A stretch of DNA of 64,000 bases from Stutzerimonas stutzeri (GTDB lineage: Bacteria; Pseudomonadota; Gammaproteobacteria; Pseudomonadales; Pseudomonadaceae), in the NCBI RefSeq assembly GCF_024448895.1, contig NZ_JAMOIC010000014.1, positions 62,001-126,000 of the forward strand, written 5' to 3'. This document shows positions 1-64,000 of this stretch, piece after piece. Position 1 is the stretch's first letter. Each line of letters opens with the position of its first letter. Position numbers and translations under genes: made by a program. Under the pieces are notes generated by a model. It had not been told where the DNA came from. It made no database searches and was given only the letters and a program-made list of their open reading frames with translations.

Positions 1-1316
<1,316 letters not shown>

Positions 1317-1584
1317 GGGCCTCGGTTAAGCAAAGTGTGCTGAACCGCGAAGGAATCTGGCCGCGATTAGTGGCAGCCGATTACATGATCAATTCACGGT
1401 GTACCGGTTAGTGACCTGTCAAAGCCGCTCAAGGTTGCGCGATGCGACGATTTGCTCAGCCTATCGGAGCAATGGCTTGTCTCAATGAGTTCAGCTGCGC
1501 TACGCCCGCGGCCTGCAAACGCGTAGAATGCACGCCCCTCGCCGACCATCCCGGCGCTTACGACCGCACCCACAAGGTTCGCCC

Positions 1585-2607
1585 GTGATCGAATTCCAGC
1601 AAGTCCACAAAACCTATCGGGTCGCCGATCGCCGGGGCGCAGGCCGTGAAGTGCCTGCGCTCAAGCCGACAGAACTTGTGATTGGCGCGGGTGAAGTGTT
1701 CGGCCTGATCGGCCACTCCGGGGCCGGCAAGAGCACGCTGCTGCGTCTGATCAACCGCCTGGAAGAACCTTCCGGTGGTCGCATTCTGGTCAACGGCGAA
1801 GACGTCACCGCGCTGGATGCCGATGGGCTGCGGCGCTTCCGCCAGCGAGTCGGGATGATCTTCCAGCATTTCAATCTGCTGATGTCCAAGACGGTCGCTG
1901 ACAACGTCGCCATGCCACTGCGACTGGCCGGTAACCATTCACGTGCCGAGATCGACACGCGCGTTGCAGCCCTGCTCGCGCGCGTCGGCCTGCAAGACCA
2001 TGCGCGCAAATACCCGGCGCAGCTCTCCGGCGGACAAAAGCAGCGGGTCGGCATCGCCCGCGCCCTGGCGACTGAACCGGACATCCTGCTCTGCGACGAA
2101 GCCACCAGCGCGCTAGACCCGCAGACCACCGCTTCGGTGCTGCAGCTTCTGGCGGAGATCAACGCCGAACTGAAACTGACCATCGTGCTGATCACCCACG
2201 AGATGGACGTGATCCGGCGGGTCTGCGACCGCGTCGCGGTGATGGACGGCGGCGCCATCGTTGAACAGGGGCCAGTGACCGAGGTGTTCCTCCATCCGAA
2301 ACATCCAACCACCCAACGCTTCGTCCTCGAAGACGAAGCGGTCGATGAAGGCGAACAGCGTGATGATTTCGTCCATGTCCCGGGCCGCATCCTGCGCCTG
2401 ACGTTCCAGGGCGATGCCACTTACAAGCCGTTGCTGGGTACCGTGGCTCGGGAAACCGGGGTGGATTTCAGCATTCTTTCCGGCCGTATCGACCGCATCA
2501 AGGACACGCCCTATGGCCAGCTGACCCTTGCCCTGGTCGGTGGTGACATGGCCGCGGCGCTGGCCCATCTGGATGCCGCTGACGTACATGTGGAGGTGCT
2601 GCGCTGA
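1585..2607 (+). CDS. metN: Methionine ABC importer, ATP-binding protein MetN
   Basis: ATPase of the high-affinity methionine importer MetNIQ at the inner membrane. About 340 residues. Walker [10 protein letters not shown], signature [15 protein letters not shown], Walker [13 protein letters not shown] and the switch histidine in LITHEMDVI are present, followed by the NIL/ACT-like C-terminal domain that senses methionine. I chose the GTG at 1585 because the protein then begins [11 protein letters not shown], as family members do; an upstream ATG at 1528 would add 19 arginine/proline-rich residues without family support. A short insertion (RRGAGR) follows the first strand. It is first in the metNIQ operon and its stop overlaps metI. 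Confidence 0.93.
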
Positions 2608-3272
2608 TGGAAGCCCTATTGGCAAACGTCGACTGGTACGAGATCTGGCTCGCCACACTGGACACCCTGCTGATGCTCGGCGGCTCGCTGCTGTTCACCA
2701 TCCTGCTGGGCCTGCCGCTGGGCGTGCTGCTGTTCTTGACCGGCCCGCGCCAGCTGTTCGAAAACGGGCCGCTATATGGCTTCCTCTCCTTCGTGGTGAA
2801 CGTGCTGCGTTCGCTGCCGTTCATCATCCTGCTGATCGTGATGATCCCGTTCACGGTGCTGATCACCGGCACATCGCTGGGCGTCGCCGGCGCCATTCCA
2901 CCGCTGGTGGTGGGCGCCGCGCCCTTCTTTGCACGGCTGGTGGAAACCGCATTGCGTGAGGTCGACCGCGGCATTATCGAGGCGACCCAGGCGATGGGCG
3001 CGACCACACGCCAGATCATCTTCAACGCATTGCTGCCCGAGGCGCGCCCGGGCATCATCGCCGCAGTTACCGTCACCGCCATCACGCTGGTCTCCTACAC
3101 CGCCATGGCTGGCGTGGTGGGTGCCGGCGGCCTCGGCGATCTGGCCATTCGCTTCGGCTATCAGCGTTTTCAGACCGACGTCATGGTGGTCACAGTCGTC
3201 CTGTTGCTGGTGCTGGTGCAGGTACTGCAAAGCGTCGGCGACAAGCTGGTGACACATTTTTCCCGCAAATGA
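2607..3272 (+). CDS. metI: Methionine ABC importer, permease MetI
   Basis: Inner-membrane permease of the MetNIQ methionine importer, 221 residues, the normal family length. Five or so hydrophobic segments are visible. The EAA loop that docks on MetN is around residues 120-145 (EATQAMGATTRQIIFNALLP). Its ATG overlaps the metN stop (TGATG), so the two are translationally coupled. MetQ follows 70 bases downstream. Confidence 0.94.
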   Translation: MEALLANVDWYEIWLATLDTLLMLGGSLLFTILLGLPLGVLLFLTGPRQLFENGPLYGFLSFVVNVLRSLPFIILLIVMIPFTVLITGTSLGVAGAIPPLVVGAAPFFARLVETALREVDRGIIEATQAMGATTRQIIFNALLPEARPGIIAAVTVTAITLVSYTAMAGVVGAGGLGDLAIRFGYQRFQTDVMVVTVVLLLVLVQVLQSVGDKLVTHFSRK

Positions 3273-3342
3273 TTGCCCAATTCAGGCCTTACCAACCACA
3301 GATGATCGGCGACGGGTTCGTCGAGTCAGACAGGAGCTTTCC

Positions 3343-4116
3343 ATGAAAAAACTGCTTGCCGCCTTTGCCGCTGTCGCGGCGTTCTCCGCCCAGGCCGCTG
3401 ACGAGCTGAACGTCGCCGCGACCGCCGTTCCGCATGCCGAGATCCTCGAGTTCGTCAAACCCCAGCTCGCCGAACAGGGCGTCGACCTGAAGGTCAAGGT
3501 CTTCACCGACTACGTACAGCCGAACGTTCAGGTTGCCGAGAAACGTCTGGATGCCAACTTCTTCCAGCACCAGCCGTACCTGGATGAATTCAACAAGGGC
3601 AAGGGCACCGAGCTGGTCAGCGTCGCTGGCGTTCACATCGAACCCTTCGGTGCCTATGCAAGCAAGCTGAAGTCCCTGGACGAGCTGCCTAACGGCGCGA
3701 CCGTCGTCATCCCCAACGACGCCACCAACGGCGGCCGTGCGCTGCTGCTGTTGCAGAAAGCCGGCGTGATCACCCTGAAAGACGGCGCCGGCATCACCGC
3801 CACGCCAAAGGACATCGCCGAGAACCCCAAGAACATCAAGATCCGTGAACTGGAAGCCGCGACCCTGCCGCGCGTGCTGACCCAGGTCGACCTGGCGCTG
3901 ATCAACACCAACTACGCGCTGGAAGCCAAGCTGAACCCGACCGAGGACGCCCTGGTCATCGAAGGCAACGACTCGCCCTACGTGAACATCCTGGTCGCCC
4001 GTCCGGACAACAAGGACAGCGCCGCCATGCAGAAGCTGATCGACGTGCTGCACAGCGAAGAGGTGAAGCAATTCATCAATGAGAAATACAAAGGCGCCGT
4101 GGTTCCGGCGTTCTGA
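3343..4116 (+). CDS. metQ: Methionine-binding periplasmic protein MetQ
   Basis: Substrate-binding protein of the MetNIQ importer, 257 residues. A Sec signal peptide of about 18 residues ends at FSAQA, with mature protein beginning ADELNVAATAVPHAEIL. There is no lipobox cysteine, so this form should be soluble in the periplasm rather than a lipoprotein as in E. coli. A good ribosome site (AGGAG) lies 7 bases before the ATG. The NlpA family region spans the rest. A strong terminator lies just after the stop and closes the operon. Confidence 0.93.
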   Translation: MKKLLAAFAAVAAFSAQAADELNVAATAVPHAEILEFVKPQLAEQGVDLKVKVFTDYVQPNVQVAEKRLDANFFQHQPYLDEFNKGKGTELVSVAGVHIEPFGAYASKLKSLDELPNGATVVIPNDATNGGRALLLLQKAGVITLKDGAGITATPKDIAENPKNIKIRELEAATLPRVLTQVDLALINTNYALEAKLNPTEDALVIEGNDSPYVNILVARPDNKDSAAMQKLIDVLHSEEVKQFINEKYKGAVVPAF

Positions 4117-4138
4117 TCGCCTGTGAGCTAGCCCAACG

Positions 4139-4163
4139 AACCCCGCCTTGTGCGGGGTTTTTT
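4139..4163 (+). terminator. Rho-independent terminator of metNIQ
   Basis: An 8-bp stem (AACCCCGC / GCGGGGTT) with a CTTGT loop runs into six T residues, 23 bases after the metQ stop. Orientation and position fit the end of the metNIQ transcript. Confidence 0.9.
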
Positions 4164-4205
4164 ATGAGCCGTCAGGCCCAGTGCCTGTGCAACCGGACCC
4201 GACCT

Positions 4206-4973
4206 TCAACGCACCACGACCAGTGGATGTCCTCGCTCCGGGTGGCGCTGAATCAGTACGTCCAGACCGAACACGTCGCGCAGCGGTTGCGCCTGCAACA
4301 CCTCGTCCACTGAGCCCTGCAAGTGGGCGCGCCCTTCATGCAGCAGCAACAGGCGGTCGCAGTAGCGGGCGGCGAGATTGAGGTCGTGCAGGATCACCAT
4401 CACCGCGGCGCCCTGTTCGGCAAACCCGCGTACCGCCTGCAGCGTGCTGTGCTGGTGCAGCGGGTCCAGTGCTGCGGTGGGTTCGTCGAGCAGCAATACG
4501 CGTCCCTCAGCTCCGGGCCAGAGCTGCGCCAGCACCCGCGCCAAGTGGACACGCTGGCGCTCTCCGCCCGACAGCGTCAGGTAGCTACGGCCTTTGAGGT
4601 GGCGGGCATCGGCTGCGGTCAGAGCCTGCTCGACGATGAGCTGGTCCGCCGCGCGCCCTTCGTCATGGGGTAAACGCCCCATGCCGACCACCTCCTTCAC
4701 GCGAAAGCCGAAACTCAGGCTGGACTGCTGCGGCAGCACGGCTAGGCGCTGTGCGCGCTCGCGCGACGGCCAGTCGTGCAACGGATGATCAGCTAACAGG
4801 ACTTGTCCAACATTGGCTGCGAGCTCACCGCTGAGCGCTCCGAGCAAGGTGCTCTTGCCCGCGCCGTTCGGCCCCAGCACGCCGAAGATCTCACCCGCTC
4901 GCAGTTGGAGATCGATGCCCTGCAGGACGCAACGGGCACCACGACGCACCTCGAGGTTCTCCGCGCGGAGCAT
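4206..4973 (-). CDS. hmuV: Haem ABC importer, ATP-binding protein HmuV
   Basis: ATPase of a haem importer, 255 residues, the typical HmuV length. Walker [10 protein letters not shown], signature [18 protein letters not shown], Walker [12 protein letters not shown] and the switch histidine in [14 protein letters not shown] are all intact. Its ATG overlaps the stop of hmuU, as in hmuTUV operons. A cobalamin or siderophore substrate cannot be excluded from the ATPase alone; the haem call rests on the HmuU partner. The expected binding protein HmuT is reduced to a remnant upstream. Confidence 0.87.
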
Positions 4974-6010
4974 CAGTTGCGCCCCCGAATGAGCAGGAAC
5001 AGAAAGAACGGCGCGCCGATCAGTGCCGTAACAATGCCAATCGGCAATTCGGCGGGTGCCATCAGCAAACGCGCCAGCAGGTCGGCGAACAGCAGTAGGC
5101 TCGCACCCGCAAGCGCCGACGCCGGCAACAGCACGCGATGATCCGGGCCGCTGAGCAGGCGGATCAGGTGCGGCACAACCAGACCGATAAATCCGATCAG
5201 CCCCGCCGCTGCCACCGCAGCGCCAACGCCGAGCGCGGTGAGAAACACCAGTTCGCGCTTAAGGCTTTCGACAGAGAAGCCGAGGTGGCGGGCTTCAGAT
5301 TCGCCCAATAGCAGCGCATTTAGCGCAGCCGCCCGCTGGGGCAGCCAGAGTGCAACCAAACCCAGCGCGACCAGCAACGGCCAGAGCCGCGCGTAGCTCG
5401 CGCCGTTCAGGCTGCCCAGGTTCCAGAAGGTCAGGGTGCGCAGGGTTGCGTCATCGGCAAGATAGGTAAACAGGCCGATGGTGGCAGCGGCTAACGCGGT
5501 CAGCGCGATACCCGCTAGCAACATGGTGGCGACACTGGTCTGGCCGTCCCTCCGGCCCAGACGATAGACCATGGCCGTTACCAGCAAACCACCGAAGAAG
5601 GCGCTTGCCGACAGCAAATAGGGCTCGAACGCCGCTGGCATTCCGCCTAATGCAGAACCAAAAACGATAGCCACCGCCGCGCCCAGCGCAGCACCGCTGG
5701 AGACGCCGATCAGCCCCGGATCAGCGAGCGGATTGCGAAACAACCCCTGCATCGCCACGCCGGTCAAGGCCAGCACCGCACCCACCGCCAGCCCGAGTAG
5801 CGTGCGGGGCAGGCGAATCTGTCCGAGGATGAGCTCGGCCTGGGCGAGCTGCGGATCGGCTTCGCGCAAACCTGCGAGACTGAGTACGGCGAGCCAGGTC
5901 TCGCCCGGCGCAAGGCTCACCGGCCCCAGCGCCAGTGATAACCAGATGGCAAGCAGCAGCAGAACAGCCAGCAGGACGAACAGCGGGCGCGGCGATAAAA
6001 CGCGGGTCAT
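4973..6010 (-). CDS. hmuU: Haem ABC importer, permease HmuU
   Basis: FecCD-family permease, 345 residues, about ten membrane segments. The stretch [20 protein letters not shown] is characteristic of haem permeases, and the [13 protein letters not shown] coupling region near residues 265-280 is present. It should carry haem across the inner membrane with HmuV. The start ATG overlaps the stop of the truncated hmuT-like frame (ATGA), showing that a coupled binding-protein gene was once upstream. Confidence 0.88.
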
Positions 6011-6138
6011 CGGGGCAAGTCGGTCAAGGTCTGCGCGTCAGGATAAAAGGCCACCGACAAGGCCGCCAGCTCGACGGCCATTTGCGGTCCGAATGGGCCG
6101 ATGCTGGCTGTTTTACGGATGGTCAGCAACCATAGCGC
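6007..6138 (-). pseudogene. C-terminal remnant of an hmuT-like haem-binding protein gene
   Basis: Between senC and hmuU an open frame of 43 codons without its own plausible start ends in a TGA that overlaps the hmuU ATG. It reads ...KTASIGPFGPQMAVELAALS... and ends near [12 protein letters not shown]. The pattern (L/I)G-FGP followed by an A/L-rich helix and YP resembles the C terminus of HmuT/PhuT-type binding proteins, which normally precede hmuU with this overlap. The frame is continuous with senC through the senC TGA. I infer that a deletion removed the rest of hmuT. The family match is from pattern memory only. Confidence 0.5.
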
Positions 6139-6774
6139 TCAGCCCTCGCTTCTGAGCAGCACAGGCAGTTGCTCGGCGAGCTTTTCGGTACGCAGCGGGC
6201 CACGGACGAAGCCGCGCAGTCGGCCATCGGGGCCGATCAGGGCGAGGTTGCCGCCGTGGTCGACGGTGTAGTTTTCCTTCGAGGTGTCGGCGGGGATGAA
6301 AGGCACGCCCGCGGCGTTGGCCAGGGTCTGGATGTCTTCAAGCGGGCCGGTCAGGCCGATGAAGCCGGCGCCGAAATAGTCCAGGTACTTCTTCAATTGC
6401 TCCGGCGTGTCGCGCTCAGGGTCGACGCTGACGAGGATCGGCTGCATACGCTGGTTGACGTCTTCAGGCAGCTCGCCGCGCAACTGGCGCAGTTCGGCCA
6501 GGGTCGCAGGGCAGATGTCCGGGCAGAAGGTGTAGCCGAAGAACAACAGATTCCATTTGCCCTCGAGCTCCTGCATGGAGACTGACTGGCCGTCCTGATT
6601 GGTCAGTGTCAGGTCTGGCACATCGCGGCCCTGAGGCAGCAGGACGATGCCCGCATCGAGCAGCTCCGCAGTATCGAGTTGCTGGCCGGTATTGAGCACC
6701 TTGTAGACCGTCAGGCCGATGACCAGCGCAATCAGGGCTACGAGGATGAATACGGTTTTCTGAATGCGGGTCAT
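6139..6774 (-). CDS. senC: SCO1/SenC family copper chaperone for cytochrome oxidase
   Basis: Sco-family thioredoxin-fold protein that helps deliver copper to the CuA site of cytochrome c oxidase. 211 residues, with one N-terminal membrane anchor (about residues 8-28) placing the domain in the periplasm. The copper-binding CxxxC is in FGYTFCPDICPATL, and the distal histidine is in VDHGGNLALIGPDG. AAGGA lies 5 bases before the ATG. It is the last gene of the minus-strand run that begins with ctaC and is 17 bases from cyoE, fitting its role in oxidase assembly. Confidence 0.92.
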   Translation of the reverse strand: MTRIQKTVFILVALIALVIGLTVYKVLNTGQQLDTAELLDAGIVLLPQGRDVPDLTLTNQDGQSVSMQELEGKWNLLFFGYTFCPDICPATLAELRQLRGELPEDVNQRMQPILVSVDPERDTPEQLKKYLDYFGAGFIGLTGPLEDIQTLANAAGVPFIPADTSKENYTVDHGGNLALIGPDGRLRGFVRGPLRTEKLAEQLPVLLRSEG

Positions 6775-6791
6775 GAGGTCCTTGGCGACGG

Positions 6792-7691
6792 CTAGAAAGT
6801 CAGCGGCAGATAATGATCAACCAGCAGCGCGATGAACAGCGCGAATAGATACCAGATGCTGAACTTGAAGGTCTTGATGGCCGCATGCGGGCGACTGTCG
6901 CGATAGAGCACCACCGTCCAGAACAGGAACCGCGCACCCAACAGCACTGCAGCCGCCAGGTACAGCGGGCCACTCATGTGGATGGCGAAGGGCATGACGC
7001 TGACCGCCAGCAGCATCGCGGTGTAGAGCAGGATGTGCACCTTGGTGTAATGCTCACCGTGGGTGACCGGCAACATCGGTACGTTGACCTTGGCGTACTC
7101 GTCCTTGCGGTGAATCGCCAGCGCCCAGAAGTGCGGTGGTGTCCAGGCAAAGATGATCAGCACCAGCAGCAGCGGTTCGGCGGTGATCTGACCGGTCACC
7201 GCGACCCAGCCGAGCAAGGGTGGCGCAGCGCCGGCCAGCCCGCCGATGACGATGTTCTGCGGAGTGGCTCGTTTGAGAAAGCCGGTATAGATGACCGCGT
7301 ACCCGACCAGCGAGGCCAGCGTCAACCAGGCCGCAAGGGCGTTGGTGAACGTCAGCAGCAAGCCCATGCCGGCTACGCTAAGCAGCAGCGCGAACGCCAG
7401 CGCGGCTGCCGGCGACACGCGCCCCTCAGCCAACGGTCGCTTGTGGGTGCGGGCCATCTCCGAATCGATGCGCCGATCAACCACATGGTTGACCGCTGCC
7501 GCGCCACCCGCACAGAGCGCGATGCCCAGATTGCCGAACAGCAGCACCGTCCAGGGGACTCCCGCACGAGTAGCGAGGAACATGCCCACCAGCGAAGTGA
7601 TGAGCATGAGCAGCACCACCTTTGGCTTGGTCAGCTCGAGATAGTCGCGCCAGGTGGCCTGGGCGCCGCGTTCGCTGAGTAGAGTCGCCAT
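6792..7691 (-). CDS. cyoE: Protohaem IX farnesyltransferase (haem O synthase)
   Basis: UbiA-family membrane prenyltransferase converting haem B to haem O, the first step to haem A. 299 residues and about nine membrane segments. Both aspartate-rich motifs are visible: NHVVDRRIDSEMARTHKRPL (first site) and the HRKDEYAKVNVPMLPV region (second). I chose the ATG at 7691 because AAGGAG lies 7 bases upstream; the longer frame to 7727 adds 12 residues that overlap the ribosome site. It lies 16 bases after ctaA and acts immediately before it in the pathway. Called ctaB in some genomes. Confidence 0.93.
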   Translation of the reverse strand: MATLLSERGAQATWRDYLELTKPKVVLLMLITSLVGMFLATRAGVPWTVLLFGNLGIALCAGGAAAVNHVVDRRIDSEMARTHKRPLAEGRVSPAAALAFALLLSVAGMGLLLTFTNALAAWLTLASLVGYAVIYTGFLKRATPQNIVIGGLAGAAPPLLGWVAVTGQITAEPLLLVLIIFAWTPPHFWALAIHRKDEYAKVNVPMLPVTHGEHYTKVHILLYTAMLLAVSVMPFAIHMSGPLYLAAAVLLGARFLFWTVVLYRDSRPHAAIKTFKFSIWYLFALFIALLVDHYLPLTF

Positions 7692-7707
7692 GGGGTTCTC
7701 CTTATGG

Positions 7708-8769
7708 TCAAGCGCGAGGCAGGTCAAGCCTGCCCGTCGTGTTCGAATTCAGATTCGGCTGAGGCGCCGCTGCGGTGGCAACTGTCGGGTTCAGACGCAA
7801 GCGATGGTTGATTAGCACGGTCACCAAAAGCAGCAGCGCGCCGCCGCCGTTATGCGCAACGGCCACGGCCAGCGGCAGGTTCAGCAGGACGTTGCTTATG
7901 CCAAGGCTGATCTGCAGAGCCAGCGCCGCAACTAGTAGCGCGGCCAGGCGTGGCAGCCCGTTGCGCCGCAGCTGCCAGGCGAGCGTGAGCAGGATCAGCG
8001 TCACGGCAAGCGCGCCCAGCCGATGCGTCAGATGAATCGCGGTGCGGGCTTCGCCATAAAGCATCCCGCCGAGATAGTTCGGGCCGATATCGTGATGAGT
8101 GAGATTGAAGGCGTTGGTGAAATCCATGTCCGGCCACCATTCGCCATGGCAGGTGGGAAAGTCCGTGCAGGCCACCGCCGCGTAGTTACTGCTGACCCAG
8201 CCGCCGAGGGCAACCTGGGCAATCACGGCCAACATGCCGATCATCGCCAGGGTTCTCAGCCAGCCGGGCAGCTGGGGTGCGAATGGCTGTCGTCCGGAAA
8301 GACGCAGGCACAACAGAAACAGCAGGCTCAAGGTGGCAAAGCCGCCGAGCAGATGCGCCGTGACCACTTGCGGCCAGAGTTGCAGGGTCACCGTCCACAT
8401 GCCGAACGCGGCCTGGGCGATGACCACCGCCAGCAGCAACAGGGGCAATTTGACCGGCTGGCCCGGCAGTGAACGCCGTCGCACTGCTTGCACCGCCAGC
8501 CCGAGAATCACCAGCCCCAGCGCACCGGCAAAATAACGGTGCACCATTTCATTCCAGCCCTTGCGCACTTCTACCGGGGCATCGGGGAAGCGAAGCGCGG
8601 CCAGGCTTTGCGCCTGTTCGCTCATCGGCACAGCAAGGAACCCGTAGCAACCGGGCCAATCCGGGCAGCCGAGGCCGGCGTGGGTGAGGCGCGTATAGGC
8701 ACCCAGCAATACCACCACCACGGCCAGTAGCGTGGCGATTACGGCAAGGCGGTATCCAGGTTTTGCCAT
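7708..8769 (-). CDS. ctaA: Haem A synthase (COX15/CtaA family)
   Basis: Membrane enzyme that oxidises the C8 methyl of haem O to give haem A for the aa3 oxidase. About 353 residues, eight hydrophobic segments, with the N-terminal LGAYTRLTHAGLGCPDWPGCYG signature and haem-ligand histidines in the repeated four-helix halves (MVHRYFAG, VTAHLLGG, HLTHRLGA, VAHNGGG). Two ATGs are in tandem. The inner one at 8769 is better spaced from AAGGAG (6 bases) than the outer at 8772. It lies between the small anchored protein and cyoE in the oxidase assembly run. Confidence 0.93.
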   Translation of the reverse strand: MAKPGYRLAVIATLLAVVVVLLGAYTRLTHAGLGCPDWPGCYGFLAVPMSEQAQSLAALRFPDAPVEVRKGWNEMVHRYFAGALGLVILGLAVQAVRRRSLPGQPVKLPLLLLAVVIAQAAFGMWTVTLQLWPQVVTAHLLGGFATLSLLFLLCLRLSGRQPFAPQLPGWLRTLAMIGMLAVIAQVALGGWVSSNYAAVACTDFPTCHGEWWPDMDFTNAFNLTHHDIGPNYLGGMLYGEARTAIHLTHRLGALAVTLILLTLAWQLRRNGLPRLAALLVAALALQISLGISNVLLNLPLAVAVAHNGGGALLLLVTVLINHRLRLNPTVATAAAPQPNLNSNTTGRLDLPRA

Positions 8770-8826
8770 CATGTACTCCTTGGGCGACCTATCTGGGACT
8801 TCAGCGAGGCGGCCGAGTGCCTTGAA

Positions 8827-9411
8827 TCAACCGATCTGGGAGATTTTCAGCAGATGTTTCAGGTCGTCGAGGATCGCCTTGCCCTTCGTCTTCTCGTCAT
8901 AACGCAGGACCAGATTGCCGTGCGGGTCGACGATCCACAGTTGCGCGCCGGCCGGCGCTTCGGGGTTCTCGGCATACACCGCAGGTTGAAGGACGTAGCG
9001 CTTGAGCTGCGGGTATTCGCGCTGCAGTTGCTGCTCGTACGCCGCATCCAGCAGCGTCGTACCGCTGGCCAGTGCATGACCGGCACGCCCTGCTTCACGG
9101 GCCAGGCCGATGTTGATCTGGCGGGCCAGATACACCAGCTCCTGACAGGCTTGGGCGCAGCCCTGAGGCGCAGTCACCAGCAATTCCCAACGTGGCTCTG
9201 CGTCCACCGGGGCCGTGATACCGAGCGCGTCGCGCCCCTGGCCATTGGCGATCAGTACGCCGTCGTAACTGCGGGTTTCGGGCACCCAGAAGCCGAAGCG
9301 GTACATCGCACTCGCCAGCAGCATCGGCGCGATGACCACCGCGAGAATCGCCAGCAGTTGCAGCCGTCCCTTGCGTCGTTGGGGTTGCGTCGGTTGGAAG
9401 GTTGGATTCAT
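8827..9411 (-). CDS. Small membrane-anchored cytochrome oxidase-associated protein
   Basis: 194 residues with one N-terminal membrane segment (about residues 18-40) and a periplasmic domain. The C-terminal half resembles a degraded Sco/thioredoxin-like fold: LWIVDPHGNLVLRYD is like the Sco PDG-N-L strand, but the CxxxC is absent (LLVTAPQGCAQACQELVYL has a different Cys pair). The ATG at 9411 is chosen because it lies just 6 bases after the SURF1 stop; the frame runs further upstream inside SURF1. By position it matches the uncharacterised gene between surf1 and ctaA in other pseudomonads (PA0111 by memory). A role in oxidase maturation is inferred from context. Confidence 0.75.
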   Translation of the reverse strand: MNPTFQPTQPQRRKGRLQLLAILAVVIAPMLLASAMYRFGFWVPETRSYDGVLIANGQGRDALGITAPVDAEPRWELLVTAPQGCAQACQELVYLARQINIGLAREAGRAGHALASGTTLLDAAYEQQLQREYPQLKRYVLQPAVYAENPEAPAGAQLWIVDPHGNLVLRYDEKTKGKAILDDLKHLLKISQIG

Positions 9412-9416
9412 CGCAG

Positions 9417-10124
9417 TCACTGCTTGGTCCCCCGTGCCTGATGCACGCCAAAATAGATGAACAACGCCAGCAAAGCGGCCGCCAGAGCGAACCATTGCAC
9501 GGCATAACCCAGGTGCTGCTGCGGTTGCATGGTGGTGACTGGCCAATCGGCGCGGTAAGCCGTAGGGCCCGGCTCGAGCCGCAGCTCGTAAGCGACGCCA
9601 TCGCGATCAAGGACCTGCCAGATTTCTTCGACATCCACGTGATTGACCAAGCGCGGCCAACCTTCGGCCTGACGCCTGTTGAGTACGAAGGGCTTGCCTG
9701 AAGGCGCATAAATCCAGGCGGCAAGCTTCAGCGGGCGATCCGGTGTATCGAACTTAGGCGGGATGCGCCGATCAGGCCAGGGAATCCAGCCACGATTGAC
9801 CAACACCCACAAACCACTGGGCTGATCCTGAAAGGGTTGCAACAACTCCACCCCTACCTGACCGTCACGGGTACGGCTGTCGAGCAGAAAGCTGCGCTCG
9901 GCATCGAAACTGCCCTGCAGGAAGATGCGGCTATAGGCCGGCTCCTCATGCGACTCGATCTGCTCTGGCCCGACCGGTGCAGCTTGTTGACGCGCGTCCT
10001 GACGAGCCAGCATGTCGCGCTTCAGCTCACCGCGCTCCAGCTGCCAGATACCCAGCCAGACCAGTAGCGGCAACAGGAGGAAAACCACCAGGGTCGGCAC
10101 GAGGCCGGGCTTGAACCCGCTCAT
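9417..10124 (-). CDS. SURF1 family oxidase assembly protein
   Basis: SURF1/Shy1 homologue that assists haem A insertion into oxidase subunit I. 235 residues with the usual topology: an N-terminal membrane helix (VVFLLLPLLVWLGIWQL, residues about 13-30), a central periplasmic domain and a C-terminal helix (ALAAALLALFIYFGV). The family signatures GxWQLxR near the N terminus and VNRGW in the middle (LWVLVNRGWIPWP) are present. I take the ATG at 10124 (MSGFKPG); the frame extends 21 codons upstream without family features. It is divergent from the DUF2909 gene. Confidence 0.9.
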   Translation of the reverse strand: MSGFKPGLVPTLVVFLLLPLLVWLGIWQLERGELKRDMLARQDARQQAAPVGPEQIESHEEPAYSRIFLQGSFDAERSFLLDSRTRDGQVGVELLQPFQDQPSGLWVLVNRGWIPWPDRRIPPKFDTPDRPLKLAAWIYAPSGKPFVLNRRQAEGWPRLVNHVDVEEIWQVLDRDGVAYELRLEPGPTAYRADWPVTTMQPQQHLGYAVQWFALAAALLALFIYFGVHQARGTKQ

Positions 10125-10208
10125 GCCACGCCCCGCGGCGTGTCGAATTGACTGGCTATACTGCACCCCCAGTTCCCCCCAGCTCACCTGTTCAAGGCGG
10201 ACTCGCTC

Positions 10209-10412
10209 ATGCTCAAGGCGGCGATTGTTCTGTTATTAGTAGCCACGCTGGTCAGTCTGTTCAGTGGTCTGTTCTTTCTGGTCAAGGACGAAGGTCGCAC
10301 CTCGCGTGTGGTCACTGCCCTCTCCGTTCGTGTTTCCCTGACCGCATTGACCGTCGCGCTGATCGCCTGGGGCTTCTACTCGGGTCAGCTACAGCCCGGC
10401 TTTGGCCCCTAG
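10209..10412 (+). CDS. DUF2909 twin-transmembrane protein
   Basis: 67 residues with two hydrophobic helices (about residues 3-25 and 38-60) separated by a short charged loop (KDEGRTSR). It belongs to the small DUF2909 family found next to cytochrome oxidase genes in pseudomonads. It is the only plus-strand gene within the oxidase block and ends 7 bases from the convergent ctaE stop. Function unknown; a role in the oxidase membrane complex is only a guess from location. Confidence 0.8.
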   Translation: MLKAAIVLLLVATLVSLFSGLFFLVKDEGRTSRVVTALSVRVSLTALTVALIAWGFYSGQLQPGFGP

Positions 10413-10419
10413 GGTGCAG

Positions 10420-11319
10420 CTAAATCACATAGACAAAGACGAACAAGCCGATCCACACCACATCCACAAAGTGCCAGTACCAGGCCGCCGCCTCGAAGCC
10501 GAAGTGCTGCTCGGGGGTGAAATGGCCGCGGAAACTGCGCACCAGCATCACCGTCAGAATGATTGCCCCCATGGTCACGTGGGCACCGTGAAAACCCGTG
10601 AGCATGAAGAAGGTCGCACCGTAAATGCCTGAGCCCAAGGTCAGCCCCAGCTCGGTATAGGCGTGGATGTACTCCTCGATCTGCAGGATCAGGAAGATTG
10701 CCCCCAGCAGCACCGTCAGGCCCAGGCCGAGCTTGAGCTGCTTGCGGTTGCCCTTGCGCAAGGCGTGGTGCGCCCAGGTCAGAGTGAAGCTGGAAGTCAC
10801 CAGCAGAATGGTGTTGATCAGCGGCAGGCCCCAGGGGCTGATGGTGCCCTCCGGCGCCGGGTAGAGTTTGGGATCGGGGTTGTTGAGCAGCGGCCAGGTG
10901 TATTCGAAACTCGGCCAGAGCATGGCGCTGACGCCCTTGTCGCCCTCGCCGCCAAGCCACGGACCAACCCAGTAGCGGATGTAGAACAGCACGCCGAAGA
11001 ACGCGAGAAAGAACATCACTTCGGAAAAGATGAACCAGCTCATGCCCCAGCGAAACGAACGATCCATCTGTGGGCTGTACAGGCCGGCGCGGCCTTCTCG
11101 GACCACCGCGCCAAACCAGCCGAACATCATGTAGGCGATCAGCAGCGCGCCGACGAAGAAGATCGCCGGCCCGCTGATCTCGTCGCGCCCGGCCTTGAGG
11201 TCATTGAACCAGCTGCCCAACCCGTAGACCGTGGTCAGCAGCGCGATCGTCCCGACGATGGGCCACTTGCTCTGCGCAGGTACGTAGTAGTTCTCGTGCG
11301 TGGTGGTCTGTTGGCTCAT
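10420..11319 (-). CDS. ctaE: Cytochrome c oxidase subunit III
   Basis: Core subunit III of the aa3-type oxidase in the inner membrane. 299 residues, seven membrane helices. Conserved segments include FSEVMFFLAFFGVLFYIRYW, the ALRKGNRKQLKLGL loop, and GFHGAHVTMGAIIL followed by AWYWHFVDVVWIGLFVFVY at the C terminus. Its ATG overlaps the ctaG stop (ATGA), so translation is coupled to the copper chaperone. Confidence 0.95.
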   Translation of the reverse strand: MSQQTTTHENYYVPAQSKWPIVGTIALLTTVYGLGSWFNDLKAGRDEISGPAIFFVGALLIAYMMFGWFGAVVREGRAGLYSPQMDRSFRWGMSWFIFSEVMFFLAFFGVLFYIRYWVGPWLGGEGDKGVSAMLWPSFEYTWPLLNNPDPKLYPAPEGTISPWGLPLINTILLVTSSFTLTWAHHALRKGNRKQLKLGLGLTVLLGAIFLILQIEEYIHAYTELGLTLGSGIYGATFFMLTGFHGAHVTMGAIILTVMLVRSFRGHFTPEQHFGFEAAAWYWHFVDVVWIGLFVFVYVI

Positions 11320-11894
11320 TGCAGACTCTCCTTGGCCACCACCACGGACGCCTGGGCAGCGGCGACTGGAGGTTGGCGAGACGTGATGTCGAACAGGGTG
11401 TAGGCAAGCGTCAGATGACGCACATCGGCGGGCAGATCCTGGTCGACGATGAAGCGCACCGGCATTTCGATACGCTCACCGGGTTGCAGGACCTGCTGGG
11501 TAAAGCAGAAGCATTCGGTCTTGTGAAAATAGGCGGCGGCCTTGGATGGGGACACGCTGGGTACCGCCTGCGCCGTCATGGGTTTGTCGGTCGGGTTGTA
11601 GGCGATGAAGCGCATCTCCCGACTGGAACCTGGATTCACGCTGAGCTGGTCGGCTATTGGCTTGAATTCCCACAGCATTCCCGAGGCATTGGTGGCGAGA
11701 AACTGCACGCGCACCTCCCGCGCCTCGTTGACTTTTTGCGTGCCGCTATAAGCGCCCGCCGTCTTGCCGTTGATGCCGAACGCCTGGCACATCACGTCAT
11801 AGATCGGCACCAGCGCGAATCCAAAGGCGAACATCGCCACGACCACCAGCAGCAGTCGCCCGATCAGGCGCCCCAGGGGCAGCTCAGCCTTCAT
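11316..11894 (-). CDS. ctaG: Cytochrome c oxidase assembly protein CtaG/Cox11
   Basis: Cox11-type chaperone that delivers copper to CuB of subunit I. 192 residues, with one N-terminal membrane helix (about residues 10-32) and a periplasmic Ig-like domain. The copper-binding CFCF motif is visible in FHKTECFCFTQQVL, and the juxtamembrane cysteine lies in IYDVMCQAFG. It sits between ctaD and ctaE, 17 bases after the ctaD stop. Confidence 0.95.
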   Translation of the reverse strand: MKAELPLGRLIGRLLLVVVAMFAFGFALVPIYDVMCQAFGINGKTAGAYSGTQKVNEAREVRVQFLATNASGMLWEFKPIADQLSVNPGSSREMRFIAYNPTDKPMTAQAVPSVSPSKAAAYFHKTECFCFTQQVLQPGERIEMPVRFIVDQDLPADVRHLTLAYTLFDITSRQPPVAAAQASVVVAKESLQ

Positions 11895-11911
11895 GGCGAA
11901 TACTCGACAGG

Positions 11912-13540
11912 CTAGTCATGCTTGGGGCCGGTACGGTGTTCATGCAATTCCTCCACGCTCGGCGGCACGCTGAAGGTGTGATACGGCGCTGGCGAAGGCA
12001 CGCTCCACTCCAGGCCTTCGGCGCCATCCCAGGGCTTGGCCGCAGCAGCAGGGCCGCCGCGAATGCACTTGATGACGATGAACAGGAACAGGAGCTGCGT
12101 CGCGCCGAACATGAAGGCGCCGATGCTTGAGACCATGTTGAAGTTGGCGAACATCATGTTGTAGTCGGGGATACGCCGCGGCATGCCGGCGAGCCCGACG
12201 AAGTGCATGGGGAAGAACGCCAGGTTCATGCCGACGAAGCTCATCCAGAAATGCAGCTTGGCCAGGGTTTCGTCGTACATGTGCCCGGTCCACTTGGGCA
12301 GCCAGTAATAAGCCGAGGCAAAGATGCCGAAAATCGCACCGGGCACCAGCACGTAGTGGAAGTGCGCCACCACGAAGTAGGTGTCGTGGTACTGGAAGTC
12401 CGCCGGGGCGATGGCCAGCATCAGGCCGGAGAAGCCGCCGATGGTGAAGAGGATGACGAACGCCACGGCAAACAGCATCGGCGCCTCGAAGGTCAGCGAT
12501 CCCCGCCACATGGTCGCCACCCAGTTGAACACCTTCACGCCAGTGGGCACCGCGATCAACATCGTCGCGTACATGAAGAACAGCTCGCCGGTCAGCGGGA
12601 TGCCAACGGTGAACATGTGGTGCGACCAGACGATGAACGAGAGGAAGGCGATCGCCGCTGTGGCATAGACCATCGAGGTGTAGCCGAACAGCGGCTTGCG
12701 CGAGAACGCCGGGATGATCGAGCTGACCGCGCCGAATGCCGGCAGGATCATGATGTACACCTCGGGGTGACCGAAGAACCAGAACACGTGCTGGAACAGC
12801 ACCGGATCACCGCCGCCGGCCGCGCTGAAGAAGCTGGTGCCGAAGTGGATGTCCATCAGCATCATCGTTACCACGCCCGCCAGCACCGGCATTACCGCAA
12901 TCAGTAGGAAGGCCGTGATCAGCCAGGTCCAGACGAACAGCGGCATCTTCATCAGCGTCATGCCGGGCGCGCGCAGGTTGAGGATGGTGGCGACCACGTT
13001 GATCGCCCCCATGATCGAACTGATGCCCATGAGGTGAATGGCAAAAATGAAGAAGGTCACGGATTCGGGCGCGTAGGTCGTCGACAGCGGCGCGTAGAAG
13101 GTCCAGCCGAAGTTGGGCCCGCCGCCCTCCATGAACAGCGTCGAGACAAGCAAGCCGAACGCAGCCGGCAACAGCCAGAAGCTGAAGTTGTTCATCCGCG
13201 GCAGCGCCATGTCCGGCGCGCCGATCATCAACGGGATCATCCAGTTGGCGAGGCCGACGAAGGCCGGCATCACCGCGCCGAACACCATGATCAGGCCGTG
13301 CATAGTGGTCATCTGGTTGAAGAATTCCGGCTGCACGATCTGCAGGCCCGGCTGGAACAGCTCGGCGCGGATGACCATCGCCATCGAACCGCCCAGCAGG
13401 AACGCGCAGAAGCTGAACCACAGGTACATCGAGCCGATGTCCTTGTGGTTGGTGGTCAACAGCCAGCGGGATAACCCTTTGGCCGGGCCATGGTGGTGGT
13501 CATGCCCGGCATGACCATGATCGTCGATCACTGCACTCAT
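11912..13540 (-). CDS. ctaD: Cytochrome c oxidase subunit I
   Basis: Catalytic haem a/a3-CuB subunit. 542 residues, twelve helices. Visible ligands are the haem a histidine in MTTMHGLIMVF, the CuB histidine and cross-linked tyrosine in FFGHPEVYIMILP, the CuB pair in IVWSHHMFTVG, and the haem ligands in VVAHFHYVLVPG. A histidine-rich N terminus (HGHAGHDHHHG) may buffer copper. I chose ATG 13540, which lies 8 bases after AGGAG; the GTG three codons upstream sits directly against the ribosome site. It follows ctaC in the operon. Confidence 0.96.
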   Translation of the reverse strand: MSAVIDDHGHAGHDHHHGPAKGLSRWLLTTNHKDIGSMYLWFSFCAFLLGGSMAMVIRAELFQPGLQIVQPEFFNQMTTMHGLIMVFGAVMPAFVGLANWMIPLMIGAPDMALPRMNNFSFWLLPAAFGLLVSTLFMEGGGPNFGWTFYAPLSTTYAPESVTFFIFAIHLMGISSIMGAINVVATILNLRAPGMTLMKMPLFVWTWLITAFLLIAVMPVLAGVVTMMLMDIHFGTSFFSAAGGGDPVLFQHVFWFFGHPEVYIMILPAFGAVSSIIPAFSRKPLFGYTSMVYATAAIAFLSFIVWSHHMFTVGIPLTGELFFMYATMLIAVPTGVKVFNWVATMWRGSLTFEAPMLFAVAFVILFTIGGFSGLMLAIAPADFQYHDTYFVVAHFHYVLVPGAIFGIFASAYYWLPKWTGHMYDETLAKLHFWMSFVGMNLAFFPMHFVGLAGMPRRIPDYNMMFANFNMVSSIGAFMFGATQLLFLFIVIKCIRGGPAAAAKPWDGAEGLEWSVPSPAPYHTFSVPPSVEELHEHRTGPKHD

Positions 13541-13554
13541 CGCCGCCACTCCTC

Positions 13555-14688
13555 TTATTGACTGGCTTCTTCGGCCTGTTTGAAGTCGAGCACGTCTTTC
13601 GGCGTGACCATGTCGCCCGTGTCGTTACCCCAGGCGTGTCGCTCGTAGGTCACCACCGCAGCGATGTCCACTTCCGAGAGTTGCGGGCCGAATGCCGGCA
13701 TCGAGCTGCCCTTCTTGCCATTCACCACAATCCCGATATGAGCAGCTGCGTCACCGGTGGCGATGGGGGACCCCTTCAGTGCCGGGAACATCGGCGGCAG
13801 ACCTTCGCCATTGGCCTGGTGGCAGCTGGAGCAGTTGGTCTGGTAAACCTTCTCGCCGCGCTCGACCAGCTCCTCGAGCGTCCATTCCTTGCTGGTCAGC
13901 TCGGCGATCTTGGCGGCTTCGGCTTTCTTCTCGCCAAGCCAGGCGGCGTAGTCTTCCTGGGACTTGACCTCTACCACCACGGGCATGAAACCGTGGTCCT
14001 TGCCGCACAGCTCGGTGCACTGGCCGCGGTAGATGCCGGGCTCCTCGACGCGCGTCCAGGATTCGTTGATGAAGCCGGGGATGGCGTCTTTCTTGACTGC
14101 TAGGTCCGGCACCCACCAGGAATGGATGACGTCCGCGGCGGTGATCAGAAAGCGCACCTTGGCGCCGACCGGGATCACCAGGGGCTCATCGACCTCGAGC
14201 AGGTAGTTTTCGCCCTTGGGGGCCAAGTTGTTGATCTCGTCACGCGGCGTGGTGAGGTTGCTGAAGAACTCGACGTCCTCACCCAGGTACTTGTAGTGCC
14301 ATTTCCACTGATAGCCGGTGATCTGGATATCCACATCCGATTCGGTGGAGTCGTAGATGTGGATCAACGTGCGGGTGGCCGGCACCGCCATGCCGACAAG
14401 AATCAACAGAGGAATGATGGTCCAGAGGACTTCGACCTTGGTGTTCTCGTGGAAATGCGCCGACTCCAGCCGCTTGGAGCGACGGTGAGCGAACATCGAC
14501 CAGAACATTACCGCGAACACCAGCACGCCGATGATCACGCAGATCCAGAAGATGGTCATGTGCAGATCGAAAACGGAGCGGCTGACGTCTGTGGCACCGG
14601 AACGCATATTCACGTCCCAGGCCGCCTGCGCCTGGCTGAATAGCGAACACAATCCAATCCCCATCCAGGCTCGTGGATGTCGCGACAT
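13555..14688 (-). CDS. ctaC: Cytochrome c oxidase subunit II with C-terminal cytochrome c domain
   Basis: CuA subunit of a caa3-type oxidase. 377 residues, with a signal peptide ending QAQAAW, two membrane helices (about 45-65 and 90-110) and the CuA cupredoxin domain with ligands in YRGQCTELCGKDHGFMPV. A haem-c domain follows with CSSCH (about residues 285-290) and a distal methionine in SSMPAFG. The fused cytochrome c domain means electrons may enter from soluble cytochrome c or a membrane donor. AAGGGGAA lies before the ATG. It is the first gene of the oxidase operon, with 208 bases of non-coding DNA upstream. Confidence 0.95.
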   Translation of the reverse strand: MSRHPRAWMGIGLCSLFSQAQAAWDVNMRSGATDVSRSVFDLHMTIFWICVIIGVLVFAVMFWSMFAHRRSKRLESAHFHENTKVEVLWTIIPLLILVGMAVPATRTLIHIYDSTESDVDIQITGYQWKWHYKYLGEDVEFFSNLTTPRDEINNLAPKGENYLLEVDEPLVIPVGAKVRFLITAADVIHSWWVPDLAVKKDAIPGFINESWTRVEEPGIYRGQCTELCGKDHGFMPVVVEVKSQEDYAAWLGEKKAEAAKIAELTSKEWTLEELVERGEKVYQTNCSSCHQANGEGLPPMFPALKGSPIATGDAAAHIGIVVNGKKGSSMPAFGPQLSEVDIAAVVTYERHAWGNDTGDMVTPKDVLDFKQAEEASQ

Positions 14689-14896
14689 TGCGGGTTCCCC
14701 TTATGGTTCTTGTTATCCCGCCGACCGCCTGTCCGGCCGCAGAGCTGAGCAAAACGCTCGCTACGACAGCCTGACCACGCTCCGATCTGGCTCCCCCCAA
14801 TTCCTGGTTGCCAGTCCTCGCTTTGCACGCGCAGTCGGAATCAATCGGTACGCTTACGATCGGAGTATAGACAGCGATCCCGGACTGGCAATTTAG

Positions 14897-15163
14897 TCAG
14901 GTACCAGGGCTCGCTTCGGCCTGTGCCGCATCGTGGTCGTTCTTCTTCACGCCACGGATATTCATCAGCGCCAGGCACACCTGCAGTGTGATCAACGCCC
15001 AGGCCTCGGCATGCCAGCCCCAGATCACCCAGAGCAGATTGCTCAGCAGAAAACACCAGAAACCGACGGTGCGGCGGCGCGGCTTCAGTGAGCCAATCAG
15101 CCAGGCTGCCAGTACCGTCACCACCATTGCCGGCCATTGCAGCAGATCGATAAAGACTTCCAA
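14897..15163 (-). CDS. Small two-helix membrane protein downstream of SulP
   Basis: 88 residues with two or three hydrophobic segments (about 7-25, 33-50 and 52-72) and a hydrophilic tail (KKNDHDAAQAE). I chose the TTG at 15163 because GGAGG lies 6 bases before it and the frame upstream has no family features. By position it corresponds to the unnamed gene between the SulP transporter and coxB in PAO1 (PA0104 by memory). Function unknown; it may be co-transcribed with the transporter and carbonic anhydrase. Confidence 0.6.
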   Translation of the reverse strand: MEVFIDLLQWPAMVVTVLAAWLIGSLKPRRRTVGFWCFLLSNLLWVIWGWHAEAWALITLQVCLALMNIRGVKKNDHDAAQAEASPGT

Positions 15164-15273
15164 CTCAGTCCTCCAGAACGAACAGCAGCGCACCGGGACC
15201 ACCGATGCGCTGCTGGCAGAAAGGCGCGCCGAACGCACGCCTGTGTCTGAAGATCAGGGGCTCGCCGCTGTGA

Positions 15274-16815
15274 TTAGTTCCCCTCCGATAGCGCGCCGAG
15301 ATATGCAGCCTGTCGGCGCCCACCTTCCACCCGTCGGACCAATGCCCGTGGCTCGATGACCAGCCGAGCGCCGTTGCCCTTGTTAGAGCGCTGCCACTCG
15401 TCCAGCAGCTCCATGCAGGCGTGGTCGATATAGCGCAGATGCTCCATCGGCACATGCAGCCAGGCGTCTTGCGGCACCCCTGCCAGCGCGCGCGACAGCT
15501 GCGGCACTTTGAGAAAGGTCGCCGCGCCCTGCATGCGCAACTCGACCCGACGTCCGTCTTGAACCAAATTGATTTTCAAGCGCGAAGCCTGCCAGGCCAG
15601 CTGCATCAGCGTCAGGGCGAAGCCCACCAGCACACCCGTCAACAGGTCGGTGGCGACGATGGTCAGTGCAGTGGCGACATGGATGAGCATGGCCATGCGG
15701 CCGTAACGGCCCAACTGGCGCAGCGCTTTCAGGTCGATCAGCTTGAGCCCGGTATAGACCAGAACGCCAGCCAGGCTCGCCACGGGAATGCGCTCTAGCA
15801 GCGCAGCGAGCAGCACCACGGCCGCCAGCAGCCAGACCGCATGCAGCATGGCCGAAAACCGGGTCCGGGCACCTGCCTGTACGTTGGCCGAGCTGCGCAC
15901 GATCACGCCAGTCATCGGCAGCGCGCCGAGCAGCCCGCAGAGCATGTTGCCGATGCCCTGCGCCGAGAGCTCACGGTCAAAGTCGGCTCTCGGCCCCTGA
16001 TGCATGCGATCGACCGCAGCAGCGGACAACAGCGTTTCGGCACTGGCGATAAAAGCCACGGCCAATGCCGCAACCAGCAGACCGGGGTCGGCGAAGGCCA
16101 GCAGATCGGCCGGCCGCAGCCAGGTAATGGCATCGGCAAGGTTGTCCGGCGCCTCGACACGGCGCACGTCGAGCCCCATCCACAAGCCCACCAGCGTTGC
16201 CGCCGCGACGCCCAGCAATGCGCCAGGAAGTAAACGCAACCGTTGCGGCTTCAACAGATCCCACGCCCACATGCAGGCGATGGTCAGCAGCCCCAGAGAC
16301 TCCGCAACCAGGCCGTCACCATCTCCTGCAAACGGCAGCGCTGCCCACAACGCGGCGGGGAACGCACTGAGGTTATCCAGCCCCGACGCTTGCGGCCTGG
16401 CATCCATCATCACGTGCAGCTGTGAAAGCACGATCAGAATGCCGATACCGGCCAACATTCCGTAGACCACCGCAGGTGCCGTGACCCGGAACCAGCACCC
16501 CAGTTTCAGACGCCCCGCCAGCAGCTGAAGCGCACCGGCTAGCAGCAGGATCGGCCCAAGCATGGCCGCGCCATATTGCTGCACAAGCTCGAACACCAGC
16601 ACCGTCAGGCCGGCAGCCGGACCGCTGACTTGCAGCGGCGCGCCTGAGAGCCAGCCCACCACCAGCCCACCGATGATGCCAGTCACCACGCCCTTCGCCG
16701 GCGGCATGCCGGACGCGATGGCAATGCCCATGCACAGCGGCAGCGCCACCAGAAAAACCACCACCGACGCCATGAGATCGCGTGGCAGGGTTGCTTTGAT
16801 CGTTTCTGCATTCAT
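15274..16815 (-). CDS. SulP family inorganic anion transporter
   Basis: SLC26/SulP membrane transporter, about 513 residues. The N-terminal membrane domain opens with LPRDLMASVVVFLVALPLCMGIAIASG, the family hallmark. A C-terminal STAS-like domain is only partly kept (about residues 420-500, RRVELRMQGAATFLKVPQL). ATG 16815 follows GAGG by about 8 bases; the GTG at 16833 is less likely. Family substrates include sulfate, bicarbonate and dicarboxylates. Here the beta-carbonic anhydrase gene lies 86 bases upstream on the same strand, so bicarbonate is the favoured substrate, by inference. Confidence 0.88.
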   Translation of the reverse strand: MNAETIKATLPRDLMASVVVFLVALPLCMGIAIASGMPPAKGVVTGIIGGLVVGWLSGAPLQVSGPAAGLTVLVFELVQQYGAAMLGPILLLAGALQLLAGRLKLGCWFRVTAPAVVYGMLAGIGILIVLSQLHVMMDARPQASGLDNLSAFPAALWAALPFAGDGDGLVAESLGLLTIACMWAWDLLKPQRLRLLPGALLGVAAATLVGLWMGLDVRRVEAPDNLADAITWLRPADLLAFADPGLLVAALAVAFIASAETLLSAAAVDRMHQGPRADFDRELSAQGIGNMLCGLLGALPMTGVIVRSSANVQAGARTRFSAMLHAVWLLAAVVLLAALLERIPVASLAGVLVYTGLKLIDLKALRQLGRYGRMAMLIHVATALTIVATDLLTGVLVGFALTLMQLAWQASRLKINLVQDGRRVELRMQGAATFLKVPQLSRALAGVPQDAWLHVPMEHLRYIDHACMELLDEWQRSNKGNGARLVIEPRALVRRVEGGRRQAAYLGALSEGN

Positions 16816-16901
16816 TAATAAATCCTCGGACACACCATGGCGCGCTTGTCATCGCGCCCGGTGGATGGCGATACGGGTCGGCATCACCGACAGCGAATGG
16901 C

Positions 16902-17636
16902 TTAGGCCTGCAGATAGCGCGGCGCAGGCGTGGCCACTGGCATGGGTCCGTCACCGTCGAGCGGCGCGAAACGGCCGGCGCTGGCGTCGTACGCGAGGAT
17001 TTCACTGGTCTCAATGCAATACACCCAACCATGAATCGACAGCTGGCCACCCGCCAGCCGGGCAGCCACGGAGGGATGGGTACGCAAGTGGTCGAGCTGA
17101 GCGACGACGTTCTCCTCGGTGAGCACTCCGAGTGACTCTTCGACCGCACAGTTGCAGTTGGCCTCGACCATGCTGCGCGCTACCTCGCAGTGCCGCAGCC
17201 AAGCCTTTACGGTTGGCATCCGCTGCAGCCCGTCAGGGTTGAGCACCGCTTTCATCGCGCCGCAATCGGAGTGGCCGCAGATGATGATGTGCTGCACGTT
17301 GAGCGCCATCACCGCGTATTCGATGGCGCTGGAGACGCCGCCATTCATCTGCCCGTAAGGCGGCACCACGTTACCGACGTTGCGGGTGACGAACAGATCG
17401 CCTGGCGAACTCTGGGTAATCAGCTCTGGAACAATGCGCGAGTCGGCACAGGTGATGAACATCGCACGCGGTTGCTGGGCCTTTGCCAGCCGCGCGAACA
17501 GCGCTTGCTGTTCGGGGTAGACCTCGGTACGGAAGCGGCGAAAGCCATCGACGAGATGAGCGAAGGACTCATCGGCGCTTTCGCCGCGCGCCCGTAATTG
17601 GGCTGGCTCGACACGAGCAGTGCTTGAGTGACGCAT
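16902..17636 (-). CDS. Beta-class carbonic anhydrase
   Basis: Cytoplasmic zinc enzyme interconverting carbon dioxide and bicarbonate. 244 residues. Zinc ligands are C and D/R in FITCADSRIVPE and H/C in ICGHSDCGAMKA. The SPGDLFVTRNVGN strand is also typical. ATG 17636 follows AGGAG by about 9 bases; the further frame starts at a TTG without support. It lies upstream of the SulP gene on the same strand, likely one transcript. Confidence 0.93.
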   Translation of the reverse strand: MRHSSTARVEPAQLRARGESADESFAHLVDGFRRFRTEVYPEQQALFARLAKAQQPRAMFITCADSRIVPELITQSSPGDLFVTRNVGNVVPPYGQMNGGVSSAIEYAVMALNVQHIIICGHSDCGAMKAVLNPDGLQRMPTVKAWLRHCEVARSMVEANCNCAVEESLGVLTEENVVAQLDHLRTHPSVAARLAGGQLSIHGWVYCIETSEILAYDASAGRFAPLDGDGPMPVATPAPRYLQA

Positions 17637-17841
17637 GGGGCTGGTCTCCTGATGCAGGGGCAAGGCGCGCCAGGGTCAGGAGGCCGACTAGCAGCCCCGT
17701 GACTGCCTGGTCACATTTGCCACGAGGCTAATCAGCGAGACTTAAGTGAAACTGAACGAACCGCTCTAGAACGGCATTTACAGACGAGTGACCGATTGCC
17801 GAATGATGGCACCCGTCACCCGCCTGCGTGGTGACCATCCT

Positions 17842-18912
17842 TCAGAGCAGCGACATCTGCGAGCCCGGCACGGCGAAACGGCTGCAATCCAGCCCATCGT
17901 TCTGGTTACGACGGTTGTAGCCCAGCCGCTTGCAGGCCAGTTGAAAACGTTGGGCGAGCAGCTGGGCGAACTGCCCTTCACCGCGCATGCGGCTGCCGAA
18001 ACGGCTGTCGTAATCCTTACCGCCGCGCGACTGCCGGACCAGGCTCATCACATGGGCGGCCCGCTGCGGAAAATGCTCCTGCAGCCACTCATCGAACAGT
18101 GTCGCCACTTCGTGCGGCAACCGCAGCAGCACATAGCCAGCCGAGCGCGCACCGGCTTCCCGCGCTGCTTCGAGCATGCGTTCCAGCTCCATGTCGTTGA
18201 TCATCGGAATCATCGGCGCGCACATCACGCTCACCGGCACGCCTGCCTGATGCAGCGTGCGCAACACGCGCAGCCGCGCCGAAGGCGACGCCGCGCGCGG
18301 CTCCATGATGCGTTTGAGCTCGTCATCCAGCGTGGTCAGGCTGACCGAAACGCTGACCAGTCGCTGCTCGGCCAGCGGCACCAGCAGATCGAGATCGCGC
18401 AGCACCAGCGAACCCTTGGTGATGATGTGTACCGGGTGCTTGAAGCGCAGCAGGATTTCCAGCGCCTGACGCGTCAGCTGTTGCTCGCGTTCGAGTGGCT
18501 GATAGGCATCGGTGTTTACCCCCAGCGCGATGGGCTGCGGCACGTAGCCGGGTTTGGAGAGTTCCTGCTCAAGGCGCTCGGCGAGGTTGGTCTTGGCGAT
18601 CAGCCGTGTTTCGAAATCAATACCGGGCGACATATCCCAGTACGCGTGGCTCGGCCGCGCGAAACAGTAGATGCAGCCGTGCTCACAGCCCCGATAGGGG
18701 TTCACAGAACGGTCGAAGCCCACGTCTGGCGACTGGTTACGGGTAAGCACGCTCTTGGCCGTCTCGAACCGGACTTCGGTAGCGCGCGTTGGCGGCACGT
18801 CTTGTTCCCAGCCGTCGTCATACGCCTCGCTGCGGGTCGGGGCGAAACGGTTGTCCGGATTGATCGCGGTGCCGCGGCCGCGCAGCGTGGAGAGGGGTAT
18901 GTGATGAGACAT
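17842..18912 (-). CDS. PA0069-family radical SAM protein
   Basis: 356-residue radical SAM enzyme. The cluster-binding CxxxCxxC is in YRGCEHGCIYCFARPSH near residue 75, followed by a TIM-barrel-like domain similar to spore photoproduct lyase relatives. Substrate unknown. A perfect LexA-type box lies 17 bases upstream of the start, so induction by DNA damage is likely. From memory, the P. aeruginosa orthologue PA0069 was listed among LexA-controlled genes, which suggests a repair role. Monocistronic by spacing. Confidence 0.88.
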   Translation of the reverse strand: MSHHIPLSTLRGRGTAINPDNRFAPTRSEAYDDGWEQDVPPTRATEVRFETAKSVLTRNQSPDVGFDRSVNPYRGCEHGCIYCFARPSHAYWDMSPGIDFETRLIAKTNLAERLEQELSKPGYVPQPIALGVNTDAYQPLEREQQLTRQALEILLRFKHPVHIITKGSLVLRDLDLLVPLAEQRLVSVSVSLTTLDDELKRIMEPRAASPSARLRVLRTLHQAGVPVSVMCAPMIPMINDMELERMLEAAREAGARSAGYVLLRLPHEVATLFDEWLQEHFPQRAAHVMSLVRQSRGGKDYDSRFGSRMRGEGQFAQLLAQRFQLACKRLGYNRRNQNDGLDCSRFAVPGSQMSLL

Positions 18913-18928
18913 AAGCGGCGCCTGTATA

Positions 18929-18944
18929 CTGTTTATGCATACAG
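18929..18944 (-). promoter_or_regulatory. LexA (SOS) box upstream of the radical SAM gene
   Basis: On the minus strand the 16-mer CTGTATGCATAAACAG matches the gammaproteobacterial LexA consensus CTGT-N8-ACAG exactly. It is embedded in a larger near-palindrome (GTATACTGT...ACAGTATAC). It sits 17-32 bases before the ATG at 18912, in a position to cover the promoter or early transcript. Confidence 0.85.
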
Positions 18945-19026
18945 TATACGGTCATATTCAGCGCCTGCCTCGGCTTCCGACAAACGAGGCTTAACGTCAC
19001 CAATGATCATCGTGGAGCTGACGCGA

Positions 19027-20106
19027 TCAGCGTAGCTCGACGGGAACCTGAGGCCCGGCTTTCTCCTGCCACGTGCCACTGAGTTGACCGTCGCGCTCTA
19101 GCAGAAGCTCGAACAGCGCGGGTCTCGCGTTCTGCTCTCGAAGCAGGATTCGACCCGCGTCGGGCTCTTGCCTCGCAGAGAGTTCTACCCTGGAGGCGTC
19201 TTCATTTCGGAAACTGAATGCCCTGGATGAGCCACCGGCGTCGGGCGGCGCGATGACTAAGGTTATTCGCTGGCGCCCGTTTACTACGCCGCGGTAGACG
19301 CCGCTTATCTGCGGCTTCGACAGGTCCCGGCAATCGCTGCGCTGTTCCAGTAGCAGACATCGCCCGTACGGACTCAGCTCCTGCGCAAGATCGGTGTAAG
19401 CGAAACTGTTCGAAAATTCGCCTAGATCATCCAGCGCGCGGACCGCATGAGCCGAGCAGCGTCCGGCAACCAGGGTCAGTTGCGTTGGCCCGAGTAAAAG
19501 TCGGCTATGGTCAAGATTGGTCTCGCGATGGCGCGGCAAGCATTCTTCGTACATCCCGCGCTGGATTTCGGCCGTCTCGGCGTCGTCAGCGCTGGCGCTG
19601 TTCGCTGAAAGCTGGGCCAGGAATGTTTCGAGACGCTCGACCCGCGCCTGGCTGATGCGCCGCCGCATGTTTTGCAGCCCCTGCTCGCTGAATAATTGTG
19701 ACAACGAGAGGGGCGAGCCATCGGCGAGGTCGAACGCGTAGTCTTTGCGGCCCAGGCTGAGATAGGGCCCGTAGTATTCACCAATGATCGCCAGCGATAG
19801 GAAGCCAGGGGTCTTGGCATGGATCTCATAATCCAGGCTGACGACACCCTGCCCTACGTCCTCTTGCGGCCAGACCCGCTCGAACGGCGACTGCTCGAAG
19901 CGACCTGGCAGCCCGTCGAGTTCGAAGGCGTGCAGGTAGATATTGATCCGCTCCGACGCCTTCGATTCGCCTTCGAGCAACGGGAAACGATAGGTCGACC
20001 ATTCGCTCCGCGTGGCTTCAAGGGTCGATATGCCTGGCTCTGCAAGCGATTGCAGCGATACGAAGGCAAGCAGACCAAGCGTCAGGAGTCGCCTTTTGCA
20101 TTTCAT
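19027..20106 (-). CDS. Exported protein, DUF3298-like
   Basis: 359 residues with a signal peptide (RRLLTLGLLAFVSLQSLAEP). The central region (SLDYEIHAKTPGFLSLAIIG, then YAFDLADGSPLSLSQLFSEQG) resembles DUF3298/RsiV-C-like domains of exported proteins. The rest has no motif I recognise. ATG 20106 follows GAGGT by 7 bases; a TTG immediately before is ignored. Codon use and GC appear like neighbours. Function unknown. Confidence 0.65.
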   Translation of the reverse strand: MKCKRRLLTLGLLAFVSLQSLAEPGISTLEATRSEWSTYRFPLLEGESKASERINIYLHAFELDGLPGRFEQSPFERVWPQEDVGQGVVSLDYEIHAKTPGFLSLAIIGEYYGPYLSLGRKDYAFDLADGSPLSLSQLFSEQGLQNMRRRISQARVERLETFLAQLSANSASADDAETAEIQRGMYEECLPRHRETNLDHSRLLLGPTQLTLVAGRCSAHAVRALDDLGEFSNSFAYTDLAQELSPYGRCLLLEQRSDCRDLSKPQISGVYRGVVNGRQRITLVIAPPDAGGSSRAFSFRNEDASRVELSARQEPDAGRILLREQNARPALFELLLERDGQLSGTWQEKAGPQVPVELR

Positions 20107-20226
20107 CAATATGACCTCAGCGCTGCTGTTCGGCAGTTTGGGGATACGGCTTGGCGCCCGATAGGCGCCTCCCGTTGGTGAACCGTTTCCGGTTACGCAC
20201 CGATCCCGGCCCTGCTCAGCTCGCGC

Positions 20227-20994
20227 TCAGTTAGGAGAGCGCCGCACCTGCAGCTTGCTGTACCCGGCTTGCGCATCGTCGCTGAATTCAATGAAGCCAC
20301 GTTTCGCCAGCTCACGGGCGCGCCAGTAGAGGAACAGGTCGGTCGCGAAGAAGCCGTTGCAATGGGCCATGACCTCGGCCATGGCGCGGGCCAGCGGCAT
20401 CCAGTCATTGCTGCAGGCCGCCTGCAGCTCGCTGTCAATCCGCGAGTGGTCTTCACCGACGAAACGCCCGTCGATCCAGCGACGTATGGCTGCGTTCTCT
20501 TTAACGGCGGCCCGCCATTGGCCAGCGAGTTCGGCGATGCGACCAGGCGCAACGAGGCGAGGTTGGTACAGCGCTGCCAGCGCATCCGGTGCATGCATGG
20601 ACACCGCCATACGCGTGCCGACTCGACTGTCACCGGTGCCACAGGCGACCTCATACAGCGGAATCGATGATCCTTCAAGGGCCGCCGCCACCCGCGCCAG
20701 CATCAACTGTTCAGAGGCGCTGTCGCCATGCCAGATCGTTATTTGCCGCGCTTGGTCAGGCAGCCGCGCCAGCCACTCAGCATCGCTGGCAATGCCCGAG
20801 AAATCCGGACGAGGCTCCAACCCGACAGGCCAGACGCCCTCCCAGAACGCCATGCGTGTCTCGCATGGCGGGGATTCGATATCAGCGAGCGGCCCGACAG
20901 CCAGGTCGTCGCGCAGGTTGAGAACCTCATTGCCCTCGGCCAACAGCTGCCGGACGCTGTCAGCGGCGAGATCGCCACAGGTGATATGCCACAT
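20227..20994 (-). CDS. DUF1835 domain protein
   Basis: 255 residues. The N terminus MWHITCGDLAADSVRQLL and the LRDDLAVGPL segment are the DUF1835 hallmark. No signal peptide or membrane helix, so cytoplasmic. Function unknown. It lies 16 bases downstream of yheV on the same strand and is probably in the prlC-yheV transcript. Confidence 0.8.
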   Translation of the reverse strand: MWHITCGDLAADSVRQLLAEGNEVLNLRDDLAVGPLADIESPPCETRMAFWEGVWPVGLEPRPDFSGIASDAEWLARLPDQARQITIWHGDSASEQLMLARVAAALEGSSIPLYEVACGTGDSRVGTRMAVSMHAPDALAALYQPRLVAPGRIAELAGQWRAAVKENAAIRRWIDGRFVGEDHSRIDSELQAACSNDWMPLARAMAEVMAHCNGFFATDLFLYWRARELAKRGFIEFSDDAQAGYSKLQVRRSPN

Positions 20995-21010
20995 GGCGAT
21001 CTCCAGTCTG

Positions 21011-21289
21011 TCAGTCGGGTTTTTTCTTCAGCTTTGGGTTGGGAAAGAACTGCACCGCCTGGACCTGCGGATCCGCCGCCTTCGGCTTGGCGTGGTTAAC
21101 GCGCGTGCCGAGCTCAGACGGCACCGACTGACCCTGGGCATTGAGCGTATCGGCGTAGCCGCATTCCACGCATTCGCGATGCGGGACGCCATCGACGTCC
21201 CACATCTTGATGCTGTCAGAAGCGCTGCACGCCGGGCACACGGCTCCGGCGATAAAGCGTTTCGTGGTCACCTCGGAATGGTCGCTCAT
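21011..21289 (-). CDS. yheV: YheV family putative zinc-ribbon protein
   Basis: 92 residues. Two cysteine pairs, CPAC and CVEC, about 20 residues apart form a likely zinc ribbon, as in YheV (DUF2387). The start overlaps the prlC stop (ATGA), an arrangement also seen in E. coli, where yheV lies beside prlC. Function unknown. Confidence 0.88.
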   Translation of the reverse strand: MSDHSEVTTKRFIAGAVCPACSASDSIKMWDVDGVPHRECVECGYADTLNAQGQSVPSELGTRVNHAKPKAADPQVQAVQFFPNPKLKKKPD

Positions 21290-23334
21290 GCCACTTCCTC
21301 GGTCAGGCCGAGATGGCGCAGCAAGGCGTCGGTGGACGGCTCACGGCCACGGAAGTCGACGAACAGCACCATGGGTTCCTGCGAGCCTCCACGCGCGAGG
21401 ATGGCATCCCGGAAGGCGCGGCCGGTATCGGCGTTGAACACGCCCTCCTCTTCGAAACGCGAGAAGGCGTCGGAGGACAGCACCTCGGCCCACTTGTAGC
21501 TGTAGTAACCGGCCGCGTAACCGCCGGAAAAGATGTGGGCAAAGCTGTTGGGGAAGCGATTGCTGGCCGGCGGACGCATCACCGAGACTTCGTCACGGAT
21601 GCTTTCCAGCACGTCGAGCACGCTGCGGCCGTCGCCGTGGGTAGCGTGCAGCTCGAAGTCGAACAGCGAGAATTCCAGCTGCCGCACCATCACCAGCCCG
21701 GACTGGAAGTTCTTTGCCGCCAGCATCTGGTCCAGCTTGTCCTGCGGCAGCCGCTCGCCGGTCTGGTAGTGACCGGAAATCAGCGCCAGGCCTTCAGGCT
21801 CCCAGCACCAGTTCTCCATGAACTGGCTCGGCAACTCGACGGCGTCCCAGGCCACGCCGTTGATGCCCGAGGCGCCAGCGTGCTCGACCTGGGTCAGCAG
21901 GTGATGCAGGCCATGGCCGAACTCGTGGAACAGTGTGGTGACTTCATCGTGAGTCAGCAGCGCCGGGCGCTCGCCTACAGGCGGGGTGAAGTTGCAGACC
22001 AGATTGGCCACAGGCGTCTGCAGCGTGCCCAGGCACGTGCGGCGCTTGTCGCGCGCGCCGTCCATCCACGCACCGCCGCGCTTGTTGGGCCGCGCATAGA
22101 GGTCAAAGAAGAAGCGCCCGACATGCTCGCCCTTCTCGCGGATCTCGAACAGGCGAACGTCCGGATGCCAGCTGTCGAAGTCTTCCAGCTCGTGAATCTC
22201 GATGCCGTAGAGGCGCTTGACGATGGCGAACAGGCCGGACAGCACCTTATCCACGGGGAAGTAGGCACGCAGCTCTTCCTGGCTCAGGCTGTAGCGCGCC
22301 TGGCGCAGCTTTTCGCCGAAGTAGTTGACGTCCCAGCTCTGCATATCGGTGATGCCGTGCTCGGCGGCAAAAGCGCGCAGCTCCTTGAGGTCGCGCTCGG
22401 CGAACGGCTTGCTGCGCTGGGCCAGGTCACGCAGGAAGCCCAGCACCTGATCGGTGCTCTCGGCCATCTTGGTCGCCAGCGACAGCTCGGCGTAGTTGCC
22501 AAAGCCAAGCAGCTTGGCCAGTTCCTGGCGCAGGTCGAGGATCTGCTCCATCACCGGGCCGTTGTCGAGCTGGCCGGCATTCGGCCCCTGATCGGAGGCG
22601 CGGGTGGAATAGGCAACATAGACCTCTTCGCGCAGCGCGCGGTTGTCGGCGTAAGTCATCACGGCGAAGTAGCTGGGGAATTCCAGGCTGATCAGCCAGC
22701 CGTCCAGCTCTTTGGCCTTGGCGGCCTCCGCCATCTGCGCTTTGGACGAATCGGTGATGCCGGCCAGCAGGCTTTCATCGGTGACGTGCTTGGTCCAGGC
22801 CTGGGTCGCGTCGAGCAACTGATTGGAAAAGGTGCTGCCCAGCTCGGAGAGCTTCATGCGGATCGCGCCGAAACGCTGTTGCTCGGCGGGCGGCAGGTCA
22901 ATACCGGACAGGCGGAAATCGCGCAGCGCATGTTCGAGGATGGTCTTCTGCGCGACATCGAAGCCGTCGGCTTCCGGACTCAGCGACAGCGCCTGATAGG
23001 CAGCAAACAGCTCGGCGTTCTGACCGAGTTCAGTGGCGTAGGCAGATAGCTTGGGCAGACAGGCCTCGTAGGCGCTGCGCAATTCAGCGCTGTTGCGCAC
23101 CGCATTGAGGTGGCTGACCGGACCCCAGGCGCGGCTGAGGCGCTCGTTCATCTCGTCCAGGCCCACCACCAGGGTGCTCCAGTCGAGGCTTTCGGCAGGC
23201 CGGCTGAGCAGTTCCTGCAGGGCGACGCGGTTGTCGCCAAGAATGGTGTCCACCGCCGGCTCGACATGCTCGGGGCGGATCTCGGAATAAGGTGGCAGGT
23301 CGAAATCCCGAAGCAGCGGATTGGTATCGGTCAC
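21286..23334 (-). CDS. prlC: Oligopeptidase A (M3 metallopeptidase)
   Basis: Cytoplasmic zinc endopeptidase that degrades peptides, including cleaved signal peptides. 682 residues, the usual length. The zinc motif HExxH is in TLFHEFGHGLHHLL (about residues 468-480), with the third ligand in the downstream ENWCWEPEGL helix. The N terminus NPLLRDFDLPPYSEIRPEH is typical. First gene of prlC-yheV-DUF1835. Confidence 0.95.
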   Translation of the reverse strand: MTDTNPLLRDFDLPPYSEIRPEHVEPAVDTILGDNRVALQELLSRPAESLDWSTLVVGLDEMNERLSRAWGPVSHLNAVRNSAELRSAYEACLPKLSAYATELGQNAELFAAYQALSLSPEADGFDVAQKTILEHALRDFRLSGIDLPPAEQQRFGAIRMKLSELGSTFSNQLLDATQAWTKHVTDESLLAGITDSSKAQMAEAAKAKELDGWLISLEFPSYFAVMTYADNRALREEVYVAYSTRASDQGPNAGQLDNGPVMEQILDLRQELAKLLGFGNYAELSLATKMAESTDQVLGFLRDLAQRSKPFAERDLKELRAFAAEHGITDMQSWDVNYFGEKLRQARYSLSQEELRAYFPVDKVLSGLFAIVKRLYGIEIHELEDFDSWHPDVRLFEIREKGEHVGRFFFDLYARPNKRGGAWMDGARDKRRTCLGTLQTPVANLVCNFTPPVGERPALLTHDEVTTLFHEFGHGLHHLLTQVEHAGASGINGVAWDAVELPSQFMENWCWEPEGLALISGHYQTGERLPQDKLDQMLAAKNFQSGLVMVRQLEFSLFDFELHATHGDGRSVLDVLESIRDEVSVMRPPASNRFPNSFAHIFSGGYAAGYYSYKWAEVLSSDAFSRFEEEGVFNADTGRAFRDAILARGGSQEPMVLFVDFRGREPSTDALLRHLGLTEEVA

Positions 23335-23562
23335 GGCAGTTGCCCCTTGAATAAGTGATCAGCCAGGCATGTTAAAGCCAATTGCCCGGCCGCGCAGCCA
23401 GCAAACGGCGCGATAGAGTGGCGCTATGGTTAACGGCATCGCAGGACTTGAGCGATCAAGTTGGTGCCGCCAAGCGCCATCAACGAACCCGCCTCTCCGA
23501 CCGAGTGCCTGTAATAACTGCGACGATTTCCTGCTGCGCGGGTTCCGTGATACCGCTCTTGC

Positions 23563-23876
23563 TAGGAGCCAGCTTGCTGGCGATCAAGTGCTCCGCTCAT
23601 GGCAGGCCGCTTCCGTGTGCCTATGCCAGAGATCGCCAGCAAGGACTCGGCCTCCCCCTAGCTCCTTCGGTTTGCGACAGCACGGTGTGTACAGCCGGAT
23701 CTCAGAAACACAACTGTCCGATATGCCCTGCGGCGCGGATTCCGCCGTACCTCTTCTGTAGGAGCCAGCTTGCTGGCGATCAAGTGCTCCGCTCATGGCA
23801 GGCCGCTTCCGCGTGCCTATGCCAGAGATCGCCAGCAAGGACTCGGCCTCCCCCTAGCTCCTTCGGTTTGCGACAG
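23563..23876. repeat. Duplicated REP doublet (118-bp direct repeat)
   Basis: Two 118-bp copies, 23563-23680 and 23759-23876, differ by a single base (TTCCGTGTG versus TTCCGCGTG). Each contains a REP core (GGAGCCAGCTTGCTGGCGATC) and, about 60 bases later, its inverted partner (GATCGCCAGCAAG), the layout of a REPIN. The region 23335-23949 contains no credible gene. Confidence 0.85.
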
Positions 23877-23911
23877 TTCCTCAATGCGGCGGGGGCCGCA
23901 ACAGGGCTCTT

Positions 23912-23934
23912 GTAGGAGCGAGCTTGCTCGCGAT
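23912..23934. repeat. Single REP sequence
   Basis: GTAGGAGCGAGCTTGCTCGCG followed by AT is the standard pseudomonad REP, a palindrome able to form a hairpin. It lies 15 bases downstream of the BASS transporter stop and may protect or terminate that transcript. Confidence 0.8.
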
Positions 23935-23949
23935 CAATGCACGCGGCAC

Positions 23950-24942
23950 CTACGACGCCGCATGCGATTCCGCGGGAAGCTCGGGACGGCGGGCATAGCG
24001 CTGCGCCAGCACCGTGCAGACCATCAGCTGGATCTGATGGAAGAGCATCAATGGCAGGATGATCATGCCGACCGCGCTGGTGGCAAACAGCACTTGGGCC
24101 ATCGGCACGCCCGTCGCCAGGCTCTTCTTCGAACCGGCGAACAGAATGGTGATGCGGTCTTCAAGGTTAAAACCAAACACCTTGGCCAGCACGCTGGTCA
24201 GCCACAAGACGATCGCCAGCAACAAGCAGCAGGCCACGGTCAATCCCAGCAGATGACCGAGCGGCACGGTCTGCCACAAACCGTCGACCACCGCGCCACT
24301 GAACGCGGTGTAGACCACCAGCAGGATGGAGCTTTGATCGACGGTCTTGAGCCAAGTCTTGTTGCGCGTCACCCAGGCACCAATCCAGCGCCGCGCGATC
24401 TGCCCGGCTATGAAGGGCACCAGCAACTGCAGGACAATCTTGCCGATGGAGTCCAGGGTCGAGCCGGTCTCGCCCTCGACGCCCATCAGCAGCAATACCA
24501 GCAACGGGGTGAGGAAAATGCCGATCAGGCTGGACGCCGCCGCGCTGCAGATCGCCGCCGGGACGTTGCCACGCGCCAGCGAAGTGAACGCAATGGCTGA
24601 CTGCACTGTGGCCGGCAGCGCGCAGAGATAGAGCATACCCAGGTACAGCTCGGTGCCGACCATGGGCGTCAATACGGGCTTGAGCGCCAACCCCAGCAAC
24701 GGAAACATCACGAAGGTGCAAGCGAAGACCAGCAGGTGCAGGCGCCAGTGACCGGCACCGGCAATGATCGCTTCACGCGACAGCTTGGCGCCGTGCATGA
24801 AGAACAGCAGCGCGATGGCCGCAGCGGTGAGCCACTCGAAGAACACCGCGACCTGCCCTTCGCAGGGAAACAGCGTGGCAATCGCGACCACCGCGAGCAG
24901 GGCCAGGGTGAAGTTATCGAAGAGCAGGCGGAGCTTGGCCAT
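23950..24942 (-). CDS. Bile acid:sodium symporter family (BASS) transporter
   Basis: 330 residues, nine to ten hydrophobic helices, YfeH/SBF-like type. Conserved segments include the GxxE-like YLGMLYLCALPATVQSAIAF and SLARGNVPAAICSAAASSLIG. Family members carry organic anions with sodium; the substrate here is unknown. ATG 24942 follows AAGGAA by 6 bases. An AraC-type regulator starts 83 bases away on the other strand and probably controls it. Confidence 0.85.
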   Translation of the reverse strand: MAKLRLLFDNFTLALLAVVAIATLFPCEGQVAVFFEWLTAAAIALLFFMHGAKLSREAIIAGAGHWRLHLLVFACTFVMFPLLGLALKPVLTPMVGTELYLGMLYLCALPATVQSAIAFTSLARGNVPAAICSAAASSLIGIFLTPLLVLLLMGVEGETGSTLDSIGKIVLQLLVPFIAGQIARRWIGAWVTRNKTWLKTVDQSSILLVVYTAFSGAVVDGLWQTVPLGHLLGLTVACCLLLAIVLWLTSVLAKVFGFNLEDRITILFAGSKKSLATGVPMAQVLFATSAVGMIILPLMLFHQIQLMVCTVLAQRYARRPELPAESHAAS

Positions 24943-25025
24943 TGGAATTTCCTTGGGGCTTGCGGGCAACAGGAATGGACCTTACCGTTGACAGCGCCTT
25001 CCGACTAACGCCAAGCAGGCACGAA

Positions 25026-25847
25026 ATGTCGCCAATCGGACAAGAAGCCGTCCTCATCACCCGTCTCAGCGAGCTTAAAGCGCTGCCGCGACCGGTCTAC
25101 GGCCAGCTGGACTCACCGCCCAACCTCAAGCTCGGCTACCGCCACAGCCATCCCTGGGTGCAGCTTTCTCATGCAGTCGAAGGCGTGCTTGAGGTACGGA
25201 CCGACCGCGGCCGCTTCATCGCCCCACCCCTGCGCGCGGTATGGATTCCGGCAGGCGTCACTCATCAGGTGTTCTGCGCGCCGGATACTTGCATCCGCAG
25301 CCTGTACATCGATCGCAGTGTAGCGGGCGTTGCGCCGGAGCATTGTCGGGTACTGCAGGTGAGCCCCTTGCTGCGCGAGCTGATCCGACATTTCAGCACC
25401 CTGCCTGAAGCCTATGCCGAAGACGGCGCGGAAGGTCGCCTGGTGCAGGTACTGCTGGACCAGCTGGGTTGCGCGCCGGAAGTCGAGCTGGTGTTGCCGC
25501 TGCCGGCCGAACCACGCCTGCAGCAGCTGTGCAAAAGCTTGCAGACACAGCCGGAATCCCAGGAAGGGCTGGCCGATTGGAGCCGAACCCTGGGGGTTTC
25601 CGAACGTACCCTTAGCCGCTTGTTTCTTCGCGAGACCGGGCTGACCTTCCGTGCCTGGCGCCAACGCTTGCGGCTGCTCAGCGCACTGCCGGCGCTGGAG
25701 CGCGGCGAGCGGGTCACCGACGTCGCGCTGGGCTGCGGCTACGAGTCCCTGTCGGCCTTCATCGCCGCGTTTCGCGAACAGTTCGGCGCCACGCCGGGCG
25801 AGTTCTTCCGGCCCGGCAGCAGTTCCGCCGCTGGGCCTGTCCACTAG
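25026..25847 (+). CDS. AraC-family transcriptional regulator
   Basis: About 273 residues: an N-terminal cupin sensor (HSHPWVQLSHAVEG, WIPAGVTHQV) and a C-terminal double helix-turn-helix (WSRTLGVSERTLSRLFLRE, VALGCGYESLSAFIAAFRE). ATG 25026 is chosen because AGG lies about 7 bases upstream; an ATG at 24975 would put the start against its own purine stretch. Divergent from the BASS transporter, so that gene is the likely target. Confidence 0.88.
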   Translation: MSPIGQEAVLITRLSELKALPRPVYGQLDSPPNLKLGYRHSHPWVQLSHAVEGVLEVRTDRGRFIAPPLRAVWIPAGVTHQVFCAPDTCIRSLYIDRSVAGVAPEHCRVLQVSPLLRELIRHFSTLPEAYAEDGAEGRLVQVLLDQLGCAPEVELVLPLPAEPRLQQLCKSLQTQPESQEGLADWSRTLGVSERTLSRLFLRETGLTFRAWRQRLRLLSALPALERGERVTDVALGCGYESLSAFIAAFREQFGATPGEFFRPGSSSAAGPVH

Positions 25848-25883
25848 AAACGCCCAATCCTTTTTGAGCTACAGGAGCAATTC

Positions 25884-26426
25884 ATGAGCATCCGAACCTA
25901 TCAGGGCCACACGCCAACACTCGGCGAACGCGTTTTCGTCGACCCCAGTGCGGTGCTTATCGGCGACATCGAAATTGGCGAAGACAGCTCCGTCTGGCCG
26001 TTGACCGTAATCCGCGGTGACATGCACCGTATCCGCATCGGCAAGCGCACCAGCATCCAGGACGGCAGTGTGCTGCACATCACCCACGCCGGCCCCTTCA
26101 ACCCGGATGGCTTCCCGCTGACCATTGGTGATGAAGTCACCGTCGGCCACAAGGTCACCCTGCACGGCTGCACCCTGGGCAGCCGAATCTTGGTGGGCAT
26201 GGGTTCGATCGTGATGGACGGCGCGGTGGTCGAGGATGAAGTGATCATCGGCGCCGGCGGCCTGGTGTCGCCGGGCAAGACCCTGCAAAGCGGCTTTCTC
26301 TACGTCGGCAGCCCGGTGAAACAAGCCCGGCCGCTGACGGACAAGGAGCGCAGCTTTTTCAGCTATACCGCGGGTAATTACGTGAAGCTGAAGGATCAGC
26401 ATCTGGAGCAGGCGTACGCTGACTGA
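25884..26426 (+). CDS. Gamma-carbonic anhydrase-like hexapeptide protein
   Basis: 180 residues of left-handed beta-helix hexapeptide repeats. Metal-ligand histidines appear in VLHITHAG, VGHKVTLHGC. It belongs to the YrdA/PaaY group, of which some members have carbonic anhydrase activity and others do not. CAGGAG lies 8 bases before the ATG. It follows the AraC gene by 36 bases and may share its transcript. Confidence 0.87.
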   Translation: MSIRTYQGHTPTLGERVFVDPSAVLIGDIEIGEDSSVWPLTVIRGDMHRIRIGKRTSIQDGSVLHITHAGPFNPDGFPLTIGDEVTVGHKVTLHGCTLGSRILVGMGSIVMDGAVVEDEVIIGAGGLVSPGKTLQSGFLYVGSPVKQARPLTDKERSFFSYTAGNYVKLKDQHLEQAYAD

Positions 26427-26439
26427 CATGTTCGTAGCG

Positions 26440-26582
26440 GATCGCCAGCAAGCTGGCTCCTACGAAAGGCAGTGCCATGTTCAGTTCAAGGCCCTGCGAC
26501 TCTGGCGCGGTTGCTGATCCAATCCGGATTGAATTCCAGATTGCGCTATTGGTGATCCGTAGGAGCCAGCTTGCTGGCGATC
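26440..26582. repeat. Inverted pair of REP sequences (REPIN-like)
   Basis: GATCGCCAGCAAGCTGGCTCC at 26440 and its inverse GGAGCCAGCTTGCTGGCGATC ending 26582 face each other across about 95 bases. Same REP family as at 23.6 kb. No gene lies in 26427-26733. Confidence 0.85.
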
Positions 26583-26733
26583 ATGGCGACGTTCAAGAAA
26601 GCATCCCGCCAAACACCTCGATGCGCTGCCCGCTGATCCCTTGCGCCGAGCCCACGCTTGCCGGTGCTCTGGTTTGCCGGCTAAGCGCCGAGTGCGGGAC
26701 AATCGGCGGCCACCCAGCAGCCGGCTCGCCTTC

Positions 26734-27378
26734 ATGCATCATTCGACCATCCTCTTCGACCTCGACGGCACCCTCACCGACCCGCGCGAAGGCATCACCC
26801 GCTCGATCCAGCATGCGCTGGCCAAGCTCGGCATCGAAGAGCCGGAACTGACCAAGCTCGAACCCTTCATTGGGCCGCCGCTGCTGCAGGCCTTCATGGA
26901 GTTCTACGGCTTTGACGAAGCCCGCGCCTGGGAAGCGGTCGGGCACTACCGCGAGCGTTTCAAGACGGTCGGCCTGTATGAAAACCTGCTGTTCGAAGGC
27001 GTTTTGGAAATGCTTGAACACCTGCGCGGACAAGGCCGGACGCTTTATGTGGCGACATCCAAACCATCGGTATTCGCCCGCGAGATCGCCCGGCATTTCG
27101 CCTTCGACCATCACTTCAAAGTGATCTACGGCAGTGAGCTGGACGGCACCCGCACCAACAAGGTCGAGCTGCTGGCGCACCTGATTGCAGAGGAAAGGCT
27201 GGATGCAGAGCGGACGCTGATGATCGGCGACCGCAAGCACGACCTGATCGGCGCTCACCGCAACGGCTTGCAGGCGGCTGCAGTGGGTTACGGCTTCGGC
27301 AGCCACGCCGAGCTGATGGCCGAATCGCCGGCCTATTACTACGCCACGCTGCCGGCGCTGCGCGCGGCCTTCAGCTAG
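26734..27378 (+). CDS. HAD-family phosphatase (Gph-like)
   Basis: 214 residues. HAD motif I is FDLDGTLTDP, motif II the threonine/serine in LYVATSKPS, motif III the lysine around TNKVELL and motif IV MIGDRKHDLIGA. Helical cap between motifs I and II fits the phosphoglycolate-phosphatase subfamily. ATG 26734 gives the standard start two residues before motif I; the longer frame adds 31 Arg-rich residues. No clear ribosome site. The end overlaps the convergent PhoD-like gene by 8 bases. Confidence 0.87.
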   Translation: MHHSTILFDLDGTLTDPREGITRSIQHALAKLGIEEPELTKLEPFIGPPLLQAFMEFYGFDEARAWEAVGHYRERFKTVGLYENLLFEGVLEMLEHLRGQGRTLYVATSKPSVFAREIARHFAFDHHFKVIYGSELDGTRTNKVELLAHLIAEERLDAERTLMIGDRKHDLIGAHRNGLQAAAVGYGFGSHAELMAESPAYYYATLPALRAAFS

Positions 27379-29317
27379 TTCCCCGGTCGCGTTCGGGCGC
27401 AAAGGTAACCGGCGGTGAGCCGTCGGCATTGATCTGTTCCACCCGATTCGGGCGGCCGTCTGCATCAAGCCGGATGCGGCCGATGCCCGAACCATTCCAC
27501 AGGCGCTCGCCGGCACGGCTGCGGCTGGGCAGCCACGGCTGGACCCGCACCTTTCGGCGCTTGGTGAACCAGTTGAGCGGGGAGCGCGGCGAGTACAGCC
27601 AGCGGTTGAGCCGGTCGAACAGATCCAGCAAGCGCCGCGGGAACTCGTTTTTCACGCCACTGCTGGTGATCTGCCAGATCTTCGGCCCTTCCGCTCGGCC
27701 GCGGACATGCACCTCGTAGGCGAAGGAGTAATGCACGTCGCCAGAGAGAATCACGTAGTTGCCCGGCGTGCGGGTGTGGCGAAAGATGTTGAGCATCACC
27801 TGCGCGGCGCCGCGGTGGGCCATCCAGTTTTCCGCATCGACCAACAGTGACAGTCCCGCCCAGCTGAACACGCGCTGCACGGTTTCAATCAGCTTGACGC
27901 CGAACATCGGCGCCGGCGAGACGATGACTACCGAGCGATGATCAAGGATGTGTTGCTGCAGATCGGTGAGCGCCTCCCAATCCATCAGGCCCGACGGCCG
28001 ATTCAGGTTACGCTCGCTGCGCCAGCGCCGGGTGCGGGTATCGAGCACCACCAGTGCTGGTTCGCTGGGAATGACATAACCCCAGTCGCCGCGCTGCAGC
28101 AGCTCGTCCACCACGCCGTCATGCAGCGCGCAGTCGAGTTGACCGCCCTCGCCGCTTGCCAGCAACGTCTCGACCGCCTGCAACGAGGTGACGCAGGCAT
28201 CCGGCGCATTGCCCCAGGCCTGGCACAGCAAGTAACCGAGCAGCGCATTGCCGACGATGCGCCGAGAGAACGGATGGCCGTAGGCAGTCTCCTCCCAACG
28301 CGCGCTGAGGTTCCAGTCATCGGTGATGTCGTGGTCGTCGAAAATCATCAGGGACGGCAGATGCGCAAGCCCCCGCGCAACCTCAGGCAAACCCTTGCGG
28401 AACGACTCGATGCACACCGCTTCGCAGGCGTAGCGCTGCGCCATTTCCTCGTCCAGCGCAGGCATCTGCAGCTCGATCAGCGTCCAGGGCACCGGCGACC
28501 AGACCAGCAGGTACATGGCCAGCACTTCGCCCAACGAGACCAAATGGTTGTGTGCGCTCGACGTGGTGAACACCGGCTTCTCGACGCCACCGAAAAAGCG
28601 TTCGCGCAGGGCCTCGTTGGACTTGAAAGCCGGCAGCAATTGCTCGCGCTGGTAGTAGGTCGCCGGGTGCGCCATCAACTCCTCGCTGCTGGCGACGGTG
28701 GCGCCCTCCAGGCATTCGCCGTAGAGCCCGAGCCGGCGGATCAGCGCATGGATCGCCACCAGCATTGGTCCGGCAACATCATCGGCATAGACCTGATCAC
28801 CGGTCATCAACAGCGCCGCCGGCCAGCGCTCAGGCGCGTATCGCGCCTCGGCCAGCAGCGTATCGACAGCCACCAGCCCATCAGCCGAGGCGTGGTGCGG
28901 CTTACGGCAGGAACCGTGCAGCAGGTCGTCGTAGCGCGAACGGATGACGAAGGCCGGACGGCTTGCGCCCCCGTGGATCAGATGCGGGGCCCAATCGGCA
29001 ATGCCCTGCTCGGCGCCGTCTTGCCGGATCAGCAGGTCGTATTCGATCAAGCGATCAACCGGCAGCGGTGCGTCCAGCGGAACATCGATCAGGTGCAGCC
29101 AGGCCGAGGTGCCGATCCGTAGCTGACGACAGGATTCGCCAGCCAGTGTCACGGAACGTTCCGCCTCGCCTTCGGGCTGCAATGCCAGGCGCAGCGCCAG
29201 CGGCTCGCTGCCGACCAGCCAGATCACCAGCCGCGAAGCCTCCAGCCGGCGCAGCAAAGGGCCAGCGAGTACGAGCGGAAGGGATGACAAGGCATCGGAT
29301 GGCGCGGGGTTCGGCAT
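27371..29317 (-). CDS. Alkaline phosphatase D (PhoD)-like phosphatase
   Basis: 648 residues with the calcineurin-like metal site spread over LMTGDQVYADD, MIFDDHDITDDWN and LSGDVHYSFAYE. No signal peptide or Tat motif is visible at the N terminus (MPNPAPSDALSS), so it is probably cytoplasmic, unlike classical exported PhoD. An N-terminal beta-rich domain of about 130 residues precedes the catalytic region. Substrate unknown. Confidence 0.82.
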   Translation of the reverse strand: MPNPAPSDALSSLPLVLAGPLLRRLEASRLVIWLVGSEPLALRLALQPEGEAERSVTLAGESCRQLRIGTSAWLHLIDVPLDAPLPVDRLIEYDLLIRQDGAEQGIADWAPHLIHGGASRPAFVIRSRYDDLLHGSCRKPHHASADGLVAVDTLLAEARYAPERWPAALLMTGDQVYADDVAGPMLVAIHALIRRLGLYGECLEGATVASSEELMAHPATYYQREQLLPAFKSNEALRERFFGGVEKPVFTTSSAHNHLVSLGEVLAMYLLVWSPVPWTLIELQMPALDEEMAQRYACEAVCIESFRKGLPEVARGLAHLPSLMIFDDHDITDDWNLSARWEETAYGHPFSRRIVGNALLGYLLCQAWGNAPDACVTSLQAVETLLASGEGGQLDCALHDGVVDELLQRGDWGYVIPSEPALVVLDTRTRRWRSERNLNRPSGLMDWEALTDLQQHILDHRSVVIVSPAPMFGVKLIETVQRVFSWAGLSLLVDAENWMAHRGAAQVMLNIFRHTRTPGNYVILSGDVHYSFAYEVHVRGRAEGPKIWQITSSGVKNEFPRRLLDLFDRLNRWLYSPRSPLNWFTKRRKVRVQPWLPSRSRAGERLWNGSGIGRIRLDADGRPNRVEQINADGSPPVTFAPERDRGTS

Positions 29318-29384
29318 GCACGGCTCGCGGGCAGGGGTGGAGCATCAGAGTGTACCGAACGCCGCCGGTTCGACTTTGCCTCTT

Positions 29385-30182
29385 GGTGGACACGATCCAC
29401 CGAGCGGCGGCAATCGGTGGATGAAAAGAGCGTCATCCACCCTACGGACGCAAAGCCTCATCACCAACACCACCCGTAGGATGGCGTTGAGCGAGGCGAT
29501 ACCCATCAACCCCAGAGGCTCACCGATGGGTATCGCAGGCTCAACCCATCCTACGGCACCGCCCCGGCGCGGATCCCGATTCGTAGGGTGGATCACGCTT
29601 CATCAATCCACCGAGTGGCGGCATCGGTGGATGAAAAAAGCGTCATCCACCCTACGGACGCAAAGCTCACCCACACACCACCCGTAGGATGGCGTTGAGC
29701 GCAGCGATACCCCTCAAATCCGGAGGCTCACCGATGGGTATCGCAGGCTCAACCCATCCTACGGCTGCCCCGGCGCGGATGCCGATTCGTAGGGTGGATC
29801 ACGATTCATTGATCCGCCGAGCGGCGGAAATCGGTGGATGAAAAAGCGTCATTCACCCCACAGCGCAACGCCGCACCACAACACCACCCGTAGGATGGCG
29901 TTGAGCGCAGCGATACCCATCAAACCCGGAGGCTCACCGATGGGTATCGCAAGCTCAACCCATCCTACGGCTGCCCCGGCGTGGATGGTCGATTCGCTCG
30001 GTGGATCACGCTTCACCGATCCACCGAGTGGCGGCAATCGGTGGATGAAAAAAGCGTCATCCACCCTACGGACGCAAAGCCTCACCATCAGCACCACCCG
30101 AAGGATGGCGTTGAGCGCAGCGATACCCATCAAATCTGGCGCCTCACCGATGGGTATCGCAGGCTCAACCCATCATCCTACG
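29385..30182. repeat. Tandem array of four ~206-bp palindrome-bearing units
   Basis: Units begin near 29385 (truncated), 29582, 29788 and 29995. Each contains two large hairpins: GTAGGGTGGAT ... ATCCACCCTAC and GTAGGATGG ... CCATCCTACGG, the second enclosing GATACCCAT ... ATGGGTATC. Units differ at scattered bases. No credible gene lies in 29318-30177. The last unit provides the stop codon of the hydrolase gene at 30178. Confidence 0.85.
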
Positions 30183-30768
30183 GCGCTGCCATTTGGCCGG
30201 GTTGAGAACGTTCGATCAGCGTTTTCAGACGGTAGAGGTAGATCAATCCCTCCTCCCAACGGTGATGCCCGGAGGCCACATTGAGGTGCCCGACGCCGCT
30301 GAGAATCATTACCTCGCTGCCCCAGGCGCTCCCCAACGCTTGGGCGCGCTCGGCACTGGCCGCTGGATCATTGTTCGAACCCACCAGCACGCTGGGGAAG
30401 GGCAAACGCCCGTCAGGCAACGGGGCAAAATTGCGCAGCGGGTCGGGACAGTCAGGGCGTTCGGGGTCAGCCGGGGCGACCAGCAGCGCACCTGTGACGC
30501 GCCGCAGTGTCTCCTCAGGCGCCCCGCTCGCCCAATGCGCGACGGTCGGACAGCCCAGACTGTGAGCGATCAGAACCACAGGCTTTGGAGAAGACGCGAT
30601 ACAGCGATTAAGTTCGGCTACCCAGTCCGGTCGCTGCGGCAGTAACCAATCGGATTGCTCGACACGCTGACTGCCGGGGAGCGTGCGCTGCCAATGGCTC
30701 TGCCAGTGATCTTCGGGCGAGCCGTGCCAGCCGGGGACGATCAGATAGTGGACCGATTCGCTATGCAT
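30178..30768 (-). CDS. RBBP9/YdeN family alpha/beta hydrolase
   Basis: 196 residues. The start YLIVPGWHGSPEDHWQ and catalytic triad are visible: Ser in IAHSLGCPTV, Asp in VGSNNDP and His in GHLNVASGHHRWEEG. Cytoplasmic serine hydrolase; substrate unknown. ATG 30768 follows GAGGCG; a GTG one codon earlier is less likely. The final codons and TAG stop run into the palindromic repeat array. Confidence 0.88.
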   Translation of the reverse strand: MHSESVHYLIVPGWHGSPEDHWQSHWQRTLPGSQRVEQSDWLLPQRPDWVAELNRCIASSPKPVVLIAHSLGCPTVAHWASGAPEETLRRVTGALLVAPADPERPDCPDPLRNFAPLPDGRLPFPSVLVGSNNDPAASAERAQALGSAWGSEVMILSGVGHLNVASGHHRWEEGLIYLYRLKTLIERSQPGQMAAP

Positions 30769-30865
30769 CACACACGCCTCGTGGTCTCGTAGAGCCGCGA
30801 GTCTAAAGGCGGCGGCAAATCGTCAGAAAGAATAAGAATTCATTTGGTTATTCTTTTTCGCACGC

Positions 30866-30890
30866 AAAAAAAGACGCGCCCTAAGGCGCG
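30866..30890 (-). terminator. Minus-strand rho-independent terminator
   Basis: CGCGCC / GGCGCG stem with a four-base loop, followed on the minus strand by TC and seven T residues. It is downstream of the aminopeptidase gene (stop at 31220) with no other minus-strand gene between, so it may end that transcript. Confidence 0.75.
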
Positions 30891-31219
30891 CCAAAAGTTG
30901 AAGCGCACGCATATCACTGATTCTGGCGATGAGGCCTCGGCGCAGCAGCGTTGTGATCAAATCGTCATCTGCCTGCCTATTGCCTTGTTGAAAGCCATCG
31001 GCGATTCGCGGATGACAACCGATGCTCGGCAAGTCAGGTCAGCAGTTCTAGAAAAATGGACGGAGGCAGGCGCGAAAGAATTCCCTGTCTCGTGCCTCGA
31101 AAGTGCCAATAGACGATGAGCGGTTGCGACCAACCTCGCCGAACAAGCCGTCAACGAACGCCTGTGCAGCGATCGCCAAGGCTTGTCGCAACTGGCTTTA
31201 AACGAACCGGCAAGCAGGC
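30891..31219. other. Intergenic region without a recognised gene
   Basis: Several short frames on both strands cross this stretch, but none has a family resemblance or a ribosome site. Beyond the terminator at its left edge I see nothing definite. It may be the 3' untranslated part of the aminopeptidase transcript or hold a small RNA. Confidence 0.5.
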
Positions 31220-32302
31220 TCAGCGAAGCGAGTCCAGCAGTTGCGTCCGCTCGTCGGGCGGCAGGTCTCCCAGTGCTTCGACACGGGAATGGAAGCGCTG
31301 CCAATCCCGCCCGACCTGTTCGAACAACGTAGCGAACGCCGGCACCCATTCGTCATAAAGGCCGAACGGCACCAGGCTGGCATTGTTCAGCGGCTGAGCC
31401 ATCCAGCGATCGAACCGGCCGTCGCCCTTCCAAGGCCCGTCGCGCAACTGCCGGTAAGCCTGACGCATGCGGTTGAACTCTGCAGCCTTGCCTGCGCGCA
31501 TCGCGTCTTCGCCCACGCCAGAGGCATAAAGCGTGGCAAGGCGCCCCCGTGTATCGAGCACCAGCCCGGATAGGTCAGCGTAGTGTTCGCGCGCCGCATT
31601 ACTGGCTGCGGGCAGGCCACGACTGGCGCGCCACTGCCGCATTCCCTCACGTTCGACGAAGGAGGCATAGGACTCGTTGAATGCCGTGTCGCCCGCCACG
31701 TACAACCGCTGGTGCGCCAGCTCATGGAAGATCAGCCCGGCCAGGCGCTCGTCGTCCCAGCGCAGCATCGAGCTGAGCAGCGGGTCGTCGAACCAGCCCA
31801 GCGTTGAATAAGCCTGCACGCCGGCAACCAGCGTGTCGTAGCCCTCGGCTTTGAGCAGGGCCGCCGCCCCGCGGGCGCGAGCGTCCTGGTAATAACCGCG
31901 ATAGGCCACGCAACCGGCGATCGGAAAACAGTGGGTCAGCGGCGTCACGGAAAACTCTTCGGTGGCGAAGACATTCCACACCACATAGGGCCGCTGGATA
32001 TCGGCGTAGACCCGGTAACTGTCGTTGTCCGGCAAGGCCAGATCGCTGCTGGCAAAGGCTCTGGCCTGGAGTGCAGCGCCTAGTCGCTGGCGCAGCTGCG
32101 GAGCGGTGGTCGGATCCTCGACAATCGCCAAGACCGGCTGACGTTGGCTCAAGAGCGTGAGCTGGCCGACCGCCAATTGGCCGTAATAAGTGCTGCAACC
32201 GCTCAGGCCAATGGCAAGCAACAAGGGAACCCAGCGCAGCGAACCGTTGTCGATTGGGGCGCTTTTAAGCTTCGAAAAGAACAATTGCTCACCGGTATGC
32301 AT
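31220..32302 (-). CDS. Lipoprotein aminopeptidase, PF10023 type
   Basis: About 360 residues. The N terminus has a hydrophobic signal with lipobox LLLAIGLSGC, so it is probably an outer or inner membrane lipoprotein facing the periplasm. Metal-binding HExxH is in LIFHELAHQRLYV, with downstream glutamates in FNESYASFVEREG. The family is annotated as putative aminopeptidase. ATG 32302 leaves an unusually long 20-residue n-region before the signal; a non-ATG start nearer the hydrophobic core is possible. Confidence 0.8.
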   Translation of the reverse strand: MHTGEQLFFSKLKSAPIDNGSLRWVPLLLAIGLSGCSTYYGQLAVGQLTLLSQRQPVLAIVEDPTTAPQLRQRLGAALQARAFASSDLALPDNDSYRVYADIQRPYVVWNVFATEEFSVTPLTHCFPIAGCVAYRGYYQDARARGAAALLKAEGYDTLVAGVQAYSTLGWFDDPLLSSMLRWDDERLAGLIFHELAHQRLYVAGDTAFNESYASFVEREGMRQWRASRGLPAASNAAREHYADLSGLVLDTRGRLATLYASGVGEDAMRAGKAAEFNRMRQAYRQLRDGPWKGDGRFDRWMAQPLNNASLVPFGLYDEWVPAFATLFEQVGRDWQRFHSRVEALGDLPPDERTQLLDSLR

Positions 32303-32410
32303 GGCCCAAAGGGTCGGTGCGCTGAGCCTACAACGACATCGAAGCCTACCCAACCACCGAGCACGCTGCGGCCAGCTGGCCAGAGCACCAACGGTCGGAG
32401 ACCCCGTTCC

Positions 32411-32836
32411 ATGCGATTCCTGATTCTTGCTCTCGCCCTGTCATCCCTCGGTGGTTGCGCCCTGTGGATGCCCTCGCCCGACCCCAACCAGGCCTGGATT
32501 GAACTGGCGCCAAGCGGTGAAACCGAACTCAAGGCCGTGGCGGTTGACGAAAAGCCGCTGGATGACCATCGCTATTTTCAGGTCACCCCGGGTAGTCATC
32601 AGCTGGGCATGCGCTATCGCTTCGAAGTCGGCGCAGCCAATGTCGGCGGCGACAGCGAAACGCTGGAGCGCGATTGCCGGCTGACCCTGGACTATGACGG
32701 CTTCAATGCCGGAGGCCGGTATCGACTGGTCGCCGGCGGCTACGGCTTCCGTCCCTGGGCGCGCCTCTACGACCAGCATGACCAGCTGCTCGCCAAGGCC
32801 AGCGAGCGCGGCTGCGGCGGAGTCGCCACGCGCTGA
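32411..32836 (+). CDS. PA0061/PA0062-family lipoprotein (copy 1)
   Basis: 141 residues. Signal peptide and lipobox LSSLGGC give a lipid-anchored cysteine at residue 16. The mature protein is beta-rich with conserved PSPDPNQAWIELAP, RYFQVTPGSHQL and GFRPWARL. A second gene 118 bases downstream encodes a paralogue with the same motifs. Function unknown. Confidence 0.8.
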   Translation: MRFLILALALSSLGGCALWMPSPDPNQAWIELAPSGETELKAVAVDEKPLDDHRYFQVTPGSHQLGMRYRFEVGAANVGGDSETLERDCRLTLDYDGFNAGGRYRLVAGGYGFRPWARLYDQHDQLLAKASERGCGGVATR

Positions 32837-32954
32837 TGCGGCAGTGAACACATCTGCCGCGATGCAGTCGTTGAAAAAGAGCCCCATCTGGCTCAGGCTC
32901 AATGGCTGACCGCGACAGCAGGCGCTGATTCTGCGGTTATCCGGAGGATTCACC

Positions 32955-33377
32955 ATGCGTCTGCTCATCGCGCACGCCTTGTCACTCGCCGTCGCCATCG
33001 GTATCACCGGTTGCGCCAGTCCGTTGCCCGCGCCGGATCCGCAAATGGCCTGGGTCGACCTGAGCGCCGACGGCATCGACACGTTCATGTCCGACCGCCA
33101 GGATGGCAAGCGCACCCCCGACGGTCGCTATTTCCAGGTCAGCCCCGGCGCGCATGAACTCGAAGCGCGCTACGAATTCGAAATCAGCAGTGGCGGCTCC
33201 GGAGATTTCGGCGACACCCATTACCTGCGCTGCACCATGGTGATCCACTACGACGATTTTCAGCCCGGCCGGCGCTACCTGTTCCAGGCGCGCGCGCTGG
33301 GCTTCACCCCACAAGGCTGGCTGCGCGACGAGCAGAACCAGGTGCTGGCCCGCGCCGAGGCCGAGCATTGTTACTGA
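32955..33377 (+). CDS. PA0061/PA0062-family lipoprotein (copy 2)
   Basis: 140 residues. Lipobox ITGC, then PAPDPQMAWVDLS, RYFQVSPGAHEL and LGFTPQGWL parallel copy 1, as does a terminal cysteine (EHCY versus ERGC). GGAGG lies 8 bases before the ATG. The two look like an old tandem duplication, conserved in pseudomonads. Function unknown. Confidence 0.8.
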   Translation: MRLLIAHALSLAVAIGITGCASPLPAPDPQMAWVDLSADGIDTFMSDRQDGKRTPDGRYFQVSPGAHELEARYEFEISSGGSGDFGDTHYLRCTMVIHYDDFQPGRRYLFQARALGFTPQGWLRDEQNQVLARAEAEHCY

Positions 33378-33415
33378 ACCGCGCCGTCAGCCACCCGTCA
33401 GCAAAGAGGTAGACG

Positions 33416-34411
33416 ATGTCCCGTATCGAACACACGCGTTTTTCCACCCTTGATCTGGCACCGATTCGTGATGACGGCGATGCCGGCCTCGCCCTGCGCA
33501 ATTCACTGGCCCTGGCCCAGCATGTCGAAAAGCTCGGCTTCGAGCGCTTCTGGGTCGCCGAACACCACAACATGGACGGCATTGCCTCGGCCGCCACGGC
33601 GGTGCTGCTGGGCTACCTGGCCAGCGGCACCTCACGCATCCGGCTCGGCTCTGGCGGTGTGATGCTGCCGAACCACGCGCCGCTGGTGATAGCCGAGCAG
33701 TTCGGCACGCTAGATGCGCTCTATCCCGGCCGCATTGAACTGGGTCTGGGCCGTGCGCCCGGTGCCGATCAGTTCACCGCCCACGCGCTGCGCCGCGACC
33801 GCATGGGCAGCGCCGATGATTTCCCTGCTGATGTCGAGGAGTTGCAGCTGCTGCTCGGGCCGCGCCAGCACAATCAGCGAGTGATCGCGGTGCCCGGCGT
33901 GGGCAGCAATGTGCCGATCTGGCTGCTCGGCTCGAGCCTGTTCAGCGCGCAGCTGGCCGCAGCCAAAGGCCTGCCCTACGCTTTCGCCTCGCATTTCGCG
34001 CCGCGCTACATGCACGATGCGATTCGCCTCTACCGCGACAACTTCCGCCCGTCCGAGACGCTGGAGAAACCCTACGTGATGCTCGGCGTGCCGCTGATGG
34101 CGGCCGAGACGGACGAGCGCGCTGAGTACCTGGCGACCACCGCCTACCAGCGCATCCTCGCGTTGATCCGTGGGCAGAGCCTGGTGCTGGTGCCTCCGGT
34201 CAAGAGCATGCAGGGCAAGTGGCTGCCTCATGAGCAGGATGCCGTCGGCAGCTTCCTTGGCATGGCCATGATTGGCGGCCCGGAAAAGATCCGCGCGCGC
34301 CTGGACGTTCTGCTGGAACAAACCCAGGCTGACGAGCTGATCTTCACCTGCGAGTTCTACGAAACCGAAGACCGCCACCGCGCCTTCGACATCATCGCCG
34401 GCCTTCGTTAA
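33416..34411 (+). CDS. LLM-class flavin-dependent oxidoreductase
   Basis: Bacterial luciferase-like monooxygenase family, 331 residues. The N-terminal [13 protein letters not shown] and the run [20 protein letters not shown], then [20 protein letters not shown] are typical of the YhbW-type subgroup. Uses FMN; substrate unknown. AGAGG lies before the ATG. Stands alone between the lipoprotein pair and the antiporter. Confidence 0.9.
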
Positions 34412-34541
34412 TCGCCTGTTCGCCAAGTCCCTCCCCAAGCCTACCGGACGGAATACGCGCCGCCCGGTAGACGCACCTGAACCTCGACCTTCAGCACCGT
34501 TCGAAACAGCAAGGCGCTCCTGCCTGCTTGCGGAAGACTGA

Positions 34542-35906
34542 ATGAATTTTCTCGAATGGATGGCCGTGCTCGGCATCCTGTTGCTGATCCTTGCCCTGGC
34601 CTCGGCGTACCTGCGCTGGTTACCGGTCACCACGTCTCTGATCTACCTGGGCTTCGGGTTGCTGATCGGCCAGCTGGGCGTTGGCCTGTGGGACATGGAT
34701 TTCCTTCACATCGCCGGCTGGATGGAGCACCTCACCGAGATTGCGGTGCTGGTGTCGCTGTTCGTCAGCGGGTTGAAGTTACGCATGCCCCTGCGCGATC
34801 CGGCGTGGAAGAGCGCCTACATACTCGCCGGGCCGGTGATGCTGGCTTGCATCGCCGGCGTTGCGATGTTGTGTCACTACCTTTTCGGATTGAGCTGGGG
34901 CATCTCGGTGCTGATCGGCGCCATCCTCGCGCCGACCGATCCGGTATTGGCCAGCCTCGTGCAGGTGAACAACTCGCGGGACGAGGATCGAGTTCGCTAC
35001 GGCCTTTCCGGAGAGGCCGGTTTCAATGACGGCACCGCCTTCCCCTTCGTGGTCTTCGGGCTGCTGCTGATCGAGCAGGAAACGCTGGCCGCAGGCTGGG
35101 TGAGCGAATGGGCCCTGCATCGTGTGCTCTGGGCGATACCGGCGGGGCTACTGTCTGGCTACCTGCTTGGCCGGCTGATCGGCAAGCTGGCGATCTTCCT
35201 CCGCGCGCGTAACGCCGACACCTCGATGTCGCCAAACGACTCGTTGGCGCTGGCGTTGATTGCCCTGGCCTATGTTGGCGCGGAGCTGATTGGCGCCTGG
35301 GGGTTTCTGGCCGTGTTCGCTGCCGGCCTTGGCTTGCGCCATGCAGAGAAGGACGCCGCCGACGAATCGGAAACGCCATCCGAAGAGCTGATCGCCAATG
35401 CGGTCCCGCACATGGCTGAAGGTGGCATGGCACCACGAGAGCTACCGTTGGCAGCCGAGAAAATTGCCGAACCCAGGGTCGCGGCTGGCGTGATGATGGG
35501 TGACATCCTGACCTTTGGCGGGCAGCTCGAGCGCATGCTCGAAGTGCTGCTGGTCACCATGCTGGGCGTACTGGTGTCCGTGCACTGGGACTGGCGTGCG
35601 GTGCCCCTGGCGCTGGCACTGTTCGCGATCATCCGGCCGCTGAGCGTTTGGCTGCTGATGCCACGCCGTTATCTGGACCGCACCCAAAGCCTCACGGTCG
35701 GCTGGTTCGGGATTCGCGGTATCGGCAGCCTCTACTACCTGAGCTATGCCGTTACACACGGCCTGCTACCAGACGAGACCGAGGACATCATTCAGCTGGT
35801 GATTTCGGTTGTGGTGTTGAGCATCGTGATTCATGGGCTGAGTACCCAGCCGTTGTTGCGTCTCTATGAACGCAGCCGCGGGCAGACGCCTAGCCGCAAC
35901 GACTGA
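34542..35906 (+). CDS. CPA1 family Na+/H+ antiporter
   Basis: 454 residues, about twelve helices. The ion-binding motifs APTDPVLAS (about residues 132-140) and GEAGFNDGTAFPF (about 160-172) are those of NhaP-type cation:proton antiporters. No C-terminal TrkA domain. Inner membrane; probably exports sodium or potassium in exchange for protons. Ribosome site not strong. Confidence 0.9.
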   Translation: MNFLEWMAVLGILLLILALASAYLRWLPVTTSLIYLGFGLLIGQLGVGLWDMDFLHIAGWMEHLTEIAVLVSLFVSGLKLRMPLRDPAWKSAYILAGPVMLACIAGVAMLCHYLFGLSWGISVLIGAILAPTDPVLASLVQVNNSRDEDRVRYGLSGEAGFNDGTAFPFVVFGLLLIEQETLAAGWVSEWALHRVLWAIPAGLLSGYLLGRLIGKLAIFLRARNADTSMSPNDSLALALIALAYVGAELIGAWGFLAVFAAGLGLRHAEKDAADESETPSEELIANAVPHMAEGGMAPRELPLAAEKIAEPRVAAGVMMGDILTFGGQLERMLEVLLVTMLGVLVSVHWDWRAVPLALALFAIIRPLSVWLLMPRRYLDRTQSLTVGWFGIRGIGSLYYLSYAVTHGLLPDETEDIIQLVISVVVLSIVIHGLSTQPLLRLYERSRGQTPSRND

Positions 35907-35964
35907 CTGGCAGCACCCCGGGCAGCCGGCTGAAAAGCCGCTGCCGGGCCGCCCGGCCAGTTGA

Positions 35965-36180
35965 TCAGCTGTTGGCGAGGCGGAAGCCGACCTTCATGGT
36001 GACCTGAAAATGGCCGACTTTGCCGTCTTCGACGTGGCCGCGAATCTCGCCCACCTCGAACCATTCGACGTTCTGCAATTTGCTGCTCGCCTCGGCGATG
36101 CCGTTCTGAATCGCCTCGTCGACGCTGTTGCGCGAGGAGCCGACGATTTCGATCTTCTTGTACGTGTGATGATCCGACAT
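35965..36180 (-). CDS. Dodecin
   Basis: 71 residues, the full dodecin length. Flavin-stacking tryptophan in NVEWFEV and glutamine in GHFQVTMKVGF are both present. Dodecins form hollow dodecamers that store flavin or flavin precursors in the cytoplasm. AAGGGGA lies 6 bases before the ATG. Confidence 0.92.
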   Translation of the reverse strand: MSDHHTYKKIEIVGSSRNSVDEAIQNGIAEASSKLQNVEWFEVGEIRGHVEDGKVGHFQVTMKVGFRLANS

Positions 36181-36312
36181 GAATAAATCCCCTTATGGTC
36201 TGAGGAGCCTCCGCTCGGTAATGACGCGTCCTTTCATTGAGGCCCGTGCAGCGGGTCGGAAGTTCAGCGCAACGGCACAATCAAACCCGTTGAATAGCAG
36301 AGGATCGACGAT

Positions 36313-36807
36313 CGTAGGATGGGTTGAGCCTGCGATACCCATCGCCTCGGTGGTTTGGCGGGATTGATGGGTATCGCTTCGCTCAACCCATCCTACGGCA
36401 CTGCGATACCCATCCACGGCTCTGGTATTCATCGACGCACAGCGGCCCGTGAGGCGTGCCGGAAGTTCAGCGCGACGGCACAATAAAACACGTTGAATAG
36501 CAGAGGACCGTTAACCGTAGGATGGGTTGAGCCTGCGATACCCATCGCCTCGGCGGTTTGGCGGGCAATGATGGGTATCGCTTCGCTCAACCCATCCTAC
36601 GGCACTGCAATACCCCATCCACGGCCCTGGCATTCATCGACGTACAGGGGCCCGTGAGGCGTGCCGGAAGTTCAGCGCAACGGCGTAATCAAACCCGTGA
36701 ATAGCAGAGGATCGACAACCGTAGGATGGGTTGAGCCTGCGATACCCATCGCCTCGACGGTTTGGCGGCGGCACTGATGGGTATCGCTTCGCTCAACCCA
36801 TCCTACG
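36313..36807. repeat. Three tandem copies of a long hairpin with 118-bp spacers
   Basis: Palindromic elements at 36313-36397, 36516-36601 and 36720-36807 each start CGTAGGATGGGTTGAGCC and end with its inverse (GCTCAACCCATCCTACG), with inner arms GATACCCAT / ATGGGTATC. The spacers are 118 bp each and similar to one another (CCGTGAGGCGTGCCGGAAGT..., GTTGAATAGCAGAGGA). A partial spacer precedes the first copy. Same core as the array at 29.4-30.2 kb. No gene in 36181-36846. Confidence 0.88.
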
Positions 36808-36846
36808 GCACGCGGGAGCAGCTTATCCGCGCGACTACTGCCAGCG

Positions 36847-37062
36847 TCACTCGACCCGCTGATAGCGGTAATGCTGCGGCTTGAATACCTGGTTGAAATA
36901 CCGGCCCAGCGAGTCGGCCTCCAGAAGGGCCTGCACGACCTCGGGTGGGACCTGTTCGTAGCGGTACAGAGATCCGTTATGGAACAGCACCTCCAGCGCC
37001 TGCTTGTCGGGGTCGTAACCCAGCTCGCGCAGGCTGCGCGAGCTAACGGCTACGCGCTTCAT
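36847..37062 (-). CDS. KTSC domain protein
   Basis: 71 residues, all one KTSC domain: VSSRSLRELGYD, LEVLFHNGSLYRYEQVP and the C-terminal SLGRYFN. KTSC domains are related to a C-terminal region of lysyl-tRNA synthetases; the free form has no settled function. The start overlaps the ABC exporter stop (ATGA), so it is the last gene of the glycan cassette. Confidence 0.85.
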   Translation of the reverse strand: MKRVAVSSRSLRELGYDPDKQALEVLFHNGSLYRYEQVPPEVVQALLEADSLGRYFNQVFKPQHYRYQRVE

Positions 37063-38864
37063 GGCGCTGGGTCAGGCTGCGCCGCGAAGCCTTCGGCCTG
37101 CATGCGCCACAGGGCGTCGAATTCGCCGCCACGGCTGCGCAGTTCGTGCGGCGGCCCGTCTTCGACGATGCGTCCGTCGCGCAGCACGATGATCCTGTCA
37201 AAGCTCGACAGCGTGGACAGGCGATGCGCCACGGCGACCACGGTGCGGTTGTAGACCAGGTTGTTCAGCGCGGCCTGGATCTCGCCCTCGGATTGGGTAT
37301 CCAGCGCCGAGGTGGCTTCATCGAGGATGAGGATCGGGGAGTCCTTCAGAAATGCACGGGCGATGCCCAGACGCTGACGCTGCCCGCCGGAGAGCATCAC
37401 GCCACGTTCACCGACCAGGGTGTCGTAGCCCTGCGGCAGTTCGCGGATGAAGCCGTCGCAGAAGGCGTTGCGCGCCGCCTCCGCGACGTCCTCGTCACTG
37501 GCGTCAGGCCGCCCGTAGCGGATGTTCTCGCGAATGCTGCGGTTGAACAGCGCGGTCTCTTGCGGCACCACCGCGATCTTCTCGCGCAGGCTGTCCTGGC
37601 TGACGCTGCGAATATCCTGACCGTCAATGACGATACGGCCGGTCTGCACATCGTCGAGGCGCTGGATCAGGTTGATCAGCGTCGACTTGCCCGCCCCGGA
37701 TGAGCCCACCACACCCACTTTCTGCCCGGCCGGTATGTGCAGGTCGAGGTGTTCGAATACCTTGCGCCGGTCGGGATAGCTGAAACCGATACCTTCGAAG
37801 GTGATGTCGCCTTCGGCAAGCAGCAGCTGGGTATCGTTGTCTTCCAGGCCGTGAGGCTGAACGATGATGCGCAGGGTATCGTCGATGGCGCCGATCTGCT
37901 GGGTCGCGTCCACCAGCGCCAGCGCCAGGTCACGCGAGCCATGCAGGATGCGGAACGTCAGCGCGCTGACCAGCACCACGTCACCCGCCGTCACTTCACC
38001 GCCGACCCAGAGATTGATCGCCCAGATCAGCATGCCGCCGGCCATCACCGACAGGCAGATGTCGTGCATCACCCGGGCTTTTTCCAGGTACATCCAGCTG
38101 CGCCGCTGGGCACGCGCTTCATAGCCGATTTCATGGGCCAGGCGCTCGGCCTCGCGGTCACGGGCAGAGAACGCCTTGATGGTCCAGACGTTCGATACCG
38201 CGTCTACCAACTCGCCGCCAACCCGCGCCGACTGAGCGGCGAAGCGCTGATGCTTGGCGCGGCCGCGGATGCCGAAGCCGGTGATCAGCACCGCGACGAT
38301 GGCAACGAAGAGGATCAGCGCCACCGCCATCCGCACGTCCACGGTGAGCAGCACCACCACGGCACCGACAAAGTCGATGATGGGCGGCACGATCTTCCAG
38401 GCCAGCCCGCCATAGATGGCACCGGCCGCTGCGCCCAGCGCTGAGATCCGATTGCCCAGCGAGCCGGCAAAATGCTCGGTGAAATAGCGCATCGGGTGGC
38501 CGGTCAGGTGCTTGAACAGGTCAACCCGGATGTCCACCACGCTAGCCACAACGGTGCGACAACCCAGCCAGCCGCCGAGCCGCCAGAACACGTTCTCGGT
38601 GACGATCAGCGCGATGAACAGGCCCAGCGGAAACCAGACCTCCGCCGCACTGCGATCCGAGCTGTTCTGAGCCATAGCGTCGACCAGCAGCTTCATGCCG
38701 TACTGCACCGCAACTGCACAACTGGACGCGCCGATGATCAGCGCCATCAGGCCGCTGAAGTGCCAGGGTCGGGCGCACACGTAGCGCCAGAGAAAAGCCA
38801 CCGGCCGGATAGGCAGCGGCGCCGCCTTTGGCTTGGCATTAGGCACTCCAGCCGGCGCGTTCAT
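37059..38864 (-). CDS. ABC exporter, fused permease-ATPase
   Basis: 601-residue half-transporter of the MsbA/NdvA type. Six helices lie in residues about 30-320. The ATPase domain has Walker A GSSGAGKST (about 390), signature LSGGQRQRLGIAR, Walker [13 protein letters not shown] and switch histidine VVAVAHRLSTL. It should act as a homodimer moving a lipid-linked or oligosaccharide substrate out of the cytoplasm. Translational overlap with the glycosidase upstream and the KTSC gene downstream ties it to the glycan cassette. Confidence 0.88.
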   Translation of the reverse strand: MNAPAGVPNAKPKAAPLPIRPVAFLWRYVCARPWHFSGLMALIIGASSCAVAVQYGMKLLVDAMAQNSSDRSAAEVWFPLGLFIALIVTENVFWRLGGWLGCRTVVASVVDIRVDLFKHLTGHPMRYFTEHFAGSLGNRISALGAAAGAIYGGLAWKIVPPIIDFVGAVVVLLTVDVRMAVALILFVAIVAVLITGFGIRGRAKHQRFAAQSARVGGELVDAVSNVWTIKAFSARDREAERLAHEIGYEARAQRRSWMYLEKARVMHDICLSVMAGGMLIWAINLWVGGEVTAGDVVLVSALTFRILHGSRDLALALVDATQQIGAIDDTLRIIVQPHGLEDNDTQLLLAEGDITFEGIGFSYPDRRKVFEHLDLHIPAGQKVGVVGSSGAGKSTLINLIQRLDDVQTGRIVIDGQDIRSVSQDSLREKIAVVPQETALFNRSIRENIRYGRPDASDEDVAEAARNAFCDGFIRELPQGYDTLVGERGVMLSGGQRQRLGIARAFLKDSPILILDEATSALDTQSEGEIQAALNNLVYNRTVVAVAHRLSTLSSFDRIIVLRDGRIVEDGPPHELRSRGGEFDALWRMQAEGFAAQPDPAP

Positions 38865-40015
38865 GTCAAGGTTTCGGCAGGCTGCAGCGCGGCACCCAGT
38901 TGACTGAAGCGCATCCGCTGCAGGCGCAGCTCGTCAGCCAGCCCTTCGTGTACGCAGCGGTTGCCGCTTTCGTCCGGAAAGCCCAGCAGCCCCACTGGGC
39001 AATGACGGTCATCGGTCCAGCCTGGGTAGTCGACCACTGGATACAGGCAGATACCCTCCACCGGTACGCCGGCCTGCATCGCCAAGCCTGCCTGTTCACT
39101 GACATAACGCAGCCAGTCGCCGCGCACATCGCCTTCGGCGCCGGTTTCAGCAATCAGTAACGGTCTTTTGTACCGCTGCCAGATCTCACGAAGAATGCCT
39201 TTGAAGGGCCGATAGTCCGAACTGTTCCGAGCAATGGTGCTGCCGTCTTCGTGGTACCACTGGTTATCGGAGTAGTAGTTCACGCCGATGATATCGAGAT
39301 ACTCCGGCGCACCCCCGAGGCCAGGCCACAGCTCACCGGTCAACATGTCCCACCCCTGAAACTGGGACAGACGGAAATCTTCGGCGGCGCGCTGCGGCCC
39401 TGGCCGATCGTTGCGCGAGGTGACGTGAATGGCCGGATCGACCTGCACGAAGCGTGCGTGGGGGTCCACGTCACGTATGGCCTCGATCGCCGCGATGGAC
39501 GCTCGGATCAGCTGGTGCTTGAGCTCGAAACCTCGCCCCCGCGCCATTGGATTGAAATACGCCTCGTCGCCACCCGCCCAGGACCAGAACGAGATCTCGT
39601 TGATCGGCGCATAGAACGGCACCGCATCCGATTCGTCCTTGACCAGCTGCGCGGTGGCGGCGGCGAATCGGGCGAAGCGCTCGACGAATTGTGGCCGCCA
39701 GATGTCGACGTCGTCCGGCCAGCCGTAATGACAGAGGTCCCATATCACCTGAGAGCCCTGACGCTGCGCCGCCTGCAGCATCGGCAGAAAGCTCGACCAG
39801 TCGTAGTGACCGGGCGTCTGCTCGATCAAGTGCCAGCGCACGCCATCCCGGACGCCGTGCAGACCATGACGATGGAGCACGGCGTAGTCGTGGGCAGCCC
39901 AACGGTCATGGCCGGTGGCGGCCAGCAGATCGAGGCGCCGACCATCGCTGCGACGATGGGTCGAGCATTCGAAGCCGGCGAGAAAGAAGCTTTTGAACAA
40001 CGATGGCTGATGCAT
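38861..40015 (-). CDS. Clan GH-A glycoside hydrolase (family 1-like)
   Basis: 384 residues, a TIM-barrel glycosidase. Likely acid/base glutamate in APINEISFWSW, and nucleophile glutamate in LLIAETGAEGD, about 160 residues later. WDLCHYGWP and YYSDNQWYH add to the GH-A likeness. It is distant from ordinary family 1 beta-glucosidases, and the substrate is unknown. No signal peptide. ATG 40015 follows GAGGAAAG; a GTG one codon earlier is less likely. It lies 12 bases after glf and overlaps the ABC exporter start. Confidence 0.78.
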   Translation of the reverse strand: MHQPSLFKSFFLAGFECSTHRRSDGRRLDLLAATGHDRWAAHDYAVLHRHGLHGVRDGVRWHLIEQTPGHYDWSSFLPMLQAAQRQGSQVIWDLCHYGWPDDVDIWRPQFVERFARFAAATAQLVKDESDAVPFYAPINEISFWSWAGGDEAYFNPMARGRGFELKHQLIRASIAAIEAIRDVDPHARFVQVDPAIHVTSRNDRPGPQRAAEDFRLSQFQGWDMLTGELWPGLGGAPEYLDIIGVNYYSDNQWYHEDGSTIARNSSDYRPFKGILREIWQRYKRPLLIAETGAEGDVRGDWLRYVSEQAGLAMQAGVPVEGICLYPVVDYPGWTDDRHCPVGLLGFPDESGNRCVHEGLADELRLQRMRFSQLGAALQPAETLT

Positions 40016-40027
40016 CACGCGCTTTCC

Positions 40028-41269
40028 TCAGGGTGCCTGATCGGCCAGGCTACGCGCGTGCTCAGCGCCCTCTCCGGCGGCCGACCCCTGCTCCGCTTCC
40101 TCGATGCGCTTGTACAGCGCCAGCGCCTGACCGACCACCTGATCCATGTTGTAGTACTTGTAGGTGCCGAGGCGGCCAACGAAGGTGACGCCGGGCGTCT
40201 CGTCCGCAAGTTGCTGGTAGCGCTTATACAACTCGGCATTTTCCGGCCGCGGGATCGGGTAGTAGGGGTCGCCCTCGGCCGCGGGGTACTCGTAGGTAAC
40301 GCTGGTCTTCGGGTGGACCTGCCCGGTGAGGTGCTTGTACTCGCTGATGCGCGTATAGGGCACATCTTCGCTAGGGTAGTTGACCGTACCGACCGCCTGG
40401 AACTGCTCTTGCTCGAGCTGCTTGTGCTCGAACTTCAGCGAGCGGTATGGCAGCTTGCCGAAGCGGTAGTCGAAGTATTCGTCGATCGGGCCGCAGAAGA
40501 TCAGGTGGTCGTACTGCACCTCGTCACGGATCTCGCGGTAGTCCGTGTTGATCATCACCTTGATGTTCGGGTGAGCGAGCATCTTCTCGAACATCTTGGT
40601 GTAGCCGTACTTGGGCATCTGCTGGAAGGTGTCGGTGAAGTAGCGGTCATCGGTGTTAGTGCGCGTGGGGATGCGCGAGGTCACCGACTTGTCCAGCTGC
40701 GACGGGTCCAGCCCCCACTGCTTGCGGGTGTAGCCGCGGAAGAACTTCTGATACAGCTCGCGGCCGATGCCGTTGATCACCACGTCTTCGCTGGTCTGGA
40801 TGTTCTCTACCGGCTCGGCACGGCTGGCGAGGAAATCTGCCGCTTCCTTTTCGGTCGTCATGTTCAGACCGTAGAGCTTGTTCAGCGTAGTCATGTTGAT
40901 CGGAATCGGCACTTCCTGCCCGTCCACCTGCGCCAGCACACGATGCTCGTAGGGGCGCCACTCGGTGAATCGCGAAAGGTAATCAACGATGCGCTGGGCG
41001 TTGGTGTGGAAGATGTGCGGACCGTAGCGATGAATCAGCACGCCGGCTTCGTCGTAATGGTCGTAGGCATTGCCGCCGATATGCGGACGCCGGTCGACCA
41101 CCAGCACGCGCTTGTTCAAGCCTGCCGCAAGGCGCTCAGCAAGCACACTGCCGGCAAAGCCCGCGCCGACAATCAGATAGTCGAAGCCGCGCCGGCGGGC
41201 GGACGATCCTTCGCTGGCGCCACCGCCTGCATGCTCGGGGTTGCTGTCTCGCAGGCTTACTTCGCGCAT
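40028..41269 (-). CDS. glf: UDP-galactopyranose mutase
   Basis: Flavoenzyme converting UDP-galactopyranose to UDP-galactofuranose in the cytoplasm. About 413 residues. FAD-binding DYLIVGAGFAGSVLAERL (residues about 28-46), RRPHIGGNAYDHYD, RYGPHIFHTN and YTRKQWGLDPSQL are all family signatures. The ATG at 41269 overlaps the end of the glycosyltransferase gene by 13 bases. About 27 residues precede the core, longer than E. coli Glf. The enzyme's substrate is the product of galE, which lies divergently at 42.9 kb. Confidence 0.93.
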   Translation of the reverse strand: MREVSLRDSNPEHAGGGASEGSSARRRGFDYLIVGAGFAGSVLAERLAAGLNKRVLVVDRRPHIGGNAYDHYDEAGVLIHRYGPHIFHTNAQRIVDYLSRFTEWRPYEHRVLAQVDGQEVPIPINMTTLNKLYGLNMTTEKEAADFLASRAEPVENIQTSEDVVINGIGRELYQKFFRGYTRKQWGLDPSQLDKSVTSRIPTRTNTDDRYFTDTFQQMPKYGYTKMFEKMLAHPNIKVMINTDYREIRDEVQYDHLIFCGPIDEYFDYRFGKLPYRSLKFEHKQLEQEQFQAVGTVNYPSEDVPYTRISEYKHLTGQVHPKTSVTYEYPAAEGDPYYPIPRPENAELYKRYQQLADETPGVTFVGRLGTYKYYNMDQVVGQALALYKRIEEAEQGSAAGEGAEHARSLADQAP

Positions 41270-42441
41270 TTCATCTTCTCCTTCATCAGCGCCCAGGTGT
41301 GATCCCAGGACATGTCGCCAAGAATTTCGTCGGCCGTCTTCAACAGACGGTCGCGGTCTTCGCCATCGACCAGGGCTTTTTCCACCGACGCTACGAAGGC
41401 ATCGGCGCCGTCGGCGATGTAGACGATTTCGGTGTCGCCGTAGGTGCGCACCACGTCCTTGATTGGCGTGGAAACAACCGGGCAGCCACCGGCCAGGTAT
41501 TCGGGTGTCTTGGTCGGGCTGATGAACCGCGTCGACTCGTTCATCGCGAACGGCATGATCGCCACGTCCCAACCGGACAGGTACTTCGGCAACTCGTCGT
41601 ACGTCTTGCCGCCCAGGTAGTGGATGTTGTCGCGCTGCGGCAGGTCTGCCGGGTCGATCTTGACCACTGGCCCGACCAGCACGAATTGCCAGTCCGGCCG
41701 CTGCTTCGCCATATCGGCAACCAGTTCGATATCGAATCGCTCGTCGATCACCCCGTAGAAGCCCAGCCGCGGGTGCGGGATTTCTGATTGGTCGACCGGG
41801 TCGGCCTGAGTCCGCCGCGCTTCGGCGAAATGCGCGACATCGACGCTGCTGGGGAAGGCGTGGGCGTTGTCGTGCAGCTCACGCTTGGCTTCCCAGATGC
41901 TGTAACCGCCGGTAAAGACCAGATCGGCGCGCTTGAGCAGCTCACGCTCGCGCTCGACCAGTTCCGGCGGCGCCCCGCGAAACGCGGACAGCTCGTCCAT
42001 GCAGTCGTAGACGATCAGAGAAGGTTCGAGATGGCCGGCGTAATCCAGCGCCATCGGTGTGTAGAACCAGAGCATCAGCTCGTTGACGCCCAGCTTGCTC
42101 AGGTAACCGTCGAGCAGGTCACGCTGCACGCGCAATGCGGTGGCGCCTTCGCAGCCATGGGGCAGACGCGGGACCAGCACCTGCACGCCGTTCTCTTCAG
42201 GGCGCACTTCCAGCCAGGGCTGTTCATCCTCGGTAGGGATGGGTTCTTCGCAGAACAACAGATTGAAGTCCCGGGCGAATCGCGACATCAGATGTTGTGG
42301 ACGCTGATAGACGAAACTCCAGCGTAGATGGGACAAACACAGCAGCGTGGGCACCTGCTCGTCGAAGATGACTTCGGGCGGTGTCTCCTGCTTGTCGGGG
42401 GATTTGCCAATTTCGTATTGGTAGGGGCCGGCCCAGCTCAT
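41257..42441 (-). CDS. Glycosyltransferase, GT-B fold (TuaH-like)
   Basis: 394 residues. The N-terminal half has CLSHLRWSFVYQRPQHLMSR and IVYDCMDELSAF, typical of TuaH-like family 1/4 transferases. The C-terminal nucleotide-sugar site is SPTKTPEYLAGGCPVVSTP. No membrane helix; cytoplasmic. ATG 42441 (MSWAGPYQ) is chosen; the frame extends 18 codons upstream without features. Overlap with glf suggests it uses UDP-Galf, but donor and acceptor are not shown by sequence. Confidence 0.82.
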   Translation of the reverse strand: MSWAGPYQYEIGKSPDKQETPPEVIFDEQVPTLLCLSHLRWSFVYQRPQHLMSRFARDFNLLFCEEPIPTEDEQPWLEVRPEENGVQVLVPRLPHGCEGATALRVQRDLLDGYLSKLGVNELMLWFYTPMALDYAGHLEPSLIVYDCMDELSAFRGAPPELVERERELLKRADLVFTGGYSIWEAKRELHDNAHAFPSSVDVAHFAEARRTQADPVDQSEIPHPRLGFYGVIDERFDIELVADMAKQRPDWQFVLVGPVVKIDPADLPQRDNIHYLGGKTYDELPKYLSGWDVAIMPFAMNESTRFISPTKTPEYLAGGCPVVSTPIKDVVRTYGDTEIVYIADGADAFVASVEKALVDGEDRDRLLKTADEILGDMSWDHTWALMKEKMKCAK

Positions 42442-42849
42442 GGAAACCTCGTCATCGGGCGAAGCCGCTCCTGAATCCCTTCCGCCGCATCGCAAAACCC
42501 GCGCTCCTGCGCGTGGAAATCAAAAAAGCAGCGCTTTCGGAGAGCAGAAGAACCACCGTTGCGCAAGCACCATCCGCCGGCTATGGACGGTGTGGCGCCA
42601 GACAAGGTTCCCTATAGGCCCATGGTGGTCGGTCATCGGCTGACTACCGTTTCGCTGGAACTTGCTCACACCTTTCCTCGTCCGTATCACAGGACGCCAG
42701 TTTTATCCCGGCATCGGAACCCCGTGCTCCCGCAGTAAGCACGCTCCGATTCGCCGACCCTAACCCTGGAGATGTACGCAGCGACCGAGCTCAAACGGCC
42801 AGCCGCAGTCTCTTTGCGCGTCGAAAAAATTGTTATGCGAGGTAGACAC
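42442..42849. other. Divergent promoter region of the glycan cassette and galE
   Basis: About 408 bases without a credible gene between the glycosyltransferase and galE starts. It must contain promoters for both directions. I see no clear -35/-10 pair, operator or terminator. Confidence 0.5.
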
Positions 42850-43914
42850 ATGATTCTGGTAACGGGTGGAGCGGGTTACATCGGCTCCCACGCAGTGCTG
42901 GAACTGCTGACGGCAGGGCACGAAGTCTTGGTCCTCGACAACCTTTGCAACAGTTCCAAGGTCGCGCTTGATCGAGTGGAGCAACTTGCCGGGCGCAAGG
43001 TGCAATTCGTCAAAGGCGATGTGCGTAACCGTTCGCTGCTCAATGCGCTGTTTGCCTCCTATCCGGTGACCGCAGTGCTGCACTTCGCCGGCCTCAAGGC
43101 GGTGGGTGAAAGCGTGCGCGAACCGTTGCGCTACTACGAAACCAACGTCAGCGGCAGCATCGCGCTATGCCAGGCGATGGCCGAAGCCGGAATTTTCAAG
43201 CTGGTCTTCAGCTCCTCGGCGACCGTGTATGGCGAGTCTCCACGCATGCCGATCACGGAAAACTGCCCGACAGGTATACCGACCAACCCCTACGGCCAAT
43301 CCAAACTAATGGCCGAGAACGTACTCAAGGGGCTAGCTGAGTCCGACCCGCGCTGGTCTATCGCGCTGCTGCGCTATTTCAACCCGATCGGTGCTCACGA
43401 GTCCGGGCTGATCGGTGAAGACCCCAACGGCATTCCGAACAATCTGCTGCCCTACATGCTTCAGGTTGCAGTCGGTCGTCGCAAGCATCTCAATGTCTAC
43501 GGCGCCGACTATCCGACACCTGACGGCACCGGCGTGCGCGACTACATCCACGTGGTCGACCTCGCCAAGGGTCATCTCAAGGCACTTGAACGCCTCGAAC
43601 AGGTTCACGGTGTTTCCACGTGGAACCTAGGCACAGGGCGTGGCTATTCGGTACGCCAGATGGTCACGGCCTTCGAAGAAGTCATCGGACGACCGCTGCC
43701 GCATATCTACAAGGCCCGCCGTCCCGGCGACATCGCACAATGCTGGTCGGACACGACGAAAGCGCGCGAAGAATTGGGCTGGGAGGCAGAGAAAGGGCTG
43801 CTGACAATGCTCGGCGATGCCTGGAGATGGCAGAGCCGCAACCCGCAAGGCTATGCGACCGAAAAAGTTGCGAAGAAGACCGAGTCCAATACCGAAACCG
43901 CGCTGGCCAGTTAG
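42850..43914 (+). CDS. galE: UDP-glucose 4-epimerase
   Basis: Short-chain dehydrogenase-type epimerase interconverting UDP-glucose and UDP-galactose. 354 residues. NAD-binding VTGGAGYIGSH at the N terminus, catalytic serine/tyrosine in FSSSATVYG and NPYGQSKLMAE, and ARRPGDIAQCWSD near the C terminus. ATG 42850 follows GAGG by 9 bases; a longer frame from 42772 lacks family support. The C-terminal 20 residues (VAKKTESNTETALAS) are extra. It supplies the Glf substrate. Confidence 0.93.
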   Translation: MILVTGGAGYIGSHAVLELLTAGHEVLVLDNLCNSSKVALDRVEQLAGRKVQFVKGDVRNRSLLNALFASYPVTAVLHFAGLKAVGESVREPLRYYETNVSGSIALCQAMAEAGIFKLVFSSSATVYGESPRMPITENCPTGIPTNPYGQSKLMAENVLKGLAESDPRWSIALLRYFNPIGAHESGLIGEDPNGIPNNLLPYMLQVAVGRRKHLNVYGADYPTPDGTGVRDYIHVVDLAKGHLKALERLEQVHGVSTWNLGTGRGYSVRQMVTAFEEVIGRPLPHIYKARRPGDIAQCWSDTTKAREELGWEAEKGLLTMLGDAWRWQSRNPQGYATEKVAKKTESNTETALAS

Positions 43915-43944
43915 GCCTGCGCGGCAACAGTTGCGGTTATTGGC

Positions 43945-45333
43945 TCAAGGTGCGGTGCAGGCAAGCTCACGACGGATTTTGGAAGCGTCGAGCCGTCTGT
44001 TCTGCTGGACCGCCCCAGTCAGCTGAGGGTCCTGAACGGCCGTTCGCAGCAGCGCTTCGCGAATCTGCGCGCTGGTAGCGCAAGGGTTAAGCGATGCGTA
44101 GAGCGCAGCCGCACCAGCAACGTGGGGCGCAGCCATGGACGTGCCGCTCATGTAGGCGTAACCGGCCCCACTTATCGTAGGCACCGTGGATATGATGCTC
44201 ACGCCTGGTGCCGCGATGTGAACACTGTTCACACCGTAGTTCGAGAAGCTCGCGCGACGACCATTCTGATCGATCGCCCCCACTGATATTACGTTCGGCA
44301 AGTTGTAGCTCGCCGGGTAGCTCGGGGTACTGTCTATGTTGAGGCCGCTGTTACCAGCCGCTGCGATGAACAAGATATTTGCATTGCCAGCGGCCTGGAT
44401 GGCGTCTTGAAGCGCTTGGGAATACCCGCCGCCGCCCCATGAGTTGTTCGTCGCGACTAGGTCGATCTTCTTGGCCAGTTTCAGCTGCGTCAGGTAGTTG
44501 ATCGCCTTAACCGCGCCAGCCGTTGTGCCACCGTTGGCCCCGAGAAATTTCGCGGTGATCAGCTTGGCGGTCGGGCAAACGCCGAACACACCGGCACCGT
44601 TGTTGGCAACCGCTGCGACCGTTCCCGCCACGTGTGTACCGTGATCATCCGCAAGGCCGTCGTAGACGCTGGCGTTATTGGCGGCAAAGTCCCAGCCATG
44701 AATATCGTCCACGAATCCGTTGCGATCGTTGTCCTTACGATCGGCACGGGAGCCCTCGCCTGGATTGATCCAGATGTTGGCGCGCAGATCACCATGCGTC
44801 GTCATTACGCCTTCGTCGATGATGCCGATGTGCACCTTGCTCGAGCACAGCGCACCGGCGTTCCACGCCGCGAGCGCACCACTGCCGTATGGCGACGCCG
44901 GTGATGTCGTGGCGCCTTGCATACCCCAAAGCATGTTGATGCCAGGGTCGTTCGGGTTGGCTAGCTGCGTGCTGTAGGTCCAGTTCGGCTCGACAAAATC
45001 TACGGCTGGGTCGGCGGCAAGTTGTGCGATGAGCGCAGCATCTACCTTTTTGCCTTTGCCAAGCGTCGCCTGGACCAGATCGCCCTTGGCATCTTTTCTA
45101 GCCGCCTTGTCCAGCAGCTTCTGGGCAGCCTTCGCACCCTGCTTGTTCAACGCGGCACTCTTGGCCGCCTCGGTCGCGCCCGGCTTGAACTGCACCAGTA
45201 TTTCCCCTTCGACAAAGGGCCGGCCGGCCTTGAGCGAAGCGCCAACCGCTGCGCTGGGCTTGGCTGCAACCTCCCCAGCCCCAATAGCAAGCATCGCAAA
45301 AACACCAAGGCACACACGCTTGTTCTGGACCAT
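43945..45333 (-). CDS. Exported subtilisin-like serine protease (S8)
   Basis: 462 residues. Signal peptide ends VAAKPSA. An inhibitor-like prodomain (EGEILVQFKPGATEAAKSAAL to AVDFVEPNW) covers about residues 38-120. The catalytic Asp is in GIIDEGVMTTH (an E where T/S is usual), His in DHGTHVAGTVAAV and Ser in MSGTSMAAPHVAG. Secreted or periplasmic. ATG 45333 follows GAGGAG by 7 bases. Convergent with galE. Confidence 0.9.
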   Translation of the reverse strand: MVQNKRVCLGVFAMLAIGAGEVAAKPSAAVGASLKAGRPFVEGEILVQFKPGATEAAKSAALNKQGAKAAQKLLDKAARKDAKGDLVQATLGKGKKVDAALIAQLAADPAVDFVEPNWTYSTQLANPNDPGINMLWGMQGATTSPASPYGSGALAAWNAGALCSSKVHIGIIDEGVMTTHGDLRANIWINPGEGSRADRKDNDRNGFVDDIHGWDFAANNASVYDGLADDHGTHVAGTVAAVANNGAGVFGVCPTAKLITAKFLGANGGTTAGAVKAINYLTQLKLAKKIDLVATNNSWGGGGYSQALQDAIQAAGNANILFIAAAGNSGLNIDSTPSYPASYNLPNVISVGAIDQNGRRASFSNYGVNSVHIAAPGVSIISTVPTISGAGYAYMSGTSMAAPHVAGAAALYASLNPCATSAQIREALLRTAVQDPQLTGAVQQNRRLDASKIRRELACTAP

Positions 45334-45513
45334 CACTGTTCTCCTCGAACGACTGCAGACAGTCCAGACGCCGATGCGCGGGACCGTTATGGACGTAAGA
45401 ACTGTATCGGCAAGCGTAGTGTCGTTTTAGTGGCGCCAGACAGGCGGCACGACCACCCATCGGCTGCCGGGTACGCTTAAGACTGGCAGCATTGCGCCGC
45501 GACCGCCGCCGGA

Positions 45514-46398
45514 TCAGGCCAATTGCTGGCGCAACCAGTCAGCCAGGCGTTCGGCACGGCGGTCAGTCCGGCGGGACGGCACCCAGAGCGCCAGTCGCGC
45601 GCCCGTTTCGACAAAGCCCCAGGGCGCGAGCAAACGCCCCTGGCGCAGGTCATCGGCGACTAGCTGATGCGGAGCAATGGCTACGCCCAGCCCGGCAAGT
45701 GCCGCCTCCAGCAAGAAATAGAGATGTTCGAAGCCCTGGCCCATGCGCAGTGCGTCCGGCTCCAGGCCGTTGCCCTTTGCCCAGGCTGGCCACGCTTGTG
45801 GCCTGGATGCGGTGTACAGCAACGCTTCGCCAAGCAATGCCGAAGCCGGCGCCTGGTGCAGCGCAGCACAATGAGGGTGATGCGGACTGAGCACCGGGCC
45901 GATGCTTTCGCTGGCGAGTTCGTAAACCTGCATATCAGACGGCCAGGGCGGCTCGGCATACAACAGGGTGGCATCCAGCCCGGGCCGCCTCGGGTCCAGT
46001 TCACCCTCGCTGGCCGACAGCTGCAGGCGCAGCTCCGGCAGCTCGCGATTGAGCCGGTCGAGCCGCGGGATGAACCAGCGCGCCAGCAGACTGCCGGGAC
46101 AGCCCAGTACGAAGGGCGCATCCACTGTCTGCTGGCGCAGCTCGGCGCAGCACGCACGCAGCCGGTCGAAAGCTTCACCAGCAGCATCGCGCAGGCGCAG
46201 TCCCGCATCGGTGAGTTTTACGCCGCGTCCCTCTTTGCTGAACAGCGCCACGCCAAGATCGTCTTCGAGCAGCCGGATCTGCCGACTGACGGCACCGTGG
46301 GTCACGCTGAGTTCCGACGCCGCTTGGCTTACGCTCTGCAGCCGCGCAGCCGCTTCGAAGGCGCGCAAGGCGTTGAGGGGAGGGAGATCTTTGCTCAT
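45514..46398 (-). CDS. trpI: LysR-type activator of trpBA
   Basis: 294 residues. N-terminal winged helix ([33 protein letters not shown]) and C-terminal LysR effector domain. Divergence from trpBA with 132 bases between is the conserved pseudomonad trpI arrangement, in which TrpI activates trpBA in response to indoleglycerol phosphate. The intergenic gap should hold the TrpI sites; I did not fix their exact bases. Confidence 0.9.
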
Positions 46399-46530
46399 CA
46401 GTGAGTTTTCCTGACAGGTTACGGCGATCTTATCGCTTTTTATCCAGGCCAGAGTCGGTTAATTTTCGGCCCATCGCGCGATCCTTTCCCTTGAATGGAT
46501 TGCCGCCACCTACTCCCGCAGGAGATGACC

Positions 46531-47742
46531 ATGACCTCATTCCGCAGCGGCCCTGATGCCAAGGGCCTGTTTGGCCACTTCGGCGGTCAGTACGTCGCCG
46601 AAACTCTGATGCCGCTCATTCACGAGCTCGCAGCCGAGTACGAAAAAGCCAAGACCGATCCCGAGTTCGCCAAGGAGCTCGCCTACTTCCAGCGCGACTA
46701 CGTCGGCCGCCCTTCCCCGCTCTATTACGCTGAGCGCCTGACCGAGTTCTGCGGCGGCGCGAAGATCTATCTCAAGCGCGAAGAGCTGAATCACACCGGC
46801 GCGCACAAGATCAACAATTGCATCGGCCAGATCCTCCTGGCGCGGCGCATGGGCAAGCAGCGAATCATCGCCGAGACCGGCGCCGGCATGCACGGTGTGG
46901 CCACTGCCACCGTGGCCGCACGCTTCGGCATGCAGTGCGTGATCTACATGGGCACCACCGACATCGAGCGTCAGCAGGCCAACGTCTTCCGCATGAAGCT
47001 GCTCGGCGCCACGGTGATCCCGGTTACCGCCGGCACTGGCACCCTGAAAGACGCGATGAACGAAGCCCTGCGCGACTGGGTGACCAACATCCACGACACC
47101 TTCTACCTGATCGGCACCGTCGCCGGCCCGCACCCCTACCCGGCCATGGTCCGCGACTTCCAGGCCGTGATCGGCAAGGAAACCCGCGACCAGATGATGG
47201 CTCAGGAAGGTCGCCTGCCCGACTCGCTGGTTGCCTGCATCGGCGGTGGCTCCAACGCCATGGGGCTGTTCCACCCCTTCCTCGACGATAAAAACGTCAA
47301 GATCATTGGTGTCGAAGCAGCCGGCCACGGCATCGAATCCGGCAAGCATGCCGCGAGCCTCAACGGCGGCGTGCCGGGCGTGCTGCACGGCAACCGCACC
47401 TTCCTGCTGCAGGACGACGACGGTCAGATCATCGACGCCCACTCGATTTCCGCCGGCCTCGATTACCCCGGCATCGGCCCGGAACACGCCTGGTTGCATG
47501 ACATCGGCCGCGTCGAATACACCTCGGTGACCGACGACGAAGCCCTCGCTGCGTTCCACAAGTGCTGCCGTCTGGAAGGCATCATCCCGGCCCTGGAAAG
47601 CGCCCACGCGCTGGCAGAGGTCTTCAAGCGGGCACCGACCCTGCCAAAGGATCACCTGATGGTGATCAACCTCTCCGGCCGCGGGGACAAGGACATGCAG
47701 ACCGTCATGCACCACTACGACGAACAGGAAGAACATATATGA
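46531..47742 (+). CDS. trpB: Tryptophan synthase beta chain
   Basis: PLP enzyme joining indole and serine to tryptophan. 403 residues. The PLP lysine is in [10 protein letters not shown], and the phosphate-binding glycine loop in [13 protein letters not shown] 46531 follows AGGAG by 7 bases; further upstream ATG codons overlap the ribosome site. The stop overlaps the trpA start (ATGA). Confidence 0.96.
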
Positions 47743-48548
47743 GCCGTTTGCAGACGCGCTTCGAGCAGCTGAAACAGGAAAACCGTGCGGCCCTGGTGAC
47801 CTTCGTCACCGGCGGCGACCCGGACTACGCCACCTCGCTGGCCATCCTCAAGGGCCTGCCGGACGCCGGTGCCGACATCATCGAACTGGGCATGCCCTTC
47901 ACCGACCCGATGGCCGACGGCCCGGCGATCCAGCTGGCAAACATCCGCGCTCTGGCGGCCAAGCAGGACCTGGCGAAAACCCTGCAGATGGTTCGTGAGT
48001 TCCGCGAGGGCAACCAGACCACCCCGCTGGTGCTGATGGGCTACTTCAACCCCATCCACAAGATGGGCGTCGAGCGCTTCCTCGCCGAGGCCGTTGAAGC
48101 CGGCGTCGACGGCCTGATCGTGGTCGACCTGCCGCCGGAACATAACGAAGACCTCTGCGACCCGGCCCAGGCCGCGGGGATCGACTTCATCCGCCTGACG
48201 ACGCCGACCACCGACGACAAGCGCCTGCCTACCGTGCTCAACGGCAGCTCGGGCTTCGTCTATTACGTCTCGGTGGCCGGTGTGACCGGTGCAGGCTCGG
48301 CCACGCTGGAACACGTCGAAGAAGCCGTAGCACGCCTCAAGCGCCACACCGATCTGCCGCTGTGCATCGGCTTCGGCATCCGCACCCCGGACCAGGCGGC
48401 AGCCATCGCCCGACTGGCAGATGGTGTGGTGGTCGGCTCGGCGCTGATCGATCAGATTGCGAATGCCGAAACGTCCGAGCAGGCAGTCGAGGGCGTGTTG
48501 GGTTTGTGCAGGGAGCTTAGCGAAGGCGTGCGCAAAGCTCGCGATTGA
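47739..48548 (+). CDS. trpA: Tryptophan synthase alpha chain
   Basis: Splits indoleglycerol phosphate to indole and glyceraldehyde 3-phosphate. 269 residues, TIM barrel. The catalytic glutamate is in [16 protein letters not shown], with the second acid residue, aspartate, in the same run. [18 protein letters not shown] is the phosphate site. ATG 47739 overlaps the trpB stop. Confidence 0.96.
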
Positions 48549-48640
48549 AGTCTTTCGTGAGCTGAGCCAGCCTACATAAGATCAGAACTCCCTCCGCCAC
48601 ACCTGCTGGCGGTCGGCTAAGCACTGCGCATCTATCTCTA

Positions 48641-48668
48641 TAAAAGAGAACCGGGCCAAGGGGCCCGG
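48641..48668 (-). terminator. Terminator of the acyl-CoA dehydrogenase operon
   Basis: CCGGGCC / GGCCCGG stem with a short loop, followed on the minus strand by TTCTCTTTTA. It lies 20 bases after the stop of the last operon gene. The plus strand lacks a T run, so I assign it to the minus strand only. Confidence 0.75.
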
Positions 48669-48687
48669 TCGTGGTGTGGCGAGCGCG

Positions 48688-49830
48688 TTACGCCACCTGC
48701 ATCAACTTCGCATAGGCCTTCAAATGATGATCATCGTCCCCAAACTGGTGGGCGATCATCACCAGACGTTTGGCGTGGTGGGCGAGGTTGTACTCCCAGG
48801 TCATGCCGATGCCGCCGTGCAGCTGGATGGCTTCCTCGGCCACCTTGCGTGCGGCGCGGGCGCAGATGTATTTGGCGGCGGCGATGATGCGGCGGCGGTC
48901 GTCGTTGTCTTCGCCGTCGGCGAAGGTCGCGGCGAGGATCGCCATGCTGGTGGCCTGCTCCAGCTCGGTCTGCATGTCCACCATGCGGTGCTGCAGCACC
49001 TGGAACTTGCCGATCGGCACGCCGAATTGCTTGCGCGTCTTCAGGTAATCCAGGGTCAGCTTGCAGGCTTCGTCCATGCTGCCCAGCGCATCGGCGCACT
49101 GCGCGGCGATAGCCCGGCCCTGCTGGTAGCGCAGCGCGGGTAGTGCATTGCCGATTTCGCCAAGCACGGCGTCAGCACCCACCTGCACGTTGTCGAGGAA
49201 TAGCTCGCAGCCCTTACGCCCATCGATGGTCGGGAAGACGCGGCGACTGACACCTTGAGAGTTCGGATCGACCAGGAACAAGCTGATGCCGGCCTCATCG
49301 CGGCTATCACCTGAACTGCGCGCGGAGACGATGATCTTACCGGCGCTGTGTCCGCCGATTACCACGGCCTTTCGCCCGGACAGGCGATAACCGCCGTCGA
49401 CCGCTTCAGCTTCGGTCTGTACATCGTGCAGGTTGTAGTGGCTTTGCGGCTCGTCGAAAGCCACCGCCAACTGCAGCGAGCCGGCCGCGACCTGCGGCAG
49501 CAAGTCTGCTATTTGCGCGTCGCTGCCCAGCTGATTGAGCAATCCGCCGCCGAAGATGACCGATTGCAGGTAAGGCTCCAGCGTCAGGCCGCGGCCCAGC
49601 TCAGTCATCACCAGCATGATTTCCACACCGCCGCCGCCAAAGCCGCCTATCTCTTCCTCAAACGGCACGGCAGTCAGGCCCAGCTCGCCCAGCTGGCCCC
49701 AGAACTCGGCAGAAAAGCCCAGTTCCGACTCGCTGAATTTCTCGCGCTGCTCGAACGGGTAGGCGTCGCGCACCAGACGCGCCGCGGTGTCTTGCAGCAT
49801 TTGCTGCTCTTCAGTCAGTTTGAAGTCCAT
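48688..49830 (-). CDS. Acyl-CoA dehydrogenase family protein (second)
   Basis: 380 residues, FAD flavoprotein oxidising an acyl-CoA in beta-oxidation. N-terminal DFKLTEEQQMLQDTAARLV, and the C-terminal IQLHGGIGMTWEYNLAHHAKR loop that binds FAD. It lies 12 bases after another acyl-CoA dehydrogenase gene; such pairs sometimes make heterotetramers, as in actinobacterial steroid catabolism. The middle domain lacks the clear YxEPxxGSD run seen in the partner, and reads LQLAVAFDEPQSHYN instead. Confidence 0.88.
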   Translation of the reverse strand: MDFKLTEEQQMLQDTAARLVRDAYPFEQREKFSESELGFSAEFWGQLGELGLTAVPFEEEIGGFGGGGVEIMLVMTELGRGLTLEPYLQSVIFGGGLLNQLGSDAQIADLLPQVAAGSLQLAVAFDEPQSHYNLHDVQTEAEAVDGGYRLSGRKAVVIGGHSAGKIIVSARSSGDSRDEAGISLFLVDPNSQGVSRRVFPTIDGRKGCELFLDNVQVGADAVLGEIGNALPALRYQQGRAIAAQCADALGSMDEACKLTLDYLKTRKQFGVPIGKFQVLQHRMVDMQTELEQATSMAILAATFADGEDNDDRRRIIAAAKYICARAARKVAEEAIQLHGGIGMTWEYNLAHHAKRLVMIAHQFGDDDHHLKAYAKLMQVA

Positions 49831-49842
49831 TGCGGTGCCCCC

Positions 49843-51039
49843 TTACAGCTCGAGAATCATCTTCGAGACGATGTTCTTCTGGATTTCGTTGGAGCCGCCG
49901 AAGATCGACAGCTTGCGCATGTTGAAGTAGTCGCCTGCCAGCGACGCGCTGTAGTCGGCGTGCAAGAGGTCGCCTTCGTAGTCCAGCTGCATTTCCTCTT
50001 CAAGGAACGGCAGCGCGTACGGGCCGATGACCTTGCGCAGCAGGCTGGTGATGGCCTGGCGGATCTCGGTGCCCTTGACCTTGAGGATCGAGGATTCGGC
50101 GCCAGGCACGCCCCCTTCCTTCGCGGCCGCAAGAATGCGGAGGGTGCTCATCTCGATGGCCATCAGCTGCATTTCGACCTCCGCAACCTGAGCGCGGAAC
50201 AATGGGTCTTCGAGCATCGGTTTGCCGTCGCAGACTTCCTTCATGGCGATGCGCTTCAGATGCGCCAGCGCAGCCTTGGAGGCGCCGATGCCGGCCAGGC
50301 CGGTGCGCTCGTGGGTCAGCAGGTATTTGGCGCAGGTCCAGCCCTGGTTTTCCTCGCCGACGAGGTTTTCCACCGGCACGCGCACGTTGTCGAAGAAGAC
50401 TTCGTTGACCTCGTGGTCGCCGTCCAGGGTGATGATCGGCCGCACGCTGATGCCCGGGCTCTTCATGTCGATCAACAGGAAGCTGATGCCGCGCTGCTGC
50501 TGGGCTTCAGGGTCGGTGCGCACCAGGCAGAAGATCATGTTGGCGTGCTGGCCGAGGGTGGTCCAGGTCTTCTGGCCGTTGACCACGTAGTGGTCGCCAT
50601 CGCGCACGGCGCGGGTCTTCAGGCTGGCCAGATCGGAACCGGCGCCGGGTTCGGAGTAGCCCTGGCACCACCAGTCTTCACCGGAGAGGATGCGCGGCAG
50701 GTAGTGGTCCTTCTGCTGCTGGCTGCCGAACTTGATGATTACCGGGGCGACCATGTTGACGCCGAACGGCACGGTCCGCGGTGCGCCGAACTGGGCGCAT
50801 TCCTCGTCGAAGATGTGCTTCTCGACCGGGCCCCAGGTGGTGCCGCCCAGCTCCACCGGCCAGCCCGGCGCGTACCAGCCGCGCTTGACCAGGATCTGCT
50901 GCCAGCGCTCGTGATCCTGCTTGGACATGTGCTTGCCGAGCTTGACCTTGGCGGCGATGTCCGCCGGCAGCTCGTTTGTCAGGAAGGCGCGCACTTCATC
51001 GCGGAAGGCGAGCTCTTCGGCCGTGTAGTTGACGTTCAT
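49843..51039 (-). CDS. Acyl-CoA dehydrogenase (first)
   Basis: 398 residues. CQGYSEPGAGSDLASLKTRA is the FAD/substrate signature, and VVNGQKTWTTLGQHA the second. C-terminal SIFGGSNEIQKNIVSKMIL is the FAD-dimer loop. ATG 51039 follows GAGGA by 7 bases; a much longer frame to 51780 is an antisense-type shadow of the upstream gene. Second gene of the operon, 46 bases after the bifunctional enzyme. Confidence 0.92.
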   Translation of the reverse strand: MNVNYTAEELAFRDEVRAFLTNELPADIAAKVKLGKHMSKQDHERWQQILVKRGWYAPGWPVELGGTTWGPVEKHIFDEECAQFGAPRTVPFGVNMVAPVIIKFGSQQQKDHYLPRILSGEDWWCQGYSEPGAGSDLASLKTRAVRDGDHYVVNGQKTWTTLGQHANMIFCLVRTDPEAQQQRGISFLLIDMKSPGISVRPIITLDGDHEVNEVFFDNVRVPVENLVGEENQGWTCAKYLLTHERTGLAGIGASKAALAHLKRIAMKEVCDGKPMLEDPLFRAQVAEVEMQLMAIEMSTLRILAAAKEGGVPGAESSILKVKGTEIRQAITSLLRKVIGPYALPFLEEEMQLDYEGDLLHADYSASLAGDYFNMRKLSIFGGSNEIQKNIVSKMILEL

Positions 51040-51085
51040 GGATGAATCCTCGATATCCGATCGGCAGAGTGCAGGCGGGCGGTGC

Positions 51086-53191
51086 TCATTGCCCGGCCTG
51101 CCATTCGGTGAAGGTGCGGCCTTCGGCGGCCAGTTTTTCCAGCAGTGGCGCCGGTTTCCACCAGTCGCCGCAACGTGCGTGCAGCTCCTTGACCCGCGCC
51201 AGCACGGTGTCCAGGCCAACGCTGTCGGCATAGAACATCGGCCCGCCGTGGAAGGCCGGGAAGCCGTAGCCGTTGAGGTAGATGACGTCGATGTCGCTGG
51301 AGCGCTGGGCGATGCCCTCTTCGAGAATCTTCGCGCCCTCGTTGACCAGCGCAAAGATGCAGCGTCCGACGATGTACTGCTCGTCCAGCGCCTTTCGCTC
51401 GATGCCTTTCTCTTGTGATGCAGCTTCCAGCATAGGCGTGAGTTCAGGGTTCTCCAGCGGCGTTCGGTTGCCCGGCTCGTAGCGGTAGTAGCCGGCGCCG
51501 GTCTTCTGGCCCAGCATGCCGGCGGCGCAGAGCTTGTCGGACACGGTGGGGAAATCCAGGTGCGCCGGCAGGGTTGCGCGCTGGCGCTTGCGGATCGCCT
51601 GGCCGATGTCGAGGCCCGACAGATCGCGCATGGCGAACGGCCCCATGGCCATGCCGAAATTACGTAGCGCACCGTCGACCTGTTGTGGCGTGGCACCCTC
51701 CTCCAGGAGGAATTCCGCCTCGCGGCCGTACTGGAAGACCATGCGGTTGCCGACGAAGCCGTCGCAGACACCCACAACAACCGAAACCTTCTTCAGCTGC
51801 TTGCCGATGGCCATGGCGGTGGCGAGCACCTCATTGCTGGTCTTCTCGCCGCGCACCACTTCCAGCAGGCGCATGACGTTGGCCGGACTGAAAAAGTGCA
51901 GGCCGACCACGTCTCCCGGTCGTTTGGTGAAGGCGGCGATAGCGTCCAGATCCAGCGATGAGGTGTTGGAAGCGAGAATCGCGCCGGGCTTGCATACCGC
52001 ATCCAGCTGTTCGAACACCTGCTGCTTGACGCCCATTTCCTCGAACACCGCCTCGACCACCACATCGGCATCGGCCAGCGCGGCGTGCTCGGTTACGCCT
52101 TCGACCAGCGCGAGGCGCTTCTCCATCGCCTCCTCGGTCAGGCTGCCGCGCTTGACGCTGGCTGCATAGGTATCTCGGGCACGCTGCAAACCGCGTTGCA
52201 GCGCTTCGTCATTTATTTCCAGCAGCTTCACCGGAACCCCAGCATTGGCGAAGCTCAGCGCGATGCCGACACCCATGGTGCCGCCACCGATCACCGCTGC
52301 TGTCTTGATCGTGCGCGGCTTCACGTCGGAAGGCAGATCATTGATCTTGCCCGCCTGGCGTTCTGAAAAGAAAGAATGGATGAGTGCGCCGCGTTGTGGC
52401 GAGTTCAGGCACTCGGCGAAGAGTTCGCGCTCACGCTTGAGGCCCTCGGTCAGCGGCAGCTTTGTCGCGGCCTCGACCGCCGCGATGCAACGCAGCGGCG
52501 AGAACAGCCCAGGCATTCGCTTGGCCACCTCGGCGTGCTTGGCGCGGATCAGTGCCTCGTTGTCGGCGCCTTCGAGCCCGTGGGTCTGTTCGCCCGTGCG
52601 GCGCGGGCCGCGGCCTTCGTCTACGAGCCGACGCGCATAAGCCAGGCCGGCGCCCGTCAGCTCACCTTCGAACAGCTCGTCGACGATGTGATGCTCGACC
52701 GCCTCCGCCGCACCGATGGGAGTGCCGCTGACAATCATGTCCAGCGCCTTCTCGACACCGGCCAGACGCGGCAGCCGCTGGGTACCACCGGCACCGGGTA
52801 ACAGACCCAGCTTCACTTCCGGCAGGCCGACCTTGGCGTCCTTGCGGGCGATCCGGTAATGACAACCCAGCGCGACTTCAAGTCCGCCGCCCAGCGCAGT
52901 GCCATGGATCACCGCTACGCTCGGCTTGCTGCAGCCTTCGATGACCTCGATCACCTCCGGCAGGCTCGGCGCTTGCGGGGGCTTGCCGAACTCCTTGATG
53001 TCAGCGCCAGCAATAAAGGTATTGCCCTCGCACACCAGCGCCACGGCACGGGCCTGCTGGTCCGCTTCGGCGTGCTGAAAGGCCTTCAGCAGGCCTTCAC
53101 GCACCGCCTGGCCGAGGGCATTGACCGGTGGGTTGTTGACCGTTATCAGAGCGATCTCGCCCTGAATTTCGAGCCTTACGGCGTCCGTCAT
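51086..53191 (-). CDS. Bifunctional enoyl-CoA hydratase / 3-hydroxyacyl-CoA dehydrogenase
   Basis: 701 residues, FadB/FadJ type. The hydratase domain (about residues 1-190) has the oxyanion hole [10 protein letters not shown] and catalytic glutamates in [10 protein letters not shown] and [20 protein letters not shown]. The NAD-binding site is [21 protein letters not shown] (about 295), with the dehydrogenase motif [16 protein letters not shown]. Domain order matches peroxisomal-type multifunctional enzymes and FadJ. It heads the operon with the two acyl-CoA dehydrogenases; no thiolase gene is present here. Confidence 0.92.
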
Positions 53192-53453
53192 GGCAGGCCT
53201 CCGCTTGTGAAATGATGATTAGAGTTGTTATTTCACGGAATCTTGTTTCGCACAGCAGAATAGTAGAGTCATTTCCGCATGTCGAGAGACTGGCAATAAT
53301 CAATGACCCTAGCAAGCGCCATAAGCTAGGTAGCGTTGCTGGCATAACCGGGGAAGGGGCTATATCGCCCTTCTGCAGCACCAAGGTGACGGCAGCGGAC
53401 CCAGCTTGGGATTGCCGACTGGCCGCTTATTGAATGACCAAAACGGCAGGCAT
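53192..53453. other. Intergenic region upstream of the beta-oxidation operon
   Basis: About 260 bases without a credible gene between the bifunctional enzyme start and the gabD terminator. It should hold the operon promoter. No confident promoter or operator match is seen. Confidence 0.5.
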
Positions 53454-53488
53454 AAAAAAGGAGCCGGCCCCCAGGGGGAACCGGCTCC
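53454..53488 (-). terminator. Rho-independent terminator of gabD
   Basis: GGAGCCGG / CCGGCTCC stem, C/G-rich loop, followed on the minus strand by TTTTTT. It lies 15 bases after the gabD stop. Confidence 0.9.
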
Positions 53489-53503
53489 TCGTAGTTCAGC
53501 GCA

Positions 53504-54952
53504 TTACAGCCCGAGGCAGAGGTACTTGATCTCGAGGTAATCCTCAATGCCGTACTTGGAGCCTTCGCGTCCCAGACCGGAGGACTTCACCCCACCAAAC
53601 GGCGCCACCTCGGTGGAAATCATGCCGGTGTTGACGCCGATCATCCCCGACTCGATGGCCTCGGCGACGCGGAACACTCGGCCCAAATCACGCGCATAAA
53701 AGTAGGCGGCCAATCCGAACTCGGTATCGTTGGCCAGGGCAATGCCCTCGGCCTCGTCCTTGAAGCGGAACAGCGGCGCCAGCGGGCCGAAGGTCTCTTC
53801 CTTCGCCACCTTGGCATCGTGCGGGACGTTGACCATCAGGGTCGGCTCGAAATAGCTGCCGCCCATTTGGTGGGCCTTGCCCCCGGTGAGGACCTTGGCG
53901 CCATTGGCCACCGCGTCTTCGATGTGCTCGCGCACCTTGGCGGCCGCGCGGTCGTCGATCAGCGGGCCGATATCGACGCCTTCGTCCAAGCCGTTGCCGA
54001 CCTTGAGCTTGGCCACCGCTGCCTGGAATTTCTCGGCGAACGCGTCATAGACCGAATCCTGCACATAGATGCGATTGACGCAGACGCAGGTCTGCCCGGC
54101 ATTGCGGTACTTGGACTGCATGGCACCCTTTACCGCTTCGTCGAGGTCGGCATCGTCGAACACCAGAAAGGGCGCATTGCCGCCCAGTTCCAGCGAGAGC
54201 TTCTTGATGCCCGGCGCGCACTGGGCCATCAGCTTGGCGCCGACTTCGGTGGAGCCGGTGAAGCTAAGTTTGCGCACGGTCGGGTTGGCGGTCAGTTCGT
54301 CGCCGATATCGCCGGCCGAACCGGTGATCACGCTGAAGACACCTTTCGGAATTCCGGCGCGCTCGGCCAACTCGGCCAAGGCCAGCGCCGAGAATGGCGT
54401 CTGGCTGGCGGGTTTGAGCACCATGGTGCAGCCCGCCGCGAGCGCCGGGCCCGCCTTGCGGGTGATCATCGCTGCAGGGAAATTCCACGGTGTGATGGCC
54501 GCGGTCACGCCAATCGGCTGCTTGATGACGATGATGCGCTTGTCTTTCTGATGCCCAGGGATGGTGTCGCCATAGATGCGCTTGGCTTCCTCGGCGAACC
54601 ACTCGATAAAAGAGGCGGCATAGGCGATCTCGCCCTTCGACTCGGCCAGCGGCTTTCCCTGCTCCAGCGTCATCAGACGACCCAGATCGTCCTGGTTTTC
54701 CATCATCAGTTCGAACCAACGGCGCAGCTTCTGCGAACGCTCCTTGGCGGTCAGATCACGCCAGGCCGGCAGCGCGCGCTCGGCAGCCTCGATGGCGCGG
54801 CGCGTCTCGGCAGCGCCCATTTTCGGCACGGTGCCAAGGATCTCGTTGCTGGCCGGGTTGTTGACCTTGATGGTCTGGCCGCTGTCCGCGTCCTGCCAGG
54901 CTCCGTCGATATAAGCCTGCTGGCGGAACAGCTTGGTGTCTTTGAGTTGCAT
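53504..54952 (-). CDS. gabD: NAD(P)-dependent succinate-semialdehyde dehydrogenase
   Basis: 482 residues, oxidises succinate semialdehyde to succinate in GABA breakdown. Cofactor motif FTGSTEVGAKL, catalytic glutamate in LELGGNAPFLVFDDADLD and cysteine in GQTCVCVNRIYVQ. The early TPWNFPAAMITRKAGPALAAG is aldehyde-dehydrogenase-typical. ATG 54952 follows CAGGAG by 7 bases; the longer frame from 55018 is unsupported. A glutarate-semialdehyde substrate (DavD) cannot be ruled out; no gabT lies nearby. Confidence 0.88.
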   Translation of the reverse strand: MQLKDTKLFRQQAYIDGAWQDADSGQTIKVNNPASNEILGTVPKMGAAETRRAIEAAERALPAWRDLTAKERSQKLRRWFELMMENQDDLGRLMTLEQGKPLAESKGEIAYAASFIEWFAEEAKRIYGDTIPGHQKDKRIIVIKQPIGVTAAITPWNFPAAMITRKAGPALAAGCTMVLKPASQTPFSALALAELAERAGIPKGVFSVITGSAGDIGDELTANPTVRKLSFTGSTEVGAKLMAQCAPGIKKLSLELGGNAPFLVFDDADLDEAVKGAMQSKYRNAGQTCVCVNRIYVQDSVYDAFAEKFQAAVAKLKVGNGLDEGVDIGPLIDDRAAAKVREHIEDAVANGAKVLTGGKAHQMGGSYFEPTLMVNVPHDAKVAKEETFGPLAPLFRFKDEAEGIALANDTEFGLAAYFYARDLGRVFRVAEAIESGMIGVNTGMISTEVAPFGGVKSSGLGREGSKYGIEDYLEIKYLCLGL

Positions 54953-55281
54953 GGCAGTCTCCTGAGAGCCGGCACGGCGCCGGAAAATGAGCCACGGCCC
55001 TGAGGCCGTTGTGGGCAATTGGCAGTGGAATCCGCCTGACCTAGGTCAGAACGAGGGAAGGCCTCGGGGTTCCTGCTGCATAATTGGGCGTTTGAAATCT
55101 CGAACGAATGCTAGGCTTTCCGCCAATAAACAGGCAACACCATGTTCGGAAAAATTAACGCGCCATAGCTCAGCCTGATGACCGGCGGGACGGCCGTCCG
55201 ACGCCCCGCTCCGTCTGCCACGCAGCCGCCGATGCGCCATGGACGACCGCAGACGACATGCGTATGATTGCGCCCCGCAAC
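54953..55281. other. Intergenic region between gabD and the tRNA locus
   Basis: About 330 bases without a gene. GC is lower near 55080-55150. No promoter or terminator is clear enough to list. Confidence 0.5.
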
Positions 55282-55324
55282 GCACCAGTAGCTCAGCTGG
55301 ATAGAGTACTGCCCTCCGAAGGCA
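55282..55324 (+). pseudogene. 5' half of a tRNA-Arg gene
   Basis: Forty-odd bases (GCACCAGTAGCTCAGCTGGA... through CTCCGAAGGC) match the start of the intact tRNA-Arg(CCG) 103 bases downstream with one change (T for C before the anticodon stem). The similarity stops just after the anticodon loop. The T arm and acceptor 3' side are missing, so it cannot make a tRNA. Confidence 0.85.
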
Positions 55325-55384
55325 ATACTCACCGAGTTGAGAAGGGTGTCAGCTAATGGTCAAATAGACCGCCGCAACACATGC

Positions 55385-55461
55385 GCACCAGTAGCTCAGC
55401 TGGATAGAGTACCGCCCTCCGAAGGCGGGGGTCGTGGGTTCGAATCCCGCCTGGTGCGCCA
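55385..55461 (+). tRNA. tRNA-Arg (anticodon CCG)
   Basis: 77 bases. Acceptor GCACCAG pairs with CTGGTGC; D arm begins TAGCTCAGCTGGAT; anticodon stem CCGCC/GGCGG holds the loop CTCCGAA, anticodon CCG; T arm GTGGGTTCGAATCCCGC; encoded G-CCA end. All arms pair. This tRNA type is a common integration site, and accessory DNA begins downstream. Confidence 0.96.
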
Positions 55462-55819
55462 TATCTCTTTGTTTTATAAACTTTTTTATAAAGCTCAAGC
55501 CGATTCAAATCTCGTGCTGGCCCACTCCTGCACGAACCTCCCGATGTCGGCCGTCAGACGCGACGAGCACTGCCCTGGCCACCGTTTTTGGCTGTATTTC
55601 GGGCTGTGCCAATTCTGTGCCTATACCGTGCCGCATCCTCTGACGGAGTGCCATCCCTTGCCACCTGCACGAGCACTAGCTCATCGCGCGACGCACATAC
55701 GCTCAAAACAGCCGCGCTGCACTCAGCCGAATTCAGAAGCTCAGCCCTTACCCCACAAACGTAGCTCCCGATCCAGACCATGGAAAACGCAGCAAGTGAT
55801 AAGACAGCTGAACATAATC
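55462..55819. other. tRNA-proximal region without a recognised gene
   Basis: About 358 bases between the tRNA and the IS3 element. A short A/T-rich stretch follows the tRNA (TTTTATAAACTTTTTTATAA). I see no gene; it may be residue of island DNA adjacent to an attachment site. Confidence 0.45.
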
Positions 55820-55881
55820 TGAATCGCCCCTAGTTTCGTAGACACCTCCAGGCCTCATAATACGGCCCACTAGGAGGAGTC

Positions 55882-56160
55882 ATGAGCAACCCGCGTTATC
55901 CCGAATAATTCAAAATCGAAGCAGTCAAACAGGTGACCGAACGAGGTCTGCCAGTGGCGGAGGTAGCTGCTCGTTTGGGCATGTCGACCCACAGCCTGTA
56001 TGCCTGGGTTAAGCGCTACAGCAAGCCCCAAGAGCGGCGCGCGCAAGAGGACGATCAGCAAGCTGAGCTGCGTCGTCTTCGTACCGAACTCAAGCGCGTG
56101 ACCGAAGAGCGAGACATCCTAAAAAAGGCCGCCGCGTACTTTGCCAAGGAGTGCGGCTGA
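55882..56160 (+). pseudogene. IS3 OrfA with an early stop codon
   Basis: 92-codon helix-turn-helix and leucine-zipper protein that binds the element ends. ATG 55882 follows AGGAGGA. Codon 9 (55906-55908) is TAA where the homologous position should be a glutamate or other sense codon (PRYPE-stop-FKIEAVKQV). The rest is open and includes LPVAEVAARLGMSTHSLYAWVKRY. The A-AAA-AAG slip heptamer is at 56121-56127 in the correct frame. A GTG at 55933 could restart translation, lacking the HTH start. Confidence 0.85.
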
Positions 56161-57032
56161 AGTACGCCTTCATCAACCAGCTATCCGCTGACTATTCGGT
56201 TCGCCGCCTGTGCCTGACGCTGAAAGTACATGCCAGTGGTTACTACGCGTGGCTGGCTGAACCGAAGTCGGCACGAGCCAAGGATGATCAACGCCTGCTT
56301 GGACTGATTAAGCACGCGTGGCTAGAGAGCGGCGGTGTGTACGGCTACCGCAAAATCCACGACGACCTGCGTGAGCCTGGAGAAGCATGCGGCAAGCATC
56401 GTGTTGCTCGACTGATGCGCTTGGAAGGGCTGCGCTCACAGACAGGGTATCGTCGCCGACCGGGCCGCTATGGTGGTAAGCCTCCAGCGGCTTCACCGAA
56501 TCATCTGGAGCGCCGATTCAATGTCACCGAACCCAACAAGGTCTGGGTCACGGACATCACCTTCATCCGCACCTATGAGGGCTGGTTGTATTTGGCGGTG
56601 GTGCTCGATCTGTTCTCGCGGCAGGTAATCGGTTGGTCAATGAAACCGCAGATGACCAGCGACCTGGCTATTGATGCGTTGCTGATGGCAGTTTGGCGGC
56701 GTAAGCCAAAGCAGGAAGTGATGATTCACTCAGATCAGGGGAGCCAGTTCAGCAGCGGCGACTGGCAGAGCTTCCTGAAAGCCAACAACTTGCTTGGCAG
56801 CATGTGTCGGCGCGGCAATTGCCATGACAACGCAGTAGCGGAAAGCTTTTTCCAGCTGCTGAAGCGGGAACGGATCAGGCGAAAAATCTATAGCACCAGG
56901 CAGGACGCACGCGCTGATGTGTTCGACTACATCGAGATGTTTTACAACCCAAAACGCCGACACGGTTTCAACAACCAGCTGTCACCAGTAGAGTTTGAGA
57001 AGCGACATTTACTGAGCCTGGGAAGTGTCTAA
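56151..57032 (+). CDS. IS3 OrfB, DDE transposase domain
   Basis: About 293 residues, normally made only as a -1 frameshift OrfAB fusion. HTH_21-like N terminus (IKHAWLESGGVYGYRKIHDDL), then DDE core with D in WVTDITFIRTYEGW, second D in IHSDQGSQFSS and E in NAVAESFFQLLKRE. The frame is intact, but expression of active fusion is doubtful because of the orfA stop. Confidence 0.9.
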   Translation: MRLKYAFINQLSADYSVRRLCLTLKVHASGYYAWLAEPKSARAKDDQRLLGLIKHAWLESGGVYGYRKIHDDLREPGEACGKHRVARLMRLEGLRSQTGYRRRPGRYGGKPPAASPNHLERRFNVTEPNKVWVTDITFIRTYEGWLYLAVVLDLFSRQVIGWSMKPQMTSDLAIDALLMAVWRRKPKQEVMIHSDQGSQFSSGDWQSFLKANNLLGSMCRRGNCHDNAVAESFFQLLKRERIRRKIYSTRQDARADVFDYIEMFYNPKRRHGFNNQLSPVEFEKRHLLSLGSV

Positions 57033-57176
57033 GAAATCCGGGGCGATTCAATCTTCATCGCCATTCTCCCAAGGGGTAATTAAACATGAATCCGCATAAC
57101 ACGCAAGATTACAGCTGTACGTATATGCGCCCGGCACGAGTTATAACTGAATGTAGTGTTTGAGGAATTGAAAAAA

Positions 57177-57229
57177 GCGGCGTATCTGGTTGATTGTTAG
57201 TCGCCAAACAAATCAGCCAGATACGCCGC
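57177..57229. repeat. 19-bp inverted repeat preceding a transposase fragment
   Basis: Arms 57177-57195 (GCGGCGTATCTGGTTGATT) and 57211-57229 (AATCAGCCAGATACGCCGC) pair with one mismatch across a 15-base gap, ending one base before the transposase-fragment ATG. It may be an insertion sequence end or a regulatory hairpin. Confidence 0.65.
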
Positions 57230-57230
57230 C

Positions 57231-57371
57231 ATGAATAAGCCATTGACCGACCTGCTGCGCCAAGGAGCGCGAGACCTGATCCAGCGGGCTGTGGAAGCTA
57301 TGCTGGTGGCTGGCCTATTTGAGACCAGCCCCGCCGTCACCAACCGACACAATAGGCCTACTTATGGTTAG
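57231..57371 (+). pseudogene. N-terminal fragment of an IS256-family transposase
   Basis: 46 codons start MNKPLTDLLRQGARDLIQRAVEAML, which resembles the N terminus of IS256-type transposases (…LLREGARxLIQQAxEAEL). The match ends at about residue 27, then runs into unrelated codons and a TAG. No DDE region follows, so this is a remnant. It overlaps the 3' end of the following minus-strand gene. Confidence 0.7.
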
Positions 57372-58053
57372 GCGCCATATAGGCCTCAATGACCTTCATT
57401 CCCACATAAAACACGCTAGCCGGGTGAGTGACTCGCAGCGCTGATCCGTCGCGAAATTTGTACACTTGGTAAAATTCTTGCTCCCCACGTCCCCATAAAA
57501 ACTGTGAATCTAAGTACCCCCATTCAAATTCTGCTGACCGAACTTTTTCCTTCACTAAGATCTCGATCTCCTCTCGTGGGAGACCATCTGTTGCAGCCAG
57601 AATCCTGTATGCATCAAGGGGCTGCAGCTCACGCGCCCGGTTAGCCCTAAGCGCCTCCTGAGCACTCTTGACGTCTTGCCCCATAAAGCAGCCCAGCCAC
57701 TCGCACGGCCCTTCGAGATAGGAGATCATCCATAAATCTCCATCCGCATCACGCCAAAGCTGCGAACGGCTAGAGCATCTGTCCTGCCCAGGCTCTACTG
57801 ATGTCAGACTGAACGGCAGGACCAAGCCGGTTCCATATGGCGATTCCCATCCTCTACACAAGGTAACGCCTAGCCTGCCAGACCGCCCGGGGAAGAATTC
57901 AGTGTGCCCATTTTCCAGTATCATACCGCGCTCCTTATATCGGTAACCGTTACTCCCTCCAGCATAAGCGACTGAAATTTCTGAGCAGCCGAAGTCGTTG
58001 CACTTACTCCAACCTAGGCTGAGCAGAGCCGCTGGCCTAAGCATGCCCTTCAT
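57358..58053 (-). CDS. Hypothetical protein of unknown function
   Basis: 231 residues without a signal peptide or helices. Cysteine-rich N-terminal third (SKCNDFGCSEI, LCRGWESP, DRCSSR, GPCEWLGCF), then a helical C-terminal part. I recognise no family. It starts inside the stop of the CARF-like fragment (ATGA), and base composition is lower in GC than core genes, consistent with transfer. A ribosome site is not obvious. It may be a fusion product or orphan. Confidence 0.55.
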   Translation of the reverse strand: MKGMLRPAALLSLGWSKCNDFGCSEISVAYAGGSNGYRYKERGMILENGHTEFFPGRSGRLGVTLCRGWESPYGTGLVLPFSLTSVEPGQDRCSSRSQLWRDADGDLWMISYLEGPCEWLGCFMGQDVKSAQEALRANRARELQPLDAYRILAATDGLPREEIEILVKEKVRSAEFEWGYLDSQFLWGRGEQEFYQVYKFRDGSALRVTHPASVFYVGMKVIEAYMAPNHK

Positions 58054-58418
58054 AGCGAACCGCCAGGGCTGAGCAGAATGGAGAGCTGATTGGCGGAAGT
58101 ATTCAGCCGCTTTAAATGCTGACTGGCGGCCTGGTAGATCTCGCCGAAATGAACGGGGGAAGACAGGAAAAAGTAATGCGCGGTGATGGGTACATCGACC
58201 TGCTGGCGCAGCCAGGCCAGGTAGGGCTCCACTAGCTCGGAGGGGTATGAGCAGAGCAGTTCGACGCTATCGAAGGACACCGTGTTCAGCGTCGCCAGAA
58301 TCGGGCCTGCCTCAGCACCTGCAACTGCCTTGAGATCATTCCCGCCAACCCAGCTGGCCAATACGCACTGCTTCTTTACCACTGTCCCTGTACTCCCGAC
58401 CTCCCTATTGCCCATCAA
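58050..58418 (-). pseudogene. Truncated N-terminal CARF-like domain of a sigma-54 regulator
   Basis: 122 residues. ASWVGGNDLKAVAG, ILATLNTVSFDSVELLCSYP and YFFLSSPVHFGEIYQAASQHL followed by ILLSPGG resemble the N-terminal Rossmann-like sensor of RtcR-like sigma-54 regulators, where the run continues past SPGTP into an AAA+ domain. Here it stops right at SPGGSL. I infer a truncated regulator. The family assignment is from pattern memory. Confidence 0.45.
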
Positions 58419-58593
58419 CGGGCAGGAGAAAAAATGTGCTCTGGTTCGCGCCTTGGATAGTAACCAATACGCTGATCCGGGTCTTTAACTGCCTGACTGG
58501 ATGTTCAAGTTGCGCTTTGCCGACAGTGGAACCGTTGATCCAAACGCAGCTCGGCGGGTGAATGGATCACGCTCGCCGCTGCCAGGGGGAGAA

Positions 58594-58618
58594 CAATGAA
58601 GGGGCCTTTCGGCCCCTT
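58594..58618 (-). terminator. Possible terminator of the 94-residue gene
   Basis: AAGGGGCC / GGCCCCTT stem with a four-base loop. The minus-strand tail ATTGTT has few T residues, so strength is doubtful. It lies 7 bases after the small gene's stop. Confidence 0.4.
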
Positions 58619-58624
58619 CTGCAC

Positions 58625-58909
58625 TTAGTTAGCCAATAAGCTTTCAAGCTTCTCGATCAGAAAGTCCAGCGGGCTACGGCCCTCCAGGCGCTTTTCGAAC
58701 ACTTCGTTGCGGTGGTAGGCGACCCAGGTCTCGAGGGCATGCCGGTTATCCTTCTCGTAGCCGGAGCCGAGGACGCAGATAAGCTCGGTGCCATGGGGGT
58801 TCTCAAGGTAGTGACTCATAGCTGAAGCCAGATGCTTGAGGTACTTATGCTCGCGGGCCTCCATAGATGGATGCAGAGGGGTCACGTTGTCGCATTTGAT
58901 CAGTTTCAT
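58625..58909 (-). CDS. Small hypothetical protein beside the integrase
   Basis: 94 residues, hydrophilic, no signal peptide. HKYLKHLASAMSHYLENP and RHALETWVAYHRNEVFEKRLEGR suggest helices. GGAG lies before the ATG. It follows the integrase gene by 11 bases on the same strand and is probably co-transcribed. Family not recognised; perhaps a small regulator or cargo of the island. Confidence 0.6.
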   Translation of the reverse strand: MKLIKCDNVTPLHPSMEAREHKYLKHLASAMSHYLENPHGTELICVLGSGYEKDNRHALETWVAYHRNEVFEKRLEGRSPLDFLIEKLESLLAN

Positions 58910-58920
58910 GATGGAACTCC

Positions 58921-60081
58921 TCAGGCCTTGAGATTGGCTTTGATCAGGTTGTCGAAGGCACTGCCATCACGGCGGGTCAGGTTGGGCACATAGCGCGAAT
59001 AGACACGGAACAGCATCTCGGTGGTGGTATGCCCCATCTGCCGGGCGATCCACTCCGGGTTTTCACCAGCCGCCAACCACAGGGTCGCGGCTGTATGACG
59101 AGTTTGGTAGGGGCGCCGCCGCCGCAACCCCAGGTGCCGCAGCAGCGGGTACCAAACCCGGTCGTTGATGTTGCGGTATGCGTGCGGCGTACCTTCGCGG
59201 GTGCAGAAGACGAACTGCCCACTGCCGGTTTTCTCGCGATGGCCGATGAGCGCCTGATAAACCGGCTCGGACATATCGATCTCACGCTGCGAACCGTCGT
59301 TCTTGGTGTAGTCGAGCTTGCCGCCCACCCAGGTCTCACGGATCAAAATCTGCCGCCGCTGAAAGTCGACGTACTTCCACTGCAAACCATCAATTTCGGC
59401 CGTCCGCATGCCGGTGAAGAAACGCACCGTGTAGTAGTTGCGGAAATCGTCACGCACTGTGCCGAGGATCTGCAGCACCTCATCCAGAGTGAAGGGCTCC
59501 ACGTCTGTCTTGGGGACTTTCAGTGATTTGATGTTGAGGTATGGCGAGGTAAACTCGAAGCGGTCAGCTGCCTCACTAAGGATCATGCGCAATGGCGTCA
59601 TGATGTGGTTGATTCGCGTCGCTGTCAGACTCTGACCTTTCTGCCCGGGGACTTTGCCGAGTGCCGAGCGGAATGACAGAAGTTCTGCTTTGGTGATGGC
59701 GCTGACCTCTTTCTTAGCGAACTCAGGCAGCAAATGCTTATCAAGGGTAAGGCGCACGGTTTTGGCGTGCGTATCACGCCATTCGACCCTCATCTCCTCA
59801 AACCACAGTTCTGCAAAATCCTTGAACAGTGGTGTTTTCAGCGATGCACAGCCAGCCTGCAGCCGACTGATCTCTAGCACTTTGCTGCTTTGGGGGAAGT
59901 AGGTGGCGTAGTCGAAGCTCCCAAGGGTAATTTCCGCTTCGATGCGCTCCAGGATCTTCTCGAGCTTTTTCCGGTTAGCGGGCGTATCAGGCAGCGTGGT
60001 CTGCTCGCGGCAGCGCTGATCCAGGTAGGTGAAGTCAAAGAACAACTTCTCGTTGTCGGCGCGGGCACGAATCTTACCCAT
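58921..60081 (-). CDS. Tyrosine-type site-specific integrase
   Basis: 386 residues. N-terminal Arm-binding region of the DUF3596 type (GKIRARADNEKLFFDFTYLD), SAM-like core-binding domain, then catalytic domain: Arg in FFTGMRTAEIDGL, Lys near TKNDGSQRE, the box-II YQTRHTAATL (Tyr in place of the first His, seen in this subfamily), His in QMGHTTTEM and nucleophile Tyr in FRVYSRYVP. ATG 60081 overlaps the end of the excisionase-like gene. It should catalyse integration and excision of the island, possibly at the tRNA-Arg. Confidence 0.9.
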   Translation of the reverse strand: MGKIRARADNEKLFFDFTYLDQRCREQTTLPDTPANRKKLEKILERIEAEITLGSFDYATYFPQSSKVLEISRLQAGCASLKTPLFKDFAELWFEEMRVEWRDTHAKTVRLTLDKHLLPEFAKKEVSAITKAELLSFRSALGKVPGQKGQSLTATRINHIMTPLRMILSEAADRFEFTSPYLNIKSLKVPKTDVEPFTLDEVLQILGTVRDDFRNYYTVRFFTGMRTAEIDGLQWKYVDFQRRQILIRETWVGGKLDYTKNDGSQREIDMSEPVYQALIGHREKTGSGQFVFCTREGTPHAYRNINDRVWYPLLRHLGLRRRRPYQTRHTAATLWLAAGENPEWIARQMGHTTTEMLFRVYSRYVPNLTRRDGSAFDNLIKANLKA

Positions 60082-60307
60082 GGCAGATGCCCCCGCCGGC
60101 CATAGGAACCAGCCCGGAAGTCCGCGAGAATTTCTGCATGTCTTCTTCGACGGCTTCCCAGATGAAAAGGATCTTGCGGCCGCCAAAGGGGCGGAAGTAG
60201 TGGATCCCCTCGAGCAGGACTGAATCTTTCAAGCGATTACGGATGGTGCGCGCGTCGTACTTCATGCGCGTGGCCAACTCTTCGGTAGTCAGGTATGTGT
60301 GAGACAT
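60074..60307 (-). CDS. Excisionase-like small DNA-binding protein
   Basis: 77 residues. YLTTEELATRMKYDARTIRNRL is a winged-helix/MerR-like motif as in AlpA or Xis proteins, followed by HYFRPFGGRKILFIWEAVEED. Overlap with the integrase start supports an excision or directionality role. Upstream are palindromic operators shared with a divergent XRE gene. Confidence 0.75.
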   Translation of the reverse strand: MSHTYLTTEELATRMKYDARTIRNRLKDSVLLEGIHYFRPFGGRKILFIWEAVEEDMQKFSRTSGLVPMAGGGICHG

Positions 60308-60349
60308 GGCTATGCCCTCTCTGCTAAATTGAACGTCAGCGGATTCTTA

Positions 60350-60441
60350 TGAGCTTCTGAAAACTCATAATGATCTCCTGCAGATCAATATAACGCTCAT
60401 TTTGAGCTTTGCAAGGGCAAAATGATCTTCTGAAGATCATT
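60350..60441. promoter_or_regulatory. Operator cluster between excisionase and XRE genes
   Basis: A perfect 21-bp palindrome AATGATCTTCTGAAGATCATT (written here as arms AATGATCTTC and GAAGATCATT around T) covers 60421-60441. A related TGATCTCCTGCAGATCA is at 60371-60387, GCTCATTTTGAGC at 60395-60407 and TGAGCTTCTGAAAACTCA at 60350-60367. They lie in a low-GC divergent promoter and probably bind the XRE protein. Confidence 0.7.
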
Positions 60442-60455
60442 TTTCGGAGATTAGA

Positions 60456-60668
60456 ATGGTCAAGTGCCATTTATCTCGCTTACTGGGCGAGCGGAAGCTG
60501 AAAATCAGTGACGTAGTCAGGGACACAGGGATGAATCGCGGAACCCTCACGCGGCTCTATCACGAGACCGCGCAGCGGGTGGAGCTCAAGGACCTAGAAA
60601 CGATCTGCCAGTACCTGAACTGCCAGGTGGGCGATTTGCTGGAACTGCAGGATGATCCGGAGGGCTGA
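60456..60668 (+). CDS. XRE-family transcriptional regulator
   Basis: 70 residues, one Cro/CI-type helix-turn-helix (RLLGERKLKISDVVRDTGMN, LTRLYHETAQ, LKDLETICQYLNCQVGDLLE). Close in style to YozG-like phage and island regulators. It starts 15 bases after the last palindromic operator, suggesting autoregulation and control of the divergent excisionase-integrase genes. Its end faces the large recombinase with 12 bases between. Confidence 0.85.
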   Translation: MVKCHLSRLLGERKLKISDVVRDTGMNRGTLTRLYHETAQRVELKDLETICQYLNCQVGDLLELQDDPEG

Positions 60669-60680
60669 ATGCCCACCCTT

Positions 60681-63600
60681 TCATGCTCGGAAATGCCAGT
60701 CGATCGAAGTCATCAGAAAGAGGTAGCGCAATGCTGCGCCGGAATGATGGTTCCTTTCCTGATCAGTGAAACCCGCACCTGTAAGGCGTAGCCTAGCGCG
60801 GATCCCGAGGTGCATATTCTCAACAAGCCTGTTCTCGGGCACCTGCTCTATAAACTTCAAACGGGGCTTCCGTAACACTTTTCGCCAAAGGCTTTTGGTT
60901 CGCTTGGGTGTGCGCTCATCGTAAATGATGAACTCAATATCGGCAGAAGGAATGCGCAGCTCAGACAGCACCCATAGGTACTCTCGAACGCTCTGCTCAT
61001 CCTGCCCAGAGTGGAATCGCAGCGTGGTATCGCTCGCCCAGCAGCGCTCGACGAAGTCATCCAGAACCCTGTTAGTTTTTGCCTTATATCTGCCGTCAAG
61101 CAATCGGTAGAGCCGGTCAGCGTAGGCAGCTACGCCAGCTAAACCTCCGTGTCTGGGCGGCCTGGGCACCAGCTCAACTTTACCGTTCGGGTCGCAAGTC
61201 GCCGAACCGCTAAGGCGGTGCTTACCAAGCTGACGGATATACCTTGCCCGCTCCAGCATGGCCGATCGATCCGCATCGGAAAACTCCACCCAGTCCATGT
61301 TGACCGACTGTCCTGATGCTTCCGCGTACGCTTGGTATGCGAGCATGGACGAGATGTCATTCATCCTTGTCAGAGCCCTCCCTTCGCCATTCGATTCTAT
61401 GGGGCTCATCGGGTAGCTGACTTTGCGACGTTTACTGCGTTTGTATACCCCGATACGACCGATGATGCGCCGCATATGGCGGATCTCAGCTGGCAACCCT
61501 GGCGCAGCCAAATCTTCTGGCTTACTTGGCAGGCTGACCCCGGCAATTTTTGCGATGACATGGCCAGGGGGCCAAAACTTGGGCTCCCATTGCCAGCACA
61601 ACGCCGATAGCCAAGACATGCAGTGCACATAGTGCAGCAGCGACGTCTTGGGGCTCGCATGGCCGAGCACAGCGCTGGTGATATGGATTACACGGCGGGT
61701 GGCGGCTTTCCGGGAATGGAAAAACGCATTATTTAACCTTTCTGCATCCAGCAACCACGCCATCGTCTGAGATTGCTCACCGAAGAGAAGTCGAGCGTTC
61801 TCGCATGCCCCTAACGCTGTGGCGGCCAGCTTGAAGGTGAGCCAGGTTGCAGCCGAGTGCCGCAGGTGGTGGTAGTGCATATCGGAGCATCTTGTAACCC
61901 GGCGGAGGGAGGCATGAATTGCAGGTAACAAGGTGGATTCGGAAACCCATCGTGTCTGCAGCTCGGGGATACAGAACAGAAATTCCGAATATGGACTTTT
62001 CTCCTCTTCGTCATCACGCAACCGCGCCAGGCGCTCTATCAGCTGCAGCTCATCTGGCTCGAGCAACACATGGAGTGGCAGCGTACGCGTTGAGTTGCGC
62101 GTTTTGAGCGCACGCTGAGAATGGGGGCGAATATGCAGAGCCGCGGGAAGGTTGAGCGCGGTTCGCTGCTCAGCCGATAGCGGCTTCAGGTTCGGATGCC
62201 GTCTACGCAGTGCAGCTGCACGTGCGGCAGAGAGCGTCGGTAACTGCAGATCGCGGCGCAGCAACTTCAGCGACTCATTACGCCGCAATCCCAGTCGGTA
62301 TCCGAAAATCACCACAGCCTGCGCGACCATAGCAATACGCGGTGAGCGATGGCTTAGCGGGCCTGTGGCCAGGTCTCGCAGCACCTGACGATATTGCTCT
62401 TCATTGATGATCTGGGCATCAACGAACTGAGGCGTTTTCCCAATACCCAATGCGGCATAGGGGCTGATTGGTGGATAGGAGAAGCTGTTTTGCAGGTATC
62501 CATGAAACTCCAGCAGGCCCTTGGCTAGGTTTCTCCTCATTGGCGCCGTGGGTTGTACCTCCAGCAGCGTTTCATACAACTCCTCTAACGCGTCCGGCGG
62601 AACATCTAGAATCGACCCAACAGACAGCAAATTGTCCAATCCTATACCGACGTCTCTAACATAGTTGGCAACCGTTTTGGACTGCAAAGGGTTGCCATAG
62701 AACGAGCGGCCATGAAGCAGAAACGATGCCCAACCGGTGATCAATTCTTCTAGCGTCGTAGGTACCTGCTCAACCTCCAGTACCGAAACCCGTCCTCTAC
62801 GGACCTGCCGACATAACGTCGTCAGCCATCCCGGAACTCGTTGTTCGGGCCTACCCAGCCGATGCTTTTTACGTTTGCTTTTTTGTTCATGATTTGAAGA
62901 CGATCTGTCACCTTGCAGATGCAGCCATGAGTCCGCCAAGACAGAATGCGTCACGTAACCGTATCTGGTGGTGTAATTGATCAACAGCTGCGGTAGCTGC
63001 GTTTGGCGCTTGATACGCAGCAGCTCAAACAGTCGACTGAGAGACGCGGGTTGGCTCTGATTATCTACCCCACCTACGGCCAATGCCGCCTGAATACAGT
63101 GAAGTTTTCCGTCCCTCTTGGACAGATAAGGTCTCAATTCACTTAGATCTGGAGCGCAACGGGACAACAGTGCCAGTGTCATCGGATCTGGGAACCATTG
63201 CCTACTCTCAGCCTCGGATTGCCCACGGATTGAAAGCTTGAGCCGGAACTCTGGTATCCCAGATACCCAAATAATCTGACCTACATCAAGCTGGGTCAGC
63301 GCATTTAGCTGGGGGATGTCCATCAGCGCGCCATAGTAGGCGGCGCTCAGCAGGAGTAGCCCAACCCGGCAGTGGGGGGTGAGTTGCTCCAGGTCGTGTC
63401 TCAGCGCCCGTTCCAGCGAATCGATCACGTCTCGACTGGCTGAGATGTTCTCTGCTGTATACAAGTCGGGATTGATTGGATTTGCGGGACGCCGCGTGTC
63501 GATCGCTATGTGGGCAAGCGGCAGGCTCGGGTTGAATCGCCGCGCCCGGCTTGTTACGTCTCGCAGTGCATTGCGTAATGTCGAGCTTTCAAGCTGATTC

Positions 63601-63794
63601 TCAAGCTCCCGCATCTTTTCGACAGGAAAATTTCTCAGCGAACGTTTACCGCAGAGCCATTCTCCGATGACATTGTTGGAGTCTCTGCAGCGCTCCTTGA
63701 GCGTCTGAAGAAATTCGCTCTTCCATTCTGGATCGTATTTTTCAGGACTCCAAATTGCTGACAGCATTTCCTCAGAAAGGGTCGAAATGGTCAT
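60681..63794 (-). CDS. Very large tyrosine recombinase (GmtZ-like candidate)
   Basis: 1037 residues. Catalytic residues of the tyrosine recombinase fold are visible: Arg in GYRLGLRRNESLKLL (about 500), box II HHLRHSAATWL (about 643), His in LGHASPKTSLLHYVH with the nucleophile Tyr (about 711-721). About 480 residues precede and 315 follow the core, without a domain I recognise. The start overlaps the stop of a second recombinase gene. By size and pairing it resembles the large GmtZ recombinase of Gamma-Mobile-Trio elements; the name is a hypothesis. GC is normal to slightly low. Confidence 0.85.
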   Translation of the reverse strand: MTISTLSEEMLSAIWSPEKYDPEWKSEFLQTLKERCRDSNNVIGEWLCGKRSLRNFPVEKMRELENQLESSTLRNALRDVTSRARRFNPSLPLAHIAIDTRRPANPINPDLYTAENISASRDVIDSLERALRHDLEQLTPHCRVGLLLLSAAYYGALMDIPQLNALTQLDVGQIIWVSGIPEFRLKLSIRGQSEAESRQWFPDPMTLALLSRCAPDLSELRPYLSKRDGKLHCIQAALAVGGVDNQSQPASLSRLFELLRIKRQTQLPQLLINYTTRYGYVTHSVLADSWLHLQGDRSSSNHEQKSKRKKHRLGRPEQRVPGWLTTLCRQVRRGRVSVLEVEQVPTTLEELITGWASFLLHGRSFYGNPLQSKTVANYVRDVGIGLDNLLSVGSILDVPPDALEELYETLLEVQPTAPMRRNLAKGLLEFHGYLQNSFSYPPISPYAALGIGKTPQFVDAQIINEEQYRQVLRDLATGPLSHRSPRIAMVAQAVVIFGYRLGLRRNESLKLLRRDLQLPTLSAARAAALRRRHPNLKPLSAEQRTALNLPAALHIRPHSQRALKTRNSTRTLPLHVLLEPDELQLIERLARLRDDEEEKSPYSEFLFCIPELQTRWVSESTLLPAIHASLRRVTRCSDMHYHHLRHSAATWLTFKLAATALGACENARLLFGEQSQTMAWLLDAERLNNAFFHSRKAATRRVIHITSAVLGHASPKTSLLHYVHCMSWLSALCWQWEPKFWPPGHVIAKIAGVSLPSKPEDLAAPGLPAEIRHMRRIIGRIGVYKRSKRRKVSYPMSPIESNGEGRALTRMNDISSMLAYQAYAEASGQSVNMDWVEFSDADRSAMLERARYIRQLGKHRLSGSATCDPNGKVELVPRPPRHGGLAGVAAYADRLYRLLDGRYKAKTNRVLDDFVERCWASDTTLRFHSGQDEQSVREYLWVLSELRIPSADIEFIIYDERTPKRTKSLWRKVLRKPRLKFIEQVPENRLVENMHLGIRARLRLTGAGFTDQERNHHSGAALRYLFLMTSIDWHFRA

Positions 63795-64000
63795 TTAGCC
63801 TCCTTAACTAGGTGGCTGTTGCGAACCATCCAACCGAGCTCTCTCATCAGCGGCAATAAATACGCATGGAGGCTCTGGACATAAGCGCCAGGACAAAAGC
63901 TTGAGAACGACTCTTGGGGCGCCTCGCCATGCAGCCAGTGCCCCATGAATGCGGCAAGCGTTTCAGGCGGGCACCCACGCTCTGCGAGCTCGGTCCTCAG
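63791..64000 (-). CDS. Second tyrosine recombinase, C-terminal part only
   Basis: The frame enters from the right edge, with 69 C-terminal residues visible. LAAFMGHWLHGEAPQESFSS followed by FCPGAYVQSL has the GHW...Y layout of box III and the nucleophile tyrosine of recombinases that act in pairs or trios. The TGA overlaps the ATG of the 1037-residue gene, so the two are translationally coupled. AAGGAGG at 63803 serves the downstream gene. The rest is outside the window. Confidence 0.7.
   Translation of the reverse strand: MRTELAERGCPPETLAAFMGHWLHGEAPQESFSSFCPGAYVQSLHAYLLPLMRELGWMVRNSHLVKEAK

What the first reader, a model, noticed from the sequence alone, without database searches (positions are those of the whole stretch)
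60681..64000. A 1037-residue tyrosine recombinase coupled to a second recombinase: possible Gamma-Mobile-Trio core
Two adjacent recombinase genes overlap at ATGA. The larger keeps R, HxxR, H and Y residues yet has about 480 and 315 residues of unexplained sequence on each side. GMT elements, known to carry defence and toxin cargo, encode two such recombinases (GmtY, GmtZ) and a third protein GmtX. No third gene follows here on the left, so it or the cargo would lie beyond 64 kb.
Basis: partly seen in the sequence, partly recalled or inferred. Interest (0 to 1): 0.7.

Follow-up and report, generated by a model that had tools for sequence, protein, structure and literature searches.

The report
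Tandem-fold recombinase pair in defence islands
Two coupled genes for very large DNA-recombining enzymes travel, with a standard integrase, inside mobile islands of anti-virus genes that insert into one transfer-RNA gene; one of the two seems to keep its active-site tyrosine in a different fold from the rest of its active site, which would be an unusual enzyme design.

Summary
A 1037-aa protein (A, window 60681-63794, minus) carries the complete R-K-HxxR-H-Y set of a tyrosine recombinase. It is ATGA-coupled to an 833-aa partner (B), of which the window shows 69 codons; I read B beyond 64 kb. The pair is not Gamma-Mobile-Trio: GmtY and its neighbour family pass their cut-offs in 6 other genomes of the genus, not in this one.

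A/B sits in a tRNA-Arg(CCG) island. The left junction is window 55312-55322. In relatives the island spans 27-86 kb; the three whose cargo I sampled carry defence genes. A/B belongs to a widespread, unnamed module, usually small gene-B-A, linked to one IntBPP-1-type integrase family (INT). Island ends track INT, not B. A/B cassettes of about 45% identity sit beside 93%-identical INT DNA, with the break at A's last codons.

B contains a TR-like fold followed by a second TR domain. In 41 homologues the invariant tyrosine (Y551) is in the first; invariant R650, K674, R762 and H785 are in the second: a permuted order.

Best reading: a new kind of multi-recombinase module, working like GInt/SE/GMT but unrelated beyond the recombinase core. 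Its reaction is untested, and the split active site is an inference.

The parts
55282..55322 (+). 5' half of the chromosomal tRNA-Arg, interrupted in the anticodon loop; core CCCTCCGAAGG at 55312-55322 = attL junction
   Evidence: Sequence; two cores 103 bp apart in 9 of 10 left ends examined; many genus alignments break near here
55385..55461 (+). Complete tRNA-Arg(CCG) carried at the left end of the island
   Evidence: ARAGORN; 3' half repeated at the other island end in relatives
55933..57032 (+). IS3-like two-ORF transposase inserted between tRNA and integrase
   Evidence: ORFs; type assigned by eye, no family scan
57358..58418 (-). Two ORFs (231 and 122 aa); the 122-aa one matches ~118 residues of a 504-524 aa island gene in relatives at 88-90%: likely cargo remnant
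58625..58909 (-). 94-aa conserved small gene next to INT (94-98% identical in P. ceruminis, KOS6, MAG)
58921..60186 (-). INT: 421-aa tyrosine integrase with PF12167 arm domain
   Evidence: Pfam; IntBPP-1 subgroup has this domain (PMC8138268, passage)
60074..60307 (-). 77-aa ORF with sub-threshold HTH_17 / excisionase match, overlapping the INT start
   Evidence: 13-14 bits, below cut-off
60456..60668 (+). 70-aa Cro/C1-type HTH regulator, convergent with A
   Evidence: Pfam HTH_26 82 bits
60753..60764 (.). Breakpoint: 92-93% DNA identity to type-2 islands to the left, only scattered short matches to the right
   Evidence: blastn blocks against three islands
60681..63794 (-). A: 1037-aa large tyrosine recombinase, full catalytic set
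63791..64000 (-). B: last 69 codons of an 833-aa tandem-fold TR-like protein; whole gene at L002:3791-6292 (= C14:125791-128292)

Best explanation
This is the recombination core of an integrative defence island at tRNA-Arg(CCG). Shown: the island ends lie in the anticodon loop (core CCCTCCGAAGG) and the island brings a complete tRNA-Arg of its own. Shown by association: a gene pair B-A, in most relatives preceded by a small gene D, goes with one integrase family (INT). Inferred: INT makes the strand exchange at the tRNA. B and A (and D where present) form a co-translated heteromeric recombinase that works with INT on the island, as the extra recombinase-type proteins of GInt and SE work with their ordinary recombinase; the A/B cassette evolves and is swapped separately from INT and the ends, so it contributes something other than tRNA-site recognition, such as synapsis, directionality or a second cleavage. 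Inferred: B arose by tandem duplication of a tyrosine-recombinase catalytic domain; domain 1 kept the tyrosine (Y551) and lost the rest, domain 2 kept R650, K674, R762 and H785, so one active site is assembled from two domains, in cis or between subunits.
Confidence: 0.5

Rival explanations
1. D-B-A is an independent recombination module that rides in INT islands: it recombines sites inside the island, for example exchanging defence cargo, and is not needed for INT's reaction at the tRNA.
For: Island ends track INT and not B; A/B cassettes are swapped with a sharp break at window 60753-60764; cargo lies on both sides of the module in KOS6; the best Foldseek match of A is the integron integrase 2a3v, probability 0.84 but E 0.06.
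Against: INT and A/B co-occur over great distances, more than expected of a free passenger; no internal copies of the right-end motif were found in the islands scanned; separate A/B termini were not systematically sought.
Confidence: 0.25
2. A and B are a conflict or defence system built on recombinase folds (a DNA nickase or relaxase acting on invading DNA), kept as cargo in defence islands.
For: Neighbours include defence genes; strong allelic divergence (about 45%) beside blocks of 93% identity; B's first fold also matches topoisomerase IB.
Against: The intact canonical recombinase site of A; linkage to one integrase family across distant genomes; A and B themselves were not scanned against PADLOC.
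Confidence: 0.13
3. The locus is a Gamma-Mobile-Trio core whose third gene lies beyond the window.
For: Two coupled recombinase-type genes in a defence island; weak core-level similarity of A to GmtY.
Against: GmtY and GmtX models not over cut-off in host and carriers but present elsewhere in the genus; no full-family link; the third gene in relatives is upstream and shows no link to GmtX (hhalign 0.2%).
Confidence: 0.02

Closest known systems
GInt (ginABCD, Tn6571 family)
   Same: Island with one ordinary recombinase, further recombinase-type proteins (GinC lacks the first R) and a small protein; defence cargo in E. coli (PMC5385486 parts 1-2; PMC10121019 passages)
   Different: Different families: full-family hhalign at most 8% except the shared recombinase core of A with GinA, 93-95% (single B domains reach 23-32% to GinA); gin genes form one contiguous operon at an island end, here INT is a separate unit and D-B-A is often inside
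SE (intA-tfp-intB-srap)
   Same: One ordinary and one large recombinase, a recombinase-fold partner lacking the canonical motif, a small auxiliary protein (PMC10214605)
   Different: Best hhalign 23% (A core to one intA); SE ends are imperfect inverted repeats with a 6-bp footprint, here direct tRNA repeats
Gamma-Mobile-Trio (GmtY/Z/X)
   Same: Coupled recombinase-type genes in defence islands
   Different: Different protein families, gene order and sizes
IntBPP-1-subgroup integrase islands (PF12167)
   Same: INT belongs here by its arm domain and uses a tRNA gene
   Different: No D-B-A module is mentioned in the passages I read
RIT and Tn554
   Same: Several tyrosine recombinases per element
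   Different: RIT recombinases are 315-410 aa (PMC10214605 table note); Tn554 has TnpA/B/C; neither was compared by sequence here

Membership tests
Gamma-Mobile-Trio | GmtY (NF040693 over cut-off) | tested here: not met
   Host has only ~21-bit matches, on other contigs; 6 of 56 genus genomes pass
Gamma-Mobile-Trio | GmtX-type third protein (NF040692; identity as GmtX recalled) | tested here: not met
   0 of 5 carriers, 6 of 6 GMT genomes
Gamma-Mobile-Trio | GmtZ | tested here: not met
   A and B against the gene between GmtY and GmtX: no blastp link, hhalign at most 3.3%; no accession-level model found (my recalled NF040694 was another family)
GInt | contiguous ginABCD operon | tested here: not met
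   INT and B-A are separate units, B precedes A
GInt | homology to GinB, GinC, GinD | tested here: not met
   hhalign against 5 GInt-type modules identified by layout: at most 6%; the method is of limited sensitivity without structure (it gives GinC-Tfp 0.1%, INT-GinA 58%)
GInt | direct repeats at ends, circular form | tested here: inconclusive
   Direct tRNA repeats found in relatives; excision not testable
SE | intA-tfp-intB-srap operon | tested here: not met
   Different order; at most 23% to one SE-type module identified by layout
SE | strand-biased recombination without an empty site | not testable with these tools
   needs PCR/sequencing
IntBPP-1-type integrase island | integrase with PF12167 arm domain | tested here: met
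   89.4 bits, cut-off 22
IntBPP-1-type integrase island | island bounded by copies of a tRNA gene end | tested here: met
   9 of 10 relatives tested; in the window only the left end, the contig stops before the right
Tyrosine recombinase (A) | R-K-HxxR-H-Y | tested here: met
   32 sequences: R, K 32; R, H, Y 31 of 31; HxxR His 30 of 31
Tyrosine recombinase (B) | R-K-HxxR-H-Y in this order | tested here: not met
   Invariant order Y-R-K-xxxR-H; HxxR His is N in 35 of 39; a canonical-side Tyr (Y804) exists in 19 of 39, the window's B included
RIT | three adjacent recombinases of ordinary size | tested here: not met
   A and B are 1037 and 833 aa
Tn554 | TnpA, TnpB, TnpC | not tested
   no reference sequence compared

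The most novel reading that the evidence does not exclude
B is a tyrosine recombinase with a divided, permuted active site: after tandem duplication one catalytic fold kept only the nucleophile and the other only the activating residues, so a single polypeptide (or dimer) assembles one working site, an internal version of Flp's trans cleavage (Flp recalled). With A, D and INT it forms a four-protein recombination machine distinct from GInt, SE, RIT, Tn554 and GMT.
Probability: 0.4. Interest if true: 0.8.

Novelty: new variant of a known kind. Interest (0 to 1): 0.6.

Why it matters
Several mobile islands that carry anti-phage genes use sets of unusual tyrosine recombinases whose division of labour is unknown. 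This adds a further, unrelated set, found in 13 of 369 class genomes and 20 of 398 phylum genomes sampled (the host counted in both), with an ordinary integrase as partner and known ends in an anticodon loop, so the role of the large partners can be tested by simple deletions. If B's site really is split between two folds, it shows a route by which a recombinase can be duplicated and divided, and it may explain recombinase-fold partners described elsewhere as lacking the catalytic motif.

Tried and rejected
GMT: rejected on models, gene order and profiles. GInt and SE: proteins compared with five GInt-type modules and one SE-type module on plasmids (fetched; compared); only the shared recombinase core of A matched above 32%. 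These modules were identified by gene layout, not by named reference sequences, and the SE small gene was a guess. Idea that A/B themselves set the tRNA target because N040 and Serpens seemed to lack INT: rejected, both have INT next to the tRNA and ends follow INT. D linked to GinD, Srap or GmtX: no match. Plasmid tblastn of A: none; of B: two distant alphaproteobacterial plasmids, which carry B-A pairs. Phage records with N040's B: none. Viral contigs: one IMG/VR contig, L043, with the same gene row. Foldseek on both whole models gave no E below 0.001. The first profile scan failed for lack of a conserved stretch. Rows dropped before a count: L199 (same element as L198) left out of the B and A alignments, L201 left out of the A alignment; 20 of the 26 places were fetched; a 20-bit match of A in G008 treated as chance and not followed; Avin left out of the 7-island comparison because its INT is interrupted; L201 (1941-aa ORF) counted as without A. 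Novelty searches: searches listed no paper; one search listed one (not opened), two on Azotobacter and another genus (not opened); one, whose passages define the INT subgroup. Absence in print rests on these searches alone.

Full report
OBSERVATION. ORF A (60681-63794, minus, 1037 aa) and the start of the upstream gene are as described. The window is G000:C14:62001-126000 and the contig goes on to 130657, so B could be read whole: 833 aa, followed upstream by a divergent 190-aa multi-HTH gene (C) and, near the contig end, a Tn3-type TnpC fragment. S. chloritidismutans AW-1 carries an identical A and B. A has only a sub-threshold Phage_integrase hit; B has no relevant hit.

NOT GMT. NF040693 (GmtY) passes its cut-off in 6 of 56 same-genus genomes and in none of the five carriers of A/B that I compared; NF040692 behaves alike (6 of 11 genomes given, 0 of 5 carriers). 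These six are the positive control. In the three GMT loci read, the trio is 460-485, 881-1229, 211-226 aa. hhalign of the full A and B families to GmtY/Z/X gives at most 3.3%. Against this: an A profile finds GmtY of L028 at 10 bits, E 0.002, and the A catalytic domain alone reaches 49% to GmtY over 50 columns, which I read as the common recombinase core. The hhalign runs carry no structure and are of limited sensitivity: INT to GinA scores 58%, GinA to SE IntA 99%, GinC to SE Tfp 0.1%.

HOMOLOGUES. Search of relatives: 7 of 58 genomes match A, the host included, one of them a contig-edge fragment and one a doubtful 20-bit match. Named genomes: 11 loci, from Stutzerimonas, Pseudomonas, Azotobacter, Serpens and two MAGs. 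With profiles of B: 13 of 369 genomes of the class, one only at 17 bits (profile of 4) and 20 of 398 of the phylum (profile of 10, including sequences found); the host is in both counts. I fetched 20 of the 26 places; B is followed by A in 17 and fused to it in 1; the other two are a contig edge and a 1941-aa ORF that matches B only. A small ORF of 139-381 aa abuts or overlaps the start of B in 25 of 30 loci examined, absent in the window type, G625, P. ceruminis, Serpens and L183 (in two loci the overlap is 127 nt, probably a wrong B start). By phmmer these small proteins fall into several linked clusters, with a His-Pro near the N terminus in 16 of the 21 that have residues there; no single family could be proved across all, as the common HMM was built from the same sequences.

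INT LINKAGE. INT (58921-60186) has the PF12167 arm domain of the IntBPP-1 subgroup (PMC8138268, passage only). INT-family matches at E 1e-100 occur in 9 of 56 genus genomes; all nine have A or B sequence: six (one a contig-edge fragment), G058 and G060, G070. In the class sample 8 of 12 INT genomes have B (p 8e-11), or 3 of 7 when the five genomes whose INT built the profile are left out (p 2e-4); in those three, INT and B are on different contigs. In loci fetched for B alone, INT lies in the stretch in 9 of 20, two of them the same element in two genomes.

ENDS. In G034 the 3' half of tRNA-Arg recurs 49.3 kb away; in G006, 70.7 kb. A 23-nt probe finds two direct copies around the module in N040, A. 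vinelandii, a MAG, Serpens and P. schmalbachii (N040 has a third, one-mismatch copy 2.8 kb further), and in G070 (86.0 kb) and G625 (41.4 kb). That is 9 of 10 carriers tested; the complete chromosome G007 has one copy only. P. ceruminis, P. alcaligenes, L042's genome, TS44 and the host could not be judged because contigs end. The DNA just inside the right end is conserved and reads ...TGTACCGCATTGCCCTCCGAAGG with small variants. At the left, two cores lie exactly 103 bp apart in 9 of 10 ends examined, not in Serpens: the first is the broken chromosomal tRNA, the second sits in a complete tRNA-Arg brought by the island (window 55312 and 55415). From the halves I infer, for the window type, attP ATTGCC-CTCCGAA-GGCAAT, a palindromic stem around the 7-nt anticodon loop.

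WHO OWNS THE ENDS. Over 21 pairs of 7 islands, right-end identity correlates with INT identity (0.85) and not with B identity (0.07); pairs are not independent. Window and three type-2 islands are 92-93% identical up to 60753-60764 and then show only scattered short matches, the break lying inside the last codons of A. So A/B cassettes are exchanged beside a constant INT. This speaks for INT as the tRNA-site enzyme and leaves A/B another task.

CARGO. Of 16 proteins chosen by eye and given to PADLOC, 15 match something: in KOS6 Wadjet JetC and JetD, Druantia III DruE and DruH, AbiEi, type I R, M and S over most of their length, and three partial matches; in Serpens JetD and type I R and M; in N040 PDC-S37. 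The window's own island has little cargo left on this side: an IS3-like element and remnants of a larger gene.

SELECTION. dN/dS is 0.15-0.18 for A and B and 0.07-0.11 for INT: all are under constraint.

LITERATURE. Read: PMC5385486 parts 1-2 of 6; PMC10214605 part 1 of 10 and passages; PMC10121019, PMC12715929, PMC12774648, PMC8138268 passages. The GMT paper itself did not come up in the library searches; what I say of GMT beyond the models is recalled.

Noticed in passing
L028 (G065:C35:22000-38000): A true GMT-type trio in a same-genus genome lies next to an RND pump gene 99.9% identical to plasmid-borne TMexD2.
   Followed up: partly
L149 (NZ_CP022275.1 11500-18200): A GInt-type four-gene module (429, 576, 679, 140 aa) stands upstream of tmexCD-toprJ on an environmental Citrobacter plasmid.
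   Followed up: partly
window 55312-55461: The island carries a complete tRNA-Arg with its own upstream region, the two anticodon cores being exactly 103 bp apart in 9 of 10 left ends.
   Followed up: yes
G006:C2:1185398 and leftwards: On the outer side of the KOS6 island end, 918 bp are 98.9% identical to the left end of the G007 island, suggesting tandem islands at one tRNA.
   Followed up: partly
L065, L067, L069, L195, L201: Single ORFs of 1278-1941 aa match B, and in L067, L069 and L195 also A: natural fusions.
   Followed up: partly
G007, G015, G005, G058 INT: INT has an in-frame TGA near its C-terminal end; in A. vinelandii CA INT and B are each in two pieces with other ORFs between.
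   Followed up: no
L002:8396-8656: Tn3-family TnpC regulator fragment (NCBIfam NF041282, 112.6 bits) at the contig end.
   Followed up: no
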